Below are positions 1 through 64,000 of a DNA stretch of 64,000 nt, one piece after another. The notes under the pieces are model-generated. The model saw only the letters and a list, made by a program, of their open reading frames with translations. It was not told the DNA's origin and did not search any database. A program made the translations under genes and the position numbers. Each line of letters begins with the position of its first letter. Position 1 is the first letter of the stretch. The stretch comes from Litorihabitans aurantiacus (GTDB lineage: Bacteria > Actinomycetota > Actinomycetes > Actinomycetales > Beutenbergiaceae): assembly GCF_030161595.1 (NCBI RefSeq), contig NZ_BSUM01000001.1, positions 620,001-684,000 of the forward strand, in the 5' to 3' direction.

Positions 1-684
1 GTGACGAAGGTTCTCCTTGCTGAAGACGACCCGGCCATCGCCGAGCCCCTGGCCCGCGCGCTGACGCGCGAGGGCTACGAGGTCTCCGTCCACGGGACCG
101 GCCGCGGCGCCATCGACGGCGCCGCCACGGCCGACCTCTTCGTGCTGGACCTCGGTCTGCCCGACATGGACGGTCTCGACGTCGCGCGCTGGATCCGCAG
201 CCAGGGCATGACCACGCCGATCCTCGTCCTCACGGCGCGCGCCGACGAGGTCGACCTCGTCGTCGGCCTCGACGCCGGCGCGGACGACTACGTGACCAAG
301 CCGTTCCGGCTCGCCGAGCTGCTCGCCCGGGTGCGGGCGCTCCTGCGCCGCGCCGGTGTCGAGGGCGAGGAGACGGACGAGCTGCTCGCGCAGAACGTAC
401 GCGTCGACGTCTCGGCCCACCGCGCCTTCCAGGGCGAGCGCGAGCTGCAGCTGACGGCGAAGGAGTTCGACCTGCTGCGCGTGCTCGTGCGCGAGGCCGG
501 CACCGTCGTCTCGCGCGAGTCGCTCATGCGCGAGGTCTGGGCCTCCGACCCCACCGGCTCGACCAAGACCCTCGACATGCACGTGTCGTGGCTGCGCCGC
601 AAGCTCGGTGACGACGCCGGCTCGCCGCGCTACATCGCGACCGTGCGCGGCATGGGCTTCCGCTTCGAGGCGACGACGGCGTAG
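1..684 (+). CDS. OmpR/PhoB-family response regulator
   Basis: Two-component response regulator of 227 aa that would bind DNA after phosphorylation by its partner kinase. The receiver domain (about residues 1-118) has the acidic pair near the N-terminus (AEDD), the likely phospho-acceptor Asp50 in FVLDLGLPDMDG, the conserved T/A switch (LTARA) and the Lys in TKPF. A winged-helix domain follows (about 130-224, ending IATVRGMGFRFE). The GTG start lies exactly at the window edge, but the N-terminus reads as complete. The sensor kinase follows 52 bp downstream, so the two form a pair. The target genes cannot be told from sequence; the adjacent GtrA gene hints at an envelope role. Confidence 0.93.
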   Translation: MTKVLLAEDDPAIAEPLARALTREGYEVSVHGTGRGAIDGAATADLFVLDLGLPDMDGLDVARWIRSQGMTTPILVLTARADEVDLVVGLDAGADDYVTKPFRLAELLARVRALLRRAGVEGEETDELLAQNVRVDVSAHRAFQGERELQLTAKEFDLLRVLVREAGTVVSRESLMREVWASDPTGSTKTLDMHVSWLRRKLGDDAGSPRYIATVRGMGFRFEATTA

Positions 685-736
685 CCGTGGTCCGGCGCAC
701 GCCGCACGCCGCGCGTGCGCCCCGGGGGCCTGAGAC

Positions 737-2058
737 GTGCAGCGCCGCCTGCTCCAGGCCACGATCGCGGCCGTCCTGGTCGCCGTCGTCCTCATCGGCG
801 CGCCCGTGGCGATCCTCAGCGCCATCACGGTCCGCAACTCGATCGAGGAGAACCTCACGGTTCGCGCGCAGGCCATCGCGCGCGCCGTCGAGCGCCGCGC
901 CTCGATCAACGAGCCGATCACGACCGACCAGCTCCTGCCGTGGGTCGAGGAGGGCGACGCCCTCACGCTCAGCATCGAGGTGACTCCCGCGCGCGGATCG
1001 GTGGTCGAGGTCGGCCCGGAGATGCCGGCCCGATCGGTCGTCCGCGTCGTCCCGACGGCGTCGGGCGCCGACGTCCGCGTCGCCATCTCGGGCGACGCGA
1101 TGGCGCTCCGGATGGCCCAGGTCGTCATCTTCGTGGCGCTCGCGGCGATCGTCGCGACGGCGGCCGCGGTCGTCGTCGCCCGCTACCAGGCCAGGCGCCT
1201 CGCCGCCCCCTCATCTACCTCGCCGCGAGCGCGGAGCAGCTCGGGTCCGGCCAGGTCCGGCCGCGCACCGAGGAGTCGGGCATCGAGGAGATCGACCTCG
1301 TCGCCGCCGAGCTGGGCCGCACCTCGGACCGGCTCGCCGCGCGTCTGGCGGCCGAGCGCCAGTTCAGCGCCGACGCCTCCCACCAGCTGCGCACGCCGCT
1401 GACCGCGCTGTCGATGCGGCTCGAGGAGATCGAGCTCATGGCGGGCGAGGAGGAGGTCCGCACCGAGGCGAAGGTGGCGCTGGAGCAGGTCGAGCGGCTG
1501 GTCGGCGTCGTCGACGACCTGCTGAAGAGCTCGCGCAAGTCGGCCGGCGGGACGACCGAGGTGGTCCTGCTGCGCGACGTCTTCGCCCAGCAGGAGAAGG
1601 AGTGGGGTCCGACCTACGCCAAGGCGGGCCGGGCGCTCGTGTTCGAGGCGGCGGGCACGACGTCGGTGCTCGCCACCCCCGGTGCGCTCGCCCAGGTCCT
1701 CGCGACCCTCCTGGAGAACTCGCTGAAGTACGGCGACGGCACCACGCGTGTCGCCGCGCGGCCCGCGTCCGCCCGGCAGTCGGTGGTGCTCGAGGTCGCC
1801 GACGAGGGCGACGGCGTGCCCGCGGACCTGGCGCCGCGCATCTTCGAGCGGTCGGTCTCGGGCGGGTCGAGCACGGGTCTGGGGCTCGCGCTCGCGCGCG
1901 ACCTGGTGGCCTCCGACGGCGGGAAGCTCGAGCTCGCGAAGGCCGTGCCGGCGACGTTCCAGATCTTCCTCAGCGCCGTTCCCACGCAGCTCGACCCCGA
2001 CCGCGTGCTGCCGCCGGGGGCGCTCGTGGCGGTCGGTCGCCGCCGCCGTCGCCCGTGA
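737..2058 (+). CDS. Sensor histidine kinase, reading frame broken by a 1-nt loss
   Basis: Membrane sensor kinase, probable partner of the upstream regulator. It has an N-terminal membrane segment (about residues 7-29), a short extracytoplasmic region, a second membrane segment ending near VVVARYQARRLAAP, the dimerization H-box (SADASHQLRTPLTALSM), the N-box (LLENSLKYGDG) and ATP-lid motifs (VADEGDGVP, STGLGLALA). The first part (737 to about 1205) and the remainder are in different frames. Adding one C to the five-C run at 1206-1210 restores RLAAPLIYLAASAEQ and one uninterrupted protein. The start is GTG at 737. The gene ends in a GTGA overlap with the GtrA gene, suggesting one transcript. 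The break is probably a sequence error. Confidence 0.85.
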
Positions 2059-2609
2059 CCGGAACCGTCCCCGCGCCCGGCTCCGACACCGCGCCCGAGG
2101 GCTCGCGCGGTGCGCGCCCGCTCGTGCAGCTGATCCGGTTCGCCGTGGTCGGTGGCATCGGCGTCGTCGTGAACATGGCGGTCGCGATCGCGATGAACCG
2201 CCTCAACGGGGGGACGCGGAACGCGCAGGAGGTGCTGCTCGCGATCCCGGGGACGGACCTGGCGGTGCGCTTCACGGCGGCCGTCTGGATCGTGGGGTTC
2301 GCCGTCTCGGTCGTCGTGAACTACCAGCTCAACAGGTCCTGGACGTTCCGGGGCGTCTCGCCGGAGTCGTGGTGGTCGGGCCTGTGGCGGTTCGTGTGCG
2401 TGGGCGCTGCCGCCGCCGTCGTCGGCCTCGCGCTGAAGATCGCCCTGACCAACCCGACCTCGCCCGTCCACCTGTCGCAGGCGTGGTTCACCGAGGACGT
2501 GGGCCTGCGCTCGCGCGAGTACTGGGCGCAGCTGATCGCGATCGCGCTGACGGTGCCTCTCAACTTCCTGGTGAACCGCGCGTGGACCTTCCGGCGGCGC
2601 CGATCCTGA
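2055..2609 (+). CDS. GtrA-family membrane protein
   Basis: Protein of 184 aa with four hydrophobic segments and the GtrA signature: an N-terminal LIRFAVVGGIGVVVNMAVA segment and the motif NYQLNRSWTFRG, echoed at the C-terminus by FLVNRAWTFRR. GtrA proteins are thought to move polyprenyl-phosphate-linked sugars across the membrane for glycosylation of wall polymers. The start is the GTG that overlaps the kinase stop as GTGA, so it is probably co-transcribed with the two-component pair. No dedicated glycosyltransferase is adjacent. The candidate polyprenyl-phosphate glycosyltransferase in the window is at 23805-24806. Confidence 0.85.
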   Translation: MTGTVPAPGSDTAPEGSRGARPLVQLIRFAVVGGIGVVVNMAVAIAMNRLNGGTRNAQEVLLAIPGTDLAVRFTAAVWIVGFAVSVVVNYQLNRSWTFRGVSPESWWSGLWRFVCVGAAAAVVGLALKIALTNPTSPVHLSQAWFTEDVGLRSREYWAQLIAIALTVPLNFLVNRAWTFRRRRS

Positions 2610-2636
2610 CGGCTGCGGGCTGCCGACGCGGCGCCG

Positions 2637-3170
2637 TCAGAGCGAGGCGCGCAGCTTCTCGCCCTTGGCGCGCGCCACGTCGGCGAGCTCGGTCTGGAAC
2701 GCGAGCATCGCCGTCCGCAGCCGGAGCGACTCGGCGTCCGTGCCGGCGCCCAGGATGCGCGCCGCGAGCAGACCGGCGTTGCGCGCCCCACCGATGGACA
2801 CGGTCGCGACCGGGACGCCCGCGGGCATCTGCACGATCGAGAGCAGCGAGTCCATGCCGTCGAGGTGCCCCAGCGGCACCGGGACGCCGATGACGGGCAG
2901 CGGAGTGACCGCGGCGAGCATGCCGGGAAGGTGCGCCGCGCCGCCGGCACCGGCGACGATGACGCGCAGCCCGCGGTCGGCGGCCGTGCGGCCGTAGTCG
3001 ATCATCTCGGTCGGCATCCGGTGGGCCGAGACGACGTCGACCTCGACGGCGACACCGAGCTCCTGCAGCGCGGTGGCCGCGGCCTCCATCGTGGGCCAGT
3101 CGGAGTCCGAGCCCATGACGATGCCGACGACGGGTGCGCCGGTCGGTGCGGGTGCGGTCGCGTCGGTCAT
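2637..3170 (-). CDS. purE: N5-carboxyaminoimidazole ribonucleotide mutase (PurE)
   Basis: Purine biosynthesis enzyme of 177 aa that converts N5-CAIR, made by PurK, to 4-carboxy-AIR. Family motifs are clear: [13 protein letters not shown] near residue 17, SAHRMP with the conserved His, [12 protein letters not shown] and the glycine-rich [12 protein letters not shown]. Length is normal for class I PurE, with a short Ala/Pro-rich N-terminal extension. The start ATG overlaps the purK stop as ATGA, the expected purK-purE operon order. Its 3' end converges on the GtrA gene at 2609 with a 27-bp gap. Confidence 0.95.
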
Positions 3171-4295
3171 CGGAGCTCCCCGTTCAGGTGGGCGATCGCG
3201 CGGGCGGCGTCGCGGCGGCAGGTCTCGAGATCGTCCCCGACGACGGTGACGTGGCCGAGCTTGCGCCCCGGCCGCACCTCCTTGCCGTAGAGGTGGACCT
3301 TCACGTGCGGCAGCTCGGCCATCAGCGCGGGGTAGGCGTCGGTCGGGTCGTCCAGGCCGCTGCCCAGGAGGTTGGCCATGACGGCGTGCGGGGCGCGCTG
3401 CGCCGTGTCCCCGAGCGGGAGGTCGAGCACGGCGCGCAGGTGCTGCTCGAACTGCGAGGTCGTGTGAGCGTCGATCGTCACGTGGCCCGAGTTGTGCGGG
3501 CGCATCGCGAGCTCGTTGACGACGAGCTCGCCGTCGACGTCGAACATCTCCACGGCCAGCACGCCCGTGACGCCCAGGCCCTCGGCCACGAGGCGGCCGA
3601 CGCCCTCGGCCTGGCGCGCCGCCGTCGGGCTCAGGTCGGGTGCGGGGAGAGGACCTCGGCGCACACGCCGCCGCGCTGGATCGTCTGCAGCACCGGCCAG
3701 GTGCGGACCTCGCCGCTCGGGGTGCGCGACACGAGGACGGCGAGCTCGCGCGTGAAGGGGACCTTCTCCTCGCACAGCACGGGCCAGGACCAGTCGAGGT
3801 CCCAGGCCTGCGCCTCGGCCCGCTCCAGCACGCGCACGCCCTTGCCGTCGTAGCCGCCGCGCGGAGTCTTGACCACGACCGGCCAGCCGACGTCGTCGCC
3901 GAACGCCAGGACGTCCTCGACCCCGGCCGCCTCGCGCCAGCGCGGGCACGGGACGCCGAGGTCCTCGAGCCGGCGGCGCATCACGACCTTGTCCTGCGCG
4001 TGCACCAGGGCGTCCGGGCCCGGTTCGACGGCGTGGCCCGCCGCCCGCAGGTCGGTCAGCACCGCGTTCGGCACGTGCTCGTGCTCGAACGTGAGGACGT
4101 CGGCGCTCTCGGCCAGTGCCCGCAGCGCCTGCGGGTCGTCGGCGCGGCCGACGACCGCATCGGGCACGACCTGCGCCGTCGAGGAGGTCGCTGACTCCAC
4201 GAGCGCCGTGACGTGGACCTGAAGACCGACGGCCGCCTGGGCCATCATGCGGGCGAGCTGGCCGCCGCCGACGACGGCGACACGGGGGAGGTCAT
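3167..4295 (-). CDS. purK: 5-(carboxyamino)imidazole ribonucleotide synthase (PurK), frame broken twice
   Basis: ATP-grasp enzyme that carboxylates AIR with bicarbonate and ATP, feeding PurE. Recognised by [13 protein letters not shown] at the N-terminus, TFEHEHVP, the ATP-grasp stretch [15 protein letters not shown], the metal/ATP site [14 protein letters not shown] and the C-terminal [16 protein letters not shown]. Two 1-nt losses are inferred. One is in the five-G run at 4284-4288 just after ATG 4295, where one more base gives [13 protein letters not shown]. The other is at the four-G run at 3644-3647, where one more base gives [15 protein letters not shown]. With both restored the protein is about 376 aa, normal for PurK. 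It overlaps purE by ATGA. Confidence 0.87.
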
Positions 4296-4421
4296 GGTGC
4301 TCGAGCCTACCGAGCGGCGCGGGAGGTCCGTGTCGTCGTCCACCGTCGAGCCGCCGTCGAGCGCCGGGGGCCGAGGTGACCGTAGGCTCGCACCGTCCGC
4401 CCCTGCCACCGGGAGAACCGC

Positions 4422-5618
4422 GTGTACCGACTCACCCCTGCGCTGCGCCACTACGACTGGGGCTCGCCGACCGCGATCCCCGAGCTGATCGGGCGCGAGG
4501 CCGACGGTCGGGCCGTGGCGGAGGCGTGGTTCGGGGCGCACCCGCAGGGCTCCAGCCTCGTGGAGCACCGCGACTTCCCGACGCTCACGCTGGCACAGGT
4601 CGTGGCGACCGATCCGGCGGGTCTCCTGGGCCGCGACGTCGTGGAGCGCTTCGGACCCGAGCTGCCGTTCCTGCTGAAGCTCGTGGCCCCGGTCTCGCCG
4701 CTGTCGCTCCAGGTGCACCCCTCGCTCGAGCAGGCGGCGCTGGGGTGGGTCCGGGAGGAGCGTGCCGGCGTGGCGGCCGGCGCCGACAACCGCACCTACC
4801 GCGACACGAACCACAAGCCCGAGATGCTCTACGCGCTGGAGACGTTCGAGGCGCTCAGCGGGTTCCGCACCCCGCGGCGGGCGGTGGAGATCCTCACCGG
4901 GCTGAAGGCCCCGCTCATCGAGAAGACGATCGAGCGCCTGCGCTACGGGCACTCGGCGCAGGCGGTGCGCTCGGCGTTCGAGTACGTGCTGCTCGGGGCG
5001 CGCGACCGCGACGCGGACGTGGCCGCCGTCGTCGCCCAGATCGAGGAGCGGCTCGCGAGCCGCACCAGCCCGTCGCTGCACGCCGACGAGATCGCGCTGC
5101 GGATCGCGCGGGAGCACCCCGGGGACCGCGGGGTGCTGGCGTCGCTGCTGCTGAACCCCGTCACGCTGCGCCCGGGCGAGGCGATGTTCGTCCCTGCCGG
5201 CGCCGTGCACGCCTACGTCTCCGGCGTCGGGGTGGAGGTGATGGCGAGCTCGGACAACGTGGTGCGCGCCGGCATCACCCGCAAGCACGTCGACGCCCGG
5301 GCGCTGCTCGACATCGTCGACGTGCGTCCGGCGCCGCCGATCCGGCTGGCGCCCGAGCACGCGCGCACCGGCGTCGAGGTCTTCTACGCGCCCGTGGAGG
5401 ACTTCGAGCTCGCCGTCATCACGGTGGCGGACGCCGACGAGCCGGTGGCGATCGACGGCGGCGGCCCGAGGATCCTGCTCGCGATCGAGGGCGAGCTCGA
5501 GCTGTGCCACGGGGACCGGGTGGAGCCGCTCGTGCGCGGCGCCGCGGTCTTTCTCTCCGACGGCGAGGACCCGGTCGTGCGCGGGCACGGTCGGCTGGTG
5601 CGCGCCGGCGTGCCGTGA
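4422..5618 (+). CDS. manA: Mannose-6-phosphate isomerase, class I (ManA)
   Basis: Cytosolic zinc enzyme of 398 aa that interconverts fructose-6-P and mannose-6-P, supplying GDP-mannose for mannosylated lipids and polymers. The cupin metal ligands are visible: SLQVHPS near residue 96, RDTNHKPEMLYAL, and FVPAGAVHAYVSG followed by EVMASSDNVVRAGIT with the catalytic Arg region. It begins at GTG 4422 (VYRLTPALRHYDWGS), divergent from purK with a 126-bp shared upstream region. Neither a phosphomannomutase nor a GDP-mannose synthesis gene lies in this window. Confidence 0.93.
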   Translation: MYRLTPALRHYDWGSPTAIPELIGREADGRAVAEAWFGAHPQGSSLVEHRDFPTLTLAQVVATDPAGLLGRDVVERFGPELPFLLKLVAPVSPLSLQVHPSLEQAALGWVREERAGVAAGADNRTYRDTNHKPEMLYALETFEALSGFRTPRRAVEILTGLKAPLIEKTIERLRYGHSAQAVRSAFEYVLLGARDRDADVAAVVAQIEERLASRTSPSLHADEIALRIAREHPGDRGVLASLLLNPVTLRPGEAMFVPAGAVHAYVSGVGVEVMASSDNVVRAGITRKHVDARALLDIVDVRPAPPIRLAPEHARTGVEVFYAPVEDFELAVITVADADEPVAIDGGGPRILLAIEGELELCHGDRVEPLVRGAAVFLSDGEDPVVRGHGRLVRAGVP

Positions 5619-5631
5619 CGCCGGCGGGGCG

Positions 5632-6048
5632 CTAGCGCAGCAGGCCCAGCCGTCCGGCCTCGATGGCCGGGCAGCGGTCCATCACGACGTCGAGGCCCGC
5701 CTGCGCGGCTCGGGCCGCCGCTGCGTGGTCGATCACGCCGAGCTGCAGCCACACGGCGCGGGCGCCGGAGGCGATCGCGTCGTCGACCACCGCGCCCGCG
5801 CGCGTCGCGTTCACGAAGACGTCGACGACGTCGAGCGGGCCGCCCTGGGCGGCCTCGGCCACCGTGGTGACGCCCGCGGCGCCGTGGACGGTCTCGGCCG
5901 CGGGGTGCACCGGGACGATGGTCATCCCCAGGCCCTGGATCGTGCGGGCGACGCCGTGCGCGGCGCGGGCGCGATTCGTCGACAGGCCGACGACGGCCCA
6001 CCGACCGGGGGTCGTCAGGAGGCGGCTGATGACGGCGTCGTCGTTCAC
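5632..6048 (-). CDS. CoA-binding domain protein (YccU-like)
   Basis: Single-domain Rossmann protein of 138 aa of the CoA-binding family. It shows RWAVVGLSTNRARAAHGVAR at the nucleotide-binding loop, VDVFVNATRAG and AVWLQLGVIDHAAA, and ends with DVVMDRCPAIEAGRLGL, the usual conserved Cys-Pro end of YccU-like proteins. The cellular role is not established for the family; it may be redox or CoA related. GTG at 6048 overlaps the stop of the upstream LCP gene as GTGA, so the two are probably on one transcript. It converges with manA 13 bp away. Confidence 0.85.
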   Translation of the reverse strand: MNDDAVISRLLTTPGRWAVVGLSTNRARAAHGVARTIQGLGMTIVPVHPAAETVHGAAGVTTVAEAAQGGPLDVVDVFVNATRAGAVVDDAIASGARAVWLQLGVIDHAAAARAAQAGLDVVMDRCPAIEAGRLGLLR

Positions 6049-7433
6049 CCCTGAGCCCCCGCCTCCTGCTCGGCCTGCGTCGGGAGCGTGCCGTCAGTGA
6101 CCTGCTGCCAGAACAGCGCACCGGCCGCCTCGTCCAGGAGCACGGTGGAGCCCAGGTTGCCGGGGCGGTGGTCCGGATCGGCGATCGGCGGGGTTCCGCG
6201 GAAGCCGTCCGGGCCGGTCGCGCTGCGGAACGTCAGGGCCATGCGACCCAGGCCGACGACGCCGGTGCCCGGGTCCGTCGTGAGGGCGTCGGTGCCGGCG
6301 GTGATCAGCGGCACCTGCTCCCACGGCAGGAGCAGCGAGGGGCCGCGCAGCTGTGACGTGACGGCCTGGATGACCTGCTGCTGCCGCTGACCGCGCCCGA
6401 TGTCGCCGGTCGGGTCGGAGTAGCGCATGCGGGCGAAGGCGAGCGCCTGGGCCCCGTCGACGTCGTGGCAGCCGGCGGTCCAGACCATGCCGGACAGCTC
6501 GTCGTCGACGTCGGAGTCCCAGCACAGGTTGACGCCGCCGACGGCGTCAACGATCGACTCGACGCCGCCCATGCCGATCTCGACGTAGTGGTCCACCTTC
6601 AGTCCCGAGAGTCCCTCGACGGTCTGCACGAGCAGGGGTGCGCCACCGAAGGAGTAGGCCGCGTTCAGCTTGTTCTGGCCGTGGCCGGGGATCTCCACGA
6701 GGGTGTCGCGCGGGAGCGACACGAGGGAGGCGGTGCCGTCACCCGGGGCGGTCAGGAGCATGATCGTGTCGGTCCGGGACCCCTGGGTGGTGTCGCCCTC
6801 GAGCGCACCGTCGCTGCGCGAGTCCGAGCCCGCCAGCAGGTAGGTCCGGCCGGGGGTGCCCGCGGCGTCCGAGAGCGCCTCGGTGTGCTGCACGCGGCCG
6901 TCCGCCCAGACCACGAGGCCGATGGGCCACACGAGCAGGAGCACCAGCGCGACCGCCACGAGGACGAGGCGGCGACGGCGGAACGTGGCGCGGGAGGGGC
7001 GCCGCGGTCCGCCGCCCGCGGGGGTGCGGGGGCCGTCGTCGGTCGGCGGGTGCGTGGAGCCCCCGTTCCCGCGCCCGGCGGGAGAGGCGGAGAGGCCCGC
7101 CGCACCGGCGAGCGGCATCGCGCGCGTGGCGCCGACCTCGCCGGACGTGCGGGAACCGGGGCGGACCTCGAGCGGCTGGGCCTGCGGACCGCGCGCGGCC
7201 GCGGCGCCGGGGGTGGTGCGAGGTGCCGCGGGGCGGGTCGACCGGCCCGGCGACGGTCGCGCGGGGGCGGTGGCGCCGGCGCGGCCCGGGGTCTGGCCCG
7301 TGGAGCGCGGCAGCGGTCGGCGCTGCGGACCCGGCGACGGCGGGGCCGCGGGTTGGGAGGGCGCCGGACGGCGGTCCGGGATGCGGCGCCCGCTGCCCGG
7401 CTCGAACGACGGGGGAGTCTCGTCGTCGGTCAT
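6045..7433 (-). CDS. LytR-CpsA-Psr (LCP) family glycopolymer transferase
   Basis: Membrane-anchored enzyme of 462 aa that would transfer lipid-linked wall polymers onto peptidoglycan outside the membrane. It has a long cytoplasmic Pro/Arg-rich N-terminus (about 1-150), one membrane helix (about 153-175) and the LCP domain: YLLAGSDSRSDG, RTDTIMLL, LVSLPRDTLVEIPG, KLNAAYSFGG, and LAFARMRYSDPTGDIGRGQR carrying the conserved Arg residues. Start ATG 7433 is preferred over an upstream in-frame codon because GAGGAGAC sits just before it. Neighbouring glycosyltransferases suggest the substrate may be the polymer made by the 9-17 kb block. Confidence 0.92.
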   Translation of the reverse strand: MTDDETPPSFEPGSGRRIPDRRPAPSQPAAPPSPGPQRRPLPRSTGQTPGRAGATAPARPSPGRSTRPAAPRTTPGAAAARGPQAQPLEVRPGSRTSGEVGATRAMPLAGAAGLSASPAGRGNGGSTHPPTDDGPRTPAGGGPRRPSRATFRRRRLVLVAVALVLLLVWPIGLVVWADGRVQHTEALSDAAGTPGRTYLLAGSDSRSDGALEGDTTQGSRTDTIMLLTAPGDGTASLVSLPRDTLVEIPGHGQNKLNAAYSFGGAPLLVQTVEGLSGLKVDHYVEIGMGGVESIVDAVGGVNLCWDSDVDDELSGMVWTAGCHDVDGAQALAFARMRYSDPTGDIGRGQRQQQVIQAVTSQLRGPSLLLPWEQVPLITAGTDALTTDPGTGVVGLGRMALTFRSATGPDGFRGTPPIADPDHRPGNLGSTVLLDEAAGALFWQQVTDGTLPTQAEQEAGAQG

Positions 7434-7543
7434 CGGGTCTCCTCGGGTGGTCGCGGACACGGTCGTGCCTGCGGGTCGTGAGCTGCAGTCAGGTTAGGGG
7501 CGGGCTCGAGCGCCCGTGGCCGCGCCGCGCCGTCGGGCGGTGG

Positions 7544-8833
7544 TCAGCAGATCGTCTCGTCGGTCCCGCGCACGACCGTCCACGGGTCCTGCGTCGGAGT
7601 CTCGGTGGGCTCGGGGTCGGGCGTCTCCTCGACCGGCGGCTGCGCACCGGGGTCGCCCTCGCCCTCGACCGGCGTCTCCGGCGCACCGGGGTCGGCGACA
7701 ACGGGCGGCTCGGGCTCGGGTTCGGGGGTCACGATCGGCTCGTCGTTGCGCAGGCGCTCCCACAGCTGCTCGCTCAGCCCGTTCTCGACCACGCGGGCCC
7801 CGGCGTAGTCGAACGGCATCGTGACGAAGGTGACGCCGCCGGCGCCGACCGAACCGAGCGACGTCGCGAGGCCGGCGAGGTTCATCAGGTTCGCGAGGCC
7901 GGAGCTGACCGACAGGGAGTCGGTGACCGCGTCGAGGAAGTCCAGCAGCGGCTTGATGTCTGTCACGACGTTCTTCGACAGCACCTGGCGCACGACCGCG
8001 GCCAGGAGCTCCTGCTGACGGTCGATGCGCTGGATGTCGCTGCCGTCGCTCCCCGCGATCTTGCGGGCGCGGGCGAGGCCCAGGGCCTGCTGCCCGTCCA
8101 GCGTCTGCTGGCCGGCCGCGAGGTCGAGGTCCGAGCGCGGGTCGACGATCGGCTCGGGGATGCACATCGGCACACCGCCGATGGTGTCGACCATGCGCTG
8201 GAAACCGGCGAAGTCGACGACGGCATACTCGTCCACCGTGAGGCCCGTCAGGCCCTCGACCGTCAGGGCCGTGCAATAGGCGCCCAGGTGGACGTCGCCC
8301 TGGGCGGCACCCGTGCTGAACGCCGAGTTGAACATGGCGCTGGACTGGCGGCCGGAGGTGCGTTCGAGGTTGTCCTGGTCCAGCGGGCAGGCGGGGATCG
8401 CGGTCAGGAGGTCACGAGGGATCGACACGGCCTCGACGCGGCTGCGGTCGGCGGCCACGTGGACCAGCAGGGTGGTGTCGGAGCGCGCCCCGCCCTCCTC
8501 GCCGCCGCCGATCGCGAGGTTCTCGCCGTCGCGCGAGTCCGAGCCGATGAGGACGATGTTGATGGCCTGGCCGGCGCGCGGGTCGGTGGGCGGTGCCTCC
8601 GTCGTCGGACCGTCCTCGGGGTCGGGCTGGACCGGTGCCTCGGTGCGCATCGCCTCGAGGTCGAGGCCGCCGCCGACGTTGGAGGCGAAGTTGGTGTACA
8701 CCGCGAACGCGCCACCGCCCACGAAGGTGAGGGCGCCGACGAGGACGGTCGCCACGAGCCGCAGCGCGCCGTGGCGGCGGATGCGTCGGGAGTGACGGGG
8801 GACCCGCGCGGCGGGGCGGCGTGACGATGACAT
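7544..8833 (-). CDS. LytR-CpsA-Psr (LCP) family glycopolymer transferase, second copy
   Basis: Second LCP enzyme, 429 aa. It has a short basic N-terminus, one membrane helix (about residues 25-47), an acidic linker, then the LCP domain with INIVLIGSDSRDGE, RSDTTLLVHV, EAVSIPRDLLTAIP and ALGLARARKIAGSDGSDIQR. The C-terminal tail (about 385-429) is rich in Pro, Glu and Thr and ends in Cys. Start is ATG at 8833. It precedes the other LCP gene on the same strand by 110 bp. Two LCP copies beside a glycosyltransferase cluster is a common arrangement in actinobacterial wall-polymer loci. Confidence 0.92.
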   Translation of the reverse strand: MSSSRRPAARVPRHSRRIRRHGALRLVATVLVGALTFVGGGAFAVYTNFASNVGGGLDLEAMRTEAPVQPDPEDGPTTEAPPTDPRAGQAINIVLIGSDSRDGENLAIGGGEEGGARSDTTLLVHVAADRSRVEAVSIPRDLLTAIPACPLDQDNLERTSGRQSSAMFNSAFSTGAAQGDVHLGAYCTALTVEGLTGLTVDEYAVVDFAGFQRMVDTIGGVPMCIPEPIVDPRSDLDLAAGQQTLDGQQALGLARARKIAGSDGSDIQRIDRQQELLAAVVRQVLSKNVVTDIKPLLDFLDAVTDSLSVSSGLANLMNLAGLATSLGSVGAGGVTFVTMPFDYAGARVVENGLSEQLWERLRNDEPIVTPEPEPEPPVVADPGAPETPVEGEGDPGAQPPVEETPDPEPTETPTQDPWTVVRGTDETIC

Positions 8834-8965
8834 CGCGTCCGATCGTAGGGGGCCGCGCGGCCGCGCGGTCGGGGGCGGGGCGCGGTTCCTGTGAAGAGTT
8901 GGTGCACGCCGCCGGCCGCCGGGCGTCGCGAGGACGGGCGTGCGTTCGCCGGTACGGTGAGGGGC

Positions 8966-9928
8966 GTGAGTGACAGGACCGATCCGGGGGCGCAGGTGTG
9001 CGCCGTCGTCGTCGCCTGGAACCGCCGCGACCTCCTGGTGGAGGTGCTCGACGCGTTGCGTGGGCAGACGCTGCGCCCGACCCGCGTGGTCGTGGTCGAC
9101 AACGCCTCCGACGACGACTCCGCGCAGGTCGCCGCGTCCTACCCCGAGGTCGACCTCGTGCGGCTGACGCGCAACACGGGCGGGGCCGGCGGGTTCGCCG
9201 CCGGGCTGGCGCACGCGCTGGCGGGAGCGTCGGGGGAGTCGGACTGGGTCTGGCTCATGGACGACGACACGGTGCCGACCGCGACCGCGCTCGCGGAGCT
9301 CGTCCGGGTCGCACAGGCCGCGGGCGCCGACGTCGCCGGATCCCGCGTCATCTGGACCGACGGTCGTGAGCACCCCATGAACACCCCGCGCGAGAACCCG
9401 TTCGCGACGGCGGAGCGGCGCCGGGCCGCGCGTGCCGCCGGCGGTCTCGACGTGCGCAGCACCTCGTTCGTCTCGATGCTGGCGCGCACCGCCGTCGTGC
9501 GCCGCCACGGGCTGCCGGTGGCCGACTACTTCATCTGGAACGACGACTTCGAGTACTCGACCCGGCTCATCCGCGGCGGGACGGGCGTGCACGTGCCGAG
9601 CAGCGTCGTCGTGCACAAGACGAAGGCCCTGGGCGCGACCGACGTCGACCCCGGGGCGCGGTTCTTCCACGAGGTGCGCAACAAGGTGTGGCTCTTCACG
9701 CGCTCGCGCTCGCTGGCGCCCCGCGAGAAGCTCGTCTACGGCGCCTCGACGTTGCGGCGCTGGGTCCGGACCGTGGCGCGCTCCGGCAGCCGGGGGCTCC
9801 TGGTGCGGTGCCTCCTGCGCGGCCTGCGCGACGGCGTGCTGACGAGGCCGCGGCGCACCGCCGTCGTGCTCGAGGACCTGGGGGAGACGACGGCGCTGGT
9901 GGCCCGGGCGGAGGCGGCGCGTGGCTGA
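8966..9928 (+). CDS. GT2 glycosyltransferase, GlfT1-like (candidate initiating galactofuranosyltransferase)
   Basis: GT-A fold glycosyltransferase of 320 aa. Motifs include AVVVAWNRRDLLVEVLDALR, VVDNASDDDS, NTGGAGGFAAG, the metal-binding WVWLMDDDTVP and the acceptor-region YFIWNDDFEYSTR. The NTGGAGGFA and IWNDDFEYS pair resembles GlfT1 (Rv3782), which adds the first galactofuranose units in mycobacterial galactan. With glf, a GlfT2-like gene and the exporter nearby, an initiating Galf or rhamnosyl transferase is a reasonable inference. Start GTG 8966 (VSDRTDPG) is divergent from the LCP gene. The next gene overlaps by 8 bp. Confidence 0.85.
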   Translation: MSDRTDPGAQVCAVVVAWNRRDLLVEVLDALRGQTLRPTRVVVVDNASDDDSAQVAASYPEVDLVRLTRNTGGAGGFAAGLAHALAGASGESDWVWLMDDDTVPTATALAELVRVAQAAGADVAGSRVIWTDGREHPMNTPRENPFATAERRRAARAAGGLDVRSTSFVSMLARTAVVRRHGLPVADYFIWNDDFEYSTRLIRGGTGVHVPSSVVVHKTKALGATDVDPGARFFHEVRNKVWLFTRSRSLAPREKLVYGASTLRRWVRTVARSGSRGLLVRCLLRGLRDGVLTRPRRTAVVLEDLGETTALVARAEAARG

Positions 9929-10748
9929 GGCGTTCTCGCTGCTGATCCCCGTGTACCGCGGGGACGATCCCGCGCACGTGACGCGGGCGTTCGCGTCCTC
10001 GGTCGGTGAGCAGACGCGGCGGCCGGACGAGGTCGTGCTGGTGCAGGACGGACCGGTGGGTGCGGCGCTCGCGGCCGCGATCGACGAGCTCGAGTCCACG
10101 AGCCCGGTGCCGGTGGTGCGCGTGGTCCTGCCGACCAACGTCGGTCTCGCGCAGGCGCTCACCCGCGGTCTGGACCGGTGCAGTCACGAGATCGTCGCAC
10201 GCATCGACGCCGACGACGTCTCGCTCCCGCGGCGCTTCGAGCTGCAGGTGCCGCTGGTGGAGGCGGGCCTCGACCTCGTCGGGTCCGGGATGGAGGAGTT
10301 CGCGGACGACGAGGACGTCGTCGTCGGGACGCGCGTGCCGCGCACCGGGCAGGCGGCGATCGAGTCATACGCGCGGTTCCACGACCCGTTCTCCCACCCG
10401 ACGGTCGTCTACCGGCGCTCGGCGGTCGCCTCGGCCGGCGGTTACGTGCCGATGGGTCTGATGGAGGACTACTGGCTGTTCGTGCGCATGCTGCAGGCGG
10501 GCGCGCGCGTGGACAACGTCGTCGAACCTCTCGTGCGGTATCGCGTGGGGGAGGGCGCCTACGCGCGGCGCGGGGGATGGGCGCAGTGGCGCACCGAGGT
10601 GGCGCTGCAGCGGGCGATGCGCCGGGTGGGGTTCACCACACCGGTGCAGTACGTGCGCAACGTCGTGGTGCGGGGGGTGTACCGGTTCGTGCCCGAGCGG
10701 GTGCGGAAGGTGGCGTACCGGGCGCTGATCGCGCGTGGGGGGCGGTAG
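9921..10748 (+). CDS. GT2 family glycosyltransferase
   Basis: Cytoplasmic-side GT-A glycosyltransferase of 275 aa: FSLLIPVYRGDDP, LPTNVGLAQALTRGL, the Asp-rich IVARIDADDVSLPRRF and a C-terminal acceptor motif MGLMEDYWLFVRML. This subgroup is common in O-antigen and capsule loci. The sugar is unknown. GTG 9921 overlaps the GlfT1-like gene by 8 bp, so the two are translationally linked and likely act on the same glycan. It converges with the acyltransferase at 10789. Confidence 0.86.
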   Translation: MAEAFSLLIPVYRGDDPAHVTRAFASSVGEQTRRPDEVVLVQDGPVGAALAAAIDELESTSPVPVVRVVLPTNVGLAQALTRGLDRCSHEIVARIDADDVSLPRRFELQVPLVEAGLDLVGSGMEEFADDEDVVVGTRVPRTGQAAIESYARFHDPFSHPTVVYRRSAVASAGGYVPMGLMEDYWLFVRMLQAGARVDNVVEPLVRYRVGEGAYARRGGWAQWRTEVALQRAMRRVGFTTPVQYVRNVVVRGVYRFVPERVRKVAYRALIARGGR

Positions 10749-10788
10749 GCGGGCCGCACCGCCGTCGCGGGTCGCACGCGGAGTCGTG

Positions 10789-12942
10789 TCAGCCGCCGTC
10801 CTGTCGCAGCGCCATCGCCACGGAGAAGCGTCGTTCGAGCTCGTACGACAGCGTCTCGACGTAGACGGCCGTCATGTGGTTGTCGTCGCTGAACACGAGT
10901 CGGTTCCCCTGCACCGCGGAGCACAGGCCCTGCGGGCAGATGACGTCGTTCATGTCGACGAACTCGACACCGTCGGGGTAGAGGTCCAGCGTCGGATCCT
11001 CCACCGAGATGCGGTCGTAGAGGAGGACGTCGCACATGGCCGTGTCCGTGACGGACGCGACGCAGTCGGACATGGAGAAGTCGAACCACGGGGTGTCACG
11101 GATCGCGACGATGTGCGACGACGTCGGGATCGCGTCGAACGCCTCGAGGTAGGCCGGGGGGACGTAGTCCTCGCCATCACCTGCGGGACGGGTCGACGTG
11201 GTGACGATGTACTCGGGACCGGTCGCCAGGAGCTCGTCCGTGAGGTCGTCCAACCAACGGGCGCAGTCCGAGGTCGGCGCCTGCGACGACGCCATGAACG
11301 GGCAGCCGACCTTGAGGTACGGCACCAGCCGCATCCCGAGAGCCTCCGCGACCCGCACCATCGCCGCGAACCACTGCTCGGAGTGCGAGCCGCCGACGAG
11401 CGCGACGGTCGTGGGGCTGGTGAGGTCGCCGTAGGCGCACTGTCGCAGGGTCGCGTCGCCCTCACCGGTGACGCATCCGTCGGCGAACACCTGGGTGTCG
11501 GGGATCGCCTCGACCGCGGGGATGAAGGGCACGTCCGGGAACTCCGCGAAGACCTCGGGTTCCGTGACCGACAGGGCTCCGGGGTAGGTGTCGACGTCGG
11601 CGAGCTGGGTGAGGTCGATCTCGGAGCGCAGCACCTCGACCCTCGCGAGCCAGGTCAGCGGGAGGGCGAGGACGAGGACTGCGGCGGAGATCGCCGTCGC
11701 ACGGCGCGCCACGGGGGAGGGCCGTGGAGGAAGGGCGCGCCGCGCCCCACCCGGACGACGATCGGCCAGGAGCCGCCGCCACCGGGCCGGGACGGAGTCG
11801 CGGACCGAGGCCCCCGTGCGCAGCGGCTCCTCGACGAGGTGGTGCGTCAGGACCGCGAGCACCGCCGACAGGAGCAGGACGCAGGCGCCCGCGAGCCACC
11901 CGACCGAACGCTCCCGGACCGCCACCGTCAGCACGAGCACGGGCCAGTGCCAGAGGTAGAAGGCGTACGCGTAGCGCCCCGCGTAGGCCAGGGGCCGCAC
12001 GCCCAGCATCCGGGGCAGCGCCGACCGCGGTGAGGCCGCCCCCGCGACGACGACGGCGACGGCGGCGCCCACCGGTAGCAGCGTGGCCGGACCGGGGAAG
12101 GTGCTCCCGCCGTCGACCAGCAGCCCCGTCAGCAGGAGTGCGGCGAGACCGACCCAGCCGAGAACCTGCAGCGCGGGTCCGCGGGGGTTCCAGCGTGTGA
12201 GCGCCATCGCGAGCACCATGCCGAGGAGGAACTCCCACGCGCGGGCCAGGGTGTGGACGTAGGCGACCGGCTGGTCGATCGCCGTGAGGACGAGGGCGAA
12301 CACGAACGACGCCAGGGTCGTCAGCGCCACCACGAGCGCGAGGATGCGGAGCCGGCGTGACGGCGCGAGACGGCGCACGCACCACCAGGTGAGCAGCATC
12401 AGCAGCGGTACGGCGACGAACAGCTGACCCTGCACCGACAGGGACCAGAAGTGCTGCCAGGGGCTCTGGTCGGGGTTGGCGGACCCGTACTCCTGGCCGG
12501 TCGTCGCCAGCCACCAGTTCTCCACGTACAGCAGCGAGGCGAGCGTCTGCTCGGCGCCGGCACGCCACCGCGTCACCGGGAGGATCACGGTGACTGCCGC
12601 GAGCGTGACGAGGAGCACCGTGACCGAGGCGGGCAGCAGGCGGCGGGCGTGCTTCACGAGGTAGGTGCGCAGCCGTACGCCGTCACCCCGCGCGAACCCG
12701 CGCCAGAGGCCGCCGCCGACGAGGAAGCCCGAGAGCATCAGGAAGACGTCGACCCCGCCGGAGACCCGGTCACCCCACACGTGGTAGCCCGCCACGAGGA
12801 GGATCGCGACGACGCGCAGTCCCTCGAGGTCCGTCCGCCACCTCGTGGTGGCCGAACGGCCGGGTGCGGGCGTCGAGGTCGGCGTCGTGATCGTGTTCAA
12901 GGCGGCAATCGGGTGGGGTGCGGGGCCGATCGATTCAACCAC
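10789..12942 (-). CDS. Acyltransferase 3 / SGNH fusion (OafA-like)
   Basis: Large membrane O-acyltransferase, about 717 aa. The N-terminal acyltransferase-3 domain has roughly ten membrane segments, beginning DLEGLRVVAILLVAGYHVW with the conserved His, then GGVDVFLMLSGFLVGG. The C-terminal extracytoplasmic SGNH domain shows ALVGGSHSEQWF with the nucleophile Ser and DDNHMTAVYVETL with the DxxH dyad. Such fusions O-acetylate surface polysaccharides or peptidoglycan. The start is uncertain. ATG 13050 would abut the divergent glf start, so GTG 12942 (VVESIGPAP) or GTG 12954 is preferred. It probably decorates the polymer made by the surrounding genes. Confidence 0.88.
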   Translation of the reverse strand: MVESIGPAPHPIAALNTITTPTSTPAPGRSATTRWRTDLEGLRVVAILLVAGYHVWGDRVSGGVDVFLMLSGFLVGGGLWRGFARGDGVRLRTYLVKHARRLLPASVTVLLVTLAAVTVILPVTRWRAGAEQTLASLLYVENWWLATTGQEYGSANPDQSPWQHFWSLSVQGQLFVAVPLLMLLTWWCVRRLAPSRRLRILALVVALTTLASFVFALVLTAIDQPVAYVHTLARAWEFLLGMVLAMALTRWNPRGPALQVLGWVGLAALLLTGLLVDGGSTFPGPATLLPVGAAVAVVVAGAASPRSALPRMLGVRPLAYAGRYAYAFYLWHWPVLVLTVAVRERSVGWLAGACVLLLSAVLAVLTHHLVEEPLRTGASVRDSVPARWRRLLADRRPGGARRALPPRPSPVARRATAISAAVLVLALPLTWLARVEVLRSEIDLTQLADVDTYPGALSVTEPEVFAEFPDVPFIPAVEAIPDTQVFADGCVTGEGDATLRQCAYGDLTSPTTVALVGGSHSEQWFAAMVRVAEALGMRLVPYLKVGCPFMASSQAPTSDCARWLDDLTDELLATGPEYIVTTSTRPAGDGEDYVPPAYLEAFDAIPTSSHIVAIRDTPWFDFSMSDCVASVTDTAMCDVLLYDRISVEDPTLDLYPDGVEFVDMNDVICPQGLCSAVQGNRLVFSDDNHMTAVYVETLSYELERRFSVAMALRQDGG

Positions 12943-13018
12943 GGTGCTCCGCACCGCCACGACCGTCGCGCGACGCGGCGGTCGTGGCCTGCCCGACCAG
13001 GTCCGTCGGTGCCGGTAG

Positions 13019-16187
<3,169 letters not shown>

Positions 16188-16195
<8 letters not shown>

Positions 16196-17075
16196 TCGCG
16201 CCCCGGCGGCTCTCGCGGCCGGGATGCGTCGGCCGGGCCAGGGGCGGGGCATGGTCGACGTCCTGAACCACGGCTACCTGCTCAAGCTCCTGGTGCGCAA
16301 GGAGCTCCGCGTCCGCTACCAGGCCTCGTTCCTCGGTCTCGCGTGGTCCTACGTGAAGCCGGGCGTCCAGTTCGTCGTCTTCTACTTCGTGATGGGCAAC
16401 TTCCTGGAGCTCGCCAGGACGATCCCGCCCTTCGCCGTCTACCTCTTCAGCGGCATCGTCGTCATCAACCTGTACTCCGAGATCCTCGGGAACGCGACCC
16501 GGGCCGTCATCCAGAACGGCGCGCTGGTCAACAAGATCTACCTCCCGAGACAGCTCTTCCCGGCCTCGTCGGTGCTCGTCGCGCTCGTCCACTTCGTCCC
16601 GCAGCTCATCGTCCTGATGGTCGGGGCCGGTGTCGTGGGGTGGCGACCGGGACCGTGGGAGGTGGCGGCGGCGCTCCTCGGGTCGGCCATCGTGCTGACG
16701 CTGGCACTGGGCCTCGGACTGATCTTCGGCGCGATCAACGTCGCCTACCGGGACGTCGAGAACATCGTCGACCTCATCCTGATGGTCGCGGTCTGGTTCT
16801 CACCCGTCCTCTACCCGCTCGACCGCGTCCGGGTGGTGTTCGGGGCGGACAGCCTGATCATGACGATCTACGAGGCCAACCCCCTGACGATCGCGGTCGA
16901 GCTCTTCCACCGGGCCTTCTGGTGGCCGGTGACGACGCCCGAGCTGCAGACCTCGGCCCTCGTCGACGACGTGATGGTGCGTGGCGTCCTGGCCCTCGGG
17001 TTCAGCGTCGTCCTCCTCGTGATCGGCGACCTCGTCTTCAAGCGGCTCTCCCGCAACTTCGCACAGGAGCTCTGA
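16188..17075 (+). CDS. ABC-2 type polysaccharide export permease (Wzm-like)
   Basis: Membrane subunit of a polysaccharide ABC exporter, 295 aa with about six membrane helices. The N-terminal amphipathic part contains LVRKELRVRYQASFLGLAW, the hallmark of Wzm/TagG/RfbD-type permeases, followed by SYVKPGVQFVVFYFVMG and VWFSPVLYPLDRVR. It is the counterpart of the mycobacterial galactan-exporter permease Rv3783. ATG 16188 overlaps the GlfT2-like stop. The ATPase gene follows after 1 bp. Together they would flip a lipid-linked galactofuran-type polymer across the membrane. Confidence 0.92.
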
Positions 17076-17076
17076 C

Positions 17077-17799
17077 ATGCAGGACGTCATCGCCGTCGAC
17101 GGCGTGAGCAAGCACTTCAGCCTCAAGCACGTCCACTCCCTGAAGGAGATGGCGTCGCGCGCCGTGCGGCGGAAGACCGCCCCGCGGGACACCTTCACCG
17201 CGCTGTCCGACGTCGACCTCCGCGTGACCGAGGGCGAGACGGTCGGCCTCCTCGGCTTCAACGGTTCGGGCAAGTCCACGCTCCTGAAGTGCATCTCGGG
17301 GGTGCTGACGCCCGACGAGGGTGTCATCGGGGTGCGCGGCCGCGTCGCCGGCCTGATCGAGGTCGGGGCAGGCTTCCACCCGGACCTCACCGGTCGGGAG
17401 AACGTCTACCTCAACGGCGCGATCCTCGGGATGAGCGAGGCGCGCATCTCGGCGGCCTTCGACGAGATCGTCGCGTTCTCGGAGATCGAGCAGTTCATCG
17501 ACACCGAGGTGAAGTTCTACTCCTCGGGGATGTTCCTGCGCCTCGCGTTCTCCGTGGCCGTCCACACGGATCCCGACGTCTTCCTCGTCGACGAGATCCT
17601 CGCCGTCGGCGACGAGCCGTTCCAGAAGAAGTGCCTCACGCGGATCAAGCAGCTCCGGAGCGAGGGACGCACGCTGGTCATCGTGAGCCACGACCTCGAC
17701 ATGGTCGCGAAGCTCTGCACGCGCGGTGTGCTCCTCGAGGGTGGCCACCTCGTGATGGACGGCGACCCGGCGGACGTCGTCGCTCGGATGCGGTCCTAG
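17077..17799 (+). CDS. ABC polysaccharide export ATP-binding protein (Wzt-like)
   Basis: ATPase subunit of the exporter, 240 aa. Walker A is GFNGSGKSTLLKC, the signature region is YSSGMFLRLAFSVA and Walker B is VFLVDEILAVGD, with the switch His in IVSHDLDMV. AGLIEVGAGFHPDLTGREN is typical of the Wzt/TagH/RfbE group. It lacks the C-terminal sugar-binding domain found in some Wzt proteins, as does mycobacterial Rv3781, so export is probably not gated by a terminal cap sugar. The start is ATG 17077, 1 bp after the permease stop. A strong hairpin follows at 17846. Confidence 0.93.
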   Translation: MQDVIAVDGVSKHFSLKHVHSLKEMASRAVRRKTAPRDTFTALSDVDLRVTEGETVGLLGFNGSGKSTLLKCISGVLTPDEGVIGVRGRVAGLIEVGAGFHPDLTGRENVYLNGAILGMSEARISAAFDEIVAFSEIEQFIDTEVKFYSSGMFLRLAFSVAVHTDPDVFLVDEILAVGDEPFQKKCLTRIKQLRSEGRTLVIVSHDLDMVAKLCTRGVLLEGGHLVMDGDPADVVARMRS

Positions 17800-17845
17800 C
17801 AGTCGGTGTCCGGGGCGGGTGCTCCGGTCGCCTGGTGCCTCGAGC

Positions 17846-17883
17846 AGAGCGCCGCCCCACCCTGCCGGGTGGGGCGGCGCTCT
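17846..17883. terminator. Perfect 17-bp hairpin between convergent genes
   Basis: An inverted repeat of two perfect 17-nt arms (AGAGCGCCGCCCCACCC and its complement) separated by TGCC. It lies between the convergent exporter ATPase (ends 17799) and the GtrA-YfhO-like gene (ends 17888) and fits a bidirectional terminator. There is no clear U-tract, as is common in high-GC actinobacteria. Confidence 0.8.
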
Positions 17884-17887
17884 CGTC

Positions 17888-20683
17888 TCAGGCGGTGGCG
17901 CGGGTCCGGCCGCGGTGGGCGAACCACGCGGTCGCGAGCAGCCCGAGCACCGCCACGGCCGAGGTGGGCCAGGCGATCGACCACGTCACGGGCGTGTAGG
18001 ACAGCTCGATCTCACCCGATGCGCCGGCCGGGACCTCGACCTGGACGAGCACGCCGTCGACGTCCGTCACGGCGAGCCGTTCACCGTCGAGGGTGGCGGT
18101 GTAGCCCGGCCACCACATCCGTGCGAAGGCGACGGCGCCCGCCTCGCTCGTGGGGTTGTCCACGGTGACGCGCTCGACGCGGTCCGTGACGAGACGGTCG
18201 CCGGTGATCTCCACACCCGGTGTCGCGAGGGAGACCGTGGACCGCGGGTCGTCGAAGTCCCGCTCCGTCGTGAAGAGCGTGGTCTCGCCGCGCGTGCTGA
18301 CCTCGGAGAAGCTGCAGGCCTCGAGTGCGGCGTGCCGGCCGCCGTCGGGATCGGCGTCGGTGAGGACTCCCGTGGTGCGGTACGCGTCGAGCCAGCACGA
18401 CTCGTCGAAGGGTGCGGGCGCAGGCTCCCCGACGATGTCGATCACATCGGGGTAGAGCCGACCGTGGGTGCTCTGGTGCATGAACGAGGAGAACGAGAGC
18501 TGACCGACGGGGTCGTAGCCGTTCACCACCTGGACACCGGCCAGCAGGTAGCGCGAGGAGTCGTATCCCGGCGCCCACTCGTTCGGGTGCAGCGCCGAAA
18601 CGGCGTCGAGGAGGAACCCGCCCTCGGTCTCGGCCGCCAGCTCGGCGCCCACCGCGGGGTCGGGCACGCGATCGTCCGTCGCGAAGAAGGCACCGCGCGC
18701 GGGAATCTGGAACCAGAGCAGCACGAGACCGAAGGTCACCAGCGCGGCGTGCAGCGTCCGGCGCCGAGCGGGGTTGGCGTACAGCCAGAAGATCACGATC
18801 GTCCCGACCGCGAAGGTCAGGGGCAGCCGGAACGAGTGCAGGACGTCGAGCTCCGGCTCCTCCACCCGCCAGGAGCTCCACAGCGCCACCACCGTGGCGC
18901 CGACCGCGAGGACGGCGAAGCGGCCGCGGCTCCACGTCCGCTCGGTCCGCGCGAGGTAGTACACGGTCAGCGCCGCGACCAGCACGAGCGCGTAGGGGAG
19001 GTAGCGGAAAGACCACCGGGTGGGGCCGAGCTGAGCCGGCAGCTGGGTCATCAGGTACAGGACGCCGGCGTTCACGGCCATGAGCTGCAGCAGGCGGTCG
19101 GTGCGCCACAGGGTCGCGTCGTGCCGCGTGAACAGCAGGGCGACCACCACGAGGAGCGAGGAGAAGCCGATGGGGATGGCGAGCCACTCGTATCCCCAGA
19201 ACGTCTGCATGAAGTCGCCGCCGACCGGGTTGGCGAGGCCGAGGAGCTGCGAGAGCGAGGGGGTGAGGAAGTTGTCGATGTTGTGCGTCTGGTCCGCCCG
19301 GAGCAGGTAGTCGCCCAGGTAGAAGTACTCGGACACCAGCGGCAGCGCCGCGAGAGCCCCGAGAGCCACCGTGACGGCGAGCCACACGCTCGTCCGGGCA
19401 CGCGCCCAGAACGTTCCCGAGGCGCCGAGCCAGGAGGCGACGGCGGCGAGCACCGCCGTCAGCGCGAACGCGAGGTACGACGGGGGCCATCCCGTCGCGA
19501 ACAGGGCCCAGGTGGTCGCCCCGAGAAGGAGGAGGCGCCCCGGGCGTGGCGCGTGCCACGCCCACAGGAGCGCCGCCGTCGCCCAGACCCACCCGATGAT
19601 CCCCAGCCCGTTGTTCCACCACGCGGGGACGAACAGCGCGATGAACATCGGCGAGCTCGTGACCACGACGGCGACGAGCAGCGATCCCCGGCGGTTCAGC
19701 CGGACACCCGCGCGCGCGAGCAGGTACGACCCCGTGAACATGCCCAGGAGCAGCACGAAGGCCCAGATCAGACCGACCCGGTGGGGGTTGTCCGTGACCC
19801 AGGCGAGGTTCAGGAGCAGGTTCTGGGGGTGGAAGGGCCCGCGTCCGAAGTCGACCAGCAGGTTGCCCCCGCTGATCGCGCGGGCCGTCAGGACGGGCAG
19901 CTGGCCCTCGGCGAGCATGCGCGCGGTCTCCGCCGAGTTCGGGAGGAACTCGTTCAGGGCGTCGTCCGTGTGGAAGTAGTCCGGGTTGACGAGGCGGTAG
20001 GCGAGCACCACGACCGCCGCGAACACGGCGCCGGCGCCGATCGCGATCGACGACTCCTGCAGCCACCCCCACCGGCCGGCCCGAGGTCCGGCGGCCGGTG
20101 CGACGCCGTCGCCCGGCTCGGGGGGATCGACGGTCTCGGCGGGCGCGGTCACCGGCGCGTGCGCCAGCGTCGCGTCCAGGGCCTGCTCCGTGGCGGAACC
20201 GGTCGACGGCGGAGCGCCCTCCGGCGTCGGCGAGGGGGTGGTGGACGGGGTCACGACGGCGGCGGGCCTCTCTCGGAAGACGACGAACCGGTAGAGCAGG
20301 AAGTTCCACACGAGGGTCACCCCGGTGGCCGCCACCTTGCCGGCCATCAGGGCGAGCTGCCCCTCGATGCCCCAGCCCTCGGCGACCCCGCTGACCAGGA
20401 GGATGATCGGGGGCTGGATGACCCACAGCCCGACCAGGGTGATCGCGAGGAACTCGGTGATCTGACGCCACGCGGGCTTCGAGCCCTGGTAGCGGAAGGT
20501 GAACCGGCGGTTGACCAGGAAGGAGAAGATCAGGCCGGCGGTGGTGGACGCGAGGTTCGCCGGGATCAGCCCGACGCCCTGCATCGTGAGCACCCACAGC
20601 AGACCCATGTCGATGGCCGTGTTCGCCACCCCCACGGTCAGGAAGCGGATCCCCTCGCCGCGGGCCTTGCGTGGAGCGGTCAT
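17888..20683 (-). CDS. GtrA domain fused to a YfhO-like polytopic membrane protein
   Basis: Fusion of 931 aa. Residues about 10-140 form a GtrA domain (four helices, FLTVGVANTAIDMGLLWVL, FLVNRRFTFRYQG, echoed by WNFLLYRFVVFRER). A low-complexity linker (about 141-205) leads to a large GT-C-like region with a dozen or so membrane helices. An extracytoplasmic beta-rich domain follows (MWWPGYTATLDGERL, then SGEIELSYTPV), and a final helix near 900-920. The C-terminal half resembles YfhO, which in Bacillus moves sugars from a polyprenyl-phosphate donor to a wall polymer. Here flippase and transferase would be one polypeptide. The likely partner glycosyltransferase is at 23805. The substrate is unknown. 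Confidence 0.82.
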   Translation of the reverse strand: MTAPRKARGEGIRFLTVGVANTAIDMGLLWVLTMQGVGLIPANLASTTAGLIFSFLVNRRFTFRYQGSKPAWRQITEFLAITLVGLWVIQPPIILLVSGVAEGWGIEGQLALMAGKVAATGVTLVWNFLLYRFVVFRERPAAVVTPSTTPSPTPEGAPPSTGSATEQALDATLAHAPVTAPAETVDPPEPGDGVAPAAGPRAGRWGWLQESSIAIGAGAVFAAVVVLAYRLVNPDYFHTDDALNEFLPNSAETARMLAEGQLPVLTARAISGGNLLVDFGRGPFHPQNLLLNLAWVTDNPHRVGLIWAFVLLLGMFTGSYLLARAGVRLNRRGSLLVAVVVTSSPMFIALFVPAWWNNGLGIIGWVWATAALLWAWHAPRPGRLLLLGATTWALFATGWPPSYLAFALTAVLAAVASWLGASGTFWARARTSVWLAVTVALGALAALPLVSEYFYLGDYLLRADQTHNIDNFLTPSLSQLLGLANPVGGDFMQTFWGYEWLAIPIGFSSLLVVVALLFTRHDATLWRTDRLLQLMAVNAGVLYLMTQLPAQLGPTRWSFRYLPYALVLVAALTVYYLARTERTWSRGRFAVLAVGATVVALWSSWRVEEPELDVLHSFRLPLTFAVGTIVIFWLYANPARRRTLHAALVTFGLVLLWFQIPARGAFFATDDRVPDPAVGAELAAETEGGFLLDAVSALHPNEWAPGYDSSRYLLAGVQVVNGYDPVGQLSFSSFMHQSTHGRLYPDVIDIVGEPAPAPFDESCWLDAYRTTGVLTDADPDGGRHAALEACSFSEVSTRGETTLFTTERDFDDPRSTVSLATPGVEITGDRLVTDRVERVTVDNPTSEAGAVAFARMWWPGYTATLDGERLAVTDVDGVLVQVEVPAGASGEIELSYTPVTWSIAWPTSAVAVLGLLATAWFAHRGRTRATA

Positions 20684-20827
20684 GCACCCTCATTCATGTC
20701 GGGGCGGCACGCCGCTCTCGCCAGGACAACCGTTCTACAGTAGGGCATGGCCCAACCCCGGGGGCGGGGGTGAGGTCACCGTCGTGGGCGTCACCCGGCG
20801 CCGGTCCCCGAACCGATCGGAACCCGT

Positions 20828-21690
20828 ATGCGCCAGGCCCTGCGTGCACTCGTCGTCGCCCTGATCGCGGTGCTGCTGATCGCCCCGCTCCCCGCCTCCG
20901 CGGCGCCGGGGCCGTGGATCACCGAGACGTCGGGGTGGCGCTACCGCACCGTCGACACCGGCACGGAGTACTCGAGCCCGCTGGGCACCTACACGGTGCG
21001 CGCCCCCTACTTCGACACCAAGCACCGGGCGCTGGGTGGCGGACGTGGGCTCGGCTACCCGGTGGGGGAGGAGGTGCGCACGGCACCGTCTGCCTTCTAC
21101 CAGCAGTTCGAGCGCGGCGTGATCTACGTGACCGGCACGACGGTGGCGGTCGTCAAGACGAACGGTGACCCGATAGGCCGGGTGCACACCCAGATGGGCG
21201 GGTCCTCGGGCGTGCTGGGGGCGCCGCTGGGCGACGTCGCCTCCGACAACGGCTCCTTCTTCTACCAGCGGTTCGCCGGGGGCGTCGTCTACGCGAGCCC
21301 CCGTGGCGCCCACGCCGTTCCCGCCAGCGGTCGCGCGGGCACCGACGTGCTCGCCTACCACCGGGCCCAGGGGGCGGGACGGGCGGTCTCGGCTATCCCG
21401 TCGGGCCCATGGTCCGCGAGGCGGCGGGGCACGCCTACCAGCGTTTCGAGCGCGGGATCGTCTACGAGCGCACGGTCGGGGGCACGGCGTCGAGCGCTCA
21501 GGTCCGCGGGGGTTTCGTCGCCGCGCACGCGAGCGCGGGCGGTGGGAGCGGCTCGGTCGGGTACCCGATCGGTGAGGAGCTCGTCGCCTGGTCGTCCCCG
21601 CGCGAGTGGATCCAGCACTTCGAGCGCGCCTCGATCTACGTCAACGGCTACGGCGCGACCGTCTGCGCGGTCGGGGGCTCGTGTGGCTGA
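20828..21690 (+). CDS. Secreted LGFP-repeat protein, frame broken by a 1-nt loss
   Basis: Wall-associated protein of about 287 aa with a signal peptide (ALRALVVALIAVLLIAPLPASAA) and about four LGFP-type repeats of roughly 50 aa, marked by GLGYPVGEEV, GVLGAPLGDV, GLGYPVGPMV and SVGYPIGEEL with paired YQxFERGxIY strands. No catalytic domain is present. The frame changes at the five-G run 21370-21374; one more G gives HRAQGGGTGGLGYPVG. The start is ATG 20828. A TACAGT hexamer about 90 bp upstream could be a -10 element. The stop overlaps the lipoprotein start by 8 bp, so three surface genes follow in a row. LGFP repeats are thought to attach proteins to the actinobacterial wall polysaccharide. 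Confidence 0.85.
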
Positions 21691-22312
21691 GCGTCGACGG
21701 GGGCTGGTCCTCACCGCGCTCTGCGCGACCGGCCTGCTCGTGTCCGCCTGCACGTCACCGGCCCCGGCCGATCCGTCCGAGCCGACCGTGACCGACGCGT
21801 CGCCGTCGCTGAGCACCACCGCCCCGACCGACGGCGCCGGCGGGACCGGCGGCACCGACGGTCCGACCTCCGAACCGACCGCGCCGGAGGGCTCGTCCTC
21901 CCCGACGGCGACCCCGGACCCGTCGGCCACGGGGTCCGACGACCCCGCGCCGGACCCGACCGACGAGCCGACCCCGCCGTCGCCCTCACCCACGGATCCT
22001 CCAGCGCCGTCGACCGCCCAGGTCACGGTCGTCGTCGCGTGGTCGGGCCTGACGGACGCCGGTGACCCCGGTGCGAGCGGGTACGCGCAGATCCTGGAGG
22101 AGGGTGGCCGGTGCGTCCTCGACCTCACCGCCGCGGACGGCACCACGTCCAGCTCGTCCTCGGCGTCGTCGCCCGACGCCTCCACGACGTCGTGCGGCGA
22201 GGTCGCCGTGCCGGCCGGTGAGGCCGGGCCGGGTCCGTGGCAGGCGCTGCTGCACTACGAGTCGGCGACGTCCGACGGTACGAGCCCGACGTTCGAGGTC
22301 AGGGCCTCGTGA
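21683..22312 (+). CDS. Putative lipoprotein with Thr/Ser/Pro-rich linker
   Basis: Protein of 209 aa. GTG 21683 gives a signal sequence ending in the lipobox LLVSAC, so Cys near residue 24 is probably lipidated. A Thr/Ser/Pro/Asp-rich disordered linker covers roughly residues 25-118, followed by a small domain of about 90 aa beginning AQVTVVVAWSGLTDAGDPG and containing two Cys (GGRCVLDL, TTSCGEV) that may form a disulphide. The family is not recognised. It overlaps the LGFP gene upstream and the secreted protein downstream (GTGA), so it is most likely a surface protein co-expressed with both. Confidence 0.75.
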   Translation: MAERRRGLVLTALCATGLLVSACTSPAPADPSEPTVTDASPSLSTTAPTDGAGGTGGTDGPTSEPTAPEGSSSPTATPDPSATGSDDPAPDPTDEPTPPSPSPTDPPAPSTAQVTVVVAWSGLTDAGDPGASGYAQILEEGGRCVLDLTAADGTTSSSSSASSPDASTTSCGEVAVPAGEAGPGPWQALLHYESATSDGTSPTFEVRAS

Positions 22313-23733
22313 CCGCGGTCGCGGCATCGTCGGCGGCCAGGGTCCGACGGCGTGCGAGTGGTGCGTGGATGATCGTCGCGATCATCGGGATCGTGTCCGC
22401 GCTCGCGGCCCCGCCCGCACGGGCCGACCTCAGCGGGTTCGACCCGGGCTACATCATCAGCGACGAGGTCTTCTACAACCCGGGAACGATGACCGCGGCG
22501 GACATCCAGCGGTTCCTCGACGCCCGCGGAGCGTCGTGCCGTCCGAACGCCGACGGGACCGCCTGCCTGCGCAGCTACCGGCAGACCACGAACGACCGCA
22601 CGGCCGACCAGTACTGCCCGGGCGGGTACCGCGGGGCGAGCGACGAGTCCGCCGCCACGATCATCGCGAAGGTCGCGGCCTCGTGCCGCATCAACCCCCA
22701 GGTGCTGCTGGTGACCCTCCAGAAGGAGCAGACCCTCGTCACGCGCACGACGGCGGGGTCGGCCCGGACCTACGACATCGCCCTGGGCTTCGGGTGCCCG
22801 GACGGGGCACCGTGCCAGACCCAGTACTTCGGGTTCGCGAACCAGACCTACAACGCGGCCCGGCAGTTCCAGCGCTACCGGGCGCACCCGACGAACTACT
22901 CCTACCGCGCCGGCCGGGAGAACTTCATCGGCTACCACCCGAACGCGTCCCTCGGGTGCGGGGGATCGAGCGTCTTCATCCGCAACGACGCCACGGCCGG
23001 TCTGTACAACTACACGCCGTACCAGCCCAACGCGGCCGCCCTCCGCGCGGGCTACGGCACCGGTGACGCGTGCTCGGCCTACGGCAACCGCAACTTCTAC
23101 CTCTTCTTCAACGACTGGTTCGGCGGGCCGCAGGCCGGAGGCCTCGCCGGCAGCCTGACCTCGGTGGTGCAGTCCGGGCCGAACCGTGTGCGCGTCCAGG
23201 GGTGGGCTCTCGACCGGGGCACCCCGAACCCGGTCGACGTCCGCGTCCTGGTCGACGGCGCCGCCACCGACGTCCGGGCCGACCGTCCCGGGGCTCCCGA
23301 GGGCCACGGCTCCAGCCGCAGCTACGCCGTGGCGCACGACGTCTCCGCGCCCCCGGGTCTGCGCCGGGTCTGTCTGGTCGCCATCGCCCCGGGTGGCGGA
23401 GCCAACGCGCCGCTCGGGTGCCGCGACGTGACCGTGCTGGCCCAGCCGGTGGGTGCGGTCGATCCGATCCGTGTGGAGCAGGGCGGGCGCGCGACCGTGT
23501 CCGGGTGGGCGCTCGACCCCGACTCGTCGGCACCCGTGACCGTCCGAGTCGTCGTGGACGACCGTGTCACCGAGACCGTGGCGGACCGTCCCGCGCCCGG
23601 CCGCACCGATCGGGTCGGCTTCTCGGCGAATGTGACCGCCCAGGCGGGGTCCCGTCGGGTGTGCGTCCTCGTGGGGGACGACGCCGGCGCGCCCGGCGTC
23701 CTGCTGTCCTGCCAGGACGTCACGTTCCGGTAG
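22309..23733 (+). CDS. Secreted protein with lysozyme-like N-domain and two beta repeats
   Basis: Secreted protein of 474 aa with an N-terminal signal (GAWMIVAIIGIVSALAAPPARA). Residues about 40-270 match a domain often annotated as hemagglutinin in actinobacteria and bifidobacteria. It contains NPQVLLVTLQKEQTLV, which resembles the helix carrying the Glu of transglycosylase/glucosaminidase folds, several Cys, and the end motif YLFFNDWFG. Two similar modules of about 85 aa follow, each with VxGWALD and a late RRVC(L/V)L and GCRDVTV or SCQDVTF, reading as tandem beta-sandwiches. Enzyme activity is not shown. It is the last gene of the three-gene surface unit starting at 20828. Confidence 0.75.
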   Translation: MTAVAASSAARVRRRASGAWMIVAIIGIVSALAAPPARADLSGFDPGYIISDEVFYNPGTMTAADIQRFLDARGASCRPNADGTACLRSYRQTTNDRTADQYCPGGYRGASDESAATIIAKVAASCRINPQVLLVTLQKEQTLVTRTTAGSARTYDIALGFGCPDGAPCQTQYFGFANQTYNAARQFQRYRAHPTNYSYRAGRENFIGYHPNASLGCGGSSVFIRNDATAGLYNYTPYQPNAAALRAGYGTGDACSAYGNRNFYLFFNDWFGGPQAGGLAGSLTSVVQSGPNRVRVQGWALDRGTPNPVDVRVLVDGAATDVRADRPGAPEGHGSSRSYAVAHDVSAPPGLRRVCLVAIAPGGGANAPLGCRDVTVLAQPVGAVDPIRVEQGGRATVSGWALDPDSSAPVTVRVVVDDRVTETVADRPAPGRTDRVGFSANVTAQAGSRRVCVLVGDDAGAPGVLLSCQDVTFR

Positions 23734-23804
23734 GCGTCCGCTCCCGTCCGTCGACGGCGGCGCGGCTGACGCGTCGCTCCGGGCCGCGCCCCTAGACTCC
23801 CAGG

Positions 23805-24806
23805 GTGGATCCGAAGCCTGCACCGCACGCGCTGTCCGTGGTCGTCCCCGTGTACCGGGGAGAGACGACCCTTCCCACGCTGTTGGCGGAGCTCGACCCC
23901 TACACGACCGTCTTCACGACGCCGCAGGGCAACGAGGCCGTCGTCACCGAGGTCTTCCTCGTCCACGACCACGGACCCGACGACTCCGCCAGGGTCATCC
24001 ACGAGCTGTCCGAGCAGTACTCCTACGTTCGTCCGGTCTGGCTCTCCCGCAACTTCGGGCAGCACCCGGCCACCCTCGCCGGCATGGCCTCCTCGGGTGG
24101 CGACTGGATCGTGACCCTGGACGAGGACGGGCAGTACGACCCGGCCGACATGGCCGGGTTCCTCGACGTCGCCCTGGCGCAGCGAGCCACCGTCGTCTAC
24201 GCGGCGCCCACGAACGAGGCGCCGCACGGCGCGCTGCGCAACATCGCGTCGCGCGGGTCGAAGCGCGTCCTCGATCTGCTCGTCGGATCTCGCGAGGCCC
24301 GCCAGTACCACAGCTTCCGGCTCGTCCTCGGGGAGATCGGCCGCTCGGTCGCCGCATACGCGGGCTCCGGGGTCTACCTCGACGTCGCGCTCGGGTGGGT
24401 CGCGGGCGAGGTCGCGACGGCGCCGGCCACGCTGCGCACCGAGGACCGTGCCTCGGGGTACTCGCTCAAGCGTCTCGTGGCGCACTTCTGGCGGATGGTC
24501 CTGACGAGCGGCACGCGCGGGCTGCGATTCGTCACGGGTACCGGTGTGGCGCTGGCCCTGCTGGGGGTGCTCGTGGCGCTCGGCTTCGCGGTCCGGCAGA
24601 TCGTCACGGGCGAGCTGCCCGAGGGCTGGACGTCGCTGATGGTCGTGCTCCTGGTCGTCTCCGGTCTGCTCCTGTTCTTCCTCGGGATCGTCGCCGAGTA
24701 CGTCGGTGTCGCGGTCAACATGGCGATGGGCAAACCGCTGTACCTCATCACGAGCGACCCCGGTGTGGGACCGCTGAGCCGTGCCGCGCGACGCCGTGAC
24801 TCGTAG
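23805..24806 (+). CDS. GT2 polyprenyl-phosphate-type glycosyltransferase with two membrane helices (CsbB/ArnC-like)
   Basis: Protein of 333 aa. It has a GT-A domain with SVVVPVYRGETTLP, the expected Asp-rich WIVTLDEDGQYDP, LSRNFGQHPATLAGMASS and the YSLKRLVAHFWRM amphipathic stretch, followed by two C-terminal membrane helices (about 243-265 and 280-303). This matches CsbB/ArnC/GtrB enzymes that load a sugar onto undecaprenyl phosphate. In Bacillus, CsbB works with a GtrA-type flippase and YfhO. Here those two functions appear fused at 17888-20683. The start is GTG 23805. It overlaps the epimerase gene downstream, suggesting that enzyme makes or modifies its sugar donor. Confidence 0.85.
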   Translation: MDPKPAPHALSVVVPVYRGETTLPTLLAELDPYTTVFTTPQGNEAVVTEVFLVHDHGPDDSARVIHELSEQYSYVRPVWLSRNFGQHPATLAGMASSGGDWIVTLDEDGQYDPADMAGFLDVALAQRATVVYAAPTNEAPHGALRNIASRGSKRVLDLLVGSREARQYHSFRLVLGEIGRSVAAYAGSGVYLDVALGWVAGEVATAPATLRTEDRASGYSLKRLVAHFWRMVLTSGTRGLRFVTGTGVALALLGVLVALGFAVRQIVTGELPEGWTSLMVVLLVVSGLLLFFLGIVAEYVGVAVNMAMGKPLYLITSDPGVGPLSRAARRRDS

Positions 24807-25815
24807 CTCCCTCGTCGTCGGCTCCCGCGGACTGCTCGGCCGGTCGCTCGTCGCCGAGCTGCGCGGGCGCGGTGACGACGTCGCCACGGTTTCCGTCCCC
24901 TGGTCGGACGAGGAAGCGGCGGGGGAGGAGCTGGCGCGGGCGCTTGAGCGACTGGTCGCGACCGCCTCCGACGACGTCGCCGTGTGGTGGTGCGCGGGGG
25001 CGGGCGTGACCGCCACGCCCCAGCACGTCCTGGACGCCGAGCTGCGCACGCTCGAGCGATTCGTCGACGACGTCCGCCGCATCGTGGGCGGGGCCTCGGC
25101 ACGACGGCGGACGCTGTTCTACAGCTCGTCGGCCGGTGGTGTCTTCGCCGGGTCGCAGGAGCCGCCGTTCACCGAGCTCACGACCCCCGCGCCCCTGGCG
25201 CCGTACGGTCACGCGAAGCTGCGGGCGGAGGCGATGGTGTCGTCGCTGGCCGACGCCGGAATCGGGGTGGCGATCGGTCGGCTGGCGAACATCTACGGTC
25301 CCGGCCAGGACCTCGCGAAACCGCAGGGCCTGATCTCGCAGCTGTGCCTGGCGCACCACACCGCTCGGCCGATCAACGTGTACGTGTCGCTCGACACGTT
25401 GCGCGACTACATCTTCGTCGACGACGCCGCGAGGCTGTGCGCCGACCTGGGGGACGCTGCGTCGCCCCGGTCGGGGACCTCTGCGATGCCGCCGGTCGCT
25501 GCGGACGAGGCATCGAAGGGTGACGCGGACGCGGGTGGCGCGGTCGTGGGTGCTGCGGTTGTGAAAATCATCGCGTCGGGCCGTGCCGCATCGATCGGCG
25601 CGCTCATCGCCGACATGAGGCGGCTGTTCAAGCGGCGCGTGCCGGTGGTGCTGGCGGCGTCCCCGTACGCCCGGCAGCAGGCGCGCGACCTGAGGCTGCG
25701 CTCGGTCGTGCTGCCGGAGATCGACCAGCAGCCCCTCGTCACCCTCATCAACGGGATCGACCGCGTGAACGAGGACATCGGTGCGCAGTTCCGCGCCGGC
25801 GTCCTCGACCGCTGA
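24781..25815 (+). CDS. NAD-dependent epimerase/dehydratase (extended SDR)
   Basis: Nucleotide-sugar-type SDR of 344 aa. The Rossmann loop is SLVVGSRGLLGRSLVAEL, the active-site Ser region is FYSSSAGGVFAG, and the catalytic pair appears as APYGHAKLRAEAM (YxxxK). RLANIYGPGQDL and TLRDYIFVDDAAR are typical of epimerases acting on NDP-sugars. An Ala/Gly-rich insertion lies near residues 222-258. GTG 24781 is the longest start; GTG 24796 (VTRSSLVVG) is as plausible. It overlaps the upstream glycosyltransferase gene. The substrate cannot be told from sequence. Confidence 0.82.
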   Translation: MPRDAVTRSSLVVGSRGLLGRSLVAELRGRGDDVATVSVPWSDEEAAGEELARALERLVATASDDVAVWWCAGAGVTATPQHVLDAELRTLERFVDDVRRIVGGASARRRTLFYSSSAGGVFAGSQEPPFTELTTPAPLAPYGHAKLRAEAMVSSLADAGIGVAIGRLANIYGPGQDLAKPQGLISQLCLAHHTARPINVYVSLDTLRDYIFVDDAARLCADLGDAASPRSGTSAMPPVAADEASKGDADAGGAVVGAAVVKIIASGRAASIGALIADMRRLFKRRVPVVLAASPYARQQARDLRLRSVVLPEIDQQPLVTLINGIDRVNEDIGAQFRAGVLDR

Positions 25816-25841
25816 CGGAGGCCGCTCGAGCGGGGGCGGTT

Positions 25842-25879
25842 GTCGGTGGTGCCCGACTGGCGAGGCGAGCACCACCGAC
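25842..25879. terminator. Hairpin between convergent genes
   Basis: Two perfect 11-nt arms, GTCGGTGGTGC and its complement, flank a 16-nt loop in the gap between the convergent epimerase and LGFP genes. A bidirectional terminator is the simplest reading. Confidence 0.6.
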
Positions 25880-25886
25880 GAGTCGA

Positions 25887-26774
25887 TCAGGAGATACGCA
25901 CGCGTCCGTTGTTGAAGATCTCGACGAATCCGCGCTCGAAACTCTGGTTCCAGGACCCGTCCCCGCTGTAGTAGAACTGGTTGCCCGTCGGGTAGCCGAG
26001 CCGGCCGGTGCCCCCGCCGTACTGGGCGTGAAGGCGAAGGAATCCTCCCCTGACGGTCTTGCAATTCTCGCGGCTCTGCGTGTAAGGCGTGCAGTAGACG
26101 ACTCCGCGCTCGAAGGTCTGATACCCGAAGCCGGGCGCGTCCTGACGGCGGGGAGCGGTGGGATAGCCGAGCCCGCTGCCGCCGCCCTGGTACTTGTGCT
26201 CGGTGGCGAGCTGGCCGGCGACGGCGTGCACACCGTTGCGGCTGGCGAACACGTAACCGTTCGAGAACTCGCGATACCACCAGCCCGGCGCCTCCTGGAC
26301 CTCGGGAGCAGCGGGATAACCGACCGCACTCGAACCGCCGCCGATGCGGTTGAAGTGCTGCGTGATGCCGCTGCCGTTCAGGAGCGTGTGGGTTCCCTCG
26401 AAGCTGCCGTAGATCGTCCCGCGCTCGAACGTCTGCCAGTAGCCACCTGCCGAGATCGGCCCCCACGTCTGCTGACGCACGCCGGACGTGGGGTAGCCGA
26501 GTCGACCGCCTCCACCCCCGTACGCGGCGTGCTCGTCGTCGAACTCGTGGAAGTTGTCGGGCACGAGGTGCTGGCCGTAGGGCGAGGTGTACCAGACACC
26601 CTCCCAGCGGGTCTTCTCCCAGCCCCACCCGGGGGCATCCCAGGTCCACCACCCCGACGGGGCGGCGGTGGCGGCGGGGGCGGCGACGGCGCCGACCCCC
26701 AGGGCGATGGCGACGGCGGCGAGTGCCGTCACCAGGCGGCGCCGGACGTTCCGGGCCACGGTGGTGGTGTTCAC
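25887..26774 (-). CDS. Secreted LGFP-repeat protein
   Basis: Exported protein of 295 aa. GTG 26774 is chosen because GAGGAGAA precedes it by about 4 nt and it opens a normal signal peptide (LVTALAAVAIALGVGAVAAPAATA). The mature N-terminus carries a Trp-rich motif (WTWDAPGWGWEK) shared with the other LGFP proteins here. Four LGFP units follow, marked by RLGYPTSG, AVGYPAAP, GLGYPTAP and RLGYPTGN, each with a YQTFERGxxY-like strand. Two Cys (VVYCTPY, ENCKTV) may form a disulphide. No enzymatic domain is present. It is paralogous to, and in tandem with, 26902-27771. Confidence 0.85.
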   Translation of the reverse strand: MNTTTVARNVRRRLVTALAAVAIALGVGAVAAPAATAAPSGWWTWDAPGWGWEKTRWEGVWYTSPYGQHLVPDNFHEFDDEHAAYGGGGGRLGYPTSGVRQQTWGPISAGGYWQTFERGTIYGSFEGTHTLLNGSGITQHFNRIGGGSSAVGYPAAPEVQEAPGWWYREFSNGYVFASRNGVHAVAGQLATEHKYQGGGSGLGYPTAPRRQDAPGFGYQTFERGVVYCTPYTQSRENCKTVRGGFLRLHAQYGGGTGRLGYPTGNQFYYSGDGSWNQSFERGFVEIFNNGRVRIS

Positions 26775-26901
26775 GTACTTCTCCTCGGTCAGGGCGATTG
26801 AGCGATCGAAGGCTCCCACGAGCCACCGACATCCGCGCGGCGAACCGCGTCGTCGTGAGCGACGTCTCATGCCGAGGCGTCGCCCACGACGAGTCGGCCG
26901 T

Positions 26902-27771
26902 TCAGGGCCAGATCATCACGCTGACACCGGTGGGCGAGATCTCGACGAGGCGGTGCTCGAACGCCTGCCACCACGAGTTCGTCCAGGGGTCGTAGTACTC
27001 GTCGCCCATCGGGTAGCCCAGAAGCCCTCGTCCGCCGCCGTTGCGCTGGTGGACGTCCACGAACCCGCCGCGCACGGTGGAGCAGCGGTCGCCGTCGGCG
27101 GAGCTGACGCAGTAGACGTTCCCACGCTCGAAGGTCTGGTAGGAGTATCCGGCCGCGTCCCACCGGCGCGGTGCCGTCGGGTATCCCAGGGCCCCGCCGC
27201 CGCCTCCCTGCAGGAGGTGCTCGACGCCGAGTGCGCCGGTGACCCCGTGGGTGCCGTACCTGCTCGCATAGACGGTCGAGAACGTGAACTTCTGGTACCA
27301 CCACCCGGGAGCTTGGCGGACCTCGTGCGAGGTCGGGTACCCGTACGCCCCGCCGCCGCCGCCGTTACGGTTGTAGTGCTGGGTGATGCTGCTCGACGCG
27401 GGCATGCCGACGCCCCCGAACTGGCTGGAGTAGATGGTCCCGCGCTCGAAGGTCTGGTACGCGTTGTCGTAACCGTCCGAAGCCGTCTGCGCACGCACCG
27501 GTCCGGTCGGGTAGCCGAGTGAACCGCGTCCGCCGCCGAAGAGGCCGTGGACGCCGCGGAAGTAGGCGGCGTCGGGGACCAGGTGCGTACCCCGCGGGCT
27601 GGAGTACCAGACGCCCTCGTCCGGGACGACCTCCCACCCGTAGTAGGGGGCGTCGAGGGTCCACGCGCCACTGGGCTCGGCGTGGGCGGTCACGGCCCCC
27701 GTGGCTGCGATCGCCAGGGCGGACGCTGCCACGGCGAGGGAGCGGAGGGCGGTTCTGAAGGTCACGTGCAT
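26902..27771 (-). CDS. Secreted LGFP-repeat protein, tandem paralogue
   Basis: Exported protein of 289 aa starting at ATG 27771 with a signal peptide (LAVAASALAIAATGAVTAHA). The mature part begins WTLDAPYYGWEV and has four LGFP units (SLGYPTGP, AYGYPTSH, ALGYPTAP, LLGYPMGD) interleaved with YQTFERGTIY-type strands. The paired Cys around VYCVSSADGDRCSTV match those of the neighbour at 25887, so the two arose by duplication. No catalytic domain is present. Very Gly-rich turns (GGGGGAYGY) separate the units. Likely held in the wall and co-expressed with its paralogue 127 bp downstream. Confidence 0.86.
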   Translation of the reverse strand: MHVTFRTALRSLAVAASALAIAATGAVTAHAEPSGAWTLDAPYYGWEVVPDEGVWYSSPRGTHLVPDAAYFRGVHGLFGGGRGSLGYPTGPVRAQTASDGYDNAYQTFERGTIYSSQFGGVGMPASSSITQHYNRNGGGGGAYGYPTSHEVRQAPGWWYQKFTFSTVYASRYGTHGVTGALGVEHLLQGGGGGALGYPTAPRRWDAAGYSYQTFERGNVYCVSSADGDRCSTVRGGFVDVHQRNGGGRGLLGYPMGDEYYDPWTNSWWQAFEHRLVEISPTGVSVMIWP

Positions 27772-27896
27772 TCCATTCTCGAAATCGGGTGGTGACTGGA
27801 GAATGGCATGGTGACGCGGCTGCCGCGCGTTGAGTGGATCACGACGCGGTCACGATCGGGTGACGTTTCGGAACGGCCTGGAGCGCCGCCCGGAAC

Positions 27897-29204
27897 TCAG
27901 TAGCGCGAGGTGATCCCGAGGTGCTCCTCGAGCGTCAGTCCGCGGGTGTGGAGCGAGGTCGCGAGGTCGACGCCGAGGTGGCGCAGGTGCCACGGCTCGT
28001 ACATGTATCCGGTGATGTGCTCCTTGCCCTCGGGGTAGCGGACCACGAATCCGAAGCGGTGTGCGTTGTCGCGGACCCAGCGGCCCTCGGGCGTGCTGCC
28101 GAAGCTGCCGCTCGTGGAGTTCACGTCCATCGCCAGGCCGGTCTGGTGCTCCGAGTGCCCGGGGCGCGCGGAGAACCGGTCGGCGGCCGCCTGACCGTGC
28201 TGTCGCACGTACCGGTCGTACAGACCCGCCTGGTAGCTGAAGGACCGGTAGCCCGAGACGATGCGCAGCGTCAGGCCGGAGCGGGCGGCCTCGGCTCGCA
28301 TCGTCTCGAAGGCGCCCCACGCCACGCCGCTGGGGCCGGGGTCGTAGTCCTGCGGCAGGGCGTAGGACTTGTTGGCGATCAGCACGTCCTGGATCTTCGT
28401 CAGCGACGTGACGCCGAGCTGCGGACCCGCACCGTACGCCGTCCCCCGCTCGAAGTGCTGGTAGCGCTGACCGACGCCGTACGTGTCCGACGTGGGGTAG
28501 CCGAGCCCACCGGTGCCGCCGCCGCGCTCGCCGTGCAGACGTCGGATCGAGTCGTCGTCGACCACGAACGTGCCGTGGCGGCCGGAGTAGATCACGCCGC
28601 GCTCGAAGCGCTGGTAGCTGTACCCGGGACCGTCCGACGCGGCGGGACCCGCCGGGTAGCCGAGGACGCCGGTCCCGCCGCCCCACGAGCGGTACTTGGC
28701 ATCGATCGCGCCGGAGACCGAGTAGGTCCCCGAGGGTCCCGCGTAGATGCCGCCGCGCTCGAAGTCCTGGTACCAGTGGCGCGCGCCCTGGCGGATCTGG
28801 GACGTCACCGGGTATCCGAGCACGCCCCCGCCACCGCCGGATCGCGCGTGCTCGGCGGCCACGTAGGGCGCGTGCACGGTGTACGTCCCTCGCGGTCCGG
28901 CGTGGACGACCCCGCGCTCGAAGCGCTGGTACCAGTACCGCGGGGACTCCGAGACCTGCGGTCCGACCGGGTAGCCGATCGCTCCCCGGCCCCCGCCGGT
29001 GCGCGCGTGCTCCGCACTCACGAACGGCGCGGGCACCAACCACGTCCCGTACGGGCTCGAGTAGGTCACCCCGGCCTGGCCCTCGTCCCACGACCATCCC
29101 GGCGCGTCGGTGGCGGCGGTGGCCGGGGTGGAGACGGCGACGACGCCGAGCGCTCCGGTCACGAGCACCGCCGCGATCCGGCGGCGGAAGGAGGACGGGG
29201 TCAC
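27897..29204 (-). CDS. LGFP-repeat D-alanyl-D-alanine carboxypeptidase (VanY-like)
   Basis: Secreted protein of 435 aa. It has a signal peptide (RIAAVLVTGALGVVAVSTPATA), a Trp-rich start (DAPGWSWDEG), four LGFP units (AIGYPVGP, VLGYPVTS, VLGYPAGP, GLGYPTSD), then a C-terminal VanY-type zinc carboxypeptidase domain (about residues 240-435). The peptidase shows IVSGYRSFSYQAGLYDRYV, GHSEHQTGLAMDVNS (SxHxxGxAxD) and EPWHLRHLG, which carry the zinc ligands and catalytic Glu. It would trim D-Ala from peptidoglycan stems while the LGFP units hold it in the wall. It is divergent from rfbB, with a shared upstream region of 122 bp. Confidence 0.9.
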   Translation of the reverse strand: MTPSSFRRRIAAVLVTGALGVVAVSTPATAATDAPGWSWDEGQAGVTYSSPYGTWLVPAPFVSAEHARTGGGRGAIGYPVGPQVSESPRYWYQRFERGVVHAGPRGTYTVHAPYVAAEHARSGGGGGVLGYPVTSQIRQGARHWYQDFERGGIYAGPSGTYSVSGAIDAKYRSWGGGTGVLGYPAGPAASDGPGYSYQRFERGVIYSGRHGTFVVDDDSIRRLHGERGGGTGGLGYPTSDTYGVGQRYQHFERGTAYGAGPQLGVTSLTKIQDVLIANKSYALPQDYDPGPSGVAWGAFETMRAEAARSGLTLRIVSGYRSFSYQAGLYDRYVRQHGQAAADRFSARPGHSEHQTGLAMDVNSTSGSFGSTPEGRWVRDNAHRFGFVVRYPEGKEHITGYMYEPWHLRHLGVDLATSLHTRGLTLEEHLGITSRY

Positions 29205-29302
29205 GACGATCTCCAGACGCGGTGGGTGTCGGGGGCCGGCCTCGAACGGGCGACCGGCGGGTCACGATCGTATAACGGCGCGCCCGTCGCCTAGATTGGT
29301 GA

Positions 29303-30319
<1,017 letters not shown>

Positions 30320-30325
30320 CGGCCG

Positions 30326-30352
30326 CGGGGCGGTCGAATCGCGACCGCCCCG
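30326..30352. terminator. Hairpin between rfbB and the CAP-LGFP gene
   Basis: GGGGCGGTCG and its complement CGACCGCCCC flank a 5-nt loop, extended by one outer C-G pair, directly after the rfbB stop and before the end of the convergent LGFP gene. Likely a bidirectional terminator. Confidence 0.65.
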
Positions 30353-30365
30353 TCCGCCGTGGCTC

Positions 30366-31484
30366 TCAGTACCCGAAGACCTGCGTCGCCCACGCGATGT
30401 CGGTCCGGTGGTCGCCGCCGCCGATACGAGGTGAGGGGCGCACGATCCACCCGACCCCGATCTCGGTCGGCCCGGCGCGCAGGATGTTCGCCCGGTGTCC
30501 CGACGACCCCATCCAGGACCTGACGGCGGAAGCGGCGCCTCCCGCGGCGTCGTAGGACGCCCCCCGGCGGACGCTCGTGTAGAGCACGTTCTCCGACATC
30601 ACACCGCCCGACGCGGCGAACTGCGGGTTGTGCCACAGGAGGTCCGTCGCCGCCATCTTCCCCGACCAGCGGGTCGCGAGGGCGGACTTGACCGGGTTCT
30701 CCCGGAGGCTCGCGAGTCCGTTCGCGGTGCGCTCCGCGTTCGTGAGCCGGACGATCTCGCTCGCCTCCCACGTGCGCGGCAGCCAGTACGAGCCGTTCGA
30801 CGGCACGGCGTAGCACTCGGCCGGGCAGGTCTCGGGGATGCGCCCCTGGTTGGTCTCGACGAACGCGTACCCGCGCTCGAACGGCTGCAACCACTGGCCG
30901 GGCAGGAACTGGACCTCGTCGCCGATGGGGTAGCCGTGGGTTCCGCGGCCGCCCCCGGCGGCGCGGTGCATCGAGGTGATCGACGACGAGGAAAGCGTCG
31001 CCCACGTCCCGCTGGGCCCGGAGTACAGCACGCCCCGCTCGAACGCCTGGTAGCTGTGCGAGGCCGCCTCGCGGACCTCGGCGGTCCTCGGGTACCCGAG
31101 AGCTCCGGAACCGCCGCCGCGGGCTCGGTGCGCGCCGTCGACGCCGCCCCTGACCGCGAACGTTCCCGCGGGGGAGGAGTAGATCACTCCCCGCTCGAAC
31201 GTCTGGTAGCCGTGCTGGGTCGTCTGCGAGTTCCGGGCCGCGACCGGGTACCCCAGCGATCCGGTCCCACCGCCGTGCGCCCGGTGGACGGAGTCGATGG
31301 GGCCGGCAACCGTGAAGGTGCCCCGCGGGCTCGAGTACTCGGTCCCGTTCGCCGTCGGGCTCCACCCCCAGCCGGGTGCGTCCCAGAACTGCGCACGTGC
31401 GCTCGCCGCCGGCACGAGGGCGACGGCGACGAGCGCGGTTCCGACGAGCGCCGCGAGTGAACGTCTCCAGGTTCTCCACGTCAC
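30366..31484 (-). CDS. Secreted LGFP-repeat protein with C-terminal CAP (SCP/PR1) domain
   Basis: Exported protein of 372 aa. It has a signal peptide (LAALVGTALVAVALVPAASA), a mature start with FWDAPGWGWSPTANG, three LGFP units (SLGYPVAA, ALGYPRTA, THGYPIGD), then a CAP domain (about residues 235-372). CAP signatures are EIVRLTNAERTANGL, WSGKMAATDLLWHNP, SENVLYT and SWMGSSGHRANIL, retaining the characteristic His and Glu residues. Bacterial CAP proteins are secreted and their activity is mostly unknown; some bind lipids or cleave wall components. The LGFP part would localise it to the wall. It converges with rfbB. Confidence 0.88.
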   Translation of the reverse strand: MTWRTWRRSLAALVGTALVAVALVPAASARAQFWDAPGWGWSPTANGTEYSSPRGTFTVAGPIDSVHRAHGGGTGSLGYPVAARNSQTTQHGYQTFERGVIYSSPAGTFAVRGGVDGAHRARGGGSGALGYPRTAEVREAASHSYQAFERGVLYSGPSGTWATLSSSSITSMHRAAGGGRGTHGYPIGDEVQFLPGQWLQPFERGYAFVETNQGRIPETCPAECYAVPSNGSYWLPRTWEASEIVRLTNAERTANGLASLRENPVKSALATRWSGKMAATDLLWHNPQFAASGGVMSENVLYTSVRRGASYDAAGGAASAVRSWMGSSGHRANILRAGPTEIGVGWIVRPSPRIGGGDHRTDIAWATQVFGY

Positions 31485-31569
31485 GGTGGACCTCCCTGCT
31501 CGGGCGGGCGCAGGACTGGATCCCGCACCCCGAGAACAAAGATTACCGCAGAAGGGGGTTCGTTTTACC

Positions 31570-32433
31570 TCAGTGCTCGAGGAGGCCGAGGAGGTACTCG
31601 CCGTATCCCGACTTGATCAGCCCTGCGGCGCGGGCCCTCAGGTCGTCGTCGTCGAGGAAGCCCTGACGCCAGGCGACCTCCTCAGGGCAGCCGATCTTGA
31701 GTCCCTGCCGGGCCTCGACCGTGCGGATGAACGCCGTCGCGTCGGCCAGGGAGTCGAAGGTGCCGGTGTCGAGCCACGCGGTCCCGCGGGGGAGGACCTC
31801 GACCTGGAGGCGGTCCTGCTCGAGGTAGACCCGGTTGACGTCCGTGATCTCGTACTCGCCGCGCGGGGAGGGCTTCAGGTCACGCGCAATCTCGACGACG
31901 TCGTTGTCGTAGAAGTACAGGCCGGGGATCGCGTAGTTGCTCCGGGGTTCCGCCGGCTTCTCCTCGATCGAGACCGCGCGGTTGCGCTCGTCGAACTCCA
32001 CGACGCCGTAGGCGGTCGGGTCCGCCACCCGGTAGGCGAAGACGGCTGCGCCGTCGATGTCCGAGAACCGCTCGAGCTGGGTACCCAGTCCGTGGCCGGC
32101 GAAGATGTTGTCCCCCAGCACGAGCGCGGCGGGCTCGGACCCGATGAAGTCGGCCCCGAGGACAAAGGCCTGGGCGAGCCCGTTGGGCTCCGCCTGCACG
32201 GTGTAGCTGATCGAGATCCCGAACTGCGAGCCGTCACCCAGCAGCCGCTGGAACTGGTCGGCGTCGTGCGGGGTGGTGATGATCAGCACGTCCTTGATCC
32301 CCGCCAGCAGGAGGGTCGAGAGCGGGTAGTAGATCATCGGCTTGTCGTACACCGGGACGAGCTGCTTGCTCACGCCCTGCGTGATCGGGTGGAGCCGGGT
32401 GCCGGAGCCGCCGGCGAGAATGATTCCGCGCAT
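31570..32433 (-). CDS. rfbA: Glucose-1-phosphate thymidylyltransferase (RmlA/RfbA)
   Basis: First enzyme of dTDP-L-rhamnose synthesis, 287 aa, making dTDP-glucose from dTTP and glucose-1-P. The nucleotidyltransferase signature [20 protein letters not shown] leads to [39 protein letters not shown] carries the metal-binding Asp and [19 protein letters not shown] is typical of RmlA. Start ATG 32433. Rhamnose is a usual linker sugar of actinobacterial galactans, which fits the galactofuran genes at 9-17 kb. Confidence 0.95.
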
Positions 32434-32468
32434 GGTCCGTCAGTGTTCCAGATCGCGGGCGGCCCGTG

Positions 32469-33103
32469 TCACCCCGCCAGCGCCACGACGCCGTCACCGG
32501 CCAGGGCCGCAGCCGTGCGCACGAGGCTCGCCGCGACCTCGCCCCCGGGTTCGCGGCCCCAGCGGCGAGCTGCGCGAACGTGACGCGGCTGCCGCCGACT
32601 TCGAGCGCCACCGCCCCCGCGTCGATACCGACCACGGGGCCGAGCGCGTCCGGCTGCACGGCGACGTCGCTCCCGCCGTCGAGTGCGCCGGCGGGTAGCT
32701 CGCCCGGCCAGCGCAGCGCGAAGGACGGGAGCGGGACGGCGACGACGACGTCGGCCCGGCTGGTCCAGGCCTCGGGGCGCGTGGTCGCGACGACGTCGAC
32801 CGGTCCGGCGACAGCGCCGCCGTCGCCCTCGTCCCCGCCGACGACGAGCACACCCGCCCCCGACACCCAGGCCCCCAGCGCCCACACGAGCGTCCGCCAG
32901 TGCACGGGCAGGTCGAGCGCCACACGCGTGCCCGGCCCCGCGTCGACCTCCTCCACCAGGAGGTTCGCGATCTTCGAGGTCCAGTTGCCGAGCACGCGGC
33001 CGGACAGCTCGAGCGCCTCGCCGTCGGCGGAGGTCCAGGACAGGCGGGGGAGCGGACCGTCGGCCAGGAGGCGGCGGTGGAGGTCGCGGGGATTGATGCT
33101 CAT
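32469..33103 (-). CDS. TIGR03089-family protein (AMP-ligase-like fragment), frame broken by a 1-nt loss
   Basis: Protein of about 211 aa of the actinobacterial TIGR03089 type, which looks like a truncated N-terminal portion of acyl-CoA synthetases. It contains PRLSWTSADGEALELSGRVL, NWTSKIANLLVEEVDAGPG and TRVALDLPVHWRTLVWALGA, without an adenylation active site. The frame changes at the five-C run 32542-32546; one more base gives GAANPGGEVAASLVRTAAAL and a stop at 32469. Function is unknown. In mycobacteria the counterpart lies near an LCP gene and whiB2, and whiB is divergent from it here as well. Confidence 0.8.
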
Positions 33104-33130
33104 ACGTCGAACCTACGGCGATCCCGCGGC

Positions 33131-33147
33131 GACACGCCGTGCGTGTC
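33131..33147. promoter_or_regulatory. Palindrome GACACGC-CGT-GCGTGTC upstream of whiB (possible operator)
   Basis: A perfect 7-bp inverted repeat with a 3-nt spacer in the divergent region between the TIGR03089 gene and whiB. The same half-site recurs as GACACGCGTGT at 33186-33196, immediately before and overlapping the -10 of the whiB promoter. Two related sites suggest regulator binding. The protein is not known. Confidence 0.4.
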
Positions 33148-33169
33148 GTGATGGATACCACCGACCGGC

Positions 33170-33199
33170 TTGACGGGGCGGGGATGACACGCGTGTAAT
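33170..33199 (+). promoter_or_regulatory. Sigma70-like promoter of whiB
   Basis: TTGACG at 33170-33175 and TGTAAT at 33194-33199 are separated by 18 bp, a good match to a housekeeping-type promoter. The predicted transcript would have a leader of roughly 45-50 nt before ATG 33254. The spacer contains the palindrome ACACGCGTGT, which overlaps the -10, a position suited to repression. Confidence 0.55.
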
Positions 33200-33253
33200 T
33201 CAACGGTGGGTGCGCAGGGGCCGCGCCACGAACTCAATCTTAAGGAGACGCGG

Positions 33254-33556
33254 ATGTGGAACATCCTGGGTGAGGGTCCGCTCTCCTCTCCGAACGCGTG
33301 GAACGCGATCAACTCGGAGCCCTACCAGGGCGAGGGCGCCCTCGAGTGGCAGGAGCGCGCCCTGTGCGCGCAGACCGACCCCGAGGCGTTCTTCCCCGAG
33401 AAGGGCGGCTCGACCCGCGAGGCCAAGAAGGTCTGCGTGTCGTGCGAGGTCCGCGGCGAGTGCCTCGAGTACGCCCTCGAGAACGACGAGCGGTTCGGCA
33501 TCTGGGGTGGCCTGTCCGAGCGCGAGCGACGCAAGCTCAAGCGTCGCGCCGTCTGA
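33254..33556 (+). CDS. whiB: WhiB-family transcriptional regulator (WhiB/WhiB2/WhmD type)
   Basis: Iron-sulphur regulator of 100 aa. The four cluster ligands are Cys38, Cys61, Cys64 and Cys70 (C-x22-C-x2-C-x5-C), followed by the turn RFGIWGGLSERERR and a basic tail KLKRRAV. ERALCAQTDPEAFFPEKGG is characteristic of the Streptomyces WhiB / mycobacterial WhiB2 (WhmD) group, which controls septation and cell division. ATG 33254 follows an AAGGAG site. A promoter and a palindromic site lie upstream. The position next to TIGR03089 and in the DUF3499 neighbourhood agrees with the mycobacterial whiB2 locus. Confidence 0.95.
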   Translation: MWNILGEGPLSSPNAWNAINSEPYQGEGALEWQERALCAQTDPEAFFPEKGGSTREAKKVCVSCEVRGECLEYALENDERFGIWGGLSERERRKLKRRAV

Positions 33557-33568
33557 CCCCGGGTAGTC

Positions 33569-36500
33569 GTGACCTCAGCCGCTGCGCTGCGTGAGCCCCG
33601 TGCGGTGCTCGCGGTCCTGGTGACCCGTGGGGTCACCGCCTGGCTCCCCACGACCCTGCGGGCGCTCGCCGCGCAGGAGGTCCCGCCCGGCCGCGTGCTC
33701 GTCGCGGTGTGGGACCCGACGGCGATCGCCGCCGTCCGCGAGGCGCTGCAGGACGCGGGTCTCACCCACGCCGACGTCGTCGCCGCCGCCGGTGCCGCGA
33801 CCTTCGGCGCCGCCGTCCGCACCGCCGTCCGCGACCACCCCCCGGTCACCGGGCAGTGGCTCTGGCTCCTGCACGACGACGGCGCCCCCGAGCCCGGCGC
33901 CCTCGCGGCCCAGCTGCGCGCCGTCGAGCAGGGGTCCTCGATCGTCGTCGCCGGCGCGAAGCAGGTCGAGTGGAACGCCCCCGACGAGCTGATCTCGGTC
34001 GGCGTCGGGCTCACGCGCTCCGGCCGCCGATTCACCGCGCTCGAGCAGGGCGAGATCGACCAGGGGCAGTACGACGACCGCCTCGACGTGCTCGCCGTCG
34101 GGACCGCCGGGATGCTCGTGCGCCGCGACCTCTGGGACGACCTGCGCGGACCCGACCCCGCCCTCGGTCCCTACGGCGACGGCGCCGACCTCGCCCGGCG
34201 CGCCCGGCTCGCCGGTCACCGAGCCGTCGTGGTGCCCGACGCCGTCGTGCGCCACGCGCGCGCGAGCTACGCCCACCTGCGCCACCGGGTCGACGACGCC
34301 GGTGGTGACCCCGCCGGGGACCGCCGCGCCCTCGTCCCCGAACCCGTGCGCACGTGGCCAGCGCGCCGCCGTGCGGTGCTCCACTCGCGCCTGGTCAACG
34401 CCTCGCCGCTCGGTCTCGTGCTGCTGTTCGTCGGCATGTTCGTGCTCGCCCCCGTGCGCGCCCTCGCGCGCGTCGCGACCAAGGAGTTCGCCCTCATCGG
34501 TGGCGAGCTGCGGGCACCGCTCGCGACGGCGGCGCACCTGCCCGCGATCCGGCGCGCGCGGGCGCAGGCACGTCGCACCGCCGTCGTGCCCCGACGCGTG
34601 CTCGCTCCGCTCCAGGTGGGCGTGGGCGCCCAGCTCGCGGCCTGGCGCGACACCCGGCTGCAGCGCGCCTCGCTGCGTCGCTCGCGCCGCGCGCGCAGCG
34701 AGCTCGAGAAGGCCGAGGTCGCCGCGCTGACCCGGCGCCGCCGGCTCGCGCTGCTCGGCCTGCTCGTCGTGACCGGGGGCGTCGCGGCCGCGACGGTGGG
34801 CGCGTGGGCGCCGGCCGGCGCGCTGCTGGGCGGATCGCTCGTCCCCACCGACGGCGGGGTGGCGGAGCTGTGGACGCGGGTGACGTCGCCCTGGCTCGCG
34901 GCAGGCGACGGTCACGCCGTCCCGCCCGCGCCGCTGCTCGCGGTCCTCGCCGCCCTCACGACGCTGCTCGGCGGCTGGTGGGGGACCCCCGTCTCGGCGA
35001 GCGTGACGGTCGTGATGGTCGGCGCGATCCCGTTCGCGGCGATCGGCGCCTGGTTCGCGGCCGGTGCCGCCACGCGCGGCCTCGCCGCGCGCAGCTGGGC
35101 CGCCGCCGTCTGGGCGTTCGCGCCGACGCTCCTGCTCTCGCTGGCCCAGGGCCGGCTCGGCGCCGTCGTGGCGCACCTCGCCCTGCCGTGGGTCGCGCTG
35201 GGCGTCGTCCGCGCGCTCGGGGTGCAGCGCCGCGACGTCGTGCTCGGCGGGATGGTCGGGGCGCGCCGCGTCCACGCGACCGATCCGAGCGAGGCCACCT
35301 CCGCCGGCGACGGCGTGACGTCCACCGCGCGCCCGACGGCGAGCGGTACGCGCTCCTCACGCGCCGGCGGGTCGATCGGGGCCGCCGCGGCCGCAGGGCT
35401 CGCCTTCGCCGTCGCGTGCGCCGGTGCCCCGCTGCTGCTGCCGGTGGGCGTGCTCGCCGTGCTCGTGCTCGTGCTGACGCTCCCGCGGGCCTCCCGCGGC
35501 GCCCAGGCCGGCCGCGGCCGGCTCGTGCTGGTCCTCCTGCCGGCGCTGGCCCTGCTCGGGCCGTGGCTGACGGCGCCGCTGCGCGCCGTCGGCGCCGACG
35601 CCCAGGACTCCTCGGTCGAGCAGATGCTCCGGCTGCTGCTGTCCGAGCCCGGTGCGACGCAGGGGGCCGGGGCCGTCGCCCCCTGGCAGCAGCTGCTGGG
35701 CTGGCCCGACACCCCCGACCTGCTCCCGCCCCAGCTCGACGTGCTCGGCGCCGTCGGCCCCTACCTGCTCACCGGGCCGGTCCTGGTCGGGGCCGCGCTC
35801 GCGCTCCTGCGCGGTGGCGGCCGCGCCCGCGCGATCCGCATCGCCTGGCTCCTGGTCGCGACCGGACTCGCCGCCGCCGTCGTGGTCGCGCTCGTCCCCG
35901 TGGGGATCGTGCTCGACCCGGCCACCGGCACCGAGACCGCCGTGACGGCGTGGTCCGGGCCCGCCGTGTCGGTCGTGCTGCTGGCGCTCCTGGCCGCCGC
36001 CGTCGTGGCCGCCGAGGGTCTGCAGGGGAGCCTGGGCGAGAACACCTTCGGATGGCGGCAGCCGCTCGTGGCGGTCCTCGCCGTCGTCGTCGCGGTCGCG
36101 CCGCTGCTGTCGGCCACCGTGTGGACGTGGACGGTCCGCCAGGACCCCGGCGTCCTCGCGGTCACCGGTCGCGGCGCCGACCCCGTCCCGGCGCTCGGTC
36201 GCCAGGTCCAGGCGTCGGCGGCGTCGGCCCGCGTGCTCTCGCTCGCCCCGACCACGACCGGGTACGACCTGCAGCTCTGGCGCGGCAACGGGCCCCAGCT
36301 GCTCGAGACGAGCATCTCCTCGCACGCGCTCACCGGATCGCTGCTGCGACCGGGCGTCACCGTGCCGGACGCCGCCGACGAGGCGCTCGCGGTCGCCGTC
36401 GCGCGCCTGTCGGTCGCGGCCGACGAGGCGGTGCCCGCGCTCGTGGAGCACGGTGTCGCCGTCGTCGTGGTCCCGCCGGAGGACGCCTCGTGGCGGGCCG

Positions 36501-37005
36501 GCGTCGACGCGACGGCGCGCGCGGCCCTCGTCTCGAGCCTCGACGGCACGGCCGGACTCGAGCGCGTGACCACGAACGCGTCCGGGACGATCTGGCGCGT
36601 GACGGCGGAGGCCGGCGTCTCCCGGGCGCGCGTGCTCGAGGCCGACGGCACGACACCGTCGGCGCAGGTCGCCGTCGCCGGGCGCGACCTGCCGGTGGGC
36701 GGACTGACGTCGGGCGTCCTGCGCGCCGGGGGCGAGGTCTCCGCGGCGGACGGCGATCGGCTCGTCGTGCTGGCCGAGCGCGCCCACCCGGGCTGGCGCG
36801 CCACGCTGGACGGGCGACGCCTCGAGACCGCCGAGCTCGACTGGCGCCAGGCGTTCACGCTGCCCGCCGGGAGCGAGGGCAGGATCGCGATCACGTACAC
36901 CGACCCGGTGCGAGGCATCTGGATCGTCGCGCAGGTGCTCGTGCTCGGCCTGGCCGGGCTGCTGGCCCTGCCGACCCGACGACGCAACCCGGGGAGGACG
37001 CATGA
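33569..37005 (+). CDS. Very large GT2 glycosyltransferase with polytopic membrane domain
   Basis: About 1145 aa, starting at GTG 33569, 12 bp after whiB. An N-terminal GT2-like domain (about 1-250: AVLAVLVTRGVTAWLPTTLR, WLWLLHDDGAPEPGAL, VLAVGTAGMLVRRDLWDDL) is followed by many membrane helices and then an extracytoplasmic domain whose end (LAERAHPGWRATLDGRRL, GRIAITYTDP) resembles that of the YfhO-like protein at 17888. A last helix closes it. As written the frame runs on to 37231 through Arg-rich shadow sequence. One more G in the run 36991-36994 would end the gene at TGA 37005 in an ATGA overlap with the next gene. Probably a wall-polymer glycosyltransferase; acceptor unknown. Confidence 0.82.
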
Positions 37006-37613
37006 GCCGCCACGACGACCGCACCGACGACCGGTACGACGGCGAACGGCGGGAGGATGCCGCGGTGGACGGCGACGGGCGGGAGGATGCCGCGGTGGAC
37101 GGCGACGGGCGCGAGCAGGTCACGCCGTCGGACGACGGTGGCGCACCGTCGCTCGCGTCGCCCTACCGGTTGACGGCGCCCGAGCCGGTGCCCGAGCCGG
37201 AGGTCTCGACGGCGACGCCGGAGCTGGATGATGGCGAGGCGCGCGGGTCGGAGGACGAGCTCGAGGGCGGGGCGTCCGACGGCGCAGGGTCGCCCGACGA
37301 GGCGGCCGATCGTGAGGCGGCGCAGGACGACGGCGTGCCAGCGGCCCCCGTGTCGCGGCGGGTTCCGAGGGCGTGGCGACCGACTCCGATCACGACGCCC
37401 CCGCGCCCGCCGCGCCCGCCGGAAAGCGCGACAAGGCCGAGAAGCGCGACAAGGCCGGGAAGCGCCAGAAGGACCGCGGGGCCGGGAGTCGCGGCAGCAC
37501 AGCCCGGGCCGGGACGGCCACGCCTGCTGGTGAGCGCGGGACGGCGGCCGGCCGCGGCCCGGAGAACCGGACGTCCGCGCCGTCGCGCGGCAGGACGACC
37601 TGGCGCCGGGTAG
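37002..37613 (+). CDS. Acidic low-complexity reading frame, possible N-terminus of the DUF5719 protein
   Basis: From ATG 37002, overlapping the glycosyltransferase end as ATGA, this frame encodes a strongly acidic stretch with two perfect copies of REDAAVDGDG, rich in Asp, Glu, Pro and Ala, that looks like real coding sequence until roughly 37370. After that it becomes Pro/Arg-rich shadow, while frame +2 (VATDSDHDAPAP) takes over. A single lost base near 37375 would fuse this segment to the DUF5719 gene as a long cytoplasmic N-terminus. It could instead be an independent small gene. Function unknown. Confidence 0.45.
   Translation: MSRHDDRTDDRYDGERREDAAVDGDGREDAAVDGDGREQVTPSDDGGAPSLASPYRLTAPEPVPEPEVSTATPELDDGEARGSEDELEGGASDGAGSPDEAADREAAQDDGVPAAPVSRRVPRAWRPTPITTPPRPPRPPESATRPRSATRPGSARRTAGPGVAAAQPGPGRPRLLVSAGRRPAAARRTGRPRRRAAGRPGAG
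37051..37110 (+). repeat. 30-bp perfect tandem duplication
   Basis: Positions 37051-37080 and 37081-37110 are identical 30-mers, encoding a ten-residue acidic unit twice without changing frame. A recent slippage or unequal exchange event inside a disordered coding region. Confidence 0.85.
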
Positions 37614-39109
37614 GGGCCACCCTGTCGGGCGCACTGGTGCTCGCGCTCGCGGGCGGCGTCGCCGTCGGCGGCGGGCTGCTGGAGCGGCCGCGGGCGGCGT
37701 CGTCGGACCCCCTCGTCGTCGCCGTCCCCCCGACGCAGGTGGCGCTCGCGTGCCCCGGGCCGGGCGAGGCGCCCGACGGCGGTGCCACCGACAGCGAGCT
37801 CGGCGGCGCGTCGGTCACGACCGCGGACGTCCGTGCCCTCGTGCTGCCGCGCGGTGACGAGGAGCCGCGGGCCGTCCTCGGACCCCTGGCCGAGGGCGGC
37901 GGCGAGACGCTGACCGGCACGGGCGACGCCGTCGTGGCGACTCTCGCGCAGCCCGAGGGCTCGAGCGTGCTGCGCGCGGAGCCGTCGGCGTCCGCAGCCG
38001 CCTTCGCGGCGGCCGCCGGCGCGTCCCGCGCGGACACCGGCGACCTCCGCGGACTCGCGGCCGCCTCGTGCCCGCCCGGTGCGACGTCGTCGTGGCTCGT
38101 CGGCGGAACCACCGAGCTCGGTGCCTCGGCCGTGCTGGCGCTGCGCAACGTCGGATCGACCCCCGCGACCGTGTCGCTGCGGGCCTGGGACGCGGTCGGC
38201 GAGGTCGCCGTCGGCGGGACGAGCATCCTCGTGCCGCCCGGTCAGGAGGTGCGTCAGGCGCTCGAGGCGAGCGTGCCCGACGCCGAACGCCTCGCCGTCC
38301 TCGTCACCGCGACCGGCGGACAGGTCAGCGCGACCGTGCAGACCTCGCAGCTGACGGGCCTGACGCCCGCCGGGACCGACGTCGTCGCACCGACCGCGAT
38401 GCCCGCGCTGGAGCAGCTCGTCCCCGGGGTCGTGCTGACCACCACGACCGTCGACGAGAGCGACCCCTCCCTCGTCCGGATCCTCAACCCGGGCGACGAG
38501 CCGACGACCGTCCGGCTCGAGCTGCTCGGTTCCGACGGCACGACCGCCCTGACGGACGACGCCGGCCTCGTGGTGGAGGCGGGTGCCGTCGCCGACGTGT
38601 CGCTCGCCGGCGCCCCCGCGGGCACCTTCACGGTCCGGGCGGTGGCCGACGACCCGGTCGTGGCCGCGGCGATGCTGGTGCGTCGTGGTGAGCCCGCACC
38701 CGAGGACCCCGACGTGCCGGTGATGGACCGCGCGTGGCTGCCGGCCCTGCCGCCCGTGACCTCGGCCGCCCTGGCGCTGCCGGGGGTGGGTTCGCTCGTG
38801 GACCGCGGCGTCCTGGTGATCGGCAACGGCGAGGCGGACACGGCCGAGGTGATGGTGACGGCGCTGAACGGTGGCGGCGAGGTCCTCGGGACGCAGGAGG
38901 TGACCGTGCCCGGCTCCGGGAGCGCGGCGCTCGAGGTCACGTCGCTCGGATCGGGGGTGTCCGGGGTGGTGCTGGAGTCGGACGTCCCGGTGAGCTCCGC
39001 CGCCGTCCTGACGTTCGCGGACGTCCTCGGCGAGCTGATCGCCGTCGTCGGTGCGCAGGCCGACCCGCAGGTCGAGCGCTCGGCCGCGGTGACGATCTCC
39101 GGGTCCTGA
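37373..39109 (+). CDS. DUF5719 family membrane-anchored protein
   Basis: Protein of 578 aa. A hydrophilic Lys/Arg-rich cytoplasmic N-terminus (about 1-80) leads to one membrane helix (VGATLSGALVLALAGGVAVG) and a long extracytoplasmic part with beta-rich repeats, such as ALRNVGSTPATVSLRAWD, RILNPGDEPTTVRLELLG and VLVIGNGEADTAEVMVTAL. This fits the actinobacterial DUF5719 family that sits next to the large glycosyltransferase and whiB. Function is unknown; an accessory to the glycosyltransferase is a fair guess. GTG 37373 lacks a strong ribosome site, so the true N-terminus may be at 37002 (see that entry). Confidence 0.75.
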   Translation: MATDSDHDAPAPAAPAGKRDKAEKRDKAGKRQKDRGAGSRGSTARAGTATPAGERGTAAGRGPENRTSAPSRGRTTWRRVGATLSGALVLALAGGVAVGGGLLERPRAASSDPLVVAVPPTQVALACPGPGEAPDGGATDSELGGASVTTADVRALVLPRGDEEPRAVLGPLAEGGGETLTGTGDAVVATLAQPEGSSVLRAEPSASAAAFAAAAGASRADTGDLRGLAAASCPPGATSSWLVGGTTELGASAVLALRNVGSTPATVSLRAWDAVGEVAVGGTSILVPPGQEVRQALEASVPDAERLAVLVTATGGQVSATVQTSQLTGLTPAGTDVVAPTAMPALEQLVPGVVLTTTTVDESDPSLVRILNPGDEPTTVRLELLGSDGTTALTDDAGLVVEAGAVADVSLAGAPAGTFTVRAVADDPVVAAAMLVRRGEPAPEDPDVPVMDRAWLPALPPVTSAALALPGVGSLVDRGVLVIGNGEADTAEVMVTALNGGGEVLGTQEVTVPGSGSAALEVTSLGSGVSGVVLESDVPVSSAAVLTFADVLGELIAVVGAQADPQVERSAAVTISGS

Positions 39110-39146
39110 GGCGCTCCGCCCCGGCGGGTCGGGCGGGTCCGGCGGG

Positions 39147-39641
39147 TCAGTCCGCCTGGTACCCGGGGTCGACCTCGTCCGGACGCTTGCCCAGCAGCCG
39201 CGCGACCTGCTCCACGAGGACCTCGCGCACGAGGTCGCGGAGCTGCTCGTCGTCCTCGGCCCGCTCCTCGAGCGCGCGGCGGTACAGGACGACGCGGTGC
39301 GCGAGCCCCGCGGCGGGGTCGGCCGCGAAGTAGCGTCCGAGGGGCACGCCCCGTTCCCAGGGCGAGGGGTCCGACGGCGGGACGTCCTCCACGGCGTACT
39401 CCACCCCGCGCAGCTCCCTCTGCCATCGCTTCTCCAGCGCCTCGACGAGGTCGAGCACGGCGTCGTCGAACTTCTCCGCGCGGCTGCGCGAGGCGGGCAT
39501 CCCGGGCGGCAGCAGCGGGCCGCGCAGGCCGCGACCGCGTCGGTCCCGACGGCGCGCACCACGCCGGGAGGGGATGCTCACCTGGTCCACACCGGTACCG
39601 GCACCGATCTCGTGCGGTCGGCGAGCGGCGGGGGAGGGCAT
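39147..39641 (-). CDS. Zincin-like metallopeptidase-family protein without HExxH
   Basis: Protein of 164 aa (ATG 39641; GTG 39581, VSIPSRRGAR, is an alternative). The C-terminal two thirds match the small metallopeptidase-like family next to whiB2 and DUF3499 in actinobacteria: FDDAVLDLVEALEKRWQREL, GRYFAADPAAGLAHRVVLYR and REVLVEQVARLLGKRPDEV. Where family members elsewhere carry the HExxH zinc motif, this protein has VEQVA, so peptidase activity is unlikely. The N-terminus is Arg-rich. It is divergent from the DUF3499 gene. Confidence 0.75.
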   Translation of the reverse strand: MPSPAARRPHEIGAGTGVDQVSIPSRRGARRRDRRGRGLRGPLLPPGMPASRSRAEKFDDAVLDLVEALEKRWQRELRGVEYAVEDVPPSDPSPWERGVPLGRYFAADPAAGLAHRVVLYRRALEERAEDDEQLRDLVREVLVEQVARLLGKRPDEVDPGYQAD

Positions 39642-39656
39642 GGCCCCACGGTAGTC

Positions 39657-39686
39657 GCGGGTGCGGGTGCGGGTGCGGGTGCGGGT
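39657..39686. repeat. (GCGGGT)5 hexanucleotide repeat
   Basis: Five perfect GCGGGT units in the 129-bp divergent gap between the zincin-like and DUF3499 genes, starting 16 bp upstream of the former. It could vary promoter spacing if unstable, but it may simply be slippage-prone high-GC sequence. Confidence 0.8.
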
Positions 39687-39770
39687 GCCGCTTCGCGGTG
39701 AGCGGGCCCGGGTCCGCGTGCGGGGCGCGTCGCGCGAGCGGGCGCGCGGTCAGAGGGTAGGTTGGCCCGT

Positions 39771-40166
39771 GTGAGTCCCGCCCGTCAGTGCACGCGAGCC
39801 ACGTGCGCGAAGCCCGCAGCCGCCACGCTGACCTACGTCTACGCCGACTCCACGGCGGTGCTCGGCCCGCTGGCCACGCACGCCGAACCGCACTCCTACG
39901 ACCTGTGCGGCTCCCACGCCGAGCGCCTCACGGTCCCGCGCGGCTGGGAGGTGGTCCGTCTCGACGTCGACCTCACCGCCGCCGCACCCACGACCGACGA
40001 CCTGGCCGCGCTGGCCGACGCCGTGCGCGAGGCCTCCCGCAGCGTGCCGCGCCGGGCGACGCCGCCGTCGCAGGGGCGCCACGCCGTCGCCGCCCCGCAG
40101 GAGCCGCCGCTGTCCGCCGGCGCCCGCCGCCGCGGCCACCTGCGCGTGCTGGACGGGGGCGAGTGA
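39771..40166 (+). CDS. DUF3499 family protein
   Basis: Actinobacterial protein of 131 aa of unknown function, homologous in type and position to Rv3258c. It has an N-terminal Cys pair (QCTRATCAKPAAATLTYVY) and a further Cys/His (YDLCGSHAERLTVPRGW), suggesting a small zinc-binding fold. The C-terminal part is less ordered. GTG 39771 (VSPARQCTRATC) is preferred over a TTG three codons upstream. It shares one base with the Trm112-like gene (TGATG). The pmm/manB gene that usually follows DUF3499 in relatives is absent here. Confidence 0.85.
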   Translation: MSPARQCTRATCAKPAAATLTYVYADSTAVLGPLATHAEPHSYDLCGSHAERLTVPRGWEVVRLDVDLTAAAPTTDDLAALADAVREASRSVPRRATPPSQGRHAVAAPQEPPLSAGARRRGHLRVLDGGE

Positions 40167-40348
40167 TGACGTCCCCGGAGTGGGTGCGCGACGCGCTGCG
40201 CTGCCCGGTCACGCGGACCGAGCTGGTCGACGGGACCGGCCCGGACGGCGCCCCCGAGCTGCACAACACCTCGTCCGAGCGACCCCTCGCGTACGCGGTG
40301 CGCGACGGCGTCCCGGTCCTGCTGCCCGACGAGGCCCGCCCGCGCTGA
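40166..40348 (+). CDS. Trm112-family small protein
   Basis: Protein of 60 aa matching the bacterial Trm112/YcaR family: WVRDALRCPVTRTELVDG near the N-terminus and LAYAVRDGVPVLLPDEARP at the end. Only one of the usual Cys residues remains, so zinc binding is doubtful, as in many bacterial members. ATG 40166 overlaps the DUF3499 stop as TGATG, so translation is coupled. The role in bacteria is uncertain; relatives are encoded beside mannose-metabolism genes. Confidence 0.85.
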   Translation: MTSPEWVRDALRCPVTRTELVDGTGPDGAPELHNTSSERPLAYAVRDGVPVLLPDEARPR

Positions 40349-40483
40349 CGCGCCGCCCACCCGCGTTGACGCACCCGCCCGCTGACGCGCCCGCCCGCGT
40401 TGACGCGCCGCCTTCCCGCGTCGAGGTGCCGTCCGCCGTCGCCCTCAGCTACGTCCTCGTTCTCGCGCTGGCCTCGCCACGGT

Positions 40484-40548
40484 GAGATGCGACTTCCGCG
40501 CCGAGATGCGTTGTGGAGGTGTGCATCTCGGCGATCGTGTCGCATCTC
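40484..40548. repeat. 65-nt nested palindromic element, copy A
   Basis: Outer arms GAGATGCGAC (40484-40493) and GTCGCATCTC (40539-40548), 5-nt internal loops on each side, inner arms CGCCGAGATGC (40499-40509) and GCATCTCGGCG (40523-40533), and a 13-nt apical loop. It lies 84 nt past the stop of the DUF559 gene. It aligns without gaps to a second 65-nt palindrome at 41728-41792 (37 of 65 identical) with compensatory changes in the stem, so the two are copies of one structured element. The rest of the 40349-40631 gap holds only the adjacent hexamer repeat and no gene. Confidence 0.8.
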
Positions 40549-40590
40549 GATGCCGATGCCGATGCCGATGCCGATGCCGATGCCGATGAC
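40549..40590. repeat. (GATGCC)6 hexanucleotide repeat
   Basis: Six perfect GATGCC units (40549-40584) followed by GATGAC, starting at the base after palindromic element A. The unit begins with the same GATGC core found in the element's arms, so it may have grown by slippage from the element's edge. Non-coding. Confidence 0.85.
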
Positions 40591-40631
40591 GACGCCGGAC
40601 AGCCGCGGTGTCGCACGAGCGCGGCGGGGTT

Positions 40632-41594
40632 TCAGCCGGTGGCACGGTGACGCACGAGGCGTCGCAGCCGTACGACGAGGGCATCTCGATCACGGAGGTC
40701 GCTCCACGTGAGGTGCAGCACGACCCACCCGGCCCGCGCCAGGGCCGCTTCACGCCGTGACGTCCGGTTCACCTCGCGCGTCAGCTCCTCGCCACGGAGC
40801 CGGGCGAGCTTGACTGCGCCGTCGAACTCCACGGCCACTCGCATCTCCGGCCACGCGATGTCGAGCTCCACCCTGCCGATCTCCGTGTCCACCAGGTGCA
40901 GGGTGCGAGGCAGCGGTAGGCCGTCGGCCACCGCCACCGCGCGGACGAAGGACTCACCCGGCGAGTGCACCTGCGCCGTGGCGATCTCCATCGTGCGTCG
41001 GGCTGCGCGGACGCCCCTTGCGCCCGTGACGGTTGCGATGCGTCGAAGAACGTCCTCCCGGTCCGCTCCCATGCGGAGAGCGGAGTCGACCAGCACGACG
41101 GACTCCACGAGCGGGAGCGTTCGCGCACAGTCCGCCACCGTTCGTTCGATGCAGGTGACACGGACGTCCTGGTGCAGGCGGATGTCGCGTGCCTCGAGCG
41201 GCGTGTGGTGGACGCGCAGGTGCGGGGACGGCCGGTGGCCGGTCGACGGTGGCGGCGCCGTGACGTGGACCGGCAGCCCGGCACCGAGGATCCAGCACCC
41301 CAGGAGGAGGGCGGCGGTCTGGTGGGAGAAGGGAAGATCGGTGCGCGCCATGTGCGAGTGAGCCCGGACGTGCTGCAGGACGAGCTGGCTCCGCCTCTGA
41401 GCGCTGCTGGCGCCCGCATCGGGAGGCGCGGCCAGCACTCCAGGACGGAGGGCGACGAGGTCACCGTTCTCGAGCAGGCGTGCGGCGTCGCGCCGCGGGA
41501 GGTTGCGCGTGGGCACGACGGTCGGCAGGTCGAGCGGGGCCATGGGCAGCCCACGGGTAGGAGACGCCAGTCCGTGCCAGGAGTCCAGGAGCAT
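40632..41594 (-). CDS. DUF559 (Vsr-like) nuclease-domain protein with AbiEi-type N-terminus
   Basis: Protein of about 320 aa. The N-terminal part has a winged-helix-like segment (PRRDAARLLENGDLVALRPG) as in AbiEi-type antitoxin domains. The C-terminal DUF559 domain (about residues 235-320) shows RVELDIAWPEMRVAVEFDG, REVNRTSRREAALARAGW and VVLHLTWSDLRD, the spaced acidic residues of Vsr/restriction-endonuclease-like folds. No cognate toxin is adjacent. Start ATG 41594 (MLLDSWHG) or ATG 41543 (MAPLDLPT); neither has a clear ribosome site. The gene is flanked by two copies of a 65-nt palindromic element. Such orphan genes are widespread in Micrococcales and their function is not known. Confidence 0.83.
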   Translation of the reverse strand: MLLDSWHGLASPTRGLPMAPLDLPTVVPTRNLPRRDAARLLENGDLVALRPGVLAAPPDAGASSAQRRSQLVLQHVRAHSHMARTDLPFSHQTAALLLGCWILGAGLPVHVTAPPPSTGHRPSPHLRVHHTPLEARDIRLHQDVRVTCIERTVADCARTLPLVESVVLVDSALRMGADREDVLRRIATVTGARGVRAARRTMEIATAQVHSPGESFVRAVAVADGLPLPRTLHLVDTEIGRVELDIAWPEMRVAVEFDGAVKLARLRGEELTREVNRTSRREAALARAGWVVLHLTWSDLRDRDALVVRLRRLVRHRATG

Positions 41595-41727
41595 GGTCAG
41601 AGCCTGGCCGGGGCGGCCGATCTCCAGCTGCGACACCCGCTCGACTGTGGACCTGGACGCCGCCCCGCCGACCTGGGGACAGCTCGTTCCGGCTGCGGCG
41701 AGCGGCACCGGCCGTCGAGGCGAAGCC

Positions 41728-41792
41728 GAGCAGCGACATCGTCGTCGAGAATGCCGCCGCGGTGTCGCTGTTCGACGACGGTGTCGCTGCTC
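41728..41792. repeat. 65-nt palindromic element, copy B
   Basis: Arms at 41728-41748 and 41772-41792 are 21 nt and complementary except for one T-G pair, with a 23-nt centre that holds a further GGTGTCGCTG copy. Same total length as element A at 40484-40548. Alignment shows paired substitutions at stem positions 4/62, 5/61 and 18/48. It lies 134 nt upstream of the DUF559 start. The 41595-41958 gap otherwise holds heptamer repeats and the proX terminator; no gene is seen. Confidence 0.8.
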
Positions 41793-41801
41793 AGCGGAGG
41801 C

Positions 41802-41829
41802 GGGGCGCGGGGCGCGGGGCGTGGGGCGC
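41802..41829. repeat. (GGGGCGY)4 heptamer repeat
   Basis: Four consecutive heptamers, GGGGCGC twice, GGGGCGT, GGGGCGC, then degenerate GGGG/GGTG sequence to about 41855. It lies between palindromic element B and the proX terminator. Non-coding. Confidence 0.75.
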
Positions 41830-41872
41830 GGGGCCGGTGGGGTGTGGGGCCCGGTGGGCGCGGCCCGGAACG

Positions 41873-41915
41873 CCGCGAGGCGGTGCCGACCGGTCCGGTC
41901 GGCACCGCCTCGCGG
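41873..41915 (-). terminator. Terminator of the proVWX-like operon
   Basis: A perfect palindrome with 21-nt arms (41873-41893 and 41895-41915) around a single T, 44 bp after the proX stop. The apex would open into a small loop within GACCGGTCCGGTC. A strong intrinsic-type hairpin without a U-tract. Confidence 0.8.
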
Positions 41916-41958
41916 TGGGTGGCGCTCAGGCACGGCGCCGGGCGGGGCGCGCCGAGGC

Positions 41959-42870
41959 TCAGGACTGCGCGGCGGCCTTCAGGTCGTCCACGAAGTCCGG
42001 GTTCTCCTCGAGCCACGCGGCGGCCGCGTCGGCCTCGTCGGAGTACTCGTCCGAGTTGAACATCATGTTCTCGAGCTCGAACAGCTGCTCGTCGGTCAGC
42101 TCGAACGCGCCGAGCCAGGTGGCCAGGGTCGGGTAGCGCTCGGTGAAGTCGCTGGCACCGAAGGAGTGGATGCTCTCGGCGCCGCCGAGGGCGCCCTCCG
42201 GGTCCTCGAGGTCGCGCACGGGGAACTCGTCGTAGGCCCAGTGCGGGCGCCACAGCGTCACGGCCACGTTGGTGCCCGACTCGGTCGCGCTCGAGAGCTC
42301 GGCGAGCATCGCCGGGGTCGAGGAGACGACGTACTCCATACCGTCCAGGCCGTAGGTCGGGATGACCTCGTCCTGCGTGATGCGGGTGAGGCCGGCGCCG
42401 GCCTCGATGCCCACGAGGCGGTTGCCGTACTCGTCGGCCATGTCGGCCAGGTCCGCCAGCGACTGGGCGGGGGAGTCCTCGTTCACCGCGATCGTGAGCA
42501 CGGCGTTGTCGTACCAGGCACCCAGGTCGACGATGTCCTCGCCGGCGTCGGCGACGTAGTCGGCGTGCGTGCCGGGCAGCCACGCGTCGAGCAGCAGGTC
42601 GTACCCGCCGCCGGAGAGCGACGTGAAGATCAGGCCGATGTCGGCGGTCTCGAGCTCGACGTCGTAGCCCTCGCTCTCGAGGATCTCCTGCCAGAGGTAG
42701 GAGACGGCGATGCCCTCGTCCCACCCGGTCGGCACGCCGATCGAGAGGCTCGCCTCGTCACCCTCGGGGACGGTGGCACCCGAGGCGGCGGAGTCGTTCG
42801 AGCCGCAGCCCGCGAGCACGAGGGCGGCGGCCGCGGAGGCGGCCAGGGTCTGGATGGTGGTGCGGCGCAT
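41959..42870 (-). CDS. Glycine betaine/proline ABC transporter substrate-binding lipoprotein (ProX/OpuAC)
   Basis: Lipid-anchored binding protein of 303 aa. The signal ends in the lipobox VLAGC (Cys22). OpuAC-type features are SIGVPTGWDEGIAVSYLWQ, GGYDLLLDAWLPGTHADYV, GIEAGAGLTRITQ and VAVTLWRPHWAYDEF, with aromatic residues that form the cage for quaternary amines. It would capture glycine betaine, proline betaine or choline outside the cell. It is last of a three-gene unit, 101 bp after the permease, followed by a strong terminator. Likely induced by osmotic stress, though no specific operator is visible. Confidence 0.92.
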   Translation of the reverse strand: MRRTTIQTLAASAAAALVLAGCGSNDSAASGATVPEGDEASLSIGVPTGWDEGIAVSYLWQEILESEGYDVELETADIGLIFTSLSGGGYDLLLDAWLPGTHADYVADAGEDIVDLGAWYDNAVLTIAVNEDSPAQSLADLADMADEYGNRLVGIEAGAGLTRITQDEVIPTYGLDGMEYVVSSTPAMLAELSSATESGTNVAVTLWRPHWAYDEFPVRDLEDPEGALGGAESIHSFGASDFTERYPTLATWLGAFELTDEQLFELENMMFNSDEYSDEADAAAAWLEENPDFVDDLKAAAQS

Positions 42871-42971
42871 GTGTCCTTTCCTGGCGTCGCCCTCGGTCCG
42901 GGCGGCGCCTGCTTCGGGAGGTCGTGCAGGTCGTGCTGGTGGTGCAGTTCTGAGGTCCCTCGGGGCCGCGC

Positions 42972-43838
42972 TCAGCTCGCGGCGCGGGCCCGCGCACGGG
43001 CGACGGGGGAGCGCTCGCCGAGCGCGGAGGTGACGCGGTCGAGGAAGATCGCGAGGATCACGACGGCGAGTCCCGCCTCGACGCCCGGGCCGATCTGGAC
43101 GCGCTGGGTGGCGCCCACGACGTCGTTCCCGAGGCCGCCCGCGCCCACGAGACCGGCGATGACGACCATCGACAGGGCGAGCATGATGACCTGGTTGACG
43201 CCGGCGAGGATCGTCGGCATGGCGAGCGGGAGCTGGATCTGGCGCAGGATGCGGCCGCGGCTCGAGCCGAAGGCCTCACCGGCCTCCACGACCTCGCGGT
43301 CGACCTGGCGGATGCCCAGCTCCGTGAAGCGGACGCCGGGGGCGAGCGCGAACGCGATGGTGGCCATGATCCCGGGCACCGGACCGGTGAGGAAGATCGT
43401 CACCGCGGGTAGCAGGTAGACGAACACCGGCATGGTCTGCATGAGGTCGAGAATCGGGCGGACGATGCGCGAGACCGTGCGGTTGCGCGAGGCCCAGATG
43501 CCTAGCGGGATCGCGATCGCGAGGGCGATGGCGGAGGCGATGAGCACCAGCGCGAGCGTGCGCATCGCGCTGGTCCACAGGTCCATCGACCAGATGAGCG
43601 TGAATCCGACGGCGGAGCCGAGCGCGAGCTTCCAGCCCTTGGCGAGGAACGCGATCGCCACGAGGATCGCGGCCATCACGTAGAACGGCGGGAGGGTGAG
43701 GGCGTCGGCCGTGACGTCGAAGACGCCCGAGAGCGCCGTCTTCAGCAGGTCGAAGAAGGCCCGGAAGGTGGCGGTGAGCCAGTCGATGGCGTCGGCGGCC
43801 CACTCCCCGAGCGGGATGCGGATGACGGGGTCGTTCAC
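42972..43838 (-). CDS. Glycine betaine/proline ABC transporter permease (ProW/OpuAB)
   Basis: Membrane permease of 288 aa with about six to seven helices. It shows the binding-protein-dependent EAA-type region (IRQVDREVVEAGEAFGSS) that contacts the ATPase, plus ASRNRTVSRIVRPILDLMQT and VNQVIMLALSMVVIAGLVGAG, both typical of ProW/OpuAB. Start GTG 43838 overlaps the ATPase gene stop by 4 bp. Works with the ATPase and ProX in this operon. Confidence 0.92.
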   Translation of the reverse strand: MNDPVIRIPLGEWAADAIDWLTATFRAFFDLLKTALSGVFDVTADALTLPPFYVMAAILVAIAFLAKGWKLALGSAVGFTLIWSMDLWTSAMRTLALVLIASAIALAIAIPLGIWASRNRTVSRIVRPILDLMQTMPVFVYLLPAVTIFLTGPVPGIMATIAFALAPGVRFTELGIRQVDREVVEAGEAFGSSRGRILRQIQLPLAMPTILAGVNQVIMLALSMVVIAGLVGAGGLGNDVVGATQRVQIGPGVEAGLAVVILAIFLDRVTSALGERSPVARARARAAS

Positions 43839-45220
43839 AGCGACGCACCTCCCTGGCGCTCGGTCGTCTTGCTCGTCTCGGTCGTCCCGGTCGTGCCGGT
43901 CTGGTCGGTGGTGCCGCCCTCGTCCGGGCGGACGAACGCGTCGTGCGTCGCGGTCGCGGGGGCGACGTCGTCGCGCGTCTCCGCGACCGCGTCACCCCCG
44001 GAGCCCTCGCCGCTGTCGGGCGCGGCCTCCGTCGTGTCCGGCGGGACCATCGCCTCCAGCAGCCGGACGCGGGGCACGACGCCGACCAGGCGGCCGTCCT
44101 CCGACACGACCGGCACGGGCAGGGTCGAGGACGCCGACGGCGCGAAGATCTCCGCGAGCGGCGCGTCGGGTCGCACGGCGCGGTCGTCGGTCTCGAGCAC
44201 GCCGGTCAGGTCCGGCGCGCCGGCGCGCTGCGCGGCGAGCACGGCGTCGTCGTGGACGACACCGGCGAACCGGCGCGAGCGGTCGACGACGAACGCCGCC
44301 GACGCCTGCGCCTGCTCCATGGTCCGCAGCGCCTGCCGCGGACCGCCGCCCAGCGGCACGGTCACGGCGGGCGCCCGCATCACGGTCGCGGCGGTCAGCA
44401 CGCGGGTGCGGTCGACGTCGGCCACGAACTGCGCGACGTAGTCGTCGGCGGGTTCGGACAGGATCTGCTCGGAGGAGCCGATCTGCACGATGCGGCCGTC
44501 CCGCATCATCGCGATGCGATCGCCGAGGAACATGGCCTCGTTGAGGTCGTGGGTGATGAAGACGATGGTCTTGCCCAGCGTGCCCTGCAGCTCCAGCAGC
44601 TGCTCCTGCATCTCGCGCCGGATCAGCGGGTCGAGGGCCGAGAACGCCTCGTCCATCAGCAGGATGTCGGTGTCGGCGGCCAGCGCGCGGGCGAGGCCGA
44701 CGCGCTGGCGCATCCCGCCCGAGAGCGCGCCGGGCACGGAGTCCTCCCACCCGGCCAGGCCGACCAGGCGCAGCGACTCCATCGCACGCTCGTTGCGCTC
44801 GTCGCGGCCGACGCCCTGGATCTCGAGCGGGTAGGCGGCGTTGTCGAGCACGGTGCGGTGCGGCAGCAGCGCGAAGTGCTGGAACACCATCGACACCTTG
44901 CTGCGGCGGATCTCGCGCAGCCGGGCGGGGGAGACGGTGGCGAGGTCGTCGTCGCCGAGGTGGATCGAGCCGGCGGTCGGCCGCCACAGCCCGTTGAGCA
45001 TGCGGATCAGCGTCGACTTGCCGGAGCCCGACAGCCCCATGACGACGAAGATCTCACCCCGGTTCACCTCGAACGAGGCGTCGATGACGGCCGCCGTCCC
45101 CAGCGGCTTCACCTCGTCGCGGGTGGCGCCGGCGCGCAGCCGGCGCACGGCCTCGCCGCCCCGGCGTCCGAACACCTTGTAGGCGCCGTCGGCGCGGATC
45201 TCCGTGTGGTTCTCGGTCAT
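43835..45220 (-). CDS. Glycine betaine/proline ABC transporter ATPase with CBS domains (ProV/OpuAA)
   Basis: ATPase of 461 aa. Walker A is GLSGSGKSTLIRML, the signature is LSGGMRQRVGLARALA, Walker B is ILLMDEAFSALD and the switch is VFITHDLNEA. The N-terminal extension (DGAYKVFGRRGGEAVRRL) and the two C-terminal CBS domains (about residues 275-400) are the family's ionic-strength sensor module. A long acidic Asp/Thr-rich tail (about 405-461) is unusual. Start ATG 45220. First gene of the operon, divergent from ahcY. Confidence 0.93.
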   Translation of the reverse strand: MTENHTEIRADGAYKVFGRRGGEAVRRLRAGATRDEVKPLGTAAVIDASFEVNRGEIFVVMGLSGSGKSTLIRMLNGLWRPTAGSIHLGDDDLATVSPARLREIRRSKVSMVFQHFALLPHRTVLDNAAYPLEIQGVGRDERNERAMESLRLVGLAGWEDSVPGALSGGMRQRVGLARALAADTDILLMDEAFSALDPLIRREMQEQLLELQGTLGKTIVFITHDLNEAMFLGDRIAMMRDGRIVQIGSSEQILSEPADDYVAQFVADVDRTRVLTAATVMRAPAVTVPLGGGPRQALRTMEQAQASAAFVVDRSRRFAGVVHDDAVLAAQRAGAPDLTGVLETDDRAVRPDAPLAEIFAPSASSTLPVPVVSEDGRLVGVVPRVRLLEAMVPPDTTEAAPDSGEGSGGDAVAETRDDVAPATATHDAFVRPDEGGTTDQTGTTGTTETSKTTERQGGASL

Positions 45221-47055
<1,835 letters not shown>

Positions 47056-47066
47056 GCGGGTCCGCA

Positions 47067-47129
47067 GCCGGCACCGCCGGCACTGCCGGCAAGGCCGGCT
47101 CGATCGGCTCGATCGGCTCGATCGGCGAG
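47067..47129. repeat. Nonamer tandem repeat, seven units
   Basis: Seven consecutive 9-nt units of form (G/A)(C/T)CGGCNNN: gccggcacc, gccggcact, gccggcaag, gccggctcg, atcggctcg twice and atcggcgag. They fill the 78-bp gap between ahcY and the convergent membrane-protein gene, where a terminator would be expected. Non-coding, with gradual drift along the array. Confidence 0.75.
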
Positions 47130-47133
47130 GGCC

Positions 47134-48188
47134 TCAGGCGGCGGACCGGCCGTCCCCGTGTCGCTCCACCAGCTCGGCGTGCACGACGGCGCAGACCAGC
47201 GCGCCGAGGGGCCCGGTGATCGCCGAGGCGGCCGTCGAGCCGGCCGCGCCCCACGCGGCGGACCCGCCGAGCATCGCGCCGAGGGCCGTGAACGGCGCGG
47301 TGACGACGCCCGCGGTGATGACGAGCACGATCACGCTCAGCAGCCAGATGCCGATGAGCCGCCACCGCTCGCCGTGCACGAGCGACGCCGCGCGCCGCAG
47401 CGATCCGCGCGCGCCGCCGTCGTCCGTGGTGGCGTGCTGCGGCAGCGCGATGACGACCACCGGGAGCCAGCGGCCGAGCGCGACGACGGCGAGCGCGGTG
47501 CCCAGCACGATCGCGAGCGCTACGAGGGCGTCCGACCCGGTCGCGGTCGCGAGCGCCCCGAGACCTGCGGGCACCAGGAGCGCGAGGGCGACGGCGAGCG
47601 CGGTGCCGCCCGCGAGCGCGAGCATCCCGGGCACGCGCCGCCGCAGCGCGCGCCAGACGGTGCCGGCGCCGGCCGCGCAGCCGGCGGACTGCAGCGCGAG
47701 CGCCCGCGCCGCCCAGCCGACGACGACGACCGTGGTGATCGCGCCGAGGACCGTGGCCAGCGCGGACGCGGTGACCTGGGCGACCAGCAGCCGCAGCTGG
47801 GCCTGCGACTCCTCGCCCCACGCCGTCGCGTCCACGCCCGCGGCGGACAGCAGCGCGTCGGCGGCGCCGCCGCTCGGCAGCAGTCGCGCGGCGGCGACCT
47901 CGACCGCACCGGCCACGATCACGACGCCCGCCCCGACGGCCCACGTCGAGCGGGGGAGCGTCCGGATCCGGGCCACGACGCGTTCGGTCAGCTCACCCAG
48001 GCCCCTCGCGCCGGGCGCGTCGCCCGACGGTCGAGCGGATGACGCCGACGGCGCGGCGACGGGGGCGTTCGTGTCGCCGTCGCCCACCGCCTCAGGGGCG
48101 TCCGGACCGCCGGGACCGCTCGCTCCGGACGCGTCGGGTCCGGTCGGTCGGGGGCGCGCCGCCTCCCCCAGCCGCGTGGTGCGCTCAT
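47134..48188 (-). CDS. Polytopic membrane protein, unknown function; N-terminal frame probably broken
   Basis: From GTG 48087 the frame encodes 317 aa with about six hydrophobic helices, such as WAVGAGVVIVAGAVEVAAAR, ITTVVVVGWAARALALQSAG and LIGIWLLSVIVLVITAGVVT, and ends LVERHGDGRSAA. The layout resembles uncharacterised membrane proteins with a GlpQ-associated or DUF-type membrane domain; no catalytic motif is seen. One more base in the five-C run 48165-48169 would join ATG 48188 in frame and give MSAPRGWGEAARPRPTGPD as the N-terminus, so the gene probably begins there, 18 bp from the divergent mtrA. Function unknown. Confidence 0.7.
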
Positions 48189-48206
48189 GGGTGCCACGAT
48201 AGGGGT

Positions 48207-48890
48207 ATGACCTCCACCATCCTCGTGGTCGACGACGACCCCGCCATCTCGGAGATGATCGGCATCGTGCTGGCCTCGGAGGGCTTCCAGGCCGCGTTCT
48301 GCCCCGACGGCGAGCACGCGGTGGAGGTGTTCAACTCCTCGACCCCGGACCTCGTGCTGCTCGACCTCATGCTCCCCGGCAAGGACGGCATCGAGGTCTG
48401 CCGCGACATCCGACGCATCGCGGACACCCCGGTGGTGATGCTGACGGCCCGTTCCGACACGGTCGACGTCGTGCGGGGCCTCGAGGCCGGCGCCGACGAC
48501 TACATGGTGAAGCCGTTCAAGCCCCAGGAGCTCGTCGCCCGGGTGCGGGCGCGGCTGCGCCGGCAGGACCACGACGCCACCGAGCGGCTGCAGATCGGGG
48601 ACCTCGCGATCGACGTCGCCGGCCACCGGGTCACGCGCGCCGGCGCGACCATCGCGCTCACGCCGCTCGAGTTCGACCTCGTGGTCGCGCTCGCGCGCAA
48701 GCCCTGGCAGGTCTTCAGCCGCGAGGCGCTGCTGGAGCAGGTCTGGGGCTACCGGCACCAGGCGGACACGCGGCTGGTCAACGTCCACGTCCAGCGGCTG
48801 CGCGCGAAGATCGAGCGCGATCCCGAGCACCCCGAGGTCGTCGTCACCGTCCGCGGGGTCGGCTACCGGGCGGGGACCCCGACGCCGTGA
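48207..48890 (+). CDS. mtrA: DNA-binding response regulator MtrA
   Basis: OmpR-family regulator of 227 aa. The receiver has the acidic pocket VVDDDPAISEM, phospho-acceptor Asp53 (LVLLDLMLPGKDG), LTARSDTVDVVRGLEAGADD and KPFKPQEL. The winged-helix domain ends VNVHVQRLRAKIERDPEHP and VVTVRGVGYRAG. Sequence and context (mtrB, lpqB next; ahcY nearby) identify it as MtrA, the conserved actinobacterial regulator of cell division and wall hydrolases. ATG 48207 has a very short upstream gap to the divergent gene, so the transcript may be nearly leaderless. Confidence 0.95.
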   Translation: MTSTILVVDDDPAISEMIGIVLASEGFQAAFCPDGEHAVEVFNSSTPDLVLLDLMLPGKDGIEVCRDIRRIADTPVVMLTARSDTVDVVRGLEAGADDYMVKPFKPQELVARVRARLRRQDHDATERLQIGDLAIDVAGHRVTRAGATIALTPLEFDLVVALARKPWQVFSREALLEQVWGYRHQADTRLVNVHVQRLRAKIERDPEHPEVVVTVRGVGYRAGTPTP

Positions 48891-50647
48891 CCTCGCCGGG
48901 CCAGGCGCGGACCGCGGCGTCGGAGGTGGCGAGCACCCCGGCGTCGACCGCGCGCCCGCCCGGCCCGGTGGCCCGCACGCGCCGCTGGTGGCGCCGCAGC
49001 GCGGTGCGCCGCCGGTCGTTGCGCCTGCGCGCGGCGTGGGGTCGCTCCCTGCGGCTGCGCGTGCTCGCGGTCACGACCGTCGTCGGCATTCTCGCCCTCG
49101 TCCTGATCAGCGCCTACCTGTCCGAGCGCGTCCGGGACACGCTGTACGAGCAGCGGGTGCAGGAGGCGCTCTCGGACGCCGCCACGCGCACGGGACTCGT
49201 GCAGCAGCAGTTCGACGCCTCCACGGCCTCGACGCCGGCGCAGGTGCAGACGGTCGTCAACGACATCGTCCGACGCACCCAGAGCTCCGGCTCGGGCGCC
49301 GTCGGCACGATGCTTCGCCGCAGCCCGGGCGACACCGGCAGCACCTCGCTGCTGCCGTTCACGTTCGGGACCGCGGTCGAGCTGTCCGGCCAGCTGCGCG
49401 CGAGCGTGGGGGAGACCGGGACGCAGCACTGGCAGGCGGTCGAGCTCGATCTGGCCGACGGCGCGGCGCCCGGGATCGTGGTCGGCTCCGTCGTCTCCCC
49501 GCCGGTCGTGGGTCCCTACGAGCTCTACTTCGTCTACAGCCTGCAGAACGAGGAGAACACCGTCGTCCTCATCCAGCAGACGCTCGCCCTGGCGGCGCTC
49601 GCGCTGCTCGGACTGCTGGCGGCGATGGCCCTCTACCTCACGCGGCAGGTGCTCGGACCGGTGCAGCTCGCGGCGCGCTCGGCCGAGCGGCTGGCCGCCG
49701 GGCACCTCGACGAGCGCATGACCACGCGAGGGCGTGACGAGCTGGCGCTGCTGGGCCGCAGCTTCAACGAGATGGCCGACAGCCTCCAGGAGCAGTTCGA
49801 GCGGCTCGCCGGGCTCTCGGCGCTGCAGCAGCAGTTCGTGTCCGACGTCAGCCACGAGCTGCGCACCCCGCTGACCACCATCCGGATGGCCTCGGAGATG
49901 CTCTACGACGCGCGGCGAGACTTCGATCCCGTCACGCGTCGTTCGGCCGAGCTGCTGCACACCCAGGTCGACCGGTTCGAGGCGCTGCTCGCCGACCTGC
50001 TGGAGATCTCGCGGTTCGACGCCGGGGCGGCGATCCTCGACGTCGAGCACCTCGACGTGCGCACCGTGGTGCGCCGCGCCGTCGACCTCGCGGCGCCGCT
50101 GGCGGAGCGCAGCGGCACGAGCCTGGCGGTCGAGATGCCGCCCGAGGCGTGCCGCGCCGACATCGACCCTCGCCGGGTCGAGCGCGTCCTGCGCAACCTG
50201 CTGGCCAACGCCATCGAGCACGCCGAGGGCCGGGGGATCGAGGTCGTCGTGGTCGCGGACCCGCGTGCGGTGTCCATCAGCGTGATCGACCACGGGGTCG
50301 GGATGACGGCGCGGCAGACCGAGCAGGTCTTCGACCGGTTCTGGCGTGCGGACCCCTCGCGCGCCCGCACGCTGGGCGGGACGGGGCTCGGACTCGCGAT
50401 CTCGCTCGAGGACGCCCGGCTGCACGCCGGTGACCTCGAGGCGTGGGGCAGCCCGGGCGTCGGGGCCACGTTCCGCCTGACGCTCCCACGCCGCGCGGGT
50501 GTGACCATCACCCACTCCCCGGGTCCCCTCGCGCGGACCGAGGCGGAGCCCGAGGCACCCAACGAGCTGCTGGGTCCGTCGCCGGCGAGCGTCCCGGGGC
50601 TCGACGGCGTGCTCGCCGCGGAGCGCACGATCGAGGAGGTCCGATGA
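48887..50647 (+). CDS. mtrB: Sensor histidine kinase MtrB
   Basis: Membrane kinase of 586 aa that phosphorylates MtrA. It has a basic N-terminus, a first membrane helix (about 57-78), an extracytoplasmic sensor region of about 145 aa, a second helix (about 222-245), a HAMP linker, the H-box SDVSHELRTPLTTIRM, N-box RNLLANAIEHAEG and ATP-lid motifs DHGVGM and GGTGLGLAIS. Start GTG 48887 overlaps the mtrA stop as GTGA. The gene runs into lpqB with an ATGA overlap, the standard mtrA-mtrB-lpqB operon. Confidence 0.95.
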   Translation: MTSPGQARTAASEVASTPASTARPPGPVARTRRWWRRSAVRRRSLRLRAAWGRSLRLRVLAVTTVVGILALVLISAYLSERVRDTLYEQRVQEALSDAATRTGLVQQQFDASTASTPAQVQTVVNDIVRRTQSSGSGAVGTMLRRSPGDTGSTSLLPFTFGTAVELSGQLRASVGETGTQHWQAVELDLADGAAPGIVVGSVVSPPVVGPYELYFVYSLQNEENTVVLIQQTLALAALALLGLLAAMALYLTRQVLGPVQLAARSAERLAAGHLDERMTTRGRDELALLGRSFNEMADSLQEQFERLAGLSALQQQFVSDVSHELRTPLTTIRMASEMLYDARRDFDPVTRRSAELLHTQVDRFEALLADLLEISRFDAGAAILDVEHLDVRTVVRRAVDLAAPLAERSGTSLAVEMPPEACRADIDPRRVERVLRNLLANAIEHAEGRGIEVVVVADPRAVSISVIDHGVGMTARQTEQVFDRFWRADPSRARTLGGTGLGLAISLEDARLHAGDLEAWGSPGVGATFRLTLPRRAGVTITHSPGPLARTEAEPEAPNELLGPSPASVPGLDGVLAAERTIEEVR

Positions 50648-52715
50648 GCCGGCCGACCCGCGTCGCCGCGTCTGCGTCCGTGACCGCGGGTCGACGGCGT
50701 CCTGCGCGCGTCCGCCGTCTCGGCGTCGCGCTGGCCCTCGCGCTCGGCGTCGGCGGGTGCACCTCGCTGCCGACCTCGGGGCCGGTGGAGACGGGGATGA
50801 CGGAGGCGCCGACGTCGGGCGTCATCCGCTACGAGGCGAGCGGGCCGGTGGCCGACGCCGAGCCCACCGAGATCGTCGACGGGTTCCTGCAGGCGGGCGC
50901 CGCCGGACTGTCGGGGGACAACGACTTCGAGGTGGCGCGCTCGTTCCTGACCGCGGGGGCCGGCCGGAGCTGGCTGCCGCTGGCGCAGGTCGTGGTGTCC
51001 GCCAACGACTCGCCGCAGATCCCCGTCGTCACGCTGCCCGAGGGGGCGCGACGGCGGACACGGGTGACACGGGCGGGTCCGGCGGGGCGGACGGGTCGGG
51101 ATCCGACACCGACACCGATGCCGCCGACGGCGCCGGGGGCGGTGCGGACGAGGGCGTCGGTGAGCCCGGGCCGGGCGAGTCGCTCGGGACCGCTCAGATC
51201 GAGGAGCTGGAGCGGGTCCAGGTGCGCCTCGGGGTCGAGGCCGTGGCCGACGTCGACCAGCGGGGCGTCTACACCGCCACGACGTCGGCGACCGCCTCGG
51301 AGCTCACCTACGAGCTCGTGCGCGTGGACGGGCAGTGGCGCATCGACTCGCTGCCGAGCGGGCTGCTCCTGTCGGAGGTCGCGTTCGGCAACGTGTTCCG
51401 CTCGGCCCCGGTCATGTTCCTCACCCCCGACGGCGGCTCCCTCGTGCCGGACGTCCGGTTCGTCCCCACGCGCAACGCCGTCTCCTACGCGCTCGATCGC
51501 CTGCTCACGGGGCCGGCGGACTGGCTCGCGCCGGCGGTCACGACCAGGGCGGGGTCCGGCATCACTCTCGAGCAGCCCGGTGCCGGTGTCACGGTCGAGG
51601 ACGGGAGCCAGGTCGCCGAGGTGCGGCTGACCGGCGCCGGCGACCTCGACGAGGTCGGCCGGACGCAGCTGTACGCCCAGGTGGACGCGACGCTGCGCTC
51701 GATCACGGGGGTGAGCGGCGTGTCGCTGTGGCTGGACGGCAACCCGTTCGAGCCCGGGGCGGACCTCCCGCGGCCCACGCGTGCCGACGACGTCGTGCCG
51801 GACCGGCTGGTGGGGCTCGCCGACGGCGAGCTGGTCGTGGTCACCGACGGGGTCGTGGAGCCGTACGTCGGGAGCGGGGACGAGGCGGACGGCGACGGCG
51901 TGCCGACCGACCCCTCCGATCCGGGCGACGCGACCGACCCGTCCGGCGCGGACGCTGCCGGTGCGGCCACGCCGTCGTCCGGGGCGACGGCCACCCCGAC
52001 CCCGCCCGCGACCGCGTCGCCCCCGCCACCCCTGCCGCCGGGACTCTCGCGACCCGCGCCCGCCTACCGCGAGCAGGACGGGGTCGCGGTGCTCCAGGAC
52101 GGCGACCGGCTGCTGCACGTCTCGCCGTCCGGCGCCGTCTCGGTGCTGGCCACCGGGCGCGACCTCCTGGCGCCGACGCAGGACCGCTGGGGCTGGATCC
52201 TCACCGGCGAGCACGACAACGAGGGCGAGCTGACGGCGGTGCGTCCCGACGGCACCACCGTGGCGGTCGAGGCGGACCCCCTGGTGGGACACGTCGTCCA
52301 GGTGCGACTCTCCCGCGACGGCACGCGGGCCGCGGTCACGACCGAGCGCGAGGGACTGACGCGCGTGCGGGTCGTCGCCCTCGTGCGGGATCGCGACGGC
52401 GTCCCGCTGCGGGTCGTGGACGGCCCCGTCCTCCTGGACGACCTCGCGGCCGGCTACGGCGCGGTGTGGGTCTCCGGGTCGGAGGTCGCGGTGCTGGCCG
52501 CCACCGAGGAGGGCGCCGTGCCGGGTGTGCGGTCGGCGCTCGTCACCGGGCCCGTGTCCCAGGTGTCCACGACGACGCAGGCCGTCGCCATCGCCGGGGG
52601 GAACGGCCTGGGGGAGCTCGTCCTGTCCACGGCCGACGGACGACTGCTCGGGCGTGTGTCGCTGCGGTGGGAGGAGCTCGCTGCCGGGGTCACCGATCCC
52701 GCCTACCCGGGCTGA
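50644..52715 (+). CDS. lpqB: Lipoprotein LpqB, frame broken by a 1-nt loss
   Basis: Extracellular lipoprotein of about 690 aa that modulates MtrB. The signal ends in the lipobox GVGGC, followed by TSLPTSGPVETGM. An N-terminal domain (IVDGFLQAGAAG) and GerMN-type regions (LTYELVRVDGQWRIDSLPSG, YALDRLLTGPADWLAPAV) precede a beta-propeller-like C-terminal half. The frame shifts at the five-G run 51042-51046; one more G gives TLPEGGATADTGDTGGSGG, a Gly/Asp-rich linker. A second Pro/Thr/Ala-rich linker lies near 51890-52060. Start ATG 50644 overlaps mtrB. Confidence 0.92.
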
Positions 52716-52808
52716 GACGCGCTGTCCCCCGGGCGCTCCGGGGTGCGGTGCGTCCACGGACGGCCCGCGCGTCGTGCCGACCGGCCGCGCGGCGGGCACG
52801 GTGGGGCG

Positions 52809-53734
52809 ATGAGCTCGCGACACCCGCCCGCCGCCGCCCGCGCCGACGACGACGCGCGGCGGAGGCGCCGCGCGGTGGACGTGGTGCGCTCGCTGGCGTA
52901 CGAGGTCGCCAGGCTGGCGGTCCCGCTGGCGTGCGCCGGGTGCGGCCGCGTCGACGTGACGCTCTGCGGACCGTGCACGGCGCTGCTCGCCGATCCCCGG
53001 CGGGTCGACGGCGCCGCACCCGACCTCCCGGACGGCCTGCGCGTGTGGGGTCTCGGCACCTACCGCGACGAGCTGCGTCACGTCGTGCTCGCGTGGAAGC
53101 TCGGCGGTCGTCGGGACGTCGACGGCGTGCTGGCCGCGGCGACCGCAGGAGTCACCGCGGTGGCGCTCGCGCACGGCCTGCTCGACGGTGCGGCGCCTCC
53201 GGCGCCGGGGACGCCGTCGGTCTCCCGGGGGCCGGTGCGGGGGCGCCCGAGGTCTGGGTGGTCCCCGCGCCGTCGGGCTGGGGTCGGGTCCTGCGCGGAC
53301 GACCGCCGGTGGTGCGGCTCGCGGACGCCGTCGCCCGCGCGGTCGCCGACGCCGGGACGCCCGCGCGCGTCGTGAGCGCGCTCCGGCGGCGCGGGGCGGC
53401 ACCGCACCACGCGGCCGGCTCCCGGAGGGCGCGGGGCGGACGACGGTCCGCGCCGGCGCGGCGCGGCGCGGGGCGAGGCCCCGGCGTCGGCGCGCGGATC
53501 GATCTGACGGGACGGGTGGTGCTGCTCGTCGACGACGTCCTGACCACGGGCGCCACGCTGTCGCGGTGCGTCGCGGCCGTACGGGCCGCGGGCGGCGCGC
53601 CGGTGGGTGCGGTCGTCCTGGCGGCCGCCGGCTCGGTGAGCGTCGCGGGGGCGCGGATCAGGGTGCCCGGGACGCCGTCCCGGGCAGCGGTCGGTCCGCC
53701 ACCGGTCGCGCCGCGGCGCTCCCGCGTGCACTAA
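52809..53734 (+). CDS. ComF-family phosphoribosyltransferase-like protein, frame broken by a 1-nt loss
   Basis: About 308 aa. Near the N-terminus are paired Cys (PLACAGCGRV, LCGPCTALL) forming the ComF zinc ribbon. Then come GTYRDELRHVVLAWKLGGRR and the phosphoribosyltransferase core with VVPAPSGWGRVLRGRPPV, VVSALRRRGAAPHHA and VVLLVDDVLTTGATLSRCV, the PRPP-binding loop. The frame shifts at the five-G run 53227-53231; one more G gives SRGAGAGAPEVWVVPAP. ComF proteins act in DNA uptake in naturally competent bacteria; in actinobacteria the role is unclear. Position between lpqB and hpf is conserved. Confidence 0.87.
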
Positions 53735-53892
53735 CGTCGATCCATGGAGCGCACCACGATCGCACCGCACCGAGGCGGACGACGGCGAGCAGCGCCCGCG
53801 ACGGGGGTGATGCCCGTCCCCATCCACCCGTGAGGGTGGCCCCAGCACGCACGACCCGGCGCCACGCGCCGGAGATCCACGGAGGTAGTCCC

Positions 53893-54552
53893 ATGGAAAT
53901 CGTCGTTGTCGGTCGGCACACCGAGGTCGCACCCCGGTTCCGCAAGCACGTCGAGGACAAGCTGTCCAAGGTCACCCAGCTCGCGCCGTACGCGCAGCGG
54001 GTCGACGTCGAGATCAGCCACGAGCCCAACCCGAGGCAGGCCGCCTCCAGCGAGCGCATCGAGCTCACCGTCCGGGACAGGGGACCGGTGGTCCGCGCCG
54101 AGGCCAGCGCCTCCGACCGCTACGCGGCGCTCGACGTCGCGACGACGAAGCTCATCGAGCGGCTGCGGCGCTCGCACGACCGTCGCAAGGGCAAGGCGGC
54201 CCGCCGCGAGGGCAAGGCCCCGGTCGCGGCCGAGGAGGCGCTCGCGGCGCTCGACGCGGCGATCGCGCCGGCGCCCCAGGAGGCGCCCGAGCAGGACGTG
54301 AACACGGCACCGACGGAGCCGGACGTCGCGGTGGAGGCCCAGCTGGGGGACTCGCCCGTCGTCGTGCGCCAGAAGGTGCACCGCACGTCACCCGTCAGCG
54401 TCGAGGACGCCATCGACGAGATGGAGCTCGCCGGCCACCCGTTCTACCTGTTCATCGACGCCGAGACGCGGCAGCCCGCCGTCGTCTACCACCGTCACGG
54501 CTGGACCTACGGCGTGATCCGCCTCGACGCCGAGGCGGCACCCACCAGCTGA
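53893..54552 (+). CDS. hpf: Ribosome hibernation-promoting factor, long form (HPF)
   Basis: Protein of 219 aa that binds the 30S decoding region and pairs ribosomes into inactive 100S dimers under stress. The N-terminal domain (about 1-100) starts [20 protein letters not shown] and includes [20 protein letters not shown] linker rich in Ala/Glu/Pro (about 120-155) leads to the C-terminal dimerisation domain with [20 protein letters not shown] and GWTYGVIRL, so this is the long form. ATG 53893 follows GGAGGTAG. secA follows 104 bp downstream, as in mycobacteria and streptomycetes. Confidence 0.95.
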
Positions 54553-54656
54553 TCGACCCGGAGGATGCGCGGGGGACGCCTACGATGGGTGGGCGTCCCT
54601 CGTGCCGGGGGCGTCAGGCCCGCGCCGCGGGCACGTCACCAACCTGGGAGCAAAGC

Positions 54657-57497
<2,841 letters not shown>

Positions 57498-57511
57498 TCC
57501 GCACCGACGCA

Positions 57512-57558
57512 CGACGACGCCCCCGACCCGCGAGCAGCGGGTCGGGGGCGTCGTCGTC
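57512..57558. terminator. Perfect 21-bp hairpin after secA
   Basis: Two perfect 21-nt arms (57512-57532 and 57538-57558) with loop GAGCA, between secA and the convergent Rv3235-like gene. Serves as a bidirectional terminator in all likelihood. Confidence 0.85.
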
Positions 57559-57599
57559 GACACCTCGGATCGCCGCGCGCCCCACCGGGGCGGTCCAGG

Positions 57600-58082
57600 T
57601 CATCCCACCTGGAGCTCGACGACGCGCCAGCGCCCCCGGAAGAGCTCCATCCGGCCGGCGACGGCGCGCACGCGCCGACCGTCGTGGACGACGGCGCAGA
57701 CCTCGACGACCCCGGGTCGCGTGGTGTCCGCCCGGGCCGAGAGCACGCGGCCGTGCGCCGGGCGGGTGGGGCGGCCGTGCAGCCTGACGTGCAGGCCGGC
57801 GCGGCGTGCGACGGACCCGTAGATCTCGGTCGTCACCCAGCGCACGAGCTGCTGGGCGGGCCGCCCGCCGGCCAGGACCTGGACGACGGCGAGTGCGAAC
57901 GACCCGAACCAGCGGGTGGGATCCGTGACGCTGTCGGCGTGGTTCGCGCGGGCGCGGCCCGGTGCGGCGGCGATCGGCACGACGGGGGTGAGACCCGGCC
58001 CCCGGTGCGGGTGCAGGGGAACCGGGGAGGGGGCGGGAAGCTGCTCACCGGCGACGTCGGGGTGCGACGGAAGTGCGGACAT
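57600..58082 (-). CDS. Rv3235-like family protein
   Basis: Protein of 160 aa resembling the actinobacterial Rv3235 family of unknown function, found near secA in relatives. The N-terminal third is Pro/His/Arg-rich and disordered. The conserved domain follows with FGSFALAVVQVLAGGRPAQQ, LVRWVTTEIYGSVARRAGL, GVVEVCAVVHDGRRVRAV and FRGRWRVVELQVG, a compact alpha/beta fold with no catalytic motif visible. Start ATG 58082. The LysM protein gene is 8 bp upstream on the same strand, so they form one unit. Confidence 0.8.
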   Translation of the reverse strand: MSALPSHPDVAGEQLPAPSPVPLHPHRGPGLTPVVPIAAAPGRARANHADSVTDPTRWFGSFALAVVQVLAGGRPAQQLVRWVTTEIYGSVARRAGLHVRLHGRPTRPAHGRVLSARADTTRPGVVEVCAVVHDGRRVRAVAGRMELFRGRWRVVELQVG

Positions 58083-58090
58083 GGCTGCTC

Positions 58091-59065
58091 CTAGTCGTGG
58101 GTCGGGGTCTCGGGCGACGCGGTGGCGGCGGGGGTGGCCCCCGCCGGTGCCCGCAGCTGCGCTCCGGGGTGGATGAGGTCGGGGTCGGGGCCGACGACGT
58201 CGCGGTTCGCGTCGTACCAGTCCTGCCAGCCGGTGGGGCCGTCCGGCCCGGCCCAGTCCTGCGCGATCCGCCAGAGCGAGTCGCCCGCGACGACCGTGTA
58301 CATCGCCTCGGCCGCGCTCCCGTCGATCGCGGTGGCCGGCGGTGGTTCCTCGCCCGCGGCCGGCGGCGGCGCCGGTGCGGGCGCGGGGCTCGCCGGAGTG
58401 GGAGCGGAAGCCGGAGCCGGAGCGGTGGTGTCGTCCGGTGTCCCGGGGTCCGCGAGGACGCGGCCCTTGAGCGAGGGTGCGGGTGACGGGTCGTCGACGG
58501 GGACGACTGCGGCCGGCCGGTCCACCGGGGCGGTGGGTCGCGAGATCTCGGGGGTCGCGCCGCCGACCGCGACCGGCGGGACGTGGACGGGGGTGACCGG
58601 ATCCGTCGACGTCGGGTCCGGCGCCGTGGCCGCCGGTGCGGCGACCACCGGACCGACCGTCAGGTCGTCGGGGACCGCGGACGCCGGACCGACGAGGGCG
58701 GCGAGCGACACGCCGGCGACGGCGCTCGCTCCCACGAGCCGCTGGACGAGGCGTGGGCCGAAGCGCCGCACGAGCGTCCGACCCGTGCGCCAGCCCCCGC
58801 CGAGACCCTCGAGCCCGAGGGTGACGGCGGCGAGGAGACCGGCCACCAGGTACCAGCCGCTCGTCGCGACACCCACGACGCGGAGGCCCTGCACCACGAG
58901 CTCCTCGACCGTGCCGGGCTCGCCGTCCCACGTCAGTGCGAGCAGGGCTCCCACGGTTGCGGCACCCGCGGCCACGGCGAGACTCAGCAGCAGGCGGGTG
59001 CCGGGCGTGCTCCTGCCCGCGGTGTGATCGTGTGTCGATCGTCGGTCGTCGCGTGTCATGTCCAC
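58091..59065 (-). CDS. Membrane protein with C-terminal LysM domain
   Basis: Protein of 324 aa. Three hydrophobic segments lie near residues 25-45, 65-88 and 112-128. A Pro/Ala-rich extracytoplasmic linker (about 135-250) ends in a LysM-like module with YTVVAGDSLWRIAQDWAG and YDANRDVVGPDPDLIHPGAQ. It would anchor in the membrane and reach into peptidoglycan. Start ATG 59065 or, two codons in, ATG 59059. The pairing with Rv3235-like is conserved in actinobacteria and suggests a wall-associated or secretion-related role, not established. Confidence 0.8.
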   Translation of the reverse strand: MDMTRDDRRSTHDHTAGRSTPGTRLLLSLAVAAGAATVGALLALTWDGEPGTVEELVVQGLRVVGVATSGWYLVAGLLAAVTLGLEGLGGGWRTGRTLVRRFGPRLVQRLVGASAVAGVSLAALVGPASAVPDDLTVGPVVAAPAATAPDPTSTDPVTPVHVPPVAVGGATPEISRPTAPVDRPAAVVPVDDPSPAPSLKGRVLADPGTPDDTTAPAPASAPTPASPAPAPAPPPAAGEEPPPATAIDGSAAEAMYTVVAGDSLWRIAQDWAGPDGPTGWQDWYDANRDVVGPDPDLIHPGAQLRAPAGATPAATASPETPTHD

Positions 59066-59146
59066 CCCTGCGTTTGACGCTGTTTGACGTCACAGAAGAA
59101 TGTCGGACGTCGCCACACGAGTCAAGGGGTGTGGAACAGTACGGCC

Positions 59147-59647
59147 ATGCGATGGCACGAGCTGTTCGAGGACCTGGAGTCCCAGGCCGACGCCGCCGAG
59201 CGTGCGGACGGCGAGCTCGAGGGCGCCGAGCTCCTGGAGGCGGAGCAGGGCCGCATCCCGCTCGTGGACCGGCTGCGCGCCGTCGTCGGGAGGACCGTGT
59301 CCGTGGGGACGGCCGACGAGCACGTGACGGGTGTGCTCGAGGACCTGGCGCCCGCCTACCTCGTGGTGGCGACGGCGCAGCGGGACGTGCTCGTGCCGGC
59401 GGCCGCCGTGCGGTGGGTGCAGGGTGCCGGGCGGTCGGCCCTCGAGGGGGCGGGTGCGGAGGCCCGGCTGACGCTGGCGCACGTGCTGCGCGGTGTCGCG
59501 GAGCGAGAACGGGTGGTGCGCGTGGTGACGACCGCTCGCGTGGTGGTCGGTGAGATCGACCGGGTGGGGCCCGACCACGTCGACGTGGTCGAGAACGGTG
59601 ACGCCGTGAGCATCCCGTTCGCGGCGATCAGCTCAGTCGCGCTGTAG
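59147..59647 (+). CDS. Conserved actinobacterial protein of unknown function
   Basis: Protein of 166 aa starting at ATG 59147 (MRWHELFEDLESQADAAE). After a helical N-terminus with many Glu/Ala, the middle reads as a small beta-barrel (VVGRTVSVGTADEHVTGVLE, YLVVATAQRDVLVPAAAV, VVVGEIDRVGPDHVDVVENG), similar in outline to Sm-like or PRC-barrel folds. No catalytic residues are evident. The 3' end overlaps the convergent BldC-like gene by 15 bp. Confidence 0.75.
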   Translation: MRWHELFEDLESQADAAERADGELEGAELLEAEQGRIPLVDRLRAVVGRTVSVGTADEHVTGVLEDLAPAYLVVATAQRDVLVPAAAVRWVQGAGRSALEGAGAEARLTLAHVLRGVAERERVVRVVTTARVVVGEIDRVGPDHVDVVENGDAVSIPFAAISSVAL

Positions 59648-59845
59648 CGCCGTCCGGCGCGCGGCTGCGGCCGCCTTCTCGCGGTCGACGTACGCGTCGA
59701 GCTCCTTCGCCTCGACGCGCCACATCCCGCGTCCGCCGACCTGGAAGCCCTGGATCTCGCCCTGACGGACCAGGGCGCGCGCGGTCGGGACGGTGATGTC
59801 GAGGATCTCGGCGACATCGGCCAGGGTCAGCATCCGTTCGGGCAT
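59633..59845 (-). CDS. BldC/excisionase-type helix-turn-helix regulator
   Basis: Protein of 70 aa with a MerR-like winged helix: MLTLADVAEILDITVPTARA forms the HTH, GFQVGGRGMWRVEAKELDAY the wing and last helix, and the tail is basic and Ala-rich. Length and motif agree with BldC and the excisionase (helix-turn-helix_17) family. In Streptomyces BldC regulates development. No integrase or phage gene is nearby, so a chromosomal regulator is favoured over an excisionase. Start ATG 59845. The stop overlaps the convergent gene at 59647. Confidence 0.85.
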   Translation of the reverse strand: MPERMLTLADVAEILDITVPTARALVRQGEIQGFQVGGRGMWRVEAKELDAYVDREKAAAAARRTALQRD

Positions 59846-59962
59846 GCTCCTTAGTCTGACACCGCACGCCCGAAGGCGCGCGTCGACCGCACCACCTGTG
59901 GAGAACTGCCCCGCACGGTGGCGGGCGTGGCACGATGTCCGCCACAGGGCTAGCAGCAGGGG

Positions 59963-60625
59963 GTGCACGTGGCTCGTCGATCCGGTCGTGCCGGAGAACA
60001 GTCCGTCGGGGCGCAGCAGGTGCTGCCCGCCGTGACGTCGCGCCGCCCGCCGGCGTGGCGAAGCCCGCGCTTCGGCGTCGGGATCCTGCTGGTGGTGGGG
60101 TCCGTCGCGCTGGGCAGCTGGGCGCTGGACCGCGCCGCGTCGGGTGAGCAGATGTGGGTCGCCCGGCACGACCTCGCGCCCGGCGACCCCGTCAGCAGCG
60201 AGGACCTGCGGAGCGTCGCGGTCGCCTGGGAGGGGGACGAGGGCGTCTACCTGACGGCGGCCGACGTCGTGCCGGGGAGCGTCGCCGTCTCGTTCGTGGG
60301 CGCGGGCGAGCTCGTACCGTCCGCCGCGCTCGGTGTCGCGGCCGACGTGGACGGCCGTCCGGTCACGGTCCCCGTCCCGACCGGTGTCGTGGTGGAGCCC
60401 GGCGTCCTCGTCGACCTGTGGTCGCTGCCCCGCCCCGGTGAGGGCGAGCCGCAGCAGATCGCGGACGGTGCCCAGGTCCTGGGCGTCGAGGAGGATTCCG
60501 GGCTGCTGCGCAGCGGCAGCGGCAGGGTCGCCCGCGTGCTCGTGGACCCCGCGGTCGTCCCGGCCGTGCTCGCCGTGCAGGCGGACGGCGGCGCGGTGAC
60601 CCTCGTCGAGCGCCCGGGGAGCTGA
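59963..60625 (+). CDS. SAF-domain protein (CpaB/FlgA-like)
   Basis: Single-pass membrane protein of 220 aa. A basic N-terminus precedes one helix (FGVGILLVVGSVALGSWALD, about residues 37-57), then a SAF domain (MWVARHDLAPGDPVSSEDL, LVPSAALGV) and a beta-rich C-terminal part (VTVPVPTGVVVEPGVLVDLW). This resembles CpaB/RcpC of Flp-type pilus systems, although no pilin, ATPase or tad gene is next to it. Start GTG 59963, with GTG 59969 as alternative. The CpaE-like gene follows 2 bp later, so the pair is one unit. Confidence 0.8.
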   Translation: MHVARRSGRAGEQSVGAQQVLPAVTSRRPPAWRSPRFGVGILLVVGSVALGSWALDRAASGEQMWVARHDLAPGDPVSSEDLRSVAVAWEGDEGVYLTAADVVPGSVAVSFVGAGELVPSAALGVAADVDGRPVTVPVPTGVVVEPGVLVDLWSLPRPGEGEPQQIADGAQVLGVEEDSGLLRSGSGRVARVLVDPAVVPAVLAVQADGGAVTLVERPGS

Positions 60626-60627
60626 GC

Positions 60628-61991
60628 GTGGCACCCGGTGCCCTCGTGTGGCTGGAGGGACCCACCGAGCCCGAGGTCGTGGCCCGGCTCGGCGCGCCCG
60701 GGTCACCGGCGCGGGTGCTGCGGCGCTGTGCCGATCTCGCCGAGCTGACCGCCGCCGCGGAGTCGGGGGTGGGCGAGGTCGCCGTGTTCCACCTCGGGCG
60801 CGGTGTCGACGCGTCACGCGCCGCGCTGCTGCGGCGGTGCGGCGGTGCGGCGTCGCCAGCGTCCTCGTGGTCCCGGCGGCGGACGCGCCGCGGGCGCTCG
60901 CGATCGGTGCGGACGCCGTCGTGCCCGACGGCGAGGGGCTGGGGGAGCGGCTCGTCACCGTGATCGCTGCGCTCCTCGCGCGCCGCGCGGGCTCGGACGG
61001 TCCTGGTCGCGCCGGTCCGGGGGGCAACGGCCCCTCGGGCGGTGCGCGGGCCGACGCCGCGCCCCTGGTCCCCGACGACCCCGGATCGCTCCTCGCACCC
61101 GACGGGCGCCTCGTCGTCGTGTGGAGCGGCCACGGGGCTCCCGGACGGAGCGTCACGGCCGTCAACGTCGCCGCCGAGCTGGCGCTGCACGGACCCACGA
61201 TGCTCGTGGACGCGGACTCCGTGGCGCCGAGCCTGACGCAGGTGCTCGGGGTCGTGGAGGAGACGGCGGGGCTCGCGGCGCTGTGCCGGGCCGCCGGCCA
61301 GGGGGTGCTCGAGACGGTGACGGTGCTCGACCGCGCCCGCCGGCTCCCCTCGGGCGTGCTGCTCCTGCCGGGCCTGACGCGCGCGGACCGCTGGCGCGAG
61401 CTCGTCGGCGACCACCTCGACCTGGTCTGGCCGGCGCTGCGCCGCAGCGCCGCCTGGGTCGTGGTCGACGTCGCCGCGGGCCTGGAACCGGCTCCCCAGC
61501 GCGGCGCCGACCGGTGGGCGGCCACGCGCTCGGCCCTGCGCGCGGCCGACGACGTGGTGGTGGTCGCGGGGTCGGACCCGGTGGGTCTGCGACGGGCCGT
61601 CGGCGCGCTCGCCGAGCTCGACGCGGAGGAGGTCGCGGCACCCCGCCACCTGGTGACCACCCGGGTGCGTGGCGGGCGTCGCGCCGGCGCGGACGCCGCC
61701 GTGGCCAGGGCCGTCGAACGATTCGCGGGCGTCCCACCCGTGGTGGGGGTGCCGCAGGAGGACGCGTTCGACGACGCGCTCCTGGCGGGGGCGGCCCTGC
61801 GCGAGGCCGCGCCGCGTTCAGCGGCGCGGCGGTCCTACGCGGCGCTCGCTGACCACCTCCGCGAGTCGGGAGCGCCCGAGGCGACGACCGAGGTCGCGAG
61901 GGTGACCGCACGGGGCCCGGCGCGCCGCTCGACCGGGAGGCGTCGCGGCCGGGAGCCACGGCCTCCGGGTGGCGAGCGGCCGGGTGCATGA
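60628..61991 (+). CDS. CpaE-like ParA/MinD-family ATPase, frame broken by a 1-nt loss
   Basis: About 454 aa. The N-terminal part (LVWLEGPTEPEVVARLG, AIGADAVVPDGEGLGERL) resembles a receiver-like domain as in CpaE. The C-terminal part is a MinD/ParA fold with a degenerate Walker A (WSGHGAPGRSVTAVNVAAEL; the usual Lys is not evident), MLVDADSVAPSLTQVLG and WVVVDVAAGLEPAPQR. Near 60840-60860 the frame moves by a 1-nt loss (RRCGGA then VASVLVVPAAD), without a long homopolymer at the site. It follows the SAF gene by 2 bp. Together they recall CpaB-CpaE pairs but stand alone here. Confidence 0.78.
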
Positions 61992-62075
61992 CCGGCCGGG
62001 TGAGCGAACGGCCGGGTGACGAACCGCCCCGGTGATGAGACGCGGGTCGGCGAGGCCTGCTGCGACACTGGTCCC

Positions 62076-62531
62076 GTGCGCCTCTACGTCCCCGCCACCC
62101 TCGGCGACCTCGCCCGCCCCGAGCTCGGCCCGCGTCCGGCCTGCGCCGTCACCCCGGCGCTGCGCGCCGCGCTGCCGGAGGAGGACGAGGAGGGCCTCGA
62201 GCTGTCGGCCTTCCTGTCGGCGACCGACCTGGCCGTCCTGCGCCTGGCCGACGCCCCGGGTGAGCCCCGGCGTCGGGTCGTCGTCGCTCTCGAGGTCTCC
62301 GACGTCGCGTTCGCGCCGGTCCCCGCCGACCTGGCGGACCTCGCGGCCGTCGTCGGCGTCGTCCCGGCCGTGCCGTGGGCCTGCGTCGTCAGCCTGCACC
62401 TGGACGAGCCCGAGGCGGCGGACGCCGTCGCGGCGGCGCTGGCGGACGACGACGCGTTCGACGCCCTCGGTGAGATCGACCTGCTCTGGTTCGACCCGAG
62501 CGAGCGGGCCCACCTCGTCACCGGCGCCTGA
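62076..62531 (+). CDS. DUF6912-type conserved protein
   Basis: Small soluble protein of 151 aa found in many actinobacteria, function unknown. It starts at GTG 62076 with MRLYVPATLGDLARPELG and contains a conserved middle (RRVVVALEVSDVAFAPVPAD) and acidic end (FDALGEIDLLWFDPSER). It looks like a single alpha/beta domain with no metal or catalytic motif. It converges with hisN 39 bp away. The 61992-62075 gap upstream holds nothing recognisable. Confidence 0.75.
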   Translation: MRLYVPATLGDLARPELGPRPACAVTPALRAALPEEDEEGLELSAFLSATDLAVLRLADAPGEPRRRVVVALEVSDVAFAPVPADLADLAAVVGVVPAVPWACVVSLHLDEPEAADAVAAALADDDAFDALGEIDLLWFDPSERAHLVTGA

Positions 62532-62570
62532 CGGCGGAGGACCGGCGCGGGCGCCGCGGCAGCCGGCGGC

Positions 62571-63380
62571 TCAGCGCCCCAGGGCCGACAGCAGCTGCGG
62601 GTGCAGCACCCCGTTCGTCGCCAGCGCGTCGCCGTCCCACGGGCCCGGGCGCCCCGCGCGCGAGGTGAACGTCCCGCCCGCCTCGGTCACGATCGGGACC
62701 AGGGCGGCCATGTCGTACACCTCGAGCTCGGGTTCGACCGCGACGTCGACGCTGCCCTCGGCGACCATCATGTAGGACCAGAAGTCGCCGTACCCGCGCG
62801 TGCGCCAGCACCGCGCCAGCACCCCGGTGAAGCGCTCGAGCTCGCCGCGCTGGGCCCAGCCGTCCAGGCTCGCGTACGACAGCGACGCGTCGTCGAGGTC
62901 GGCGACGCCGGAGACGGCCAGGCGCCGCGCGGGCGCACCGGCGACCACGACGTGCGCGCCGGCGCCGGTCGCCGCGTACCACCGCCGCTGCAGGGCCGGC
63001 GCGCTGACGACGCCGACGCGCATCTCCCCGTCCACGGCCAACCCGATGAGGCTCGCCCAGACGGGGACGCCGCGCACGAAGTTCTTGGTGCCGTCGATCG
63101 GGTCGATGATCCACTGCCGCCCCGTCGGCGCGACGGTCCCGCCGAACTCCTCGCCGAGCACGGCGTCGTCCGGCCGCTGCTCCGCGACGATCGCCCGCGC
63201 CGTCCGCTCGGCGGCCAGGTCGGCGTCGGACACGGGGGAGGTGTCGGGCTTGGCGTCCACCTTCAGGTCGAGGGCGCCGAAGCGGGGCAGCGTGACGGCG
63301 TCGAGCGCGTCGGCGATCGCGAGCGCGAGCGCGAGGTCGTCGGCGAGGTCGGAGCCTGCGGCCGTGGCGTCACTGGTCAT
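62571..63380 (-). CDS. hisN: Histidinol-phosphatase, inositol-monophosphatase fold (HisN)
   Basis: Metal-dependent phosphatase of 269 aa. IMPase motifs are VLGEEFGGT (first metal site), WIIDPIDGTKNFVRGVPVWA (DPIDGT) and the late YDMAALVPIVTEAGGTFTSR with GPWDGDALATNG. The FVRGVPVWASLIGL variant and position beside rsgA point to actinobacterial HisN, which removes phosphate from histidinol phosphate. An inositol or other sugar phosphatase cannot be excluded. Start ATG 63380, 9 bp from the end of rsgA, so co-transcribed. Confidence 0.88.
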   Translation of the reverse strand: MTSDATAAGSDLADDLALALAIADALDAVTLPRFGALDLKVDAKPDTSPVSDADLAAERTARAIVAEQRPDDAVLGEEFGGTVAPTGRQWIIDPIDGTKNFVRGVPVWASLIGLAVDGEMRVGVVSAPALQRRWYAATGAGAHVVVAGAPARRLAVSGVADLDDASLSYASLDGWAQRGELERFTGVLARCWRTRGYGDFWSYMMVAEGSVDVAVEPELEVYDMAALVPIVTEAGGTFTSRAGRPGPWDGDALATNGVLHPQLLSALGR

Positions 63381-63389
63381 CGAGGGTCC

Positions 63390-64000
63390 TCACGGGGTCG
63401 AGGTCGGGTAGGCGTCGGGGTCGGGACGGCGCGAGGCCAGGACCCGGCGCAGCGACTCCACGCGCGCCGCCTCGCGCGCGTCGGAGCCGGGGCGCGCGAG
63501 CCACGCGTCGAGCGCGCACCCGGGGGCGCGCTCGAGGTGCGTGCAGCGCGGCGGGCAGGCGGTGACGACCTCGGCGAGGTCGGCGAACGCGGCGACGACG
63601 TCGTCGTCGTCCACGTGCCCGAGGCCGAACGAGCGCACGCCGGGGGTGTCGATGACCCATCCGCCGTCGGGCAGCGCGAGCGCGACCGCGGTGGTGGAGG
63701 TGTGCCGGCCGCGGCCGGTGACGGCGTTCACGTGGCCGACGGCGCGCGAGGCGGTGGGGACCAGGGCGTTGACGAGGGTCGACTTCCCGACGCCGGAGTG
63801 GCCGACCAGCACCGAGGTGCGCCCCCGCAGGCGCTCCGCGACCTCGGGCGCCCCGAGGATCACGCTGCGGTCGACGGCGTCGCGGTGGGTGACGACCGCG
63901 GGCACGTCGAGCGGGGTGTAGTGCTCCAGGAACGGCGCGGGGTCGGCGAGGTCCGCCTTGGTCAGGCACAGCAGCGCGTCCATCCCGGCCTCGAACGCGG
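63390..64000 (-). CDS. rsgA: Ribosome small-subunit GTPase RsgA, partial (runs off the window)
   Basis: C-terminal part of RsgA, a GTPase that aids late 30S maturation. The circularly permuted motif order is seen: CLTKADLADP (G4) first, then the P-loop VGHSGVGKSTLVNAL, the G2/switch region GRGRHTSTT and WVIDTPGVRSFGLGHV (G3). The zinc-binding end reads ACPPRCTHLERAPGC and continues to a helical tail. The N-terminal OB domain and start lie beyond base 64000. Followed by hisN on the same strand. Confidence 0.93.
   Translation of the reverse strand, partial: AFEAGMDALLCLTKADLADPAPFLEHYTPLDVPAVVTHRDAVDRSVILGAPEVAERLRGRTSVLVGHSGVGKSTLVNALVPTASRAVGHVNAVTGRGRHTSTTAVALALPDGGWVIDTPGVRSFGLGHVDDDDVVAAFADLAEVVTACPPRCTHLERAPGCALDAWLARPGSDAREAARVESLRRVLASRRPDPDAYPTSTP

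Follow-up and report, generated by a model that had tools for sequence, protein, structure and literature searches.

DUF559 nuclease-like genes flanked by private palindrome pairs in actinobacteria: a candidate repeat-nuclease unit resembling REPtrons

A DUF559 nuclease-like gene in the window (the whole analyzed stretch of DNA, 64,000 nucleotides in length) was found to lie between two related palindromes, and many of its homologues have palindromes on either side with a motif own to each gene. The arrangement is read here as a chromosomal unit of nuclease and palindromes whose mode of action resembles that of a REPtron, but with an unrelated enzyme. The probability of this reading, in which binding, cleavage and transposition are inferred, is put at roughly 0.6. 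The observations comprise the association of gene and palindromes, the privacy of the motif, its dispersal in a few genomes and the absence of the unit and of one solo copy at the matching sites of relatives, and nothing else. An earlier note on this DNA had guessed at a repeat-nuclease element; this guess is well supported, and the matter is larger than was stated there.

Palindromes and nuclease-like gene in the window

The palindrome-bearing proteins carry the signature E.[DH]G..KY and are referred to as KY-type. In 3 of the 20 aligned proteins the last two letters are KL, and other DUF559 proteins have an H there. The features of the window locus are as follows.

40484 to 40548, no strand: palindrome copy 1, 65 nt, downstream of the nuclease gene, with four subsites (40484-40493, 40503-40512, 40520-40529 and 40539-40548)
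40632 to 41594, minus strand: KY-type DUF559 nuclease-like gene, 320 aa, with KL in the window member
40641 to 40964, minus strand: C-terminal nuclease-like domain, approximately residues 211-318, with the invariant residues and a weak PF18741 match (residues 241-305)
41013 to 41330, minus strand: AbiEi-antitoxin-like region, residues 89-194 (PADLOC AbiEi model, E 6.9e-9)
41728 to 41792, no strand: palindrome copy 2, 65 nt, upstream of the nuclease gene, with the variant motif GAGCAGCGAC and four subsites (41728-41737, 41747-41756, 41764-41773 and 41783-41792)

The coordinates and the exact length of 65 nt given for both palindromes in the earlier note were correct. The gap-free identity of 37 of 65 positions was recomputed as 0.57, and the paired changes at 4/62, 5/61, 18/48 and 24/42, which keep the pairing, were confirmed directly from the letters. 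The palindromes consist of four subsites of about 10 nt with a repeat distance of 19 nt, one pair being direct and the other inverted. The subsite sequence is GAGATGCGAC in most copies of the window's genome, and the palindromes of the window family end in GAG...CTC. The window pair is among the more degenerate ones, the best common 14-mer of the two copies agreeing in 11 of 14 letters. The start codon of the nuclease gene was picked by homology; the open frame runs on to 41933.

The gene order is DUF3499, a 60-aa gene, the unit and a glycine-betaine-type ABC operon with OpuAC first. When the five neighbours were compared with Pfam, DUF3499, OpuAC, BPD_transp_1 and ABC_tran/CBS were found, and one protein remained without a match. 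This is the 60-aa neighbour (zero Pfam matches), which we take to be Trm112-like. No AbiEii (DUF1814) toxin gene was detected by Pfam among these five neighbours of the window locus, the only locus searched. A known RNA family as source of the palindromes was rejected since no Rfam family matched in the window, and a tRNA-linked origin was rejected since the window holds no tRNA. A (GATGCC)n-like tandem repeat at 40549-40590 abuts palindrome copy 1.

Copies of the window motif in its own genome

A pattern taken from copy 1 only matched 5 genome sites exactly (backward control: 0) and 7 sites with up to 3 mismatches. The covariance model, which was built from the pattern-found copies together with copy 2, was used to score 150 of 20,356 first-look candidates; it returned 8 sites at 61-80 bits, all of them copies used to train it, and the best score beyond these was 21.5. 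Two of the 8 sites (C1:50685 and C1:3650362 in G000, the window's genome) lie in 16-kb surroundings that are 99.96% identical. This pair is probably due to contig-end redundancy in the assembly, leaving 7 distinct sites. All 7 copies are 65 nt long; two flank the nuclease gene and five are solo. With these 7 copies of one length and a backward control of 0, the palindromes can be regarded as real and not as chance GC-rich sequence, as the earlier note had held.

Near the five solo copies, no DUF559-type frame was found by regular expression or tblastn. The idea that all DUF559 genes are accompanied by palindromes of a single motif was rejected on this ground. Two further observations were made. 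Three palindromes of the same genome (L019:14395, L019:14519 and L021:8069) carry the CGAGTTCG(GG) motif, which belongs to the syntenic nuclease of the relative G001; no nuclease of this motif was seen in those 16-kb stretches of L019 and L021, and the palindromes are possibly fossils of an earlier motif at the window locus. A 67-nt palindrome (L018:6977-7043, 97% paired, GAGGAAGAAGC) lies at a distance of about 1 kb from a solo and has a motif unrelated to that of the solo.

Private palindrome pairs beside KY-type genes

Homologues of the window protein were found in 19 of 24 family genomes. Their flanks were searched with a palindrome detector that looks for subsites repeated at about 19 nt and had 0 hits in a control sequence of 185 kb, shuffled as 2-nt blocks. 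The palindromes of the window's relatives are about 60-72 nt long and have four subsites. Among 22 KY-type genes of the family, 13 had palindromes on both sides, 11 with a shared motif, and 5 were one-sided. A shared motif was defined in this set as at least 13 of 14 common letters, compared with 11 for the window pair. None of 10 other (non-KY) DUF559 genes had a pair and 2 had a palindrome on one side; the non-KY signature was read for 8 of the 10, with L006 and L069 untyped.

At the level of the order, the 20-row alignment matched in 223 of 297 genomes (E<=1e-20), representing 78 of 95 genera. These are homologues of any kind, palindrome-bearing or not. The flanks of 90 order loci were analyzed with a palindrome threshold of score >=37. 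The loci are a choice from the listed matches (30 returned and 60 further listed), and some repeat genes of the family set. Palindromes were present on both sides of 52 loci and on one side of 20, while 18 had none; 48 of the 52 had a private shared motif. For 1,818 control positions the corresponding numbers were 293 with at least one palindrome, 22 with palindromes on both sides and 0 with a shared motif. The controls overlap (one per 100 nt) and stem mostly from the window's genome, so they are not independent trials. The left and right palindromes of the same gene had 13-14 of 14 letters in common in 48 of 52 loci, compared with 6 of 407 pairs from different genes.

The enrichment near DUF559 genes on which the earlier note had made its proposal depend was therefore strong per gene and private motif (48 of 90 loci versus 0 of 1,818 controls), and not for the window motif, the five solo copies of which in the window's genome do not lie next to other DUF559 genes. 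A lone palindrome beside a gene has little meaning, given the 293 control positions and the 2 of 10 other DUF559 genes that also have one. The two copies have no fixed orientation relative to each other: of the 52 loci, 24 aligned better as direct and 16 as inverted copies, with 12 ties. Motif distance and protein distance were modestly linked (Spearman 0.31; 200 chosen pairs from 52 genes).

Domain composition of the proteins

The AbiEi models of PADLOC matched all 20 aligned proteins (best E 9.3e-15). The Pfam matches of the 20 members were weak and comprised AbiEi_1 (5 proteins), AbiEi_4 (4) and the MTES_1575 REase family (4; best 2.9e-6). The window protein alone matched the nuclease-domain Pfam model at E 0.032, under the curated cut-off, and none of the aligned proteins matched NCBIfam. 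The homologues found by tblastn include canonical DUF559 proteins. Four residues of the C-terminal part (E214, D245, E256 and K262) are invariant in the 20 proteins.

A helix followed by three strands, two helices, one strand and further helices is expected for a PD-(D/E)XK core. This order was obtained for the C-terminal part from a two-row model, which is too poor to rely on (mean pLDDT 44.8). No solved relative was found in the PDB by profile up to E 5. No Y1 transposase was among the Pfam matches of the 20 members, and a conserved HUH motif could not be identified: 18 of 20 proteins are without H-hydrophobic-H, and L056 and L082 have one each.

Dispersed copies and a palindrome-first route to the nuclease

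GTDB r220 was scanned with the outer 10-mers alone, which returned 17 contigs. Fourteen belong to one MAG labelled Micrococcales (Lab288P3bin128, WRCL01), whose name presumably points to termite gut, and hold 17 copies, all of 66 nt. Two contigs are from the MAGs CAN_BIN10 and CAN_BIN24, and one Rhodospirillaceae match (63 nt, non-palindromic) is due to chance. One nuclease relative was detected on these contigs by tblastn with the window protein; it is located at L049:452-1174, between palindromes at 271 and 1410. Since the palindrome-only scan used no gene information, it represents an independent route to the nuclease link.

In the relative G003, the nuclease at C1:817 kb has flanking palindromes with GAACCTCG. 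This motif was found in palindromic spacing 9 times in G003, two of them beside the nuclease, and all 9 copies are 66 nt long although 64-70 nt were allowed. The remaining 23 genomes of the family gave no more than three single matches of 68 nt (G009, G015 and G018; backward controls 0), which by eye are non-palindromic inside, so that no palindromic copy of GAACCTCG was present in these genomes. The relative G002 has a solo palindrome (L027) with the motif of its own nuclease, L059. Further copies in related genomes, which the earlier note had made a test of its proposal, are thus present, with 9 copies of its own motif in G003 and 17 copies in Lab288P3bin128.

Further same-motif copies, mostly extragenic, were seen in at least 4 genomes, and with a crude gene model 28 of 31 copies are extragenic. 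One solo (L174) is squeezed between convergent genes. The number of distinct copies including the flanking ones is low, with 7 in G000, 9 in G003 and 17 in Lab288P3bin128, and only a few genomes were counted. In G012, the solos L031, L035 and L036 carry the motif GAGATCGGAC, for which no cognate nuclease was found among the G012 nucleases examined; the prediction that the third nuclease of this genome (C14) would bear the orphan motif failed, C14 carrying TTCTCGTACC.

Other palindromes were noticed during these searches. Lab288P3bin128 contains a second, 60-nt family of four-subsite palindromes (L039:2605 and L045:2177; AGCTGATGCTTC) and near-identical palindromes around an AAA_14/DUF4143 gene (L048:3024 and L048:4707). 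A perfect 61-nt four-subsite palindrome was found in G006 (L032:1501-1561), where only one homologue of the nuclease is present (E 4.2e-28).

Comparison of the window locus and a solo site with relatives

For the window locus, matching 7-kb stretches from 12 relatives were compared. G001 has a unit in the same slot with a different motif; its protein is 50-51% identical, compared with 69% for the OpuAC gene. Judged from these syntenic orthologues of G000 and G001, the motif apparently can change while the unit stays put. In G022 a homologue lies in the same neighbourhood in another slot, and in the other 10 of the 12 relatives no nuclease homologue was found in the matching stretch. In G023 the counterpart of the 60-aa gene stands directly beside that for OpuAC with no unit in between, and in G002 a cation-efflux gene occupies the slot; the nuclease homologues of both are located elsewhere in each genome. 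No palindrome was found by the detector in the G023 or G002 slot. In these two relatives the palindromes are thus missing along with the gene, in line with the expectation of the earlier note. The sites without unit were defined by the flanking genes and are not base-exact.

The solo site C1:561552 of G000 has a PIN-domain gene on one side and a gene for a solute-binding protein on the other, an arrangement that is syntenic in G001 and G002. The unaligned interval measures 159 and 208 nt (G001 and G002) versus 414 and 478 nt, and the detector found no palindrome at the matching site in G001 or G002. The alignment is ragged and no target duplication was readable. With the covariance model, neither G001 nor G002 yielded the window motif at any other place. 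Neither transposition nor excision was observed, and the compared sites showed neither a target-site duplication nor a base-exact empty site.

Carriage by phage or plasmid was rejected, since one query gave no relative in viral contigs and plasmid records gave few and weak matches (3 and 5), of which the three opened look chromosomal. These three records (NZ_LT559118.1, NZ_LR134451.1 and NZ_LR134465.1), filed as plasmids, resemble chromosomes in their size or in the genes they hold (rpmG, hadAB, tatB).

Covariation of the palindromes

The covariation in G000 alone is weak against 500 shuffles: the score was reached in 15, the number of double-change cells in 56 and the number of pairs with double changes in 372 of them. 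In the 17 copies of Lab288P3bin128, 96.6% of the cells are paired, compared with a shuffled mean of 94.3, and 13 double-change cells were counted, compared with a shuffled mean of 4.9. Neither value, nor the score, was reached by any of 500 shuffles. The pairs with double changes (102/500) and further pair types (240/500) were not unusual. The conserved fold that the earlier note had deduced from covariation is therefore clearer in this MAG (cells and score, 0/500), whereas support from the window's genome is weak. All 13 double-change cells are located in the spacer between subsites. Folding, or correction of an arm against its partner, could each be sufficient to explain this spacer covariation.

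Terminal inverted repeats in other clades

When the search was widened to the class, homologues were found in 107 of 246 genomes at E<=1e-40. Shared palindromes were present at 7 of 24 loci not already seen. The raw tally of 10 of 29 was corrected because L245 is an artefact (truncated, with one palindrome counted twice) and L238 and L266 repeat order loci. Other class loci have terminal inverted repeats with a private interior, and their tip is mostly AATGATCACGTTCA and at some loci TTGATCACGTTCA or AATGATCATGTT. In nine such loci, the identity of the left and right ends was 0.89 within a locus compared with 0.58 between loci. These nine were picked by TGATCA[CT]GT at both ends, so the likeness of their tips is by choice, although it was first seen without it. 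L249 was dropped from the set because its right end is off-pattern, though its ends have 49 nt in common.

The longest exact word shared by the flanks reached at least 19 nt at 39 of 112 loci and at 0 of 419 controls. With the looser cut of 13 nt, 90 of 112 loci and 158 of 419 controls were positive, so words of this length are common in controls too. The controls are from the window's genome only, and the 112 loci include five class-search repeats of order loci. Two KY genes of Tsukamurella tyrosinosolvens, WP_074850915.1 (hypothetical) and WP_074851054.1 (AbiEi family antitoxin domain), have flank-shared words of 27 and 34 nt, and a Nonomuraea HH-type gene has no such word common to its flanks. 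The proposal of an undescribed element in Micrococcales is thus supported as to the repeat-nuclease unit and too narrow as to its range, given the relatives spread over the class and those in Tsukamurella.

Comparison with known systems

RAYT genes have REP palindromes or terminal repeats on their two flanks (PMC3733652, PMC3116915, PMC8266576), and REPtrons are repeat-specific where a species contains several GTAG families (PMC3733652, PMC3116915). It is also reported that the RAYT gene tree follows the species at species level (PMC3116915, PMC3733652) and that RAYTs keep the HUH motif and the catalytic tyrosine (PMC3733652). The units described here are similar to REPtrons in having a lone gene flanked by cognate short palindromes and non-autonomous extragenic copies elsewhere, and in being repeat-specific in species with several repeat families. 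The resemblance to REP elements with RAYTs suggested in the earlier note thus holds for the architecture, with an unrelated enzyme. Unlike RAYTs, the 20 aligned proteins have no conserved HUH motif and no match to a Y1 transposase model. The palindromes of KY genes also differ in having four subsites each and counted copies of 7-17, and the ends of the window family are without GTAG, the other families having been read by eye only.

In the TIRtron, a RAYT-like gene lies between long terminal inverted repeats, some with a reported GGGGWSAS tip motif (PMC3733652). The likeness consists in one enzyme family with palindromes or terminal inverted repeats, depending on the clade; the enzyme is another one and the tip of the KY loci is mostly AATGATCACGTTCA, not GGGGWSAS. 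Terminal inverted repeats around a gene also recall insertion sequences and DNA transposons, in other clades only, and the near absence of relatives from viral contigs (none, one query) and plasmid records (few and weak) differs from a typical transposon.

The AbiEi-like region is shared with the antitoxins of type IV toxin-antitoxin systems, and a Tsukamurella relative is annotated as AbiEi family antitoxin domain-containing. In contrast to these antitoxins, a nuclease-like domain follows the AbiEi-like part, palindromes lie on both sides and no AbiEii-type gene was found among the scanned neighbours in the window. The canonical DUF559/Vsr-like endonucleases are homologous by tblastn. They differ in the signature, which is E.[DH]G..KY (or KL) in the KY proteins, whereas the canonical ones have an H at the second or third position behind DG. 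They also differ in the palindromes, which are found at both ends of KY genes and are paired at 0 of 10 other DUF559 genes.

No paper describing the nuclease-palindrome unit was found in the open-access literature, judged by titles and the beginnings of abstracts. The unit looks undescribed so far, and it looks like a selfish or domesticated repeat system.

Proposed mechanism and alternative explanations

For a unit that works like a REPtron, the following course can be proposed. Binding of the subsites would fall to the AbiEi-like part, which would probably act as a dimer or tetramer, either on double-stranded DNA or on an extruded hairpin, and the nuclease-like domain would nick or cut at the element. 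A break or hairpin intermediate, or its repair, may then lead to the copying of the short element into new intergenic sites, and by the same route the two gene-side copies may be kept alike. The gene itself would mostly be inherited with its locus and rarely move, like RAYT genes.

The main rival is autoregulation, which appears unlikely but deserves to be taken seriously. An AbiEi-type regulator would use the palindromes as operators, the solos would be its regulon or worn-out operators, and the nuclease-like domain would serve another task, e.g., defence. The match of the AbiEi models to 20 of 20 aligned proteins fits this explanation, as do the four subsites at a fixed 19-nt spacing, which resemble cooperative operator sites. 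AbiEi of other bacteria was described to bind inverted repeats and thereby to repress its own operon (PMC7319586). Operators do not explain why another copy lies downstream of the gene, why other clades have terminal inverted repeats, why the spacer outside the subsites has compensatory changes or why the solo L174 sits between convergent genes. Chance palindromes or ordinary GC-rich terminators beside an unrelated gene are hardly tenable by comparison. Such palindromes are common in GC-rich intergenic DNA, as seen from the 293 of 1,818 controls with at least one and the 22 with both sides. They are at odds with the fixed length and four-subsite design, with the both-side shared motif at 48 of 90 genes versus 0 of 1,818 controls, and with the 0 hits of the detector in 185 kb shuffled in 2-nt blocks. 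Because of the control counts, this explanation is refuted for the family.

A role in genome defence or addiction is doubtful and ranks below autoregulation. Here the nuclease would be a toxin or resemble a restriction enzyme, the palindromes would keep its activity in check or direct it, be it as decoy DNA or as transcribed hairpins, and the fast motif turnover would reflect an arms race. The AbiEi profiles that match are contained in PADLOC-DB, and the motif is private and differs even between syntenic orthologues at 50-51% protein identity. The window neighbours (DUF3499 and a glycine-betaine-type ABC transporter) include no defence genes, though, the solos lie at unrelated intergenic sites, and relatives are few and weak in plasmid records and absent from viral contigs (one query).

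Significance of the proposed nuclease-palindrome unit

Beyond the locus itself, a class-wide actinobacterial family is conceivable in which a Vsr/PD-(D/E)XK-type nuclease with an AbiEi-like part disperses its own private hairpins; REP/REPIN biology would then have been invented twice, the second time with an unrelated non-HUH enzyme, and protein specificity and palindrome would co-switch rapidly at fixed loci. The odds of this wider proposal are judged to be about even. Many actinobacterial genes that now bear the labels "hypothetical" or "AbiEi family antitoxin domain" (the two labels seen) would form one system. If this is true, the family offers a readable code, in which the candidate recognition element of each gene stands beside it in duplicate, and the 48 protein-motif pairs would be material for learning how the DNA-binding part reads DNA. 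The unit would also provide a possible second origin of REP-like repeats for comparison with RAYTs, and perhaps a nuclease family with long, predictable targets.
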